The notes under the pieces were generated by a model that was not told the DNA's origin, searched no databases, and saw nothing but the letters and a program-made list of their open reading frames with translations. From NCBI GenBank assembly GCA_022841745.1, contig JALHQW010000006.1, positions 1 through 39,181 of the forward strand: a stretch of 39,181 nt of DNA, in the 5' to 3' direction. This DNA is from Saprospiraceae bacterium. GTDB taxonomy: Bacteria > Bacteroidota > Bacteroidia > Chitinophagales > Saprospiraceae. Within the stretch, counting starts at the first letter, position 1. Each line of letters begins with the position of its first letter. The translations under genes were made by a program, and so were the position numbers. Of the stretch, positions 1-39,181 are shown piece by piece.

Positions 1-22
1 CGAGTACAAGTCCAAAATCTTT

Positions 23-80
23 GGGTTCTTCATATGCCGCTACTTTTAGCGGCAAGTTAATGTTGATTAGAACCCTTTTT
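23..80 (+). terminator. Possible nested hairpin with T-run
   Basis: GGGTTCT at 23-29 pairs with AGAACCC at 69-75, followed directly by TTTTT (76-80). A perfect 7-bp hairpin (36-42 with 47-53) lies inside the loop. This would suit a terminator for a + strand gene entering from the left. Short open tails end at 49, 60 and 92 in the three + frames, and none is recognisable, so no gene end is called in bases 1-120. Confidence 0.3.
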
Positions 81-120
81 CAAATAACCTAATCTTCGAC
101 CTGCAATAGGTCAGTTATTG

Positions 121-162
121 ATAAAAAAAGACCAATAGCAATTGATAAAGCTATTGGTCTTT
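121..162 (-). terminator. Intrinsic terminator of the DUF4249-like gene
   Basis: A perfect 13-bp inverted repeat (127-139 with 150-162, 10-nt loop) is followed on the minus strand by a run of T. It starts 14 bases past the stop of the minus-strand lipoprotein gene. Stem plus U-run is the classic rho-independent arrangement. Confidence 0.85.
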
Positions 163-176
163 AAGGATGATTTATG

Positions 177-1178
177 TTAAAAGTTCAATTCCCTGGTTAG
201 GTACCCGGCTTTTAGGGAGTCACGGGTTTTATCGGTGAGTATCATGCCCAATTTTCTAAACTTGGTAATGGAACCGAATACCCCTTTGCCTTCGCTCATA
301 TTGGAGTAGGTAGGGATGTCCTGCGAGGCGGTTATACCAGTATTGGCAAGGCTGGCATTGATATAGTTCTTGACGTAGTCATCGCCGCCGATGATTTCGA
401 TGTCTATGCCAGTAAATACTCTTTTCAAAGTAGGGTCAACTGGGATGTTATTGGCTAGGTGGCGATAAAACTCCAAACCCGGTTTTTTCTGACTGAAGTT
501 AGGTGCACTGCTTTCCCGACGCAGGCCCTGCACCCAAGGCCATTTCACGGTATGGAAAGTTTGCTCAGCAGGATTGCTGCCGGGGTATTCCACGTAATTA
601 AAATAGAGGTTCACGTCAAAAATCGTGGCTGAATCGGGTGCCTGCCAAGCAATTTCGGTTTGAATAAATTCACTGCTCTCAAAACTGAAGCTTGCGCCCC
701 CTGGCTTGGAAAGTGCTATTTTGCCAAGTACAACAATATTGGAGGTGACCTCTGGCAGCCCGTTCCCCCTGTCAATCCTGATTCGGATTTGCTCATCTGG
801 CTTTAGCTTAATCTCAGCAGAGTCAAGACGGTACAGCCAATTGGGAGCGGTGGCAAAATCGCCCGAATCCCGTGGCAAGCCCCATAAATCGCCGTCCACC
901 CGCTGCATGTTGAATACTTGGCCATTGCTGACCCGTTCGAGGCTGACCTTGGCATCTTGGTAATAAATTGAGTCGGGGATCTTGGCAATTTCGGCGGCAT
1001 CCTCGCCATCGGTCAGAAATGCCCGCTCGACACGGACGTAAAGGGCATTGTCGTTGACGTCTATCAGCCCATAGGTAATGGGAATATCCTTCCACGGGGC
1101 GTTAATCTCAAAATCGTTTGAGCAGGAGAACTGAAGCGCCACTAAGTACAAAGCGGCCAGAATCAAAAGTTTTTTCAT
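177..1178 (-). CDS. DUF4249-like outer-membrane lipoprotein
   Basis: A 333-residue secreted lipoprotein of unknown function. The signal peptide ends in a Bacteroidota-type lipobox with the acylated Cys at residue 19 (QFSCSND), so anchoring in the outer membrane or periplasmic leaflet is expected. The segment after it (PWKDIPITYGLIDVNDNALY) resembles the start of the DUF4249 family, where a compact beta domain follows a statement-like GL(I/L)D motif. The C-terminal GVFGSITKFRK also fits that family. It stands alone, transcribed away from the sugar locus, with a -7 element 24 bases upstream and a strong terminator downstream. The family name is recognition by pattern only. Confidence 0.7.
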   Translation of the reverse strand: MKKLLILAALYLVALQFSCSNDFEINAPWKDIPITYGLIDVNDNALYVRVERAFLTDGEDAAEIAKIPDSIYYQDAKVSLERVSNGQVFNMQRVDGDLWGLPRDSGDFATAPNWLYRLDSAEIKLKPDEQIRIRIDRGNGLPEVTSNIVVLGKIALSKPGGASFSFESSEFIQTEIAWQAPDSATIFDVNLYFNYVEYPGSNPAEQTFHTVKWPWVQGLRRESSAPNFSQKKPGLEFYRHLANNIPVDPTLKRVFTGIDIEIIGGDDYVKNYINASLANTGITASQDIPTYSNMSEGKGVFGSITKFRKLGMILTDKTRDSLKAGYLTRELNF

Positions 1179-1201
1179 TACAGGAGAAAAATTTTAGGTT
1201 G

Positions 1202-1209
1202 CAAAGGTA
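1202..1209 (-). promoter_or_regulatory. -7 element TACCTTTG for the lipoprotein gene
   Basis: On the minus strand TACCTTTG matches the Bacteroidota -7 consensus TAnnTTTG, 24 bases before the ATG at 1178. No good -33 TTTG is visible at the usual spacing. Confidence 0.5.
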
Positions 1210-1292
1210 TTTTATTTGGCTCAACTCAGGAGCACATCCATTCATCCAAGTCTTTTGGATTGCACAAAAACGCTTTTTTTACCTGATTGAGG

Positions 1293-1403
1293 TCACTGCC
1301 CCACTCCACCATTGATCTTGGCCGCAACCTTATAAACCAATGTACTGTCGCAAGGAGCCTGTGCCAAAGCTGCGAGCGAGAAAAAAGCAATAGAGATATT
1401 CAA
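1293..1403 (-). pseudogene. Possible fragment of a secreted-protein gene
   Basis: The 1179-1519 spacer holds no confident gene. On the minus strand a 36-codon reading frame beginning with TTG encodes a signal-peptide-like stretch (AFFSLAALAQAPCDSTL) and stops after about 20 more residues. The frame is open further upstream but without ATG, to a TGA near 1475. It looks like the N-terminal remnant of an exported protein, but a chance frame cannot be excluded. Confidence 0.22.
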
Positions 1404-1519
1404 GTAACCACGAATAACGAAGTCAATTTTGAATTGAAAATTGATAGCGAGTTTTTGGATGCAATTTCAGCCCCAAAGTTTCCAAAGGTACTAATATTGC
1501 ATTTCACAAAAAACAGGAC

Positions 1520-3484
1520 ATGAAATACAACAACCTAATCATTGCGATTTGCTTTGCATTGTTCTCCTTGCTTGCCAATTCAGCCATTGCGCAGCAGCCC
1601 AATATCTACGACAACAACCCTGAGCAGCGCCTGCCCATCGGGATGGAAAAATCCAAACACCGCCACATTCCTGCCACGGGCGGCAAGGTGGACAAGGTGC
1701 GGGTGGAACCACCTTTCTGGTTCACGGGCATGGTGAACCCCATCCTCGAAGTGCTCATTTACGACCAAAACATCAAGGACTACGAGGTGAGCCTGATTAA
1801 CAATCAAGGCGTTGCACTCAAACAAGTCCACAAAGTACAGAACCCCAACTACCTGTTTGTGGAGCTGGAAATCGGCCCTGGTGCCAAGCCTGGCAGGTTC
1901 AATATTGTGCTCACGAAAGGCAAGGACAAAAAGACCTACCCGTATGAGCTTAAGACTAAAGTTGGCGGCCCCCAATCACCAATCACCAATAACTATTCCC
2001 TAAACTCCTCCGACTTCATCTACCTCATCATGCCCGACCGCTTTGCAAACGGCGACCCCAGCAACGACAGCTACCCGGACATGACACAGGTGGGCACCAA
2101 TCGCCAAAAGATGTACTTCCGTCACGGCGGCGATTTGCAAGGCGTCCTCAATCATCTTGATTACCTGACAGAACTCGGCGTGACGGCCCTTTGGCTAAAC
2201 CCCGTCATGGAGAACAACCAGCCATACGAGAGCTACCACGGCTATGCTGTCACCGATTTTTACAATATTGACAAGCGCTTTGGCAACAACGAACTTTACA
2301 AAAAACTCGTGGACGATTGCCATGCAAAGGGCATAAAAGTGGTGATGGACATCATCTTCAACCACAGTGGCGACCAGCATTGGTTCATCAAGGATTTGCC
2401 CGATGAAGACTGGGTTCACCAATGGCCAGAACTGACCAAGCCCGTGTATCGGGGTACCATCAACCACGACCCCTACCAGGCCGACTGGGACAAGGAGCGG
2501 GTGAGCAATGGCTGGTTCGACAACCACATGCCCGACCTCAACCAGCAGCATCCTCGCCTTGCTAACTACCTGATTCAGAACATTTTATGGTGGACTGCGT
2601 ACAGCGGGCAGGACGCCTACCGCATTGACACCTATTATTATCCTGACCAAAAATTCACCGCCGTCTGGGCCGAGCGCATGAAGGAGGAGTTCCCCAACGT
2701 GCTGCTATTCGGGGAGGTTTGGGTGGAAAACGTTTCAACCCTCGCCTACTACACCGCCGACAACGGCCTGAGCAAAGGGTTCAACTATCATCTGCCTTCG
2801 GCAAAGGACTTCCCCGTGATGTTCGCCCTCATGGATGCGCTCACGCAAAAAAACGATTGGCTGACCGGGGCGGTGCGCCTGTACATGACCCTCTCGCAGG
2901 ACTTCCTCTATGAAGACCCGAACCGCAACGTGCTCTTCCTCGACAACCACGACCTTAGCCGCTTCTACTCCTCCATGAACGAGGACTTGGACAAGCTGAA
3001 GGCGGGCTATAGTTTTATGATGACCACCCGTGGCATCCCCTCGCTGTACTATGGAACGGAAATCCTGCTCACGGGCTATACCAACCCCGACGGCAAGGTA
3101 CGCCAAGACTTCCCTGGTGGCTGGCCAGACGACCCCGTGAACAAGTTCTCTGCCGCTGGTCGGACGGACAAGGAGAACGATGCTATCAATTATTTCAAGA
3201 AATTGGCGAACTACCGGAAGGCAAACCCCGTATTGCACACGGGCAAGTTGACGCATTTCGTGCCAGAGGACGGCGTCTATGTCTATTTCCGCCACAACGC
3301 CGACAAGACGGTGATGTGCATCATGAACTGCAACGACGGCTCCAAGACCATCGCCACGAAACGCTTTGCCGAGCGGATGTTGGGCTTCACCAAAGCCAAG
3401 AACGTGATGACGGACGAGGTGCTGAACAGTTTGGAGAGCATCACGTTAGGACGCTATACGACGTTGGTGCTGGAGTTGCAGTAA
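1520..3484 (+). CDS. GH13 neopullulanase/cyclomaltodextrinase (SusA-like)
   Basis: Hydrolyses alpha-1,4-linked glucans or maltodextrins, most likely in the periplasm. The 654-residue protein has a signal peptide (cleavage near AIAQ-Q, residues 24-25). A cyclomaltodextrinase-type N-terminal beta domain follows (about 35-125, VEPPFWFTGM), then the GH13 barrel (about 150-555) and a C-terminal beta domain. The catalytic triad is visible: nucleophile D370 in YRIDTY, acid/base E399 in FGEVW and D478 in LDNHD. The NHSGDQHW and HGYAVTDFYNID motifs are typical of the SusA/neopullulanase group. Length is normal. It opens the utilisation locus but is separated from the other enzymes by two unrelated genes. 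A weak TAATATTG -7 candidate lies at 1492-1499. The exact substrate is not fixed by sequence. Confidence 0.93.
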   Translation: MKYNNLIIAICFALFSLLANSAIAQQPNIYDNNPEQRLPIGMEKSKHRHIPATGGKVDKVRVEPPFWFTGMVNPILEVLIYDQNIKDYEVSLINNQGVALKQVHKVQNPNYLFVELEIGPGAKPGRFNIVLTKGKDKKTYPYELKTKVGGPQSPITNNYSLNSSDFIYLIMPDRFANGDPSNDSYPDMTQVGTNRQKMYFRHGGDLQGVLNHLDYLTELGVTALWLNPVMENNQPYESYHGYAVTDFYNIDKRFGNNELYKKLVDDCHAKGIKVVMDIIFNHSGDQHWFIKDLPDEDWVHQWPELTKPVYRGTINHDPYQADWDKERVSNGWFDNHMPDLNQQHPRLANYLIQNILWWTAYSGQDAYRIDTYYYPDQKFTAVWAERMKEEFPNVLLFGEVWVENVSTLAYYTADNGLSKGFNYHLPSAKDFPVMFALMDALTQKNDWLTGAVRLYMTLSQDFLYEDPNRNVLFLDNHDLSRFYSSMNEDLDKLKAGYSFMMTTRGIPSLYYGTEILLTGYTNPDGKVRQDFPGGWPDDPVNKFSAAGRTDKENDAINYFKKLANYRKANPVLHTGKLTHFVPEDGVYVYFRHNADKTVMCIMNCNDGSKTIATKRFAERMLGFTKAKNVMTDEVLNSLESITLGRYTTLVLELQ

Positions 3485-3518
3485 AGGAAATGAGGAATTT
3501 CTGATACAAATTTTGCCA

Positions 3519-3610
3519 CTTTGTCATTCTGAAAGAAACCGTCCACGCCGTGAGGGTTGCCAACCATGATTGCCCTTACGACGTGGACGGTTTCTTTCAG
3601 AATGACAAAG
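3519..3610. repeat. Long perfect inverted repeat (29-bp arms)
   Basis: Arms 3519-3547 and 3582-3610 are perfectly complementary over 29 bp. Inside them CGTGAGGG and CCCTTACG add eight more pairs with one G-T wobble, so nearly the whole 92-bp block folds into one rod. There is no T-run and no open frame. The size and perfection exceed a normal terminator and suggest a MITE- or REP-like interspersed element, though it may also stop transcription after the GH13 gene. Confidence 0.75.
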
Positions 3611-3647
3611 CACATAGCCGTGCCTCGTAACAACCGTTTTAATTTAA

Positions 3648-4133
3648 ATGAAAAAGCTTTTCATTCCAACCATAGCCTTTGTGGTTTTATTACTCACGAA
3701 TTGCAAATCGGACAAGCCAACGCCGGAAGGGGGTGAAACCGAGTCCCCAACAACGGTGGAGGCTGTTACCAACGACAAGGCTGGGCTACGGATTTGCACT
3801 CAGGAACGGCTAAAGAACAGCGCCCATTGCTGCCCGGAAGACTTGCCAAAAATCTCCATTTTCGAAGCCAACAGCGTGCTGCACCTGACGGGCAGTTTTT
3901 CCGATTTGGCGGACAAGAATCCCACCATCACGGGCAACGTGCTTTGGGACACGGGCGAGAACTTCCCCACCCAACCCATCACCATGGTACGGGATACCAG
4001 TTTCGGCGAATCGTGCTACGTGGGCAAGATTCAACCCATCAATGGGGTGCAGTGGAAACTAAAAAAGTTCAAATTGCAAATACAGGTGGACGGGAAGCCT
4101 TATGCGGAGAAGGTGTTTGAGATGGATAGATGA
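3648..4133 (+). CDS. Lipoprotein sharing a domain with the next gene
   Basis: A 161-residue lipoprotein of unknown function. The signal peptide ends in LLTNC with acyl Cys at residue 19, followed by a Pro/Glu/Thr-rich linker (to about 45). One compact domain follows (about 46-160), beginning GLRICTQ and containing CCPEDLPKISIFEA. The same domain pattern (ICT, about 9-10 residues, C, then D, I-I-E and a closing Lys/Gly-rich strand ending VFEM/QFEI) recurs in the C-terminal half of the protein encoded at 4247-5098. The pair may therefore be functionally linked. Both genes lie between two carbohydrate enzymes without evident sugar motifs. The Cys residues may form disulfides (inference). Confidence 0.7.
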   Translation: MKKLFIPTIAFVVLLLTNCKSDKPTPEGGETESPTTVEAVTNDKAGLRICTQERLKNSAHCCPEDLPKISIFEANSVLHLTGSFSDLADKNPTITGNVLWDTGENFPTQPITMVRDTSFGESCYVGKIQPINGVQWKLKKFKLQIQVDGKPYAEKVFEMDR

Positions 4134-4136
4134 TGC

Positions 4137-4170
4137 GATTGCGGATTTGGGATTGCGGATTGCGGATTGG
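4137..4170. repeat. Short GATTGCGGAT direct repeats
   Basis: GATTGCGGAT occurs at 4137-4146 and 4151-4160, with a further TGCGGATT directly after. It is simple-repeat DNA in the spacer between the lipoprotein and the membrane protein genes. No function is seen. Confidence 0.5.
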
Positions 4171-4246
4171 GTAACTGCTAAATTGTCAATCAACTGCAAT
4201 TGAATCAAAATGAATTCAGGCTCGACAAAGGGCGTAATACATTCAA

Positions 4247-5098
4247 ATGAAACTGAAAAACAAGTCGAAGATAACCGCTTGGCTGGAGCAGTCGGAACTG
4301 GAATCGGTGTTGGCTGAACTCAAAAAGCAGCTAAACGCCCAATCGCCTTTACCAAAGGATTTGCTGAAAACCGCCACCAGTCTTTCGGCGCAACTCGAAA
4401 AACTGAAATCTGACAAACTCAAGGGCATCGTCACCTACCAAGAGGAGACCGTGGCCATGAACAAACTGCTAGACAATGTTCAGGAGTTTGTCCTCCTCAT
4501 CGAAACTGAACCTGGATCTGACGGTGGAGGCGGTAACCCACCGCCGCCAGAAAAAAGCAGCAATAAATGGTGGCTGGTAGTCCTTCCAATTTTGGCATTT
4601 GGAGGTTGGTGGTTGTTCATGCGGCAAGGGCCTATTGAGGCCAAAATCAAGATATGCACCGCCGACAAAGTCGGCAACCTCAACTATTGCGAACAGGACA
4701 TGCAGCGCATCATACTTTCGGAAACATTGAAGGGCATCGTGGTCACTGCCGTATTTGAAGGAATGAATGATGGCGACCCGCTGATTAAGGGCGATTTGAA
4801 AAAAATGAATGGCGACGACGTTCCAACCAAGAACATTCAATTGACTTTGCAGCCAAGTAATGTGGGCTACTTATCTGTCATCACCCCCGCTGATGGTTAT
4901 TCTTGGGATGCAGACAATTATGTGTTAAGACTCATTTACAAAGGCGAGGTGATTGGTGAAAAACAGTTTGAAATCTTTGCATTGCAAAACATTACCCCAA
5001 CCGATACCGAATTATTACCCTTCGATTCCATAAGGCCGAAGCAGGAGAACCAGACATTGGACAGGGTTTCCAAATTGCTTGAAGGACAAGGCAATTAA
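4247..5098 (+). CDS. EAD-like domain, TM segment and exported sensor-like domain
   Basis: A 283-residue single-pass membrane protein. Residues 8-87 form a helical domain resembling effector-associated domain 11: a weakly conserved helix, then a leucine-rich helix with KLKGIVTYQEE and a last helix ending LLIE. EADs are adaptor domains known from bacterial conflict (NLR-like and caspase-associated) systems. A Gly/Pro linker (90-101) leads to one TM helix (about 107-125). A domain of about 115 residues (130-245) then matches the preceding lipoprotein in pattern (KICTADK, C, D, IILSE). The likely topology is EAD in the cytoplasm and the shared domain in the periplasm (inference). No effector or NTPase partner is seen nearby. 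It ends 35 bases before the PF10091 gene, so co-transcription is possible. Confidence 0.6.
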   Translation: MKLKNKSKITAWLEQSELESVLAELKKQLNAQSPLPKDLLKTATSLSAQLEKLKSDKLKGIVTYQEETVAMNKLLDNVQEFVLLIETEPGSDGGGGNPPPPEKSSNKWWLVVLPILAFGGWWLFMRQGPIEAKIKICTADKVGNLNYCEQDMQRIILSETLKGIVVTAVFEGMNDGDPLIKGDLKKMNGDDVPTKNIQLTLQPSNVGYLSVITPADGYSWDADNYVLRLIYKGEVIGEKQFEIFALQNITPTDTELLPFDSIRPKQENQTLDRVSKLLEGQGN

Positions 5099-5133
5099 TT
5101 CTGGCACCGCCAATAAAAATACAACTTGTAGCT

Positions 5134-6477
5134 ATGTACAAACTTGCCTGCCTCCTCCCCTTGTTGTTTATTGGTGCTTGCGCAACAAAGCAACCAACCA
5201 TTGCGCAGCAACCAGCCAAAACCTCACAACTCACTGATGACGAGCTGTTTAAGCTCGTACAGCAGCGCACCTTCCAATACTTCTACGAAGGTGCAGAACC
5301 CAACTCCAAGCTGGCCTGCGAGCGCATCCATTTGGATGGCGTCTATCCCGACAACGACCGGCACGTGGTCACCACGGGCGGCACGGGCTTCGGGCTGATG
5401 GCCATTTTGGTGGGCATCGAGCGGGGCTTTATCACCCGGCAGCAGGGGTTTGAGCACTTGAGCGAAATGGTCAATTTCTTGGAAAAAGCCGACCGATTTC
5501 ATGGCGTCTGGCCACATTGGCTGGATGGGCGCACGGGCAAGGTGGTGCCGTTCGGTTCCGATGACGATGGCGGCGACCTCGTCGAAACGAGCTTCCTCGT
5601 GCAGGGCATGCTCTGCGTACGCCAGTATTTCAAGGATGGAAATGCAGTGGAAAAAGCCCTCGCCGCCAAGCTCGACAAGCTGTGGCGGGAAGTGGAATGG
5701 GACTGGCACCGTGGCCCCAAGCAAGAGGACGTGCTATTATGGCATTGGTCGCCGAAGCATGCCTGGAAGATGAACTTTCGCATACGGGGTTGGAACGAGT
5801 GCTTGATTACTTATGTGCTGGCGGGTTGCTCACCCACGCATGGCGTACCTGCTTCCGTTTACCATGAGGGCTGGGCCGAGGGCGGCAAAATCAAGGGTGG
5901 GCCAAAAGCCTATGGCCGCCAGCTGGGGCTGCGCCACCAAGGCCGCAGCGTGTCGGGCGGGCCGCTGTTCTGGTCGCACTACTCGTTCCTCGGTCTCGAC
6001 CCCCGCCAGCTAAAAGACCGATATGCCAATTACTGGCAAGAATGCGTGAACCATACGCTCATCAATTACGATCATTGCGTGGCCAACCCACGGCGCTTCG
6101 CAGGCTATGGCCCCAAGTGCTGGGGCCTCACGGCCAGCTATTCCACCAATTTCTACGCAGCGCATTGCCCGGAGGAAGACCTCGGCGTCATTTCGCCAAC
6201 GGCGGCACTGTCCTCGTTCCCCTACACGCCGAAGGAGAGCATGGCCGCCATGCGGCATTTCCACGATGACCTTGGCGGGGCGTTATTCGGCAAATACGGC
6301 TTCTACGATGCCTTCAACCAGCATGTGGATTATTTCCCTCGCCGATACCTTGCCATTGACCAAGGCCCCATTGTGGTGATGATGGAAAACCAGCGAACGG
6401 GGCTGCTTTGGCGGCTTTTTATGTCGTGCCCGGAGGTGAAGGAGGGGTTGGAGAAGATGGGGTTTGAGCAAGGTTAA
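5134..6477 (+). CDS. PF10091 glucoamylase-family lipoprotein (GH144-like)
   Basis: A 447-residue lipoprotein (LLFIGAC, acyl Cys16) with one alpha/alpha barrel belonging to the PF10091 family. Family hallmarks are seen at about 35-60 (LVQQRTFQYFYEGA), 255-330 (FWSHYSFLGLDPRQLKD, then NYDHC and GYGPKCWGLTAS) and 345-420 (GVISPTAALSSFPYTP, then GKYGFYDAF). PF10091 includes GH144 endo-beta-1,2-glucanases from Bacteroidota, so beta-1,2-glucan or a related beta-glucan is the best-supported substrate class. The name glucoamylase is historical. It acts at the cell surface or in the periplasm. The gene follows the EAD-like gene by 35 bases and converges on the AraC gene. Specificity within the family is not decided. 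Confidence 0.85.
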   Translation: MYKLACLLPLLFIGACATKQPTIAQQPAKTSQLTDDELFKLVQQRTFQYFYEGAEPNSKLACERIHLDGVYPDNDRHVVTTGGTGFGLMAILVGIERGFITRQQGFEHLSEMVNFLEKADRFHGVWPHWLDGRTGKVVPFGSDDDGGDLVETSFLVQGMLCVRQYFKDGNAVEKALAAKLDKLWREVEWDWHRGPKQEDVLLWHWSPKHAWKMNFRIRGWNECLITYVLAGCSPTHGVPASVYHEGWAEGGKIKGGPKAYGRQLGLRHQGRSVSGGPLFWSHYSFLGLDPRQLKDRYANYWQECVNHTLINYDHCVANPRRFAGYGPKCWGLTASYSTNFYAAHCPEEDLGVISPTAALSSFPYTPKESMAAMRHFHDDLGGALFGKYGFYDAFNQHVDYFPRRYLAIDQGPIVVMMENQRTGLLWRLFMSCPEVKEGLEKMGFEQG

Positions 6478-6501
6478 GCACAGATAATTTACTGTCACTT
6501 C

Positions 6502-7479
6502 TCAACAATGCAACAGCTTCGTCGAATAAGCCTTTGGTTCCACCACCCCTTGCCCATCCATTTTTGATGGCAAAAACTGCCAAGGCGTTACCTGCTTAGT
6601 CCAATCGAAATCATTTTTCTCAAGGTAGCGCTTGCGGTAGTCCACCGGTGTGCAGGAGCGGTATTTCTTGAACAGGCGGTTGAAATTGGCGAGGTTGTTA
6701 AAACCCGATTTCACACAAATCTGAGCGACCGTATCGTCTGTATCCAACAGGAGTTTGCAGGCATTGCCTACCCTCAGGTCAACGAGAAATTGCGTGAAGC
6801 TCCGAAAGGCGTATTTATGGAAGAAATGGCTGAACGCCGATTCGCTCATGTTCACTTGCGAGGCCACGTCGGCGATTTTAAGGGTGGGGTCAGTGTAGTG
6901 CTTGAGGATATAAGCATACGCCACTTGAATGCGGTTGCTCTCTGATCGGAGCGCCTTCGGCGAAAACGCCTCGCTCGCCAGCGGGGTCACCTCCGTGGAG
7001 TTGGACAGCAGGTCGAGCAATTGAAAAAACTGGATAATATTGGCAAATCCCTGATCTTTCGTCAGGCTCACCATCAGGCACATCGCCTCCTCAAAGGTCT
7101 TTCCATGGAACTTGATGCCCCGGCTGGCGTCTTTCAGTAGTTGGCGGATTTTGAAGAAACGCTCCTTCTGGAACATCTGCCCGCTGAACAAGTCCATCGC
7201 AAATTGGATGGTGATGACCCGATAATGCTGCCCACTATCTTGCATGGCTTGGTCGCCGTCCCATTTATGGTAGAGGTAGGGGCCGAGCAACGCCAAATCA
7301 TAGTCGGTGTAGCGCTCCGTCGAGTCGCCAACGATGCGGGTGCCTGAGATGCCCGCTATGAGGTTCAACTCGTATTCTGGGTGGTTGTGCAGCGGGTAGT
7401 CGAAGCCATTGCTGACTGAGTCAAGCACCACGAAGATGTCTTGCTGCTTGAGGGGAGTGATTTCACGGAAGATATTCAT
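6502..7479 (-). CDS. AraC-family regulator of the sugar locus
   Basis: A 325-residue one-component activator. A cupin-like sensor domain lies at about 1-110 (YPLHNHPEYELNLI) and a double helix-turn-helix AraC DNA-binding domain at about 195-290 (IADVASQVNMSESAFSHFFH, then VAQICVKSGFNNLANFNRLF). I chose the ATG at 7479; a GTG two codons upstream is in frame. It is divergent from susC across 93 bp, and the spacer contains a pair of 21-bp-spaced half-sites typical of AraC-type operators. Related half-site pairs precede the genes at 14711 and, more weakly, at 11934. This is the likely local regulator responding to a sugar; the ligand is unknown. Confidence 0.88.
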   Translation of the reverse strand: MNIFREITPLKQQDIFVVLDSVSNGFDYPLHNHPEYELNLIAGISGTRIVGDSTERYTDYDLALLGPYLYHKWDGDQAMQDSGQHYRVITIQFAMDLFSGQMFQKERFFKIRQLLKDASRGIKFHGKTFEEAMCLMVSLTKDQGFANIIQFFQLLDLLSNSTEVTPLASEAFSPKALRSESNRIQVAYAYILKHYTDPTLKIADVASQVNMSESAFSHFFHKYAFRSFTQFLVDLRVGNACKLLLDTDDTVAQICVKSGFNNLANFNRLFKKYRSCTPVDYRKRYLEKNDFDWTKQVTPWQFLPSKMDGQGVVEPKAYSTKLLHC

Positions 7480-7482
7480 GCT

Positions 7483-7546
7483 CACGAAAGTACATCTCTT
7501 TCACTTTATAATACCATGAATGAGAACAACTATGTCTGACATTTGC
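7483..7546 (+). promoter_or_regulatory. AraC-type operator and promoter of susC
   Basis: Half-sites CACGAAAGTACATC (7483-7496) and CTTTATAATACCAT (7504-7517) start 21 bp apart. They are followed after 24 bases by TTTG (7542-7545) within TGACATTTGC, a -7-like element. The proximal half-site, the 33-bp offset and the -7 are repeated upstream of the 14711 gene. No -33 TTTG is present, which fits an activator-dependent promoter. Confidence 0.65.
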
Positions 7547-7572
7547 AAAACCGAATAAAATCACCACCTGCC

Positions 7573-10500
7573 ATGCGTCTGACTTTACTCACCTTCCTGT
7601 TGTTCTTTTTCGCTTCGCAAAATATTGATGCTCAAGGTTTTACCGTCAGTGGAACAGTCATTTCCGGCGAAGACAACCTGCCGTTGATTGGCGCTACCGT
7701 ACTCGAAAAAGGCACGAGCAATGGCACCACCGTCGAAGTGGACGGCAGCTTCCAACTCGAAGTTGCCAGTTCGGAGACAGTGCTGGAATTCAGCTTCATT
7801 GGCTTCGAGAAGCAGGAAGTACCCGTGCAGGGCAGGACAAGCCTCGCCATCGTGCTGCAGTCGGAGTCGAAGCTGATGCAGGAAGTCGTCGTAACCGGCT
7901 ACAAGCGGGAAATACGCAGCGAAGTTGCCTCGTCCATCAGTTCGATTAAGTCGAAGGACATCAGCAAACTCGTGGTCGTGGGTATTGACCAGGCGCTGCA
8001 AGGGCAAGCGGCGGGCGTTTCCGTCACGCAAGTTACCGGCTCGCCAGGCGATGACATCGCCGTACGCATCAGGGGAGCAGGCACCTTGGGCAACAACAAC
8101 CCGCTCTATGTCATTGACGGCATACCGACGACCGGGGGGCTTAACATGTTTGCCATGAGCGACATTGAAAGCATCGAGGTACTGAAGGACGCCGCCGCCG
8201 CTGCTATCTACGGTGCCCGTGCCGCCAACGGCGTCGTTTTGATAACCTCTAAAAAAGGAAAATCGGGCAAGCCTACCTTCAATTTCGAAGCATACACGGG
8301 CATCCAGAACCCCGTCAACCTGCCCGAACTACTCAACGCCGAAGAGTACCTGCTGCTCCGCAACGAGGGCATCACCAACGCTAACGTGAACCGCAACCCA
8401 GCCAACCAGTTGCCGACCTACGACCCCGCCATCCTCGACAGCCTGCCCGACAACGACTGGCTCGACCTGCTCTTTGACCCGGCGAAAATCCAGCGTTACT
8501 CCCTGTCGGCAACGGGCGGTGGCGAAAGCAGCAGCTACTACCTTTCCGGGGAGTATTTCACGCAGGACGGCATTTTCAAGGGGCAAGGTTTCGATAAATA
8601 CCAACTGCGCTTCAACGGCGAAATCGGCAGCAAGCGTTTCCGGGTGGGCAATAACCTTGTGTTTTCGCACACCGACCGAAAGGTCATCAACGGTTCCGGC
8701 GACGGCTTCGGGGCGGGCAACGAACTCAGTGGCATTCGCTACGCGCTCATCGCAGCGCCAGTGTTTCCCATCCGACACCCCGATGGCAGCTACGTCAACG
8801 TCAGTGCGGAGCTTGGCGACCCGACGCTCTTCGGCGACGGCAATGCCAACCCGCTGGTTTTCGTCGAAAACACCGACTGGACGCTTAAACGCTACCGTAT
8901 GTTCGGCAATGTGTTTGCAGAACTGACCCTGCTGGACGGGCTGAAATTGCGCAGCACCATCGGCGGCGACTTCCAGTTCCAACGGGAAAAACTCTTCAAA
9001 AAACGCCTGAGCCAAGCCATTTACGACCCCACCTCGCTCAACGAGGGCAGGGTCTTCGACCAAACACTGGTTTGGAACAATACGCTCGACTTCCAACGCA
9101 CCTTCGCTGGGCACCGCATCTCGGCGCTGGCGGGCATGGAAGCCATCCAGAACCACACTGACTACCTCGGCGCATCGGCCAACAACTTCCGCCGCAACGA
9201 CCCGCTGTTCCGCTATATTGACGCCAGCGACCCCGTCGAACTAGACAACCTTGGCGCTTCGGGCATTGCTACCGAATGGGCGCTGTTGTCGTGGCTTGGG
9301 CAGTTCAGCTATTCCTACAAAAGCCGTTATGTGGTGAGCGCCGCCGTGCGCCGTGACGGTTCCAGCCGCTTCGGAAAGAACAACCGCTGGGCGACCTTCC
9401 CCTCTGTTTCGGCAGCTTGGAACCTGTCGAACGAGCGTTTTTTCCAAAATATCAACTTCATTTCCAGCTTGAAACTGCGGGGAAGCTGGGGACAATTGGG
9501 CAACCAGGAAATCGGCATTTACCCCTATAGTTCGCTGGTCAGTACAGGCGATTACGTCTATGTTTTTGGCGACCAAATCGCTACGGGCGCCAGCATCCTC
9601 GAAACGGGCAACAGCAACGTGAAATGGGAAACCAGCACCCAGACCAACCTCGGCATGGACGCCAGTTTCCTGAAAGACCGCCTCACCTTCACCGCCGACC
9701 TGTTCCGCAAGCGCACCGACGACATCCTCGTGCGGGTGCCCGTGCCGCAAGCGGGTGGCTCGGCCCGTCCGCCTTTCGTCAATGCGGCTTCGGTGCAGAA
9801 CGAGGGCTTGGAACTGGCCGTTTTGTTCCGAAATAAAGCGGGGAAATTCAACTACAACCTAGGCGGCAACATCACTACCATCCGAAACGAGGTAGTGTCC
9901 ATCGCCGACAGCGAACCCATTCTCGGCGGCTTCGGCTTGTCGGACGGAGCGCTGACCCGTACCGAGGCGGGCTATTCGGTCGGCTCGTTTTACCTGTACC
10001 AAATGGAGGGACTTTTCCAATCGCAAGAGGAAATTGACGCCAGCCCGTTCCAGACGCAGTACACCCGCCCTGGCGACGTGAAGTTCGCCGACCTAAACGA
10101 CGACGACAAAATTGACGACAAGGACAGGGCGCACGTCGGCGACCCATTCCCCGATTTTACTTACGGCCTTTCGGCGGGCTTAACTTGGGGCAACCTCGAT
10201 TTTTCGACACTGCTGCAAGGCGTGGAGGGCAACGACGTGTATTTCCTCTACGGCAATTTTGCTTATGAAACACAGCTTCGGGGCTTCAACGCCTACCAGG
10301 AACTGCTCAACCGCTGGACGCCCGAAAACACCGACACCAAAATCCCTATCGTGAGCGTGGACGACCGCAACGGCAACCGCCGTGCCTCGACCCGCTTCCT
10401 GGAGGACGGCTCGTACCTGCGCATTCGCAACCTCACACTTGGGTACAATTTCAAGGATTTGTTGCGCTGGGAAGGCATTTCCAGCCTGCGCCTTTATGTG

Positions 10501-10674
10501 ACCGCCCAAAACGCCTACACCTGGACGAAGTACCCCGGTCTCGACCCAGAAATCCAGGCGAACAGCAACGACACCCGTGGCTTGGGCCTGTCCTCCGACC
10601 TCAGTGTGGGCATTGACTGGGGCACCGTGCCTTCGCCACGGACGTGGATTGCAGGGGTGCAGGTCGGGTTTTAG
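7573..10674 (+). CDS. SusC-like TonB-dependent transporter
   Basis: Outer-membrane TonB-dependent importer of oligosaccharides, 1033 residues. I start at ATG 7573, which gives a clean signal peptide (MRLTLLTFLL to DAQ, residues 1-21); an in-frame TTG 30 bases upstream overlaps the -7 element. Domains: carboxypeptidase-D-like beta sandwich (22-100, VSGTVISGEDNLPLIGATV), TonB-box region (VVVTGYKRE, about 106), plug (about 120-225, DALQGQ-type VGIDQALQGQ, VRIRGAGTLGNNNPLYVIDG, IEVLKDAAAAAIYGARAANG) and a 22-strand barrel ending WIAGVQVGF. It should pair with SusD encoded at 11934. Unusually, 1.26 kb with two unrelated genes separates susC from susD. Confidence 0.95.
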   Translation: MRLTLLTFLLFFFASQNIDAQGFTVSGTVISGEDNLPLIGATVLEKGTSNGTTVEVDGSFQLEVASSETVLEFSFIGFEKQEVPVQGRTSLAIVLQSESKLMQEVVVTGYKREIRSEVASSISSIKSKDISKLVVVGIDQALQGQAAGVSVTQVTGSPGDDIAVRIRGAGTLGNNNPLYVIDGIPTTGGLNMFAMSDIESIEVLKDAAAAAIYGARAANGVVLITSKKGKSGKPTFNFEAYTGIQNPVNLPELLNAEEYLLLRNEGITNANVNRNPANQLPTYDPAILDSLPDNDWLDLLFDPAKIQRYSLSATGGGESSSYYLSGEYFTQDGIFKGQGFDKYQLRFNGEIGSKRFRVGNNLVFSHTDRKVINGSGDGFGAGNELSGIRYALIAAPVFPIRHPDGSYVNVSAELGDPTLFGDGNANPLVFVENTDWTLKRYRMFGNVFAELTLLDGLKLRSTIGGDFQFQREKLFKKRLSQAIYDPTSLNEGRVFDQTLVWNNTLDFQRTFAGHRISALAGMEAIQNHTDYLGASANNFRRNDPLFRYIDASDPVELDNLGASGIATEWALLSWLGQFSYSYKSRYVVSAAVRRDGSSRFGKNNRWATFPSVSAAWNLSNERFFQNINFISSLKLRGSWGQLGNQEIGIYPYSSLVSTGDYVYVFGDQIATGASILETGNSNVKWETSTQTNLGMDASFLKDRLTFTADLFRKRTDDILVRVPVPQAGGSARPPFVNAASVQNEGLELAVLFRNKAGKFNYNLGGNITTIRNEVVSIADSEPILGGFGLSDGALTRTEAGYSVGSFYLYQMEGLFQSQEEIDASPFQTQYTRPGDVKFADLNDDDKIDDKDRAHVGDPFPDFTYGLSAGLTWGNLDFSTLLQGVEGNDVYFLYGNFAYETQLRGFNAYQELLNRWTPENTDTKIPIVSVDDRNGNRRASTRFLEDGSYLRIRNLTLGYNFKDLLRWEGISSLRLYVTAQNAYTWTKYPGLDPEIQANSNDTRGLGLSSDLSVGIDWGTVPSPRTWIAGVQVGF

Positions 10675-10904
10675 GTTCATAAAACGCCTAAACAAGTTCA
10701 TTGAAAAATTGGGATATTTGTACTTGCAAAGTTTTGAAGGCATTCCAAGGTTTCAGCTTTGAAATAGAATGTCTAAATTTGGCTTCCATTAAAAATCACT
10801 GCCATGCCAAACTACTTTTTCCAGACCACCAATGATGCAGTGCAAACCGCATAATTGTATAACCTGACAACACCTATTTTCTGGCACCCCCCCAGTTTTT
10901 TGCC

Positions 10905-10912
10905 TATTTTTG
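10905..10912 (+). promoter_or_regulatory. -7 element TATTTTTG of the inserted cassette
   Basis: TATTTTTG fits TAnnTTTG exactly and lies 17 bases before the ATG at 10930. TTCTGG near 10879-10884 is a poor -33 candidate. It suggests that the DUF4240 cassette has its own promoter, independent of the AraC-type sites. The rest of the 10675-10929 spacer shows no gene beyond a 16-codon frame at 10804. Confidence 0.45.
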
Positions 10913-10929
10913 CCTAAAATCAACCATCC

Positions 10930-11496
10930 ATGACCACCGTCTTAAAAATCAATATCAACGACATAAGTCCTCAATTCTTTCAGGATTTAAAGGACAAGTT
11001 TGGCAAATCAGCCCAGGTTGAAATCAGGGTGGAGGAGCAAAAACATGGCGAGGGCTTGCTGTCGGATGAACAGTTTTGGGAAATCATCGAGCTGTTGGAT
11101 TGGTCAAAGAAAAACCGCCAAGACATCATCGCACCTGCGGTGAAGGCACTCTCGAAAATGCCGATGTCCAGCATTTATTTGTTTCAGGACAAGCTGTCTG
11201 AGAAGCTCTACCAATTAGACACGAGGGCGCATGCCGACGGTTATTTGAGCAAGCAAGATGACGGCTACCTTTCCGTGGACGATTTTCTGTACGTCCGGTG
11301 TGCAGTCGTTGCGGAGGGAAAAACGTACTACGAACAAATATTGAACAACCCTGCCGAATTGCCGGTGGATATTGATTTTGAACACTTGCTCAGTCTCGCC
11401 GACGATGCTTACCAGCTTAAAACAGGCAAGGAGTTTAATTACTTTCCTATCTTCAATTACGAAACCCATAGCAATACCGAAGGCTGGAAAACATGA
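10930..11496 (+). CDS. DUF4240 domain protein
   Basis: A 188-residue cytoplasmic protein without signal peptide or TM segment. Residues 1-35 form a short beta-alpha unit (KININDISPQFFQDLKDKFG) reminiscent of antitoxin N-termini. Residues 43-188 match the DUF4240 pattern: FWEIIELLDWSK, a helix with LDTRAHAD, then YVRCAVVAEGKTYYEQILNN and the helix LADDAYQLKTG. The biochemical role of DUF4240 is unknown. The stop is 3 bases before the start of the next gene, a URI/GIY-YIG-like nuclease relative, so they form a two-gene unit. A regulatory or neutralising role toward that protein is inference. The cassette lies between susC and susD and has its own promoter candidate. Confidence 0.75.
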   Translation: MTTVLKININDISPQFFQDLKDKFGKSAQVEIRVEEQKHGEGLLSDEQFWEIIELLDWSKKNRQDIIAPAVKALSKMPMSSIYLFQDKLSEKLYQLDTRAHADGYLSKQDDGYLSVDDFLYVRCAVVAEGKTYYEQILNNPAELPVDIDFEHLLSLADDAYQLKTGKEFNYFPIFNYETHSNTEGWKT

Positions 11497-11499
11497 TGT

Positions 11500-11805
11500 A
11501 TGGCACACAAGAACTCCTATCAAAACGAGGAACTGCACCATCTTTATGAAATAGTTGACAGGGTGGACGATGATGTTTTCAAATACGGCATCAGTTGCAA
11601 ACCCATTGGTAAAAACGGCACGTTGAGCCGGATGAGGGAACAAGTGAACCATTTGAATAGGATTTATAAATGGCTTCGGTTTTTTGCGAGAATCCTGCTA
11701 CGCAACATACCGGGGAAGATGGAAGCAAGGCGCATCGAAACAGAATACATTCGGGAATACGAAAGAAAACATGGCGAGAAACCGAGAGGGAATCCGATTG
11801 ATTGA
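11500..11805 (+). CDS. Small URI/GIY-YIG-like nuclease, Rhs-toxin-tip type
   Basis: A 101-residue basic protein. It shows the layout of C-terminal tips of polymorphic (Rhs-type) toxins of the URI/GIY-YIG nuclease fold: a first strand HHLYEIVDR, a second strand VFKYGIS (GIY-YIG-like pair), an Arg-containing helix (SRMREQV), the motif RFFARILLRNIPGK and a Glu helix (EARRIETEYI) before a PRGN ending. I recognise this from the pattern of such tips; no search was run. It has no export signal and no large Rhs carrier, so it is free-standing. It is co-transcribed with the DUF4240 gene (3-base gap). It could be an orphan toxin domain, a toxin-antitoxin effector or a benign nuclease. Confidence 0.5.
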   Translation: MAHKNSYQNEELHHLYEIVDRVDDDVFKYGISCKPIGKNGTLSRMREQVNHLNRIYKWLRFFARILLRNIPGKMEARRIETEYIREYERKHGEKPRGNPID

Positions 11806-11829
11806 ATTAGCTGGTGGCGCTGCTGTTTT

Positions 11830-11893
11830 CACCAAAGTACCACCTTCTCGCACCAAAGTACCTTTTTACCACCCCCACTTTTCGCATTTTTAC
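11830..11893 (+). promoter_or_regulatory. Putative AraC-type operator upstream of susD
   Basis: CACCAAAGTACC occurs at 11830-11841 and 11851-11862, starting exactly 21 bp apart. The first copy extended to 14 bases matches the distal susC half-site (7483-7496) at 11 of 14 positions. Counting 33 bases from the proximal copy, as at susC, reaches GCATTTTTAC (11884-11893), a degraded -7. This may give susD its own regulated promoter downstream of the inserted cassette. Confidence 0.45.
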
Positions 11894-11933
11894 CAAGGTA
11901 AAATTCCAACCTGCTTCCATTAAAATCCGGAAA

Positions 11934-13364
11934 ATGAAATCACCCTACCACTTCTTTTTCTTCGCAATTTTAGCCCTCACCTCTTGTCAGGACATCCTCG
12001 ACAAGGAACCGATTTCCACCCTTGATGCGGGGTCGTTTTTCCAGTCGGCAGAGGATGCCGAACAGGCGATGAACGCCGCTTATAGTTCCCTGTTGTTCAA
12101 CAACAACAACAGCAATTTTTATTGGGGCTTCGCCGAAATCACAGCCGATGCAGCCATCACGGGTGGCGATGGCTCCCGCCCCGGACTGGTGGAAATGGAC
12201 GCCTTCACCTACACACCCCGCACGGAGGAATTCAATACTTTTTGGAAGCTGCAATTCGATGGCATCACGCAGTGCAACCTCGTGCTCGACAACCTACCGA
12301 AAGTGGAAATGGACGAGCAGCGCCGCAACCAAATCACGGGCGAAGCGCTGTTTTTGCGCTCGTACTACTACTTCCTTTTGGTGCAGGTCTTTGGCGATGT
12401 GCCATTGTTCACCACCGTGGCACCGCCCGACCAATTGAAAGTGCCACGTACCCCAAAGGCGCAAATTTTCGCCCAAATCGAGGGCGACTGCGAGCAGGCA
12501 GCACAGTTGTTGCCGACGAGCTACCCGCCCTCGCAGGCTGGCAGGGCGACGAAAGGGGCAGCCTACGCCCTTGCTGCCAAGGCGTTTTTATATGAAAAGA
12601 ACTGGGGAAAAGTGGTGGAGTATGTTGACAAGGTGAAGGCGCTCGGCGTCTATGACCTTATGCCCGACTACCAGGACAATTTCCGGAAGGAGACCCAGAA
12701 CAACGCCGAAAGCATCTGGGAAATCCAGCACGCCAACCTCGAACTGGGCGTCGGCAATTTCCTCAACCAGTGGTGGCTATCGAAAAAGCTGCAAGGCTAC
12801 GGCTTTGCCGAGGTGACGGAGGAGTACGTGAATGCCTTTGAGCCGGGCGACCCACGCCGCAAGTTTACCGTAGCCAGCAAGGACGAGGAGTATTTCGGGG
12901 CGATTTACAAGAACTCGTTTTCCTCCACCAAGTACAGCCCCCGCAAATTTTTGCAGGATACCTCCGCCATCACCCAAGCCAGCGATGGCGACATCAACTA
13001 CACTGCCATCCGCTATTCAGAGGTATTGCTCTGGGAAGCCGAAGCTTTGAACGAACTCGGTCGCACTGCCGATGCCCAACCCCCGCTGGAGCAGGTACGT
13101 GCCCGTGCCCGTGCCCAAGCGGACGACCCTGTAACCGCCCTCCCAACCATCAGCACTATGGACCAAACGGAGATGCGACAAGCCATCCGCCACGAGCGCC
13201 AAGTGGAGCTGGGCTTTGAATTGCACCGCTTCTTCGACCTCGTTCGCTGGGGCATCGCCGCCGATGTGCTGCCGGGCTTTGAGGCAGGAAAGCACGAGGT
13301 GTTCCCGCTGCCCCAAACGGAGTTGGATTTGAACCCGGCGTTGGAGCAGAATGGGGGGTATTGA
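11934..13364 (+). CDS. SusD/RagB outer-membrane glycan-binding lipoprotein
   Basis: A 476-residue surface lipoprotein that captures glycans and forms the lid of the SusC importer. I start at ATG 11934, which gives a lipoprotein signal peptide with acyl Cys18 (LALTSCQD); an in-frame start 120 bases upstream would run through the operator. Family marks: DILDKEPISTLDAGSFFQS, then FWKLQFDGITQCNLVLDN, LFLRSYYYFLLVQVFGDVPL in the TPR region, YTAIRYSEVLLWEAEALNELG and the C-terminal HERQVELGFELHRFFDLVRWG. Length is normal. It is parted from susC by 1.26 kb, although these genes are normally adjacent. Confidence 0.94.
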   Translation: MKSPYHFFFFAILALTSCQDILDKEPISTLDAGSFFQSAEDAEQAMNAAYSSLLFNNNNSNFYWGFAEITADAAITGGDGSRPGLVEMDAFTYTPRTEEFNTFWKLQFDGITQCNLVLDNLPKVEMDEQRRNQITGEALFLRSYYYFLLVQVFGDVPLFTTVAPPDQLKVPRTPKAQIFAQIEGDCEQAAQLLPTSYPPSQAGRATKGAAYALAAKAFLYEKNWGKVVEYVDKVKALGVYDLMPDYQDNFRKETQNNAESIWEIQHANLELGVGNFLNQWWLSKKLQGYGFAEVTEEYVNAFEPGDPRRKFTVASKDEEYFGAIYKNSFSSTKYSPRKFLQDTSAITQASDGDINYTAIRYSEVLLWEAEALNELGRTADAQPPLEQVRARARAQADDPVTALPTISTMDQTEMRQAIRHERQVELGFELHRFFDLVRWGIAADVLPGFEAGKHEVFPLPQTELDLNPALEQNGGY

Positions 13365-13370
13365 TGAGTC

Positions 13371-13401
13371 ATGCGGAGAAAAAATTGCGTATTCTCCGCA
13401 T
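13371..13401. terminator. Perfect 10-bp hairpin after susD
   Basis: ATGCGGAGAA (13371-13380) pairs with TTCTCCGCAT (13392-13401) across an 11-base loop, starting 6 bases after the susD stop. No T-run follows, so termination is uncertain. It could equally stabilise the susD mRNA end. Confidence 0.4.
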
Positions 13402-13465
13402 AATCTGCGTAGAATATCCATTTTATTCTCCGCAAATCCTTAATTTAGCGTCCAAATCAACATGG

Positions 13466-14566
13466 ATGGCGTTTATCCACCAACAAAAAGACTGGACAAA
13501 TTTCGCTTGGGACAAGGATGAGATAATTCCCTTGCTTTCCCAGGCTCGCCATTTGCAGGGGCAACTTATGGGTAAAATGGCTTCCATCGGCTTTGACCTG
13601 AAGCAGGAGGCATTTTGGGAAACCCTCACTCAGGACGTGCTGAAGACCAGTGAAATTGAGGGCGAGTTCCTCCAACCCGAGCAGGTGCGCTCCTCGATTG
13701 CACGGCATCTCGGCATGGATATCGCCGGGCTGACCCCCTCCGACCGCCATGTGGATGGCGTGGTTCAAATGACACTGGACGCAACCCGTGAATTCTCCAC
13801 ACCCCTTACTGCCGAAAGACTTTTCGACTGGCACGCCGCCCTTTTTCCAACTGGTCGGAGTGGCATGTACCGCATCCATGTGGGTGAATGGAGGAAGGAC
13901 GAAACCGGGCCGATGCAGGTTGTTTCAGGTGCAATGGGCAAGGAACGGGTACATTTTGAAGCACCTGCCGCCGCTCTACTGGAGGCAGAAATGAGGCAGT
14001 TTCTCCACTGGTTCAATGGCGAACAACCGCTCGACCCCGTTTTGAAAGCAGGTATAGCACATTTTTGGTTCGTTACCTTGCACCCTTTCGACGATGGCAA
14101 CGGTCGCATCACCCGTGCCATAACGGAACTACAGCTTGCCAAAGCCGAAAGCAACCCGCAACGATTTTACAGCATGTCTGCTCAAATCAGGCAACAGCGC
14201 AACGAGTATTATACTATTCTCGAAAAGTCGCAACGGGGCACACCGGATATCACTGCTTGGCTCGTTTGGTTCCTGTCATGCCTCGTCAATGCCCTACTCT
14301 CCACTGAAACGACCCTCGAAAGGGTGCTGGCCAAAGCCCGTTTTTGGGCAAAACACGCCACCACCGTGATGAACTCACGCCAGGTGCTTGTACTGAACAG
14401 GTTGCTTGGCGATTTTGAGGGCAAATTGACCTCCTCGAAATGGGCGAAAATCGCAAAATGCTCACACGACACTGCCCTTCGGGACATCCAGGATTTATTG
14501 CAAAAAGGGGCATTGGTGAAGGATGCGGCTGGAGGGAGGAGCACAGCGTATTTGGTGAATAATTGA
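13466..14566 (+). CDS. Fic-domain protein with N-terminal DUF4172, class II
   Basis: Likely AMP-transferase (or other nucleotidyl-transferase) acting on a protein Tyr, Ser or Thr. I start at ATG 13466 because DUF4172 begins IHQQKDWTNFAWD immediately after it. An upstream in-frame ATG at 13364 would add 34 residues translated from hairpin DNA. The 366-residue protein has DUF4172 (1-80), an inhibitory motif TSEIEG at 61-66 that fits (S/T)xxxE(G/N) of class II Fic proteins, the Fic core with HPFDDGNGR at 206-214, and a C-terminal winged-helix-like segment (about 305-366, TSSKWAKIAKCSHDTALRDI). All catalytic residues are present, so it should be active but autoinhibited. It sits inside the sugar locus with no evident link to sugar uptake. 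Confidence 0.9.
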   Translation: MAFIHQQKDWTNFAWDKDEIIPLLSQARHLQGQLMGKMASIGFDLKQEAFWETLTQDVLKTSEIEGEFLQPEQVRSSIARHLGMDIAGLTPSDRHVDGVVQMTLDATREFSTPLTAERLFDWHAALFPTGRSGMYRIHVGEWRKDETGPMQVVSGAMGKERVHFEAPAAALLEAEMRQFLHWFNGEQPLDPVLKAGIAHFWFVTLHPFDDGNGRITRAITELQLAKAESNPQRFYSMSAQIRQQRNEYYTILEKSQRGTPDITAWLVWFLSCLVNALLSTETTLERVLAKARFWAKHATTVMNSRQVLVLNRLLGDFEGKLTSSKWAKIAKCSHDTALRDIQDLLQKGALVKDAAGGRSTAYLVNN

Positions 14567-14616
14567 ATGGCTTTATTTTTCCCAAATTTTTCTCAAGAAA
14601 GCATCTCTCACTACTT

Positions 14617-14680
14617 CTTTATCATACCACCAATCCGCTTTATCATACCATAATCCCAGCCACCCTCTGCTGATATTTGC
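14617..14680 (+). promoter_or_regulatory. AraC-type operator and promoter of the 14711 gene
   Basis: CTTTATCATACCAC (14617-14630) and CTTTATCATACCAT (14638-14651) are near-identical direct repeats 21 bp apart. TTTG (14676-14679, in TGATATTTGC) follows the second by 24 bases, the same spacing as at susC. This is the clearest operator in the locus and the best seed for a motif search. Confidence 0.7.
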
Positions 14681-14710
14681 CTGAAACAACCCCACCCAAT
14701 TTCAGGCATC

Positions 14711-17700
14711 ATGCAGCGAAATACAATCTTTTTTGTACTTGTTTTCCTCGTTCAAATAGCGTGGGCGCAGCCCAACCAAATCGCCATTCCACGGGTGGAA
14801 ATGATGCCCAACCAGCCCGCACCCTACGACATGCGGAACTGGAAAACGGCTGCCCTCAACTTCGATGCATTCGTGTATGACCAGTCCTTGACAGGGCAGT
14901 ACCTGCCGCTCGTGGGCATCAACCCCGCCGGGGTGAACTACCTGCAGAACCAAAGCTTCCGCTTGCATACCTACGTCGGTACGAACTCTCCTTTCGGCAA
15001 CGAAGCCATCAACGTGATGCCTTCGTTGGTGGGGGCTTCGCTGGTCGGCGTTGACAAGAGCAACCAATTCGGCAAGAACTGGCTGCTGATGTCCCAAGAT
15101 TTTTTCAATAAAAACAACGGAGAAAACCTCTATCTCAACAACCCCAGCACATCGAGTGGCAACGATTGGTGGTACGACATGATGCCCAATGTTTATTTCT
15201 ACCAACTGTACGACCTGTACCCAAATATCAGCGGCGACGCCGACTACCAGTTCACGGCCATTGCCGACCGCTTCGCAACGGCGGTAGGGCAAATGGGCGG
15301 CGACGATGCCCCTTGGCAGCCCGCCTACATGAACTACCGAGCATGGAAATTCAAGACAGGCGAACCCAACACGACCAGCGTTCCAGAGCCGGAAGCTGCC
15401 GGGACGTTTGCTTGGGTGCTTTACAATGCCTGGAAAACCACGGCCAATGCCGAATATCTCAAGGCAGCAGAATGGTCGCTGGAGTTCCTCGACGGCTGGA
15501 CGGACAACCCCTCTTACGAACTGCAATTGCCCTACGGGACGCTCACCGCAGCCCGCATGAATGCTGAACTGGGCACTGATTATGACGTGGAGAAAATGGT
15601 CAATTGGTCGTTCGAAAAGGGTGAACTGCGCAACTGGGGAACCATCGTCGGCAACTGGGGCGGCATGGACGTGTCAGGGGTGGTGGGCGAGGCGAACGAC
15701 GGCGGGAACGACTATGCCTTCCAAATGAACGGTGTTCAACAGGCGGCTGCCCTCGTGCCAATGGTGCGTTACGACAAGCGCTTTGCCCGTGCCATCGGCA
15801 AATGGGTGCTGAACATGGCAAATGCCACCCGTCTGTTTTACAGTGAATACCTGCCAGCCAATTTGCAGGATGGCGAGGGCTGGTCGAATGCCAACGACCC
15901 GCAACACGCCGTTGGTTACGAAGCACTGCGGGAGGTCTATCAGGGGTTCTCGCCCTTCGCCACGGGTGATGCCGTGAATGGCGGCTGGGCAGCCACCAAC
16001 CTTGCCCTCTACGGCAGCTCCAGCATCGGCTACCTCGGTGCGCTGGTCGAGAAGACAGGCATTGACAAAATATTGAAAATCAACGTGTTGGCAACGGATT
16101 TCTACAATGGGGAGGCTTACCCAACCTACCTTTTTTACAACTCCTACGCCACGCAAAAGACAGTACAGTTCGACGTCGGGAGCGCCCCCGCCGACCTCTA
16201 CGAGGCGCTGTCGGGGCAGTTCATCCAGCAAGGGGTGAGTGGCAATGTTTACCTGACCATCCCTGCCGACCAAGCCATTTTGCTCACAGTCTGTCCGACA
16301 GGTGGCGTCGTCAGTTTTGATAAAAACAAAATGCTGGTAAATGGCGTGGTGGTAGCCTTCCAGCAAGCCGCCCAGCCGTTCACCTGGTCGCCCCGTTTCA
16401 AGGCGCTGGCCGCCTCCGACGCTCCGTTGGAAGTGGGTGAAACGACGACGGTTTTCGCCACCGTGGGTGACGCCGATTCCAACCAATTCAATTATCAATG
16501 GAGCAGCACGGGTGGCACGGTGTCCGGTACGGGCGCAGCGGTCAATTTTACTGCTCCCACCGTGCCGGGCTTGGTGCAAATCCAGTGCATCGTGAGCGAC
16601 CCGCAGGGCAACGCCGACACCGCCAGCCTTGAAATCGAGGTGGTGCTGGAAATCAACGAAGCACCACAAATCATTGACTTACAGAAAGATGCGCCCTACG
16701 TTGCCCCCAGCGGCTCGGTGCAGTTCTCCTGCCTCGCCACTGATCCCGACCTTGACCCGCTGACCTACCAATGGACGGCAACAGGCGGCAACATCACGGG
16801 CACGGGCGCATTGGTGCAATGGATGGCACCCGCACAGGAGGGCATCTATGAAATAATGGTGACAGCCACCGATGACCAGGGCTTATCCGCCCAGACGAAG
16901 ACCAATATTTTGGTAAAAACCTTCAGCCCGACCGCCGGGGACATCATCGCCGACTACCCTTTCAGCGGCAATGCCAACGACGTGAGCGGCAACAACCTAC
17001 ATGGGCAGGCGCTTGGCGCTATCCCTATCGCCGATGTCTTTGGCAATGCGTTGAACGCCTATTATTTCAATGGTGGGAACCAGCACATCTCGGTCGCCAA
17101 TAGCCCGCTACTCAATTTTCAGGACGGCATCACAGTCAGCTGCTGGTTCAAGCCCGCTGCCCTACCAGAAAAGGAGACTTTCCTGCTCTCGCATGGGAGT
17201 TGGCAGAACCGATGGAAGCTGTCCATCACCCCTGACAAACGGCTGCGATGGACAATGAACACCCTTGCCTCCATCGGCGATTTGGACGGGCTTTTTGCCC
17301 TGCAAACGGACAGTTTCTACCACATCGCTGCCACTTATGGCGGTGGCTTCATGGCCCTGTACTTCAACGGTGAACTGCACAGCTACCGCAACCTGACAGG
17401 TGCTATCCGCACAACCAGTAACCCATTTTTGATGGGGCAAATGTTGCCCGGCGAAACGGGTTTCAATTTCAAGGGCACGATTGACGAAGTGAAAATCTTC
17501 GACCACGCCCTCGTGCCGGAGGAAGTGTCTGCGCTCTTCGAGCAAGATGCGACGGCGGTCAGTGAAGCATTTTTACCGAAGGAAAACAACCTTCTCCTCT
17601 ACCCGAATCCGGCGAGCGATTGGGTGCAGGTCGTATCGTCTTCACCGCTGGAAATGCTGCGGGTTTTCGACTTGACGGGGCGGTTGGTTTGGGAGCAAGA

Positions 17701-17800
17701 CAACGAGGAGATACTAAACGTAAGCAATTGGCAACCAGGGGTTTACACGGTGATTGGGCAAAGCAAGGAGGGCATTTTCGCACAGCGTTTTTTAAAATAA
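14711..17800 (+). CDS. T9SS-secreted protein: helical-barrel-like, Ig/PKD x2, LamG
   Basis: A 1029-residue exported protein, probably a glycan-active enzyme or binding protein. Signal peptide 1-19. Residues about 25-540 are Trp/Tyr-rich and largely helical with repeated AW- and W-containing helices (FAWVLYNAWKTTANAEYLKAAEWSLEFLD, quoted only as the helix at 15408-15494). This resembles alpha/alpha-barrel glycosidases, but I do not recognise a family. Next come two Ig/PKD-like domains (about 573-650 and 660-735, each with YQW and TGTGA), a LamG jelly roll (about 742-950) and a type A T9SS sorting domain (about 960-1029, LLLYPNPASDW). It has its own AraC-type operator matching susC, so it belongs to the regulon. 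The enzymatic role is inferred from context. Confidence 0.75.
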   Translation: MQRNTIFFVLVFLVQIAWAQPNQIAIPRVEMMPNQPAPYDMRNWKTAALNFDAFVYDQSLTGQYLPLVGINPAGVNYLQNQSFRLHTYVGTNSPFGNEAINVMPSLVGASLVGVDKSNQFGKNWLLMSQDFFNKNNGENLYLNNPSTSSGNDWWYDMMPNVYFYQLYDLYPNISGDADYQFTAIADRFATAVGQMGGDDAPWQPAYMNYRAWKFKTGEPNTTSVPEPEAAGTFAWVLYNAWKTTANAEYLKAAEWSLEFLDGWTDNPSYELQLPYGTLTAARMNAELGTDYDVEKMVNWSFEKGELRNWGTIVGNWGGMDVSGVVGEANDGGNDYAFQMNGVQQAAALVPMVRYDKRFARAIGKWVLNMANATRLFYSEYLPANLQDGEGWSNANDPQHAVGYEALREVYQGFSPFATGDAVNGGWAATNLALYGSSSIGYLGALVEKTGIDKILKINVLATDFYNGEAYPTYLFYNSYATQKTVQFDVGSAPADLYEALSGQFIQQGVSGNVYLTIPADQAILLTVCPTGGVVSFDKNKMLVNGVVVAFQQAAQPFTWSPRFKALAASDAPLEVGETTTVFATVGDADSNQFNYQWSSTGGTVSGTGAAVNFTAPTVPGLVQIQCIVSDPQGNADTASLEIEVVLEINEAPQIIDLQKDAPYVAPSGSVQFSCLATDPDLDPLTYQWTATGGNITGTGALVQWMAPAQEGIYEIMVTATDDQGLSAQTKTNILVKTFSPTAGDIIADYPFSGNANDVSGNNLHGQALGAIPIADVFGNALNAYYFNGGNQHISVANSPLLNFQDGITVSCWFKPAALPEKETFLLSHGSWQNRWKLSITPDKRLRWTMNTLASIGDLDGLFALQTDSFYHIAATYGGGFMALYFNGELHSYRNLTGAIRTTSNPFLMGQMLPGETGFNFKGTIDEVKIFDHALVPEEVSALFEQDATAVSEAFLPKENNLLLYPNPASDWVQVVSSSPLEMLRVFDLTGRLVWEQDNEEILNVSNWQPGVYTVIGQSKEGIFAQRFLK

Positions 17801-17882
17801 AAATAGGCTCAGGCGACCACAGAATGACAAATTGAAAGAATGAAGAAAGCGCATTTGAAATTGATGTTCGTGTAGGCAAATT

Positions 17883-17970
17883 AGCAGACAACACCAAGAG
17901 AAGGGGTTATCCAACCCCGGCATTCCGGAACGCCGGGGTTGGATAACCCCTTCTCTTGGTGATGTCTGCT
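17883..17970. repeat. Long inverted repeat, 39-bp arms
   Basis: Arms 17883-17921 and 17932-17970 are complementary at 38 of 39 positions across a 10-base loop that itself contains the palindrome TTCCGGAA. No T-run follows. It lies between two secreted-protein genes. Its sequence is unrelated to the inverted repeat at 3519-3610 but of the same type: very long, near-perfect, intergenic. It may be a non-autonomous mobile element or a strong terminator. Confidence 0.75.
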
Positions 17971-18057
17971 ATCATCTTCAAATGTATTCATCTACAAAAC
18001 GTAGCGCCGTTTTGTGAAACATAACCGCAACCAGTTTTTAATCAAAATCATAATACA

Positions 18058-21000
18058 ATGAAACAGCATTTACCATCATTTTGGCTTTTGGTCGGCTGCT
18101 TGTTGATGGCAGTTGGCTCACAGGCACAAACGCCCGTAGCGCTCTACAGCTTCTCGGGCAGTGCGAAGGACGGCACCAGTTTTGCCAACCACGCAACCGT
18201 CAACGGCGCAAGCCTTACGACAGACCGCTTCGGTTGGGCAAACAGCGCCATGTACTTCGACGGGGTACAAGGCTCGGCTACCGCCCCGAACGGCGCACAG
18301 CTCAATTCCGGCAATGTGACCATCGGTTTTTGGATTAACCCATCGTCGTTCCCTGCCCAGGGCGAGGTCTATATCCTATCGCACGGCGGCTGGCAGGAGC
18401 GTTGGAAAATCTCGTTGCCGAACCACGGCAAGCCCGTTTTCACCACCCACTCTGGCGGGGCTTGTTGCAGCGACATGGACTCCGGTACACCGTTGCCACT
18501 GAACACCTGGACGCATGTGACCATGGTTCACGATGGCGCAAAAGACCGTATCTACTTCAACGGCGTGCAGGTGAACGAAAAGAACGTGACTGGTGCGCTC
18601 GACAACACCACACATCCCTTCGGCATCGGCTGGAACCCGATTGACCAAAACGGCTGGTTCCACGGTGCCCTCGACGAGGTGGCAATCGTGGATGCGGCGC
18701 TTTCTTCCGTTCAGATTGCCGCATTGTACGCCCTGCAAAACACACCGCCCGCTGCCCCGAACAACGTGGTGGCGAGCTATGAATTCGACGGCAGTGGCGA
18801 GGACGACTCCGGCTTCGGCAACCACGCTGCCGTGAAAAATGCTTACCCCACGACCGACCGTTTCGGCTATGGCAATAGCAGCTACTACTTTGATGGGGAA
18901 AGCTCAGAAGTAACAGCTTCCAACAGCGCCTACCTCAATTCCGGCAACACGACCATCAGCTATTGGGTGAAGCCCTACAGCTTCCCCGGCAGTGGCGAGG
19001 TCTATATCCTCTCGCACGGCGGCTGGCAGGAGCGTTGGAAAATCTCGCTGCCGGGCCACGGCAAGCCCGTTTTCACCACCCATTCCGGCGGCGCTTGCTG
19101 CAGCGACATGGACTCCGGCACACCGCTTGCCCTGAACACCTGGACGCATGTGGTCATGGTTCACAATGGCACCAAGGACATCATCTATTTCAACGGGGTG
19201 CAGGTCAATGAAAAGAACGTGACCGGGGCGCTCGACCCGACCACCCACCCGCTCGGCATCGGCTACAACCCGATTGACGGCGGCGGCTGGTTCGACGGCA
19301 ATATTGACGAAGTCGAAATCTATGACTACGCCCTTTCGGCTGGCGATATTGCCACGAAATACGCCCAAGCGTCCACCTTCCCCGGCACGGCTACGAGCCT
19401 CGTTGCGGATTACAAACTCAATGGCACGGGCACGGACGAGTCGCAATACCACAACGATGCTTTCACTTTTGGAGGTGCTGTTGAAAACCGTCACGGCTGG
19501 GGCGGCAACGCATTTGAGGGTATCGCCATTGCTGAAAACTCAGCTGCGCTGCAATCGGACAACACGACCATCAGCTTTTGGGTCAAACCCTACAGCTTCC
19601 CCGGCAGTGGCGAGGTGTTCATCCTCTCCAATGGCGGCTGGCAGGAGCGTTGGAAAATCTCGTTGCCGAGCCATGGCAAGCCCGTTTTCACCACCCACGC
19701 TGGTGGCGCATGTTGCAGCGACATGGACTCCGGTACACCCCTGGCGCTGAACACTTGGACGCACGTGGTCATGGTGCACGATGGCACCAAGGACATCATC
19801 TATTTCAACGGCGTACAAGTGAACGACAAGAACGCCCCCGGCGCTTTGGACAAAACAAAATATCCGCTCGGCATCGGTTTCGACCCGATTGACGCCGCTG
19901 GCTTCTTTGATGGCGCATTGGACGACGTGCAGATTTACAATGTGGCGCTCAGTGCAGCCGAGATTGCTGCTTTGTATGCTGCGCAAAACGCCACCCCAAC
20001 CGTTGCTGGCAACCTCGTGGCGCATTATGCTTTTAGTGGAAACAGCCTGGATGAAACGGACTACCACAACAACGCCTCCTTCGCCAACTTGGGCCAAGAC
20101 CGCTTTGGCAAAGCCAACAAGGCGGCTGCTTTCAATGGCTTTTCGGAGGTGACAGCTGCCAATTCCCCGCAGCTCAATTCGCCCAACACCACCGTTAGTT
20201 TTTGGGTGAACCCCAATAGCCTCCCTGGCAATGGCGAAGTGTTCCTGCTGTCGTTTGGCGGCTGGCAGGAGCGTTGGAAAATCTCGCTGCCGCCCCACGG
20301 AAAGCCTGTCTGGACGACCAACCACGCCAACGGCATTTCCGACATGGATTCCGGCAATGGCAACGAGCTGGCGCTCAATACCTGGACGCATGTGGTACTG
20401 GTTCACGATGGAACAAAGGACCGCATCTATTTCAACGGCAACCAAGTAGCGGAAAAAGACGTAGTCGGCGCACTCGACAACACCACCTTCCCGCTCGGCA
20501 TCGGCTACAACCCGATAGACGGCGGCAACTGGTTCGACGGAAGCCTTGATGAGGTGCAGGTTTACAACGTGGCACTCAGCGCAGCCGAAATCGCAGCGCT
20601 CTATGCCGCACAGTCGCAGGCACCTACCAGCACCGACACGGAAGCGCCCTGCGCACCGCTCAACTTGTCCGCAACAGTCGAGTTTAACAACGTGGAACTT
20701 TCATGGCTACCTGCTACGGACAATATCGGCGTGGTTGCCTACAATATTTGGATGGATGGCGTTTTGGTGGGTTCAACGCCTGCAACTTCTACTTACTTCC
20801 CTGCATTGACGCCGCTCACCGAATTCCTTTTTGCCGTTACCGCCGTGGATGCCGAGGGCAATGAGTCGCTACCGACTTCGCTGCGTGTCACCACTGGCCC
20901 GGACCAGACGCCAGATACCACCCCGCCAAGTGTGCCCGGCAACCTGCAAGGTCAGCCGAGCTTCAATTCCGTGCTACTGAGTTGGGATGCTTCCACCGAC

Positions 21001-22137
21001 GACACCCAAGTAGCTGGCTATATCGTTTGGGTGGACGGTACATATTACGACAGCCTTTCGGCAAATACGTTGAACGTGCTCGTCGGTGGGCTTGACCCCG
21101 AAACGGCATACAGCTTCGAGGTAGCTGCCTTCGACCTTGCTGGCAACGAGTCCGACAAAGCGGAGCTCACCCTCGAAACCACCCAACCGCTCGATACGGG
21201 CGAACCGGGCTTGGTGGCGCACTATCCCTTCGATGGTAATGCCAACGATGCCACGCCCTACGCCAACCACGGCGTCATCGGTGGCAATCCGGTGTTTGAA
21301 AACGTGACCCATCCAAGCGGTGGCGGGCAAGCCATCAAATTCGATGGGCAACAGGACAGCGTACTGGCACCCAACGCCGTGCAACTGCTTTCCGACTACA
21401 CCACGGTCAGTTACTGGATTCGGGTGGACAATGTGAACACACAGGACGCCGAGGCTTATGTGATGGACTTTGGCCACTGGGACCAGCGCTTTAAGATTTC
21501 ATTGCCACAGCACCGCAAACCCGTTTGGACGACAAACAGCAACAATACTCAGTTCCCGAACTTTATCTCCGACATGGACACGGGAGACGGCAATGAATTG
21601 GTGCTTGGCTTGTGGTCGTACATCACAATGGTTCACGACGGCACGAACGACATAATCTACAAGGACGGCGTTTTGGCAAACAGCAAGCCTGCGCTGGGCA
21701 AACTGAACGCCACTGCACGTCCGTTGGCATTTGGCGGCAACCCCATTGAGGGCGGGCAGTACTTCCCAGGTGCATTGGACAATGTGAAGATTTACAACCG
21801 TGCGCTCACTGCCGACGAGGCTGCCACGCTGTACCAATCTGGTTCAATCACTGGCACGGAAGAGCCAGGCCTCGTGGATGCCTATATCGAGCAGGTATTC
21901 CCGAACCCGACCACCGAGTTGCTGACAGTGAAGCACCATTTGCCTCAGAACGAAGCTCTGCTGGTGCGGGTTTTCGACGCCCAAGGCAGGCAGGTGGATG
22001 CCCTCCGCCTCGGTCAGGGCGACGTGGCTACCGGACAGTTCACGTTGAACGTGGGCGACTATGCCACGGGGCTTTATTCGCTCAACTTCGTGATGGGTGG
22101 CAAGCATCTTGGTTCCTTGAAATTCAACAAGCAGTAA
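18058..22137 (+). CDS. T9SS-secreted five-LamG, two-FN3 protein
   Basis: A 1359-residue secreted or surface glycan-binding protein. Signal peptide 1-24 (SQAQ-T). LamG/concanavalin-like domains lie at about 25-230, 236-440, 448-645, 651-855 and 1051-1265. Two fibronectin-III domains (862-955, 957-1045) sit between LamG 4 and 5. A type A T9SS domain closes it (about 1280-1359, VFPNPTTELLTV). LamG 1-4 share GGWQERWKISLP and related blocks almost unchanged, while LamG 5 is divergent (GHWDQRFKISLP). No catalytic domain is visible, so carbohydrate binding, or presenting substrate to SusCD, is the likely role. It follows the 14711 gene after an inverted repeat and carries no clear AraC-type operator of its own. 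Confidence 0.85.
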   Translation: MKQHLPSFWLLVGCLLMAVGSQAQTPVALYSFSGSAKDGTSFANHATVNGASLTTDRFGWANSAMYFDGVQGSATAPNGAQLNSGNVTIGFWINPSSFPAQGEVYILSHGGWQERWKISLPNHGKPVFTTHSGGACCSDMDSGTPLPLNTWTHVTMVHDGAKDRIYFNGVQVNEKNVTGALDNTTHPFGIGWNPIDQNGWFHGALDEVAIVDAALSSVQIAALYALQNTPPAAPNNVVASYEFDGSGEDDSGFGNHAAVKNAYPTTDRFGYGNSSYYFDGESSEVTASNSAYLNSGNTTISYWVKPYSFPGSGEVYILSHGGWQERWKISLPGHGKPVFTTHSGGACCSDMDSGTPLALNTWTHVVMVHNGTKDIIYFNGVQVNEKNVTGALDPTTHPLGIGYNPIDGGGWFDGNIDEVEIYDYALSAGDIATKYAQASTFPGTATSLVADYKLNGTGTDESQYHNDAFTFGGAVENRHGWGGNAFEGIAIAENSAALQSDNTTISFWVKPYSFPGSGEVFILSNGGWQERWKISLPSHGKPVFTTHAGGACCSDMDSGTPLALNTWTHVVMVHDGTKDIIYFNGVQVNDKNAPGALDKTKYPLGIGFDPIDAAGFFDGALDDVQIYNVALSAAEIAALYAAQNATPTVAGNLVAHYAFSGNSLDETDYHNNASFANLGQDRFGKANKAAAFNGFSEVTAANSPQLNSPNTTVSFWVNPNSLPGNGEVFLLSFGGWQERWKISLPPHGKPVWTTNHANGISDMDSGNGNELALNTWTHVVLVHDGTKDRIYFNGNQVAEKDVVGALDNTTFPLGIGYNPIDGGNWFDGSLDEVQVYNVALSAAEIAALYAAQSQAPTSTDTEAPCAPLNLSATVEFNNVELSWLPATDNIGVVAYNIWMDGVLVGSTPATSTYFPALTPLTEFLFAVTAVDAEGNESLPTSLRVTTGPDQTPDTTPPSVPGNLQGQPSFNSVLLSWDASTDDTQVAGYIVWVDGTYYDSLSANTLNVLVGGLDPETAYSFEVAAFDLAGNESDKAELTLETTQPLDTGEPGLVAHYPFDGNANDATPYANHGVIGGNPVFENVTHPSGGGQAIKFDGQQDSVLAPNAVQLLSDYTTVSYWIRVDNVNTQDAEAYVMDFGHWDQRFKISLPQHRKPVWTTNSNNTQFPNFISDMDTGDGNELVLGLWSYITMVHDGTNDIIYKDGVLANSKPALGKLNATARPLAFGGNPIEGGQYFPGALDNVKIYNRALTADEAATLYQSGSITGTEEPGLVDAYIEQVFPNPTTELLTVKHHLPQNEALLVRVFDAQGRQVDALRLGQGDVATGQFTLNVGDYATGLYSLNFVMGGKHLGSLKFNKQ
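18385..20460 (+). repeat. Recent tandem duplications of LamG-coding DNA
   Basis: The block GGCGGCTGGCAGGAGCGTTGG starts at 18385, 19018, 19633 and 20257 (spacings 633, 615 and 624 bp). Long stretches of near-identity lie on both sides, including the ACCSDMDSG-coding segment in copies 1-3. All spacings are multiples of three, consistent with in-frame domain duplication. Confidence 0.85.
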
Positions 22138-22157
22138 TGCTCTAGCTCACACAACGG

Positions 22158-22198
22158 CACAACGGCACGACGGCAACTGAACTCGTCGTGTCGTTGTG
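22158..22198. terminator. Hairpin between the LamG and GH130 genes
   Basis: 22158-22172 pairs with 22184-22198 (15 bp, one mismatch) across an 11-base loop. It starts 21 bases after the LamG stop. There is no T-run. It also argues against starting the GH130 gene at GTG 22188, which would lie within the stem. Confidence 0.45.
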
Positions 22199-22223
22199 GC
22201 GTCTCGTGTGGGACTTACTTGCC

Positions 22224-23273
22224 ATGGTCAAGCGTTTTGAAAAAAACCCAATCCTGACAACGATGGACATCCAGCCCAGTCAACCCGGCTGGGTCGTGGA
22301 ATGTGTGTTGAATCCCGGCGTGTTCCGCTTCGAGGGCAAGACCTGGCTGTTGTTGCGGGTGGCAGAGCGCCCCGTGCAATTGGCGGGCAAGGTGTCGTTC
22401 CCCATCATGCGGGAGGACGGCTCGATGCGGGTGCTGGAGTTTGACCAAAAAGACCCTAAGCTACGCCTCGACGACCCCCGCATCGTGGGCTACAATGGCA
22501 AGAATTACCTCTCCACCTACTCGCACCTGCGGCTCGTGTGCAGCGAGGACGGCGTTCATTTCACCGAACCCACTGATTTGCCCACCAAAATCTTCGGAAA
22601 AGGAGTGCTCGAAACCTTCGGCATCGAAGATTGCCGGGTGAGCCTGATTGACGGGGTCTATCACCTGACCTACACGCAAGTATCTGAGAACGGCGTCGGC
22701 GTCGGGCTGATGCAGACCACCGACTGGCGGAACTTTACCCGCAAGGGCATGATTTTGCCCCCCACCAACAAGGATTGCGCCCTCTTCGAGGAAAAAATCG
22801 GCGGAAAATACTACTGCCTTCACCGCCCCTCCGGAAACGGGCTGGGCGGTAATTTTATCTGGGTCTCCTCCTCCAACGACCTGCTGCACTGGGGCATACA
22901 CCACTGCATCCTGCGCACCCGTGAGCGGTGGTGGGACAGCGCCCGTGTAGGCGCCGGCGCAGCCCCTATCCGCACCTCCGCTGGCTGGCTCGAAATCTAT
23001 CACGGCGCCGACCACCACGACCGCTACTGCCTGGGCGCCATCCTTCTCGACCTGAACGACCCCTCCAAAGTCTTAGCCCGCTCCCACGACCCCTTGCTCG
23101 AACCGCTCGCCGATTATGAACTGACCGGCTTCTTCGGCAACGTGGTTTTCACCAACGGCCATGTCGTCAATGGCGATGAACTGACCCTCTACTACGGCGC
23201 TTCGGACGAGGTGATTTGCGGGGCAACGCTTTCGATTGAGGGGGTGTTGGAGGGGTTGCTGAAGGGGGGGTGA
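22224..23273 (+). CDS. GH130 family enzyme, probable beta-mannoside phosphorylase
   Basis: A 349-residue cytoplasmic enzyme without signal peptide. GH130 members cleave beta-mannosides, mostly by phosphorolysis to mannose 1-phosphate. Motifs: FEKNPILT (5-12), LNPGVFRFEGKTWLLLRVAER (about 29-49), LDDPRI (82-87), IEDCRVS with the probable catalytic acid D136, NKDCALFEEKIGGKY (182-196), LHRP (199-202) and a C-terminal YYGASD. The retained NKD and HRP motifs favour phosphorylase over hydrolase chemistry, but this is not proof. I start at ATG 22224. It would process imported oligosaccharides and faces a convergent GT4-like gene, a pairing often seen with GH130. EDC instead of the usual EDP at the catalytic motif is a minor oddity. 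Confidence 0.87.
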   Translation: MVKRFEKNPILTTMDIQPSQPGWVVECVLNPGVFRFEGKTWLLLRVAERPVQLAGKVSFPIMREDGSMRVLEFDQKDPKLRLDDPRIVGYNGKNYLSTYSHLRLVCSEDGVHFTEPTDLPTKIFGKGVLETFGIEDCRVSLIDGVYHLTYTQVSENGVGVGLMQTTDWRNFTRKGMILPPTNKDCALFEEKIGGKYYCLHRPSGNGLGGNFIWVSSSNDLLHWGIHHCILRTRERWWDSARVGAGAAPIRTSAGWLEIYHGADHHDRYCLGAILLDLNDPSKVLARSHDPLLEPLADYELTGFFGNVVFTNGHVVNGDELTLYYGASDEVICGATLSIEGVLEGLLKGG

Positions 23274-23302
23274 GGTTTTCAACATTATTTTCGTGGGCTT
23301 CA

Positions 23303-23403
23303 TTTTGCGCCAAAACTTTGATTTTTGGGGGATTTTGGCGTGGAATGAGGGGATTCTGCGCCAAAATTTAGTTTTTGAGGGGATTTTGGCGTGGAATGAG
23401 GGT
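23303..23403. repeat. 51-bp tandem repeat with internal hairpins
   Basis: Two adjacent 51-bp units with only a few differences. Each contains CGCCAAAA and TTTTGGCG as an 8-bp inverted repeat around a 17-base loop, then GTGGAATGAGGG. It lies 30 bases past the GH130 stop. The remaining 23404-23717 shows no gene that I can support. Confidence 0.7.
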
Positions 23404-23717
23404 TAGCGGTAGGGTGAGTTTCGTTGAATTTTTGGGCTTTGATAGCTTTCACCCACGAGTCAGTTTGATGTTGTCAAGGTCACGAGTAGGTGGTTGCTCA
23501 GAAAAAGTCTTTTACATGGCTTGAATTTGCAATTCAAAACGGTAGCTTTGCCAGTGGAAGAAGGGTGGAATTGCCCTCATATTAGTTCTTTAACATTTTC
23601 CTCCTATCTGCTTTGTAGGTAGAAGGGGTGTTCAAAGCGGAAATGAACTGCACTTGGGCGATGAAGGCGGCGTAGTGCTGTTCGCCTTTTGCAGGATGGG
23701 TGTGCAGGTGCTCCGGA

Positions 23718-23823
23718 CTGCTTGTGCAGCCGGGCGATTTCGAGGCGCATTTGGCCCCGCAGCTTGGCGTCGAGGTTGCTCAGCGTCATCGAAAAGGAAG
23801 ACCTTTGGGTTGCGCACGATGGC
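23718..23823 (-). pseudogene. Fragment of a MalK/UgpC-type sugar ABC ATPase
   Basis: The minus strand encodes AIVRNPKVFLFD, then after a frameshift LSNLDAKLRGQMRLEIARLH. Together these are the Walker B/D-loop stretch of MalK/UgpC/MsmX-type ATPases (normally FDEPLSNLDAKLR). The fragment is 106 bases where the intact stretch of 36 codons needs 108, so a 2-base deletion falls exactly between DE and PL. Nothing recognisable of the Walker A or C-terminal domains remains. It begins 6 bases after the GT4-like gene stop, on the same strand, and appears to be a relic of a sugar ABC transporter gene. Confidence 0.75.
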
Positions 23824-23828
23824 CCATC

Positions 23829-26216
23829 CTATGATTTAGTTGCCATTTCTACGCTCATTCTCGCCATCAGGTAACTCAGTGTGGACTCGGCACCTTGGTT
23901 GAGGTTCACGTTCAATTCCTCCAACCCATCATAGCAGCCGCCCGTGCAGGGGTTATAAATGATTTGGTGCAGGTGGTTGTTGCCCAGGAACCAGTTGAAG
24001 GCGGTCGCCTTTTTTTGGGCATAATCCTCTTCCTTGAAAACAGCGTAAAACCGCTCCAATGCGAGGATGGTATAGGCGATGTCTATCGGCTGCTCGGCGC
24101 CTTTTATCAGTGGCAGTGGCTCCCGGCCCTTGTACATCCAGCCCATGTTGGAGATGACTTTGATGCCCCCCTCCTTGAACGTGAGCGACAGTAGGAAATC
24201 GAGGGACGCCTTTGCGGTTTCCTTGTAAACGGGGTTTCCGGTCGCTTGCCAGGCACAGAGCATGGCTTCCGGCAGGATGGCGTTGGCGTAGGTCAGGTAA
24301 CCTTCGTACCACTTCCACTTATGCCCCGCCTCGTGGCGGTACATCTGCACCAGCCTGTCCGCCAAAACTTGGATGAGTTGCGTGACTTCCGGCGACTGCT
24401 TTTCCCGGTTGAAATAATACAAGCCTTTGATGGAAAAAGCCATGGAACGGGTGGAGTGCATGGCGTCAATTACGGGCAATACCCGTTGCATGATTTCCTC
24501 AGCTTTTACCACTAAATCAGCTGGCAAAATGGCGCTTTTTGAAACCAAATAGCCCAATGCCCAGATGGCCCTGCCGTTGGCGTCGGAAAGGTTCGTTTCG
24601 TTGTTTTGTGGAGTAAAATGGCGGACGCTGTCCACGTAGTTCAGGAAATCGCCAGTGGGCTGCTGGCAGAATCCGATAAAATCCAAGTAGGTGCTAATCA
24701 GCCCCAAATCAGCCCAGTCGCCAGACCACTCATAGTGCATGATCAGGGCCACCAAAGCCCGTGCATTGTCGTCGAGCGTATAGCCAGATTCCAGGTCGGG
24801 TTGGTTGATTTTTGAAAACTGTATCATGCCGACCGCCGTGGTCATTTTCTGAACATGCGCCAAGTTGATGGCAGGCAGGCGGTATTCCAGCGGGATGTTT
24901 TCGGTCTGGGGGACAGCTTTTGCGGGCTGGTGCTTGCCCCTGTTTTGGGTCACAGCCTCGCCCAGCGTTTGTCCAGCGACTTTTTGCAAAAGCGATGCAT
25001 GTGCAATCGCCGAGTTCTCCCAGGAAGTAGGCACGATGCGCTGCAAAGTGCTGGTGCTGAAGGCGCTGCGCAACGGCTCGTCGCCCATCAGACGGTTGAC
25101 GGCATCGGCCAACTGCTTCGGGTTTTGGAAGTCAACGAGGATGCCCGTGTGCTGGCGAAGCACCTCCTTGGCATGGGGAATCGGCGTGGAAATAATGGGG
25201 CAGCCACAGCTCATGGCATACGAAAATGTGCCGCTCACCGCCTGGTAGCGATCCTTGGAGGTGAACAGGTAGATGTCGGTCATTTGCAGGTACTCCAGCA
25301 AATCCGGCAAGGGAAGGTAGCGGTTGATGAATTTTACGTGCGATTGGAGCGAGAGGGCCTCCACCTTCGCTTCCAGCATGTCCCGGTAGGCTTCGCCCTG
25401 TGATTTCACCACGTTGGGGTGCGTTTTCCCGATGACGAGGAACAGTGCATCCGGGTTTGATTCGATGATGGCGGGCAGCGAGTCCAGCGTGGTTTCGATG
25501 CCCTTGCCGGAACTGAGCAGGCCAAAAGTGGACAAGACTTTTCGGCCCGTGAAGCCATATTTTCCTTTCAGAACATCCTTGTCCAAGTGCGGCACGAGGT
25601 GCGTGCCGTGCGCTATGACCTCTATTTTTTGCGCAGGAACGCCATAGTCGTCTTTCAGTATTTTTTGGGAGTTTTTGGTCATCACCACGATGGCAGCGCA
25701 GGCCGCCGCCAAGTGCTTGACCTTTGCCTTCATGGCTTCGTCGGGCTTGGGCAAAACGGTATGAAAAACAAGGATGACCGGTTTGGTGAGGGTGTAAAGG
25801 AACTGGAGGAGCGCCTCTTCGCCAGCTTCCTGAAAAAAGCCAAACTCATGCTGCAACAAGATGAATTTGGTGTCGGCATCACCATTGATGGTATTTGCCA
25901 AATCGATGTATTTCCCGGCATCAGTGGTGTCGAGCACATATTTCACTTCGTCAGGGTAAACGTAGTCGTTTGCCCCTGCCTCCAGTGCACTTACTTTCAT
26001 CGAAAAAGAATTGAGGAACTTATTGTCGAGCGCCTTGAGCAAATCCTGCGAATAGGTGGCAATGCCGCATTCCCTCGGTGGGTAAGAAGTGATAATCAAG
26101 ATTTCGGGTAAGTCATCGTTTGGGAGCTTCCTTTCGGGCTGCCTATCGCTCAATGATGCTGTAGAAAATTGAGCTTGTGCCATGTGTTGAGGCCATAAAA
26201 CGGTTTCATTGTTCAT
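23829..26216 (-). CDS. GT4-like glycosyltransferase fused to a helical barrel
   Basis: A 795-residue cytoplasmic protein. Residues about 38-420 form a GT-B fold of GT4 type (ILIITSYPPRECGIATYS, then FGLLSSGKGIETTL with K238, then a second Rossmann half). Residues about 455-795 are helical with barrel-like repeats (YTLDDNARALVAL, then GRAIWALGYLVSK and NLNQGAESTLSYLMAR). The usual GT4 catalytic E-x7-E before AMxCG is absent: the segment reads QAVSGTFSYAMSCGCP, with Gln325 and Tyr333 at the two Glu positions. I start at ATG 26216. It converges with the GH130 gene, and the two may act on related mannosides. The lost glutamates leave donor chemistry open. Confidence 0.8.
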   Translation of the reverse strand: MNNETVLWPQHMAQAQFSTASLSDRQPERKLPNDDLPEILIITSYPPRECGIATYSQDLLKALDNKFLNSFSMKVSALEAGANDYVYPDEVKYVLDTTDAGKYIDLANTINGDADTKFILLQHEFGFFQEAGEEALLQFLYTLTKPVILVFHTVLPKPDEAMKAKVKHLAAACAAIVVMTKNSQKILKDDYGVPAQKIEVIAHGTHLVPHLDKDVLKGKYGFTGRKVLSTFGLLSSGKGIETTLDSLPAIIESNPDALFLVIGKTHPNVVKSQGEAYRDMLEAKVEALSLQSHVKFINRYLPLPDLLEYLQMTDIYLFTSKDRYQAVSGTFSYAMSCGCPIISTPIPHAKEVLRQHTGILVDFQNPKQLADAVNRLMGDEPLRSAFSTSTLQRIVPTSWENSAIAHASLLQKVAGQTLGEAVTQNRGKHQPAKAVPQTENIPLEYRLPAINLAHVQKMTTAVGMIQFSKINQPDLESGYTLDDNARALVALIMHYEWSGDWADLGLISTYLDFIGFCQQPTGDFLNYVDSVRHFTPQNNETNLSDANGRAIWALGYLVSKSAILPADLVVKAEEIMQRVLPVIDAMHSTRSMAFSIKGLYYFNREKQSPEVTQLIQVLADRLVQMYRHEAGHKWKWYEGYLTYANAILPEAMLCAWQATGNPVYKETAKASLDFLLSLTFKEGGIKVISNMGWMYKGREPLPLIKGAEQPIDIAYTILALERFYAVFKEEDYAQKKATAFNWFLGNNHLHQIIYNPCTGGCYDGLEELNVNLNQGAESTLSYLMARMSVEMATKS

Positions 26217-26415
26217 TTTCCGGTATTTGAATAATGGCTCATACAAACGCAATACCCGATGCTGGAATAATTGCTCTTGCTGACCGCCCGGTAGAAAAGG
26301 TGGACGCCCTCTCCCTCCCTTGCGGCAGGGTTCAGGACGCCTTCATTTTCAAAGCCGAGCATGGTTTTTTGGAGGATGGCCCCGTGCTTTTTGACTTAAA
26401 TCATGGGTTTGCAGC

Positions 26416-26586
26416 TCAGGTCTTGGGTGTTGGTTTGCCATCCGGTTTTGAGCCGAAAACATGGAGTCCGGGCTTGTCCGCCCCACCCTTTCCTTCCATT
26501 TTATAGGAAGATTGCACTTTTTCCTTTCCACCCGTTTTGCTAGCTGGGGCTTTCTTTTTGTCCTTACTTCCTTTGTCCTTGCTCAT
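26416..26586 (-). CDS. Small Lys/Gly/Ser-rich protein (56 aa)
   Basis: A short gene encoding 56 residues, beginning MSKDKGSKDKKKAPASKTGG and ending KPDGKPTPKT. It is highly basic, probably disordered, with YKMEGKGG in the middle. Small Bacteroidota proteins of this look (MSKxx, KKAPA, SxYK) exist near stress genes, but no function is known to me. Coding is supported by the start 58 bases downstream of a TTTG -7 element, and by a 32-bp upstream block that is 28/32 identical to the block preceding the csbD-like gene. It lies upstream of the GT4-like gene but is separated by about 200 bases. Confidence 0.65.
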   Translation of the reverse strand: MSKDKGSKDKKKAPASKTGGKEKVQSSYKMEGKGGADKPGLHVFGSKPDGKPTPKT

Positions 26587-26623
26587 TTTCTTAATTTTAA
26601 TTCCCGCAATTGGCGGGGCAGGT

Positions 26624-26639
26624 GTGAACGAATTTTCAC
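26624..26639 (-). promoter_or_regulatory. Palindromic site in the leader of the Lys-rich gene
   Basis: GTGAACGAATTTTCAC has 5-bp arms GTGAA/TTCAC. It is repeated upstream of the CsbD gene at 28464-28479 at the same distance from the -7. It would fall at or just after the transcription start, suiting an operator. Confidence 0.5.
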
Positions 26640-26643
26640 CCTA

Positions 26644-26699
26644 CAAAGGTGAGGGTTTGGGCATTGGGCTATGTTACACTTTAGTTGTAAATCGTTACA
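26644..26699 (-). promoter_or_regulatory. TGTAAC/TTTG promoter of the Lys-rich gene
   Basis: On the minus strand TGTAAC (26694-26699) and TGTAAC (26673-26678) lie 21 bp apart, then 25 bases, then TTTG (26644-26647) in CACCTTTG. The same layout precedes the HMA-AraC gene, and the proximal half precedes CsbD. Confidence 0.65.
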
Positions 26700-26703
26700 T
26701 CAT

Positions 26704-26928
26704 TCACATATTTGAAGGCTTTTTCCCGGCTTGTTCAAAGGCAGTTAATTGTTCCACAAGCGACGCCAGATATTCCTCGAAATCTACGCTGCTAACGCCC
26801 TTCTGTTTGTCGAACATGAACAAGGGTGTTTCACTTAAATACCGATAATGCTCTGGGAACTCCATTTGAATCTTCGCAGTTGCCCGGAGGATTGCGGTTA
26901 TCAATTTCTGTGGTGGAGGTATATTCAT
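26704..26928 (-). CDS. Conserved small Bacteroidota protein (74 aa)
   Basis: A 74-residue soluble protein. It matches a family of short Bacteroidota proteins I know only as hypothetical: an N-terminal PPPQKLITAILRATAKI helix, FPEHYRYLSETPLF, then DFEEYLASLVEQLTAFE. No signal peptide or catalytic motif. The stop codon overlaps the distal promoter element of the Lys-rich gene. It lies 63 bases downstream of the coiled-coil lipoprotein gene, past that gene's terminator. Confidence 0.65.
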   Translation of the reverse strand: MNIPPPQKLITAILRATAKIQMEFPEHYRYLSETPLFMFDKQKGVSSVDFEEYLASLVEQLTAFEQAGKKPSNM

Positions 26929-26942
26929 GTTTTATGTCGGCA

Positions 26943-26970
26943 ATAAAAAAAGGCGGGCAATATGCCCGCT
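26943..26970 (-). terminator. Intrinsic terminator of the coiled-coil lipoprotein gene
   Basis: GCGGGCA (26953-26959) pairs with TGCCCGC (26963-26969) over a 3-base loop. On the minus strand a run of seven T follows directly. It lies 22 bases past the stop at 26992. Confidence 0.8.
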
Positions 26971-26991
26971 CAGCTATTCACCTGGTAGAAT

Positions 26992-27435
26992 CTATTTTTT
27001 ATTGTTGACGGTCAGGTCCTTCAAGGCGTTACCAAGTTCATCCATATCATGGTTGAACTCCCGCTTGAACGATTCCCAGTTCTCTTTTCCCTCGTCCTTG
27101 TAATCGTCCATTTTGACTTTCAAGTCCTTGTTTTTCTGTTCCAGCTCGGTTATTTTCTTTTCGTAATCAGCCTTCACGTCCTTTTTCTCGTTGGCGATTT
27201 TTGCTTTAAGGGCCACAATACTTGAGTCATTGGCAGCAATTGCGTCCGCCTTTTCCCTTCGGTAGGCTTCAATGTCGGCAAGGTATTCGGCATTGGCTTC
27301 ATCCAAAGCTTTGTTGGCTTCAGTGACATCTTCTTGGGCTTCGTCCACCTTTTTTTCGGAAGACTGACAGCCACTAAAAAGGGCAAACGCTACCAGCAGG
27401 ATTGACACGGCAAGCGTGGAAATTGAATTTTTCAT
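26992..27435 (-). CDS. Coiled-coil stress lipoprotein (sll1863-like)
   Basis: A 147-residue lipoprotein: signal peptide and lipobox with acyl Cys23 (ALFSGCQSS), then an almost continuous charged coiled coil (about 28-147) rich in Lys, Glu and Ala. The segments KKVDEAQEDVTEANKALDEA and ENWESFKREFNHDMDELGNA match Bacteroidota proteins annotated as sll1863-family stress response proteins. It is probably attached to the outer membrane and extends into the periplasm. It stands among other stress-type genes (CsbD, Lys-rich protein) and has its own terminator. The function is not established. Confidence 0.7.
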   Translation of the reverse strand: MKNSISTLAVSILLVAFALFSGCQSSEKKVDEAQEDVTEANKALDEANAEYLADIEAYRREKADAIAANDSSIVALKAKIANEKKDVKADYEKKITELEQKNKDLKVKMDDYKDEGKENWESFKREFNHDMDELGNALKDLTVNNKK

Positions 27436-27487
27436 TTTTTTCTTTTTAAAAATTTATAGTTGGAAATTTGGGGCTGGTACTCTATTG

Positions 27488-27625
27488 TCAGAACAAGAAA
27501 GACAACCCGATATAACCCGAATTGGATTTTGTATGGGCTTTGTCCAGCACATAGTAGGAGTCGTTGTCGAGGCTGTTGTTGTCATCGCTGATGTCAAACA
27601 GGCCACGAACGCCTCGGTATCCCAT
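27488..27625 (-). pseudogene. C-terminal remnant of an outer-membrane beta-barrel protein
   Basis: The 27436-27741 spacer contains a 45-codon stretch, MGYRGVRGLFDISDDNN to SGYIGLSFLF, which reads like the last two strands of a porin-type barrel with the terminal Phe. The frame extends upstream to 27709, but the added residues lack a signal peptide and look random. It is best read as the leftover 3' end of a deleted gene. A short real gene is less likely. Confidence 0.4.
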
Positions 27626-27741
27626 GCTCAAAACTTGGCGGCGTGAGGTATAAACACCATAAAACATTATGTGCAAAAAGGCTTTCGAAAAAGCAGTGCA
27701 TGCACACATATATTGTGGCTATGATTTTATGAGGCTTAAAA

Positions 27742-28185
27742 TCAGAAGTTGTTGGTCGCCAATACAACTACTGAGCTAGCGTATTGGACGTTGGCGTCGT
27801 CTTCGGCTGTGATAAATATTTTGGTGGGCTTAAATGCGGAAGACGTTTTAAAGCTGGCTTTTAGTTTATTGGAAAATGCGCCGGAACTGCTTTCCATCTG
27901 CCCGATGTTTTTGGTCATTTTCTGGTCCGTGACCATCCACACCACATACGTCTTCTTTGGGGGTAGCAGCCGCGCTGGTTCAGCCAAATTGACAATGTCC
28001 ATCTGAATGACGTAGTTCTTGTTATTGTCCCTTGTCACCTTGACGTCGCCCCTCGCAGCCGGAACGACCGAGGAGGTTAAAAATGCAGCTTTTGTAGAAC
28101 ACGAAGTACATAATGATATCACCAATATTGCGGAAAAGCCAAAAAGCAATATATTCAGTGGTTTGCTTGCCATGCTAAGGTTCAT
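27742..28185 (-). CDS. Lipoprotein with RskA-C-like domain
   Basis: A 147-residue exported protein, start at 28185 (an internal Met follows four codons later). A hydrophobic signal segment (10-27) ends in Cys-rich LCTSCS, probably a lipobox. The rest (40-147) is one beta domain: GDVKVTRDNNKNYVIQMDIV, then LPPKKTYVVWMVTDQ, then a closing strand pair ITAEDDANVQYASSVVVLA. This layout resembles the C-terminal domain of RskA-type anti-sigma factors (YVVWxV, then G, then xxTAE), but without an N-terminal zinc-binding region. The similarity is by eye. It lies between CsbD and the coiled-coil lipoprotein. Confidence 0.6.
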   Translation of the reverse strand: MNLSMASKPLNILLFGFSAILVISLCTSCSTKAAFLTSSVVPAARGDVKVTRDNNKNYVIQMDIVNLAEPARLLPPKKTYVVWMVTDQKMTKNIGQMESSSGAFSNKLKASFKTSSAFKPTKIFITAEDDANVQYASSVVVLATNNF

Positions 28186-28205
28186 TTAATAAGTTTTAAA
28201 AGCGT

Positions 28206-28242
28206 AAACAAACCGTTAAGCGGCTTGCTTAACGGTTTGTTT
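28206..28242 (-). terminator. 16-bp perfect hairpin after csbD-like gene
   Basis: 28206-28221 and 28227-28242 are perfect 16-bp arms with a 5-base loop. It lies 18 bases past the CsbD stop and upstream of the next minus-strand gene, so it should terminate or attenuate CsbD transcription. The T-rich part lies inside the stem. Confidence 0.65.
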
Positions 28243-28260
28243 TTCTGGGAAAACGGATGC

Positions 28261-28446
28261 CTACAGTGAAGCTATGATTTCGGCAAATTCTTCCTTGGAC
28301 TTTCCAAGCTTTACCTGGATTTTGCCTAGCATCTCTTCTTTTTTGCCTTGATCGTACATCAGGTCATTGTCTGTCAGTTCAGCAAATTTCTGCTTGAGCT
28401 TGCCTTTTTGCTCGTTCCAGTTTCCTTTTACGATGGTAGTATTCAT
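28261..28446 (-). CDS. CsbD-family stress protein
   Basis: A 61-residue soluble protein of the CsbD family, general-stress proteins of unknown biochemical role. Family marks: VKGNWNEQKGKLKQKFAELT at 6-25 (the usual GxWNExKGKxKQKxGxLTxxD) and GKIQVKLGKSKEEF at 41-54. Length is typical. It is preceded by the TGTAAC-N25-TTTG promoter and the GTGAA/TTCAC palindrome shared with the 56-residue Lys-rich protein gene, so the two are probably co-regulated. Confidence 0.9.
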   Translation of the reverse strand: MNTTIVKGNWNEQKGKLKQKFAELTDNDLMYDQGKKEEMLGKIQVKLGKSKEEFAEIIASL

Positions 28447-28463
28447 TGTCTGATTGATTTAAT

Positions 28464-28479
28464 GTGAATGAATTTTCAC
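28464..28479 (-). promoter_or_regulatory. Palindromic site in the csbD leader
   Basis: GTGAATGAATTTTCAC, 13 of 16 positions shared in order with the 26624 copy apart from one clear substitution and neighbouring spacer changes. It lies 17 bases before the ATG and just downstream of the predicted transcription start. Confidence 0.5.
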
Positions 28480-28483
28480 AATG

Positions 28484-28518
28484 CAAAGGTGAGGGCATTA
28501 AAGCTGGTAGGCGTTACA
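28484..28518 (-). promoter_or_regulatory. TGTAAC/TTTG promoter of csbD
   Basis: On the minus strand TGTAAC (28513-28518), then 25 bases, then TTTG (28484-28487) in CACCTTTG. The distal TGTAA copy seen at the other two promoters is degenerate here (3 of 6 positions). Confidence 0.6.
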
Positions 28519-28569
28519 GAAAATTTTGGATTAATTGCGTATATCTCACATTGGGTGGGGTTGATATGA

Positions 28570-28604
28570 GGTTGATAAGGGTTGAAAATCAACCTTTATC
28601 AACC
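28570..28604 (-). terminator. Hairpin after the response-regulator gene
   Basis: 28570-28585 pairs with 28589-28604 (16 bp, one G-T wobble, 3-base loop), 10 bases past the stop of the kinase/response-regulator operon. There is no clean U-run. Confidence 0.6.
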
Positions 28605-28614
28605 CCAAAAAGCC

Positions 28615-29049
28615 TCACATCCGCTCCATGTACCAATTCAGTTCCTTTTCCATTTTTTTGTAGCGGAAAATAGTGGTGATAGTTTTTTGCAGCCGCATAA
28701 AGGCCGTTTCGCTTTTCACCACATAATCGAATGCCCGGTGGTGCATGCAATTGACGGCCACGTCAATGCTGTCTTGGGACGAGAGCATTATCACGGGAAT
28801 ATCGGGATTGAAGGCTTTTATCTTGTCCAAAGTCTCTATGCCGTTCACGGCATTGATCACGATGCCGTCGAGGTGATAGTCCAAAATAATGACGTCGGGT
28901 TCGTTGGATAAATGCGCCAGGCACAGCTCGCCCGTCGGGTAGGTTTCCACCTCAAAATCTGCATGTTCCAGAAATTCAATGGCCAATAATTTCAAAAAAA
29001 CGGCATCGTCGTCCACCAAAAACAGCTTTATTTTAGCTTGAGCTTTCAT
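28615..29049 (-). CDS. Single-domain response regulator
   Basis: A 144-residue receiver protein without an output domain. Acidic cluster D13-D15, phospho-acceptor D57 (VIILDYHLD), Ser90/Ser91 at the switch position and Lys112 (YVVKSE) are all present, so phosphorylation should work. About 25 extra helical residues follow. The start ATG overlaps the TGA of the large hybrid kinase gene (ATGA), which indicates translational coupling and makes that kinase the probable phosphodonor. Such CheY-like proteins pass phosphate on or bind a target protein; the target is unknown. Confidence 0.92.
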   Translation of the reverse strand: MKAQAKIKLFLVDDDAVFLKLLAIEFLEHADFEVETYPTGELCLAHLSNEPDVIILDYHLDGIVINAVNGIETLDKIKAFNPDIPVIMLSSQDSIDVAVNCMHHRAFDYVVKSETAFMRLQKTITTIFRYKKMEKELNWYMERM

Positions 29050-32000
29050 ATTTGAATGTTTTTAATCCGGTTAAACTCTTCTTCCAATTCCCTGCAAGCC
29101 TCCAGGCATACGTTCTCCAATTGCGTGACCATTTCTAGGATGGCATCCGCCTCTTGCTGCGACTTGGCAAATTCCTGCACTTTTTTGGCCATGCTCTCAA
29201 AATCGTTGCTAATGCCCATGATGGAGAACGACGGTATCATCTTATGCACGGCGGCGTAGAGCGAATCCCAGTCTTTATCTTGTGCGCTTTTCTTCATGGC
29301 GCTTATGAGCGGCGGCGTTTGCTCCAAATAGGCATTAATCATTTCCATGATTAAATTCGGGTTGTTTTTCGTGCGTTGAGTCAGGTATTCGAGGTCGGTA
29401 TATCGTTGCTTTTTTATTGGTTTTATCTCGTTTGGTATTTCAATGACAGCTGTGGATGGCTTCTTCACCAGCCCGACTATTTTGCTGTACAGCAGGCGCT
29501 CGTCCACGGGTTTTGCGATATAATCGTTCATGCCCACCGCCTTGCATTTCTCCAAATCAACCGTGGTGACGTCGGCGGTGAGTGCGATGATGGGGATTTT
29601 GGAGTGCAATTCGTTGCGGATATATTCCGTCGCCTCAAACCCGTTCATTTCGGGCATGTGCAAGTCCATGAGGATAATATCATAGGAATTAAGTTGCAGT
29701 TTTTCGATGGCAATGCGGCCATTGTCGGCGATGTCCCGCTCGAAGCCGAAATCATTGAGCAGCGTTTTCATCAGCAACTGGTTGAGGGCCATGTCTTCCA
29801 CCACCAGCACTTTGATGCCAAGGGGCTCTGTTTCCTCTTCGAAAATGAATGTATCCAGTGCTGAGGTGTCACTGGTTTTCTTAAAACACAGGACAAAGCG
29901 AAAAACAGAGCCTTCGTCCACCTTGCTTATTACCCCGATGCTGCCGCCCTGTTGCTCCACCAATTGTTTGGCGATGGCCAAGCCCAAGCCCGTGCCCCCA
30001 AAAAGCCTTGCCGTGGAACTCGATGCCTGTTGGAAGTTCTCGAAAATCTTTTCCTTTATGCTGTCCGCTATCCCGATGCCCGTGTCCGCTATCGAAAATT
30101 CGAGCGTGGCACTTTCTGCGTCTTCCTCCAACAGCTTCACGCTCACCGTGATGCTCCCTTTTTCGGTAAATTTGACCGCATTGCTCACGAGGTTCATGAT
30201 AATCTGGTGCAGGCGCACAGGGTCGCCCACCAGCACCTTCGGGATGTTGTGGTCGTATTCCTTCACTAGTTCCAGGTTTTTCTCTTGGATTTTCGCCTCG
30301 AACAAATGCAACATGGAGGATATGGACTGCGCCAACTTGAACCGGGTCTGCTCGAAGGTCATTTTCCCGGCATCCACTTTTGCGAGGTCGAGTATATCGT
30401 TGATGAGCACGATGAGCGCATCGCCGCTCATTTTTATGGCGGTCAGGTATTCCTTTTGCTTGGCCGACAATTCGGTTTTCAGCATCACCTTCGTGAAGCC
30501 GATGATGGCATTCATGGGCGTGCGAATCTCGTGGCTCATGTTCGACAAAAACTGCTGTTTCGACTTCACGGCGTCCTCGGCGATATGTGCGGCTGCCATG
30601 GCCTTGTTTTTTTGATCTTCGGCAGTCCCCATCGCCAATTCAGCGAATATCTTCGCCTCTATCAATTCGGTTTCAAACATTCTTTGGTCGGTGATATCCC
30701 TTGCCACCATCACGGCCCCCATGACTTCCCCTTTTTCATCTTTATAGACTGAGCCATTGAACAGCAGGTTGGTTTGCTTTTCGTCCTTGAAGGTGAGCGG
30801 AAAATCCACCACGAAGCCCTTTGCAAACACCTCCTTATAGACTTGGCGGGCATCTTCTGGTTCGGTGAAATAATCAAAAAAGTAAGTGCCAGCAAGGGCT
30901 TCCCGTGCAATGCCAATCATATCTAAGGTCGCTTGGTTCATGTCCATGATTTTGCCTTCGGCATTGATGGTCCACAATGGGTCGAGGCTGGCTTCAATCA
31001 GGCTGCGGGAATATTCCGTCAGTAATTGCGCTTTGGCAAGCAGTAATTCCCGTTGTTTTTCTTCCAGTTCTTTGTTAGCTTCCAATAGCTCCAAGGTTCG
31101 GCTCGAAACCGCTTTTTCCAATTCTTCTTTTTGTGCTTTCTGCCCCTGTATCTCCGTTTTGGAGCCTATCCACATCTTAACGCTACCATGTTCATCCTTT
31201 AGGGCCACTGCTTGCGTGAGGTGCCACAAATACTTTCCATCTTTACGGAGGAACCTGTTCTCCGACTCATAGTCCTTCCCTGTCCTGACGGATTCCTCCC
31301 AATGCTTTTTGTTTTTTGCCCAATCTTCAGGATGTATGATTTTTTCCCAACCATCATCTTTTAATTCTTCAAAAGTCATCCCTACATAGTCGAGTAGCGT
31401 TTTATTAAAATAGTTCTTGTTGCCCTGCGAATCGGCAGTCCATACTTTTTGAGGCAGTAACTCTGACAATTGCCGAAATTTATTTTCGCTCTCCTCCACT
31501 TTATTTCTTGCACTAACCTGTTCCGTAATATCAAAAATCATATTGATTGCCCCTATCAATTCACCATTTAAACCAAACTCGGGGTGGGGATGAACCAGCA
31601 CATTGGACCGGGTGCCATCCTGCCTTTCAAGAATAAATTCTCCGCCGAATACCGAAATACCTTCTTTTAATGTTCTGGCCATTGGAGCTTTATCTGAAGG
31701 AACCAATGAGCCATCTATGTTGAAAAATATAAAATTACTATCCCATTTGTCCTTGCCTATTACAGGTTTGTAGCCCCAAAATTTTGCGAGGGTATCGTTG
31801 TAAAAGGTCAGGTACCCCTGCGTATCGCATGAATACACAGCGGCGGGCAATCCCTTTACAAGCTGCCTGAAATGCTCGCTGGTTTTATCCAAGACTTCCT
31901 GCGCTTTTTTACGCTCCGTTATATCGTCAATGGACAGCAGGATTAATTTCTCCAAACTGTTTTTGTTGATTACCTCACGTGCATTCAACAACATCACCCG

Positions 32001-34484
32001 CTCGCCAATATTGGTAAAAGTATGCGTAACCTCGAAATCGTTGAACACGGACTTTTCGGGGAGTATTTTTTCGAGCAGCGTGCGCAATGCTGGAATGTCC
32101 CATTGTTTGTTGCCAATATCATAAATCAAAACACCTTCTGTCTCCAGTTCATTTACCCGAAATGTTTTATAAAAAGCATTATTGGCCGTTTTTATCCGTA
32201 GGTTTTTGTCCAGCACCAGCAGGGGTTCCCGAATATTTACAAGAATGGCTTCGGCATAGTCCCGGGCGGTGGTCACCTGTTCGTTCAGGGCAATCATTTC
32301 CTGGTTCACGACAATAAGCTCCTCGTTGGTGCTTTGCAGTTCTTCCTTGCCGGTCTCCAGTTCCTCGTTCAGGCTCTGTAGTTCCTCGCTCCCGCTGAGT
32401 AGCTCTTCGTTGGCGCTTTGCAGTTCTTCGTTGGCGGCCTCCTGGTCTTCGGTGATGCTGTGCATGTCTTCCCGGGCTTGCGCAAGCTCCTGTTCCAATT
32501 GTTGTATGCGCAAATCCCTTTCATCTTTTGTGTTTTCGCCGGGCGATTTTTCGTCAAGGGTCAATGACAGCTGGGTGCTAATGGACGTGTCGTGAAAAAG
32601 CACCAAATAATAAGGCTCAATGGTATTGGGCAGCGGCATGGCTTCGATATTTATGTAGCGAAGGCTGCCGTTTATTTCGATTGGTATGTTTTCCTTTATA
32701 ACTGGGGCATTTTCCTTTTTTGTTTTGTGCAAAATATTGCGCAGCTCAAAGGCCAAGCCGTTTTTTGCCATTTGTATTAGATTGTGGGTAGGCTTGCCCG
32801 ACGATTGTTCAAGGAAACTGCTGGTATTGCCCCTGAAATGCACAATGTCCAGGGTCTCGTTTACGACCACGCCGGCAGGGGTATATTTGCGGAGCAAAAT
32901 ATCATCCGCTGTTTTTTGAAAGTCGGTGCGGATATTTTCACTGCTAAGGTTGGCATTGGGATGGTTGAAAGGCTGTTCACTTCGCTGGCTTGCCACGTGC
33001 AAAAACCTGCCTGGCGTGTCTTTGCGTGAGTATAATTTATCGTTCTTGGCTGCCGAGGCAAAAAGGTCAGGCACACCACTGGTGGTTTCCGATTTTCCGA
33101 GCAGTAAAAACCCTTTTGGGTTCAGTGCATAATGAAAGGTGGTTAGCGCCTTTTTTTGCAAATAAGGCTCCATGTATATCAGCACGTTGCGGCAGCTGAT
33201 TAAATCCATTTTGCCAAAAGGCGGGTCTTTTAAAAAATTGTGCTGCGCAAACACGCATATATCCCGCACATTTTTGTTCACTTGATAACTGCCGTTGGTT
33301 TTTGTGAAAAAATTATTCAGTCGCTCTGGGCTTACTGCATTTAGTTCGCTTTTTTTATAAATGCCCCGCCGTGCTTTTGCGATGGCAGGTTCACTAATAT
33401 CCGTGGCGAAAATCTGCACAAACCGCTGATGACTTCCAAAATATTCCTTTAAACAAATAGCTATGGAATAGGCTTCTTCACCCGTGCTGCATCCCGCCAC
33501 CCAAACACGGATGGGTTCGCCGGAAGTCTTGTTTTTTGCGGCCAGCAGAAAAACGTTTTCGCACAAGTTTTCAAAGGATTTTTCGTCCCTAAAAAAAGAA
33601 GTCACTGGTATCAGCAAGTCTTGGAACAACAAATCCTGTTCGGCCTTATTTTCCCTTAAAAATTGAAGGTATTTGGGTGGCGTTTCATTTTTGCTCAGGC
33701 CCATCCTGCGCAGTATGCGGCGGTGTATCGTGGACTGTTTGTAATAGGTAAAATCGGTTCCCTTTCGGATGCGCAATAGGGCAATAATCTGTTTGAGAAC
33801 CGCATCATCTTGCAACGATAAATGCTCCTCGTCAAGGTTAATGCCTAAAATTTCGTGAATTTTTTGAGGAATCTGTTCTGGGGGTAAAATAAAGTCAACC
33901 ACACCTGCCTGTGCCGCATTTTGAGGCATGCTGCCGTATGCCGCCGATGCTTCATCCTGCGCAAACGTGATGCCGCCGTGGTCTTTGATGGCTTTCAGCC
34001 CCAGTGTGCCATCGCTGGCCGTACCCGACAATACCACCCCGATGGCATGTGCATGGTGTACTTCGGCCAGGGAGGTGAAAAACAGGTCAATGGGCAGGTT
34101 GCGCTCGGTCTTGCTTTTGGGTGGGCGTGGCGAGAGCAGCAAAACCCCATCCGTGGCCACCATCATTTTATTACTGGGTATGACGTAAATATGGTTGGGC
34201 AACACCTTAATATCGTCAGTGATTTCCAAGACCGGTATGTTGGTCACTTTTTGCAGTAGTTCGGGCAACATGCTTTCGTGGGTGGGGTCCAAATGTTGCA
34301 CCAGCACATAGGCCATGCCCGAGTCTTCGGGAATGGCCTTCAGGAGTTTCTTAAAGGCGTCCAGCCCGCCTGCCGAGGCACCAATTCCCACCACGGGGAA
34401 CAGGTTTGCGGATTTTATCAGCTTATCCTTTGGTGGCAAGGGCGCTGCATCCGCTTTTTTCAGTCTGTCATTCTTCTCATTCAT
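29046..34484 (-). CDS. CheB-CheR-PAS hybrid histidine kinase with REC and Hpt
   Basis: An 1812-residue cytoplasmic phosphorelay protein. Order: CheB methylesterase (about 28-212; S37, H64 and D158 of the catalytic triad are present), CheR methyltransferase (about 222-485; VWVAGCSTGEEA at 327-338, SCRNVLIYM at 430-438), and a first PAS-like region (525-640). A long coiled coil with EELQSxNEEL repeats follows (655-740), then PAS domains (about 745-860, 865-990, 1000-1115, 1155-1270). HisKA is next (H1318 in SNMSHEIRTP), then HATPase (N-box near 1431-1435, GTGLGLA at 1497-1503), REC (E1563/D1564, D1607, K1658) and Hpt (H1747 in VHKMIPSFSIMG). No TM segments. All relay residues are intact. It is followed by a coupled receiver and preceded by an HMA-AraC gene. 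Confidence 0.93.
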   Translation of the reverse strand: MNEKNDRLKKADAAPLPPKDKLIKSANLFPVVGIGASAGGLDAFKKLLKAIPEDSGMAYVLVQHLDPTHESMLPELLQKVTNIPVLEITDDIKVLPNHIYVIPSNKMMVATDGVLLLSPRPPKSKTERNLPIDLFFTSLAEVHHAHAIGVVLSGTASDGTLGLKAIKDHGGITFAQDEASAAYGSMPQNAAQAGVVDFILPPEQIPQKIHEILGINLDEEHLSLQDDAVLKQIIALLRIRKGTDFTYYKQSTIHRRILRRMGLSKNETPPKYLQFLRENKAEQDLLFQDLLIPVTSFFRDEKSFENLCENVFLLAAKNKTSGEPIRVWVAGCSTGEEAYSIAICLKEYFGSHQRFVQIFATDISEPAIAKARRGIYKKSELNAVSPERLNNFFTKTNGSYQVNKNVRDICVFAQHNFLKDPPFGKMDLISCRNVLIYMEPYLQKKALTTFHYALNPKGFLLLGKSETTSGVPDLFASAAKNDKLYSRKDTPGRFLHVASQRSEQPFNHPNANLSSENIRTDFQKTADDILLRKYTPAGVVVNETLDIVHFRGNTSSFLEQSSGKPTHNLIQMAKNGLAFELRNILHKTKKENAPVIKENIPIEINGSLRYINIEAMPLPNTIEPYYLVLFHDTSISTQLSLTLDEKSPGENTKDERDLRIQQLEQELAQAREDMHSITEDQEAANEELQSANEELLSGSEELQSLNEELETGKEELQSTNEELIVVNQEMIALNEQVTTARDYAEAILVNIREPLLVLDKNLRIKTANNAFYKTFRVNELETEGVLIYDIGNKQWDIPALRTLLEKILPEKSVFNDFEVTHTFTNIGERVMLLNAREVINKNSLEKLILLSIDDITERKKAQEVLDKTSEHFRQLVKGLPAAVYSCDTQGYLTFYNDTLAKFWGYKPVIGKDKWDSNFIFFNIDGSLVPSDKAPMARTLKEGISVFGGEFILERQDGTRSNVLVHPHPEFGLNGELIGAINMIFDITEQVSARNKVEESENKFRQLSELLPQKVWTADSQGNKNYFNKTLLDYVGMTFEELKDDGWEKIIHPEDWAKNKKHWEESVRTGKDYESENRFLRKDGKYLWHLTQAVALKDEHGSVKMWIGSKTEIQGQKAQKEELEKAVSSRTLELLEANKELEEKQRELLLAKAQLLTEYSRSLIEASLDPLWTINAEGKIMDMNQATLDMIGIAREALAGTYFFDYFTEPEDARQVYKEVFAKGFVVDFPLTFKDEKQTNLLFNGSVYKDEKGEVMGAVMVARDITDQRMFETELIEAKIFAELAMGTAEDQKNKAMAAAHIAEDAVKSKQQFLSNMSHEIRTPMNAIIGFTKVMLKTELSAKQKEYLTAIKMSGDALIVLINDILDLAKVDAGKMTFEQTRFKLAQSISSMLHLFEAKIQEKNLELVKEYDHNIPKVLVGDPVRLHQIIMNLVSNAVKFTEKGSITVSVKLLEEDAESATLEFSIADTGIGIADSIKEKIFENFQQASSSTARLFGGTGLGLAIAKQLVEQQGGSIGVISKVDEGSVFRFVLCFKKTSDTSALDTFIFEEETEPLGIKVLVVEDMALNQLLMKTLLNDFGFERDIADNGRIAIEKLQLNSYDIILMDLHMPEMNGFEATEYIRNELHSKIPIIALTADVTTVDLEKCKAVGMNDYIAKPVDERLLYSKIVGLVKKPSTAVIEIPNEIKPIKKQRYTDLEYLTQRTKNNPNLIMEMINAYLEQTPPLISAMKKSAQDKDWDSLYAAVHKMIPSFSIMGISNDFESMAKKVQEFAKSQQEADAILEMVTQLENVCLEACRELEEEFNRIKNIQI

Positions 34485-34555
34485 GGGACAAAAGTTGGCA
34501 AATAGATTTGCATGACGGCTGCTTGTTTTAGGTCATTAATTTCAATTGTTTTGTG

Positions 34556-35134
34556 TTAGTTTTCAGGAAGGTTCCCAACCTCCTCAATCGGGCTACGCCT
34601 TTTATCCTTTAATTGCTTGAAATGCGTGGGGGTAAGCCCTGTCATTTTTTTAAATTGATTGGACAAATGTGCCACGCTGCTGTAATTCATTTTCCAGGCA
34701 ATTTCCGAGATATTCAGTTCGCCGTAGGTAATCAGTTCCTTTATCCGCTCGATTTTATGTGCGATGATGAACTGCCCGATGGTGGTCCCTTGCACTTCCG
34801 AGAATAGGTTGGCGAGGTAGGTGTAGTCGTAGTGAAGCTTTTCGCTCAGGTAATCGGAGAAGTTGGTCTTGAGGTTTTCGTCGGCGTGGTGTACCATCTC
34901 AATGATGGCGTTTTTTATCCTTTCAATCAAAATCCCTCTCCTGTCGTCCATGAGTTCCAGCCCGGAGAGCAGCAAGTTGGCTTTTAGTTGCGCCCGCTGC
35001 TCCTGGGAGAGGTCTTCCATAATTTCCACTTCGCCGAGGTCCACCACGATGAAGTGCAGCCCGAGGTTTTTCAACACTTCCTTAACCGCTAATTTACAGC
35101 GGTTGCTGACCATGTATTTGATGAAAATTTTCAA
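34556..35134 (-). CDS. AraC-family regulator with HMA-like N-terminus
   Basis: A 192-residue regulator. I choose the TTG at 35134: family members start M-K-(I/L)-(F/Y)-IKxMVxxRC, and here the TTG codon sits exactly there (TTG AAA ATT TTC). The promoter -7 lies at 35157-35160, so upstream starts are excluded. Residues 1-70 form a ferredoxin-like HMA-type fold (VSNRCKLAVKEVL, one Cys of the usual CxxC retained), followed by a linker. An AraC HTH domain follows at about 95-180 (YTYLANLFSEVQGTTIGQFI, ISEIAWKMNYSSVAHLSNQF). It lies 71 bases upstream of the hybrid kinase. Its promoter shares the 21-bp-spaced TGTAA repeat with the Lys-rich gene, so autoregulation is likely. Confidence 0.82.
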   Translation of the reverse strand: MKIFIKYMVSNRCKLAVKEVLKNLGLHFIVVDLGEVEIMEDLSQEQRAQLKANLLLSGLELMDDRRGILIERIKNAIIEMVHHADENLKTNFSDYLSEKLHYDYTYLANLFSEVQGTTIGQFIIAHKIERIKELITYGELNISEIAWKMNYSSVAHLSNQFKKMTGLTPTHFKQLKDKRRSPIEEVGNLPEN

Positions 35135-35156
35135 AGAAGGTTTTTGAATCGAAGAA

Positions 35157-35212
35157 CAAAGTTCCCAATAATAAAACAGGGCTTCGTTACACAAAGTTGG
35201 GCAAGGCTTACA
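35157..35212 (-). promoter_or_regulatory. TGTAAC/TTTG promoter of the HMA-AraC gene
   Basis: On the minus strand TGTAAG (35207-35212) and TGTAAC (35186-35191) lie 21 bp apart, then 25 bases, then TTTG (35157-35160). A 19-bp block around the distal element (35208-35226) matches 26695-26713 at 18 positions. The start codon follows 22 bases after the -7. Confidence 0.65.
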
Positions 35213-35295
35213 TCATTCACACATTTACGTAAATTGCTTTTGTTGCTAATCGCAAAACAGAACGTGTAAAGCAGCATCACGCACAGCCACCACGA

Positions 35296-35326
35296 ACGCA
35301 ACGCCTTGGTTGATAAGGCGTTGCGT
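35296..35326. terminator. 12-bp perfect hairpin after the adhesin gene
   Basis: ACGCAACGCCTT (35296-35307) pairs with AAGGCGTTGCGT (35315-35326) over a 7-base loop, 45 bases past the adhesin stop. There is no T-run. It is the likely 3' end of the minus-strand adhesin transcript. Confidence 0.55.
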
Positions 35327-35371
35327 ACATTGCAGCTTTGCGGGATGCTACTTTAAAATATATCACCAGCC

Positions 35372-38300
35372 TCAATTGCTGTGCATGATAACCACGACTT
35401 TCGTATGCACTTCCTGATTGGTTTTCACCTGAACCAGATAGCTCCCTTCCTGTACTTTTGCCATGTCAATCGTGTGGGTGTTCGAACCCTTTTGAGCATT
35501 TATTTTATCGAAAAATACGACCTTTCCCAAAAAGTTGGAGACGCTGAACTCAACCTGGTCTTCTATGGATGATTCAAACCCAAGGTTGAAATTGCGGTTG
35601 GCAGGGTTTGGCCATAGTTCTATTTGTCGGAGGTCGTCTTCCTTGATGTCAGTTGACACGCCTGCGCCCGGAAATCCTGTTGGCTCACCCAATGATTTTT
35701 CCAAAGAGAAGAGGCAACTCACCGTCGTCATGCACATAGAAACGCAGCCATTGGCATCGGTCACGGTCAGGATTATTTTTGCATCCGACCAGCCAATGTA
35801 AATATTGATTTCCGGCGTTCCTTGCCCTCCCTGTATAAAGCAATTCTCCCCAACTATCTCCCATTCGTAGGTGAATGGCCCATTCCCACCTGTAGTGATG
35901 CTGCCTATCACGATGCCGTGCGTATTGCAGTACACCGTGTCGGGCACGATGATGATGCACTCCAGGAAGGTGTCTGGTATCCATTTTATGGTTTGGACAT
36001 AGACCGTAACATTGCCGCATACATCTGTGGCAACCCACGTCCTAGTCACTATGAATTCTCCGGGCACACCACCAGGTTCAATGACTTCCGTATAGGTGAT
36101 TTTTACGGGCTGGGATTCACCCTCCACTATCACGATTGGGGCGGGTGGCAGTTCTACGCACACTATCAGGGCTTCATAGGGAACCGCTACAATGACAGGT
36201 GGAATATCGTCCATGATATTGACGGTGAACGATAAAGAAGCCGTATTGCCACATGCATCAGTTGCCGTCCAGGTATAGCGCCGCTGTTCGTAATAGCCAA
36301 GGATATAGCAATCTTCTGCATAGCTGATTGTTACCGTAAGCACTGGAATGATGACTTGGCCACAATCATTTATAATGGTAACACTATTTGCGTTTAATCC
36401 ATTTAATTGGTCCATCAATGCAGTTTCCGATAAAAACACAAGGTTGTTTAAATTGCCATAGTATAGGAGAATAATGGAAAGGTCTGGCACTATTATCACA
36501 GGCGGTGTGGTGTCGTTCAGAATAATTGATTGGTGGACGATGGTTGTGTCGCCACAAATACCGACGGCGCTCCATGTCCTGTCTATGACCAAACCGCCGC
36601 AGGGCACTTCTAAGGTATCCTCTTCCATGATAACATCAACCAACGCATCCGCACATGCATCATACGCCGTCACGACCGGGACGGTAATATCGTCGCAAAT
36701 AATTGGTAAAACACCTGTAATGACTGGTCCACTTCCATCACCTACATGAATGGTTTGGGATTCGGTAGTCGTATTGCCGCATAGGTCGGTTGCTGTTATG
36801 ATGCGTTGCAGTTCATATTCATAAATGCAGTCGCTGGGAATGATGGTGTCCCAAGTCGTTAAGGCCACCTCGCCACAATTATCCGTTACCACTATTTCAG
36901 GCAACGCAGCATTGCAGGCAATGGTCATTTCTGGTAGGAAGTTGAGGAACACAGGACTGGATTCATCCACAATATTGGCAATGACCATCAGCTCGCTGAG
37001 ATTTCCGCAGATGTCAGTTGCCGTCCAACGCAATTGTACCACTGCTACTATGCCATTGGAAGCACAGTCGCCAGCAGCCATCAGGGTTTCGGTAAAATTC
37101 ACCGTGATACCTGCTGCGCATCCATCGGCCACGCCTACGTCATTGATGCCAAACGAAGTATATTGCCCATTGTACGCTGCGCAATCCATTGTCAGCACTT
37201 CTCCACCCCCCATTTCCGCCAATACCGGGTTCGTGAACCAAATCATTGGCGCCACATTGTCATTTGGTAGGAGTATGCTGGTGGCAGTTGCAATATTTCC
37301 ACAGCCATCATTCGCCTCATAAGTTCTTAGAATAGCCTTGCCGTTTCCGCAGGGGCTTAAGGTTTGACTATCCTGGTATGCTATCGTCGGTGTCCCGCAG
37401 TCATCTGTAGCATATACCTGGTTCAAAGTGTCCCCTATGCAAGCTATCGGCGTGATGCCAAATATTACAGGGGGCTGATGGTCGGTCAGGCGGGCCTTGA
37501 TGGTCAGCGACGACGTGTTTCCACATGCATCCACCGCCGTCCAATGGTAAGTCCTTTGCTCCACATAGCCATCCAGTTCACAGTTGTCTGCGAGCACGGG
37601 CACCATATTAAAGGTCAGCATGAAAGAAGCGCCACATGAATTTGGGGCCAATACAAATTCCTCGTTCAGATAGTCGAGGTAAGTTGGAAAGCCATCGCTG
37701 CAAGGGTATTCGAGGATGGTGTCCCCCGTGATGCCCATTATTTCGGGCAACATGACGAACCAAGCTGGGCCTTCCTCATCAATAAGCGTGATGGTCTGCG
37801 TCGCGGTGGTCGTATTGCCACATTGGTCTTTTGCAGTCCACGACCGCAGTATCACCTGGCCATCCTGGCATCCCGGCACCGTCAAGGTTTCCTCAAAAGA
37901 AAGGATACAAGCGCAAAGGCATTCATCCACGCCATATATATTGGCGGGCGGTTCAGGTATTTCGTCGCAATTGACGGAAATATCGAAGGGAACGCCCTGG
38001 ATTGTTGGGGCAATGGTGTCTATCAATGCCATGAAAATGAACGCACTGCTGCTGTTCCCACATATATCGGTGGCCGTCCAGGTCAAGCGATACAAGTTGA
38101 TAAAACCATCCACCTCGCATTCGCCTTCCTGCTCCAACGCCTCATCGAAGGTAACGGTTACTTCACCTGCACATAGATCGGTCGCAAGGATGCTGCCTTC
38201 GTCAAAAGTCGGGAGGCTCCATCCGGGGTCTTGCCCAAAGCACTGGACCTGGATAGTACCACCGGGCACAAACAGCGGATTGACAAAGGCGATGGTGGGC

Positions 38301-39181
38301 GGCGTATTGTCAAATACCGTAATCACTTGCGAACAGGTAGAAGCATTGCCGCAGGCGTCCATAGCCCGGTAAATCCTTGTCAGTACATATTGGTTTTCGC
38401 AGGTTTGGTTGGTGATATTTCCACTTTGAAGGGTCACGGTTATTGGCCCACTGCAATTGTCCGTTGCAACGATCAGCGCAGGATTGGCCACAGGTACTTG
38501 GTTGGCGCATTGAACAGCCATGTTTGGTGGGCAAACAATAACGGGCGGTACCAAGTCTTGTACTATCAAAGTTTGGAGACAACTGCTGCTGTTTCCACAA
38601 CCGTCCGAAGCAGTCCAGGTGCGGGCGATCGTAAATGATTGCGGGCAAGTTCCCGGCGTAGTTACGTCATTGTAAACTACAATTGGCGAAGGGTTGCAAT
38701 TGTCCGTTGCAGTGGCAATGCCAGTGCCTGGCGGCAATAGGCCCCCATCACATGCTATTGTCAAGCTGGGTGGGCAGACGAGAATGGGCGCTGTATTATC
38801 TGATACGATGATGCTTTGCATGCAATTGCTGCTGTTGCCACATGCGTCAGTGGCCACCCAAGTGCGGATAATTGTAAACTCCTGCGGACAAATTCCGGCA
38901 GTGGTGGCGTCGGTAAAGCCAACAATTGGAGCAGTATCGCAATTGTCCGTAACGGTCGGTGTACCTGTGCCTGGCGGCAGGGTGCTACCGTTGCAGTCCA
39001 CCGAGGCGTTGGCTGGGCATGTTAAAATTGGTGGGGTGTTGTCCGAAACGATAATGCTTTGCATGCAATTGCTGCTGTTGCCACATGCATCAGTGGCCAC
39101 CCAAGTGCGGATAATTGTAAACTCCTGCGGACAAATTCCGGCAGTGGTGGCGTCGGTAAAGCCAACAATTGGAGCAGTATC
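35372..39181 (-). CDS. Giant HYR-like repeat adhesin, T9SS-secreted (5' end missing)
   Basis: The frame is open to the right edge, so the true start and signal peptide lie outside. The visible 1269 residues hold 13 modules of about 80 residues carrying the WxAxDxCGNxx signature, each with DNTPPxIxCP-like linkers, as in HYR/Ig-like repeats of Bacteroidota surface proteins. Cys residues recur at fixed positions and may form intramodule disulfides. After the last module come a PKD-like segment (about 35810-35930, TYEWEIVGENC) and a type A T9SS sorting domain (about 35375-35640, ELWPNPANRNF to VIMHSN). It is a secreted or surface-attached adhesin. Modules near the right edge are almost identical at DNA level. 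It is unrelated in function to the kinase cluster as far as seen. Confidence 0.88.
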   Translation of the reverse strand, partial: DTAPIVGFTDATTAGICPQEFTIIRTWVATDACGNSSNCMQSIIVSDNTPPILTCPANASVDCNGSTLPPGTGTPTVTDNCDTAPIVGFTDATTAGICPQEFTIIRTWVATDACGNSSNCMQSIIVSDNTAPILVCPPSLTIACDGGLLPPGTGIATATDNCNPSPIVVYNDVTTPGTCPQSFTIARTWTASDGCGNSSSCLQTLIVQDLVPPVIVCPPNMAVQCANQVPVANPALIVATDNCSGPITVTLQSGNITNQTCENQYVLTRIYRAMDACGNASTCSQVITVFDNTPPTIAFVNPLFVPGGTIQVQCFGQDPGWSLPTFDEGSILATDLCAGEVTVTFDEALEQEGECEVDGFINLYRLTWTATDICGNSSSAFIFMALIDTIAPTIQGVPFDISVNCDEIPEPPANIYGVDECLCACILSFEETLTVPGCQDGQVILRSWTAKDQCGNTTTATQTITLIDEEGPAWFVMLPEIMGITGDTILEYPCSDGFPTYLDYLNEEFVLAPNSCGASFMLTFNMVPVLADNCELDGYVEQRTYHWTAVDACGNTSSLTIKARLTDHQPPVIFGITPIACIGDTLNQVYATDDCGTPTIAYQDSQTLSPCGNGKAILRTYEANDGCGNIATATSILLPNDNVAPMIWFTNPVLAEMGGGEVLTMDCAAYNGQYTSFGINDVGVADGCAAGITVNFTETLMAAGDCASNGIVAVVQLRWTATDICGNLSELMVIANIVDESSPVFLNFLPEMTIACNAALPEIVVTDNCGEVALTTWDTIIPSDCIYEYELQRIITATDLCGNTTTESQTIHVGDGSGPVITGVLPIICDDITVPVVTAYDACADALVDVIMEEDTLEVPCGGLVIDRTWSAVGICGDTTIVHQSIILNDTTPPVIIVPDLSIILLYYGNLNNLVFLSETALMDQLNGLNANSVTIINDCGQVIIPVLTVTISYAEDCYILGYYEQRRYTWTATDACGNTASLSFTVNIMDDIPPVIVAVPYEALIVCVELPPAPIVIVEGESQPVKITYTEVIEPGGVPGEFIVTRTWVATDVCGNVTVYVQTIKWIPDTFLECIIIVPDTVYCNTHGIVIGSITTGGNGPFTYEWEIVGENCFIQGGQGTPEINIYIGWSDAKIILTVTDANGCVSMCMTTVSCLFSLEKSLGEPTGFPGAGVSTDIKEDDLRQIELWPNPANRNFNLGFESSIEDQVEFSVSNFLGKVVFFDKINAQKGSNTHTIDMAKVQEGSYLVQVKTNQEVHTKVVVIMHSN
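38811..39181 (-). repeat. 243-bp tandem repeat inside the adhesin
   Basis: 38811-38938 and 39054-39181 are identical at 127 of 128 positions, offset 243 bp (81 codons). The second copy runs off the window. A further diverged copy lies at about 38570-38810. This is a recent in-frame duplication of one HYR-like module. Confidence 0.9.

Follow-up and report, generated by a model that had tools for sequence, protein, structure and literature searches.

A promoter element shared by three genes

What joins the promoters of a putative regulator, a csbD gene and a small lysine-rich gene in the 39,181-nucleotide stretch of Saprospiraceae DNA analysed here (the window)? The original prediction was a three-promoter stress regulon built on the motif TGTAAC-N25-TTTG, and three exact copies are indeed present, at 26644-26678, 28484-28518 and 35157-35191, all on the minus strand. 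Shuffled versions of the window contain 0.17 such copies on average and none of 100 reaches three. When one mismatch is allowed, the window holds four copies against 2.86 expected, an ordinary figure (35 of 100 shuffles are equally high), and across the genome (8.43 Mb) the short motif gives 17 matches against 32 for the reversed pattern. This lack of enrichment tells against the short form by the measure that the prediction had set for itself, namely scatter at random positions genome-wide. The extended form described below withstands the same test, with 12 genome matches against 0 for the reversed pattern. Could the three short matches be a coincidence? The flat genome count and the ordinary one-mismatch count would suit that explanation, but all three copies sit in 42-bp sites called by a matrix trained elsewhere, for which the reversed controls give 0, and the whole-genome scan with the long pattern, together with the matrix scan, already contradicts it; we give chance almost no weight.

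The shared site is real, but the motif as first stated is a fragment, namely the portion of a longer operator that lies nearest the promoter. A line-up of promoters on the same contig (C6) revealed further copies with a common ATGTGAATGATGCAA block, and Bacteroidota relatives have similar blocks in front of AraC and the genes around it. Derived from 50 distinct sites, the extended consensus is AATGTGTGAATNATGTAAC-N12-TTATGTAACAC-N19-CAYCTTTG. Its half-sites are spaced 21 bp apart, TGTAA standing at positions 9 and 30, and TTTG stands at 61. The additional TGTAA 21 bp further up and the 19-bp block with 18 of 19 identical positions (AAATATGTGAATGATGTAA versus AAATGTGTGAATGATGTAA) were both found as described for the 56-aa lysine-rich gene and the AraC gene, and with a spacing of 20-22 for the upstream copy these two are the sole matches in the genome. 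The upstream half had been assigned to two of the three promoters; it is there, but csbD also carries a degenerate one at the right spacing.

The scanning matrix was trained on 50 distinct AraC-promoter sites of other genomes, none from this genome. It calls operators on the minus strand at 35184..35225 for the AraC gene (site 35221, score 39.2, TTTG of the -7 box at 35157-35160), at 26671..26712 for the 56-aa gene (site 26708, score 36.4, TTTG at 26644-26647) and at 28511..28552 for csbD (site 28548, score 26.8, degenerate distal half-site, TTTG at 28484-28487). Within C6:1-76000 there are 12 sites, all on the minus strand and within 44 kb, against 0 in the reversed control. The three predicted promoters belong to the regulon, but it extends to at least 12 promoters on this contig. 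As to the long mismatch pattern, 11 of its 12 genome matches share one strand within C6:26.6-70.8 kb; the twelfth, at C6:183318, has 3 mismatches and unread bases. The weaker csbD site is called by the matrix only. No operator site was found in C6:76001-96000 (L135 and L165). A second csbD of the genome (C12) was rejected as a target, as it has a core score of -18.9 and no operator.

The same scan of 80 loci from the best 80 of 360 relatives (1.28 Mb) gives 222-231 matches at thresholds from 26 to 12 and 0 with the reversed matrix. At a threshold of 18, 227 sites occur in 75 of these 80 loci, which with the 12 sites here makes 239. Matches in AraC promoters are circular because the matrix was trained on them, but the other 184 sites are not AraC promoters and escape this circularity. 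Of the 239 sites, 218 keep the exact distance to the -7 box. The box reads TTTG in 189 of the 239 and TTTA in 42, and the median distance from TTTG to ATG is 46 nt. Among the 227 sites in the best 80 of 360 relatives, 212 have the orientation of AraC. None falls in the first 3 kb downstream of the AraC start, where the kinase is encoded, and 124 fall in the next 7 kb.

The operator and its probable AraC-type regulator

Which protein would act on this operator? In our reading, a stress-gene island begins in the window and is governed by a single local HMA-AraC activator that acts through the shared operator; we give this reading a probability of roughly 0.78. The 192-aa protein would bind directly to two direct half-sites TTATGTAAC, 21 bp or two helical turns apart, together with the flanking TGTGAAT, and would act on its own promoter as well as on a series of genes for small stress and envelope proteins, arranged singly or in short operons. 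An operator in the regulator's own promoter, as predicted, is borne out by the sequence here and in 55 of the best 80 of 360 relatives (composite match upstream of AraC with at most 4 mismatches), against 0 of 80 for the reversed and 5 of 80 for the reverse-complemented pattern; the latter five could be genuine operators of divergent genes. Most of the AraC-promoter matches in relatives lie 104-119 nt before the MVS codon, and 25 of the best 80 of 360, including Lutibacter and some Flavobacterium, have no such match within 4 mismatches. By sequence, autoregulation through the operator is strongly supported.

Across 296 Bacteroidota genomes, the pattern matches in 146 and an AraC homologue is found at E 1e-20 in 142. 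Site number per genome rises with the closeness of that homologue: the 12 genomes whose best homologue has an E value up to 1e-70 average 8.50 matches (0.58 reversed), and the following groups of 37, 73 and 20 genomes average 4.59 (0.43), 1.55 (0.42) and 1.55 (0.35), respectively. The 154 genomes without a homologue still average 0.52 matches against 0.18 reversed (80 against 28 in total), an excess that tells against a perfect link between operator and AraC. Seven of them have at least 4 matches, and in six of the seven every match has 3 mismatches. In a draft genome (G192) three 1-mismatch sites occur and no AraC was found; two of the sites are near contig ends, and in loci L228 and L229 of this genome two contigs end within about 150 bases after an operator site, in common sequence. 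At the level of sequence, the operator, its geometry, its conservation, its location in the island and its tie to this AraC family are established.

The regulator gene (34556..35134, minus strand) encodes an HMA-like (SxxC) domain and an AraC-type helix-turn-helix; its TTG start is inferred from relatives, which begin (M/L)KLYIKYMVSxRC. The double helix-turn-helix is recognised by Pfam HTH_18 (E 1.8e-17, 63.8 bits against a cut-off of 33.6), and the best PDB sequence matches span this part only. Pfam HMA gave no match at E 0.001. The structure model (pLDDT 89) pairs an N-terminal beta-alpha-beta-beta-alpha(-beta) domain with the AraC-type domain. In Foldseek, AraC domains rank at the top (6swi, E 6.1e-5), MarA and SoxS are also matched, and lower ranks contain the copper chaperones CopZ (6ff2, TM 0.66 by target length) and Atx1 (2xmt, TM 0.68 by target length), both at E 0.058-0.087, with chaperone matches overall at E 0.06-0.09 and target TM 0.66-0.70. 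The N-terminus is thus predicted to adopt the ferredoxin-like HMA fold of copper chaperones, and the model upholds the HMA-AraC label on which Pfam is silent. CopZ and Atx1 share the predicted beta-alpha-beta-beta-alpha-beta fold, but the regulator is fused to a DNA-binding domain and has Ser for the first metal-binding Cys: the MxCxxC site reads MVSNRC here and MVSxRC in 80 of 80 of the best 80 of 360 relatives.

Are there relatives with an intact metal site? In a non-exhaustive survey of 85 AraC-type genes in 77 loci, with metal neighbours recognised by simple motif search, the chaperone-like site is CxxC in 54 and SxxC in 28. The neighbourhood that would mark a copper-responsive HMA-AraC, an adjacent P-type ATPase or HMA gene, was found for 31 of the 54 CxxC genes and for 0 of the 28 SxxC genes. 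Half-sites paired at 21 bp lie 3' of AraC in 15 of these 31 loci and are absent from the stretch tested in the other 16; in 14 of the 15, TTTG or TTTA follows 30-31 nt beyond the pair. The remaining CxxC loci have the pair in 1 of 23 and lack it in the stretch tested in 22 of 23. One locus (L164) is an exception, with a CxxC gene among Dps and csbD sites. The CxxC proteins beside copper ATPase or HMA genes of Bacteroidota thus have the same domain order and in some cases the same operator layout, but differ in their intact CxxC, their metal neighbours, their half-site (TRTAAATNTTRCAAATC) and the position of the operator 3' of the araC gene. The genome studied here has two such CxxC paralogues itself (L148 on C20 and L149 on C41), each followed by an HMA-domain gene, and one of the 17 short-motif matches lies between the C20 paralogue and its HMA-domain gene. 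A midpoint-rooted tree has two groups (support 100/95), one of 46 CxxC rows and one of 60 rows, of which 49 are SxxC, 8 CxxC and 3 others. The tree does not support a single origin of SxxC, given those 8 CxxC and 3 other rows and at least 4 changes of the label on starred branches. As the root is the midpoint, the direction from Cys to Ser is a presumed one.

These paralogues bear on the idea that another protein, a response regulator or some other factor, binds the sites and merely controls araC and its neighbours. Response-regulator genes are found in the island and among the targets, and the operator consensus contains an inner inverted repeat, AACTT-N7-AAGTT. However, the same layout recurs 3' of diverged CxxC paralogues beside metal genes, outside stress islands, match number drops as AraC diverges, and the receiver gene in the window lacks a DNA-binding domain. 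Another binder is in our judgement unlikely, and we retain the HMA-AraC protein as the candidate.

Promoter architecture

How would the bound protein act? According to PMC9723704, the -7 box of sigma-A promoters (TAnnTTTG) occupies -12 to -5, so that +1 would fall five nt after TTTG; by this reckoning the near half-site would cover roughly -41 to -34. The operator consensus lacks a recognisable -33 TTG where one would be expected, and the near half-site would stand in for it, so that the bound protein would bring sigma-A polymerase to the CAYCTTTG -7 box. Because the near half-site overlaps the -33 region, a bound protein could also block polymerase, as a repressor would. The missing -33 TTG is nevertheless what one expects of activator-dependent promoters, and overlap with the -35/-33 region is usual for class II AraC activators, so we consider repression improbable at these sites. 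Activators of this class (AraC, SoxS and MarA) resemble the proposed system in HTH_18, direct half-sites about two turns apart, a near site at the -35/-33 region and control of their own promoter. Here, direct repeats about two helical turns apart are conserved and tied to the gene, and their binding by the protein is predicted; the differences are an N-terminal domain with an HMA-like fold, where the known proteins have a sugar-binding domain or none, and the Bacteroidota -7 box.

Another conceivable explanation is a promoter for an alternative (ECF) sigma factor, with TGTAAC and TTTG as its two elements. The island contains two ECF sigma factor genes (C6:42029-42550 and C6:47626-48177), one of them 3' of a site, but the conserved part extends about 60 nt upstream of TTTG and includes a 21-bp repeat, unlike a two-element sigma promoter. 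In addition, the CAYC-preceded TTTG agrees with TAnnTTTG, the sigma-A -7 box, at the place given for it in PMC9723704. We regard an ECF promoter as very improbable and keep to a sigma-A promoter served by an activator.

A second feature marks the putative transcript starts. Palindromes lie there in the 56-aa gene (GTGAAAATTCGTTCAC, 26624..26639, minus strand) and in csbD (GTGAAAATTCATTCAC, 28464..28479, minus strand). A perfect inverted repeat of at least 5 bp, starting 2-6 nt after TTTG, is present in 45 of 179 distinct target promoters and absent from 134, compared with a mean of 15.7 (sd 3.7, maximum 28) over 500 arm swaps, a control that ignores the relatedness of promoters. When GTGAA left arms are left out, the count is 24 of 154 (mean 9.8, maximum 19). 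A control window further down contains the repeat in 8 of 179; other TAnnTTTG promoters have it in 21 of 186, and repeats of at least 6 bp in 2 of 186 against 19 of 179 targets. AraC's own promoters show it in 3 of 55; the enrichment is seen in target promoters and not in those of AraC itself. Arms that vary and yet stay paired point to a stem-loop: target transcripts probably often start at a palindrome, with a 5' stem-loop that may have a role of its own. A candidate main element, the palindrome GTGAAAATTCRTTCAC, was discarded, with 125 matches at up to 3 mismatches against 109 reversed; its best four matches (0, 0, 1 and 2 mismatches) are all on this contig.

A stress-gene island and its implications

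Which genes follow the sites? In the window, site 35221 precedes AraC and site 26708 the 56-aa lysine-rich ORF (26416..26586, minus strand), which has no family match and no relative in the loci compared. Site 28548 precedes csbD (28261..28446, minus strand; Pfam CsbD, E 1.6e-13), possibly in an operon with a 147-aa secreted or lipoprotein-like ORF without a family (27742..28185, minus strand); further downstream lies a stress response protein of the sll1863 family (26992..27435, minus strand; NCBIfam NF052504, 49.5 bits, cut-off 35). The remaining sites, again on the minus strand, precede a giant protein with an ice-binding domain (41543), a 100-aa ORF and then a dehydrogenase (44391), an OmpA/glycine-zipper lipoprotein (47489), an ECF sigma gene at some distance, whose assignment is unsure (48409), a receiver protein (48966), a Cys-rich protein (54209; gene C6:53795-54106), a 220-aa ORF without a family (61859), a putative short ORF (68499) and a YtxH protein (70800). 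The Cys-rich protein scores 20.6 bits with DUF326 (cut-off 20.4) and 31.3 bits with TIGR04401 (Csp1 copper storage), below the cut-off of 100; its resemblance to four-helix copper storage proteins is possibly a trace of a copper past.

In the best 80 of 360 relatives, the ORFs after sites cluster into AraC (55), Ig/ice-binding (32), response regulators (19), CsbD (13) and OmpA (13), then a 158-aa secreted family (11), lmo0937 (8), outer-membrane barrels (7), YtxH (5) and Thivi_2564 (4); Dps, universal stress and MlaE-type proteins occur singly or in pairs. The predicted control of stress-type genes is therefore reflected in CsbD, YtxH, Dps, lmo0937-type and OmpA-type genes after one shared promoter element. 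This AraC regulon, as predicted from its sites, is real, conserved and island-centred, with stress-type targets.

What might feed into the regulator? Directly after AraC lies a gene for a CheB-CheR-PAS-histidine kinase-receiver protein (29046..34484, minus strand; Pfam), followed by a stand-alone receiver-domain response regulator (28615..29049, minus strand; Pfam Response_reg). A CheB-CheR kinase had been suggested as possibly acting upstream; what is conserved is the PAS histidine kinase, which in 61 of 65 relative loci with enough sequence is matched on the AraC strand no more than 3.5 kb beyond that gene, but CheB-CheR occurs within that distance in 2 of 65 and was rejected as the defining partner. 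This supports a conserved gene pair of AraC and PAS kinase; a signal may pass from the kinase to the regulator. The observation behind the original prediction is confirmed and its interpretation holds in part: operator, autoregulation and stress content are supported by sequence, while activation, signal and kinase control we infer.

What are the implications for the phylum? To our knowledge, the classical sigma factors for general stress that other phyla use are absent from Bacteroidota. The sigma-B general stress regulon of Firmicutes has overlapping types of target (CsbD, YtxH, Dps and an lmo0937-type membrane protein), but here an AraC-type factor would work at sigma-A-like promoters of genes clustered beside the regulator. 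A search of the open literature, in which one query was blurred by words beginning with 'arac', turned up no account of either the operator or the regulon. We tentatively propose, as a possibility that we hold at less than even odds, that a general stress response of Bacteroidota is run by an AraC-type activator derived from a copper-sensor ancestor, with one ligand Cys changed to Ser and the other invariant, under an adjacent PAS kinase; its regulon would travel as an island, most of whose genes are equipped with an operator each, and the target mRNAs would carry a 5'-terminal stem-loop absent from the regulator mRNA. If so, one protein and one DNA site would make stress control in this large phylum directly accessible, targets could be predicted by scanning, and the case would show how a metal sensor may become a stress regulator through loss of one ligand. 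The HMA-AraC switch is a testable candidate for how Bacteroidota run their stress response.

Two further observations concern the window itself. The ice-binding giant is a secreted ORF of more than 2000 aa that is open from C6 41440 into the window (35372-39100), with repeats after the ice-binding domain. At 26213-26362 (minus strand), a 38-aa stretch resembles the N-terminus of a glycosidase-like gene of about 350 aa in L068, L099, L157 and L050, whose family we take to be GH130; the gene looks truncated, because the remainder is not seen at this locus, and the remnant lies just 5' of a glycosyltransferase gene.
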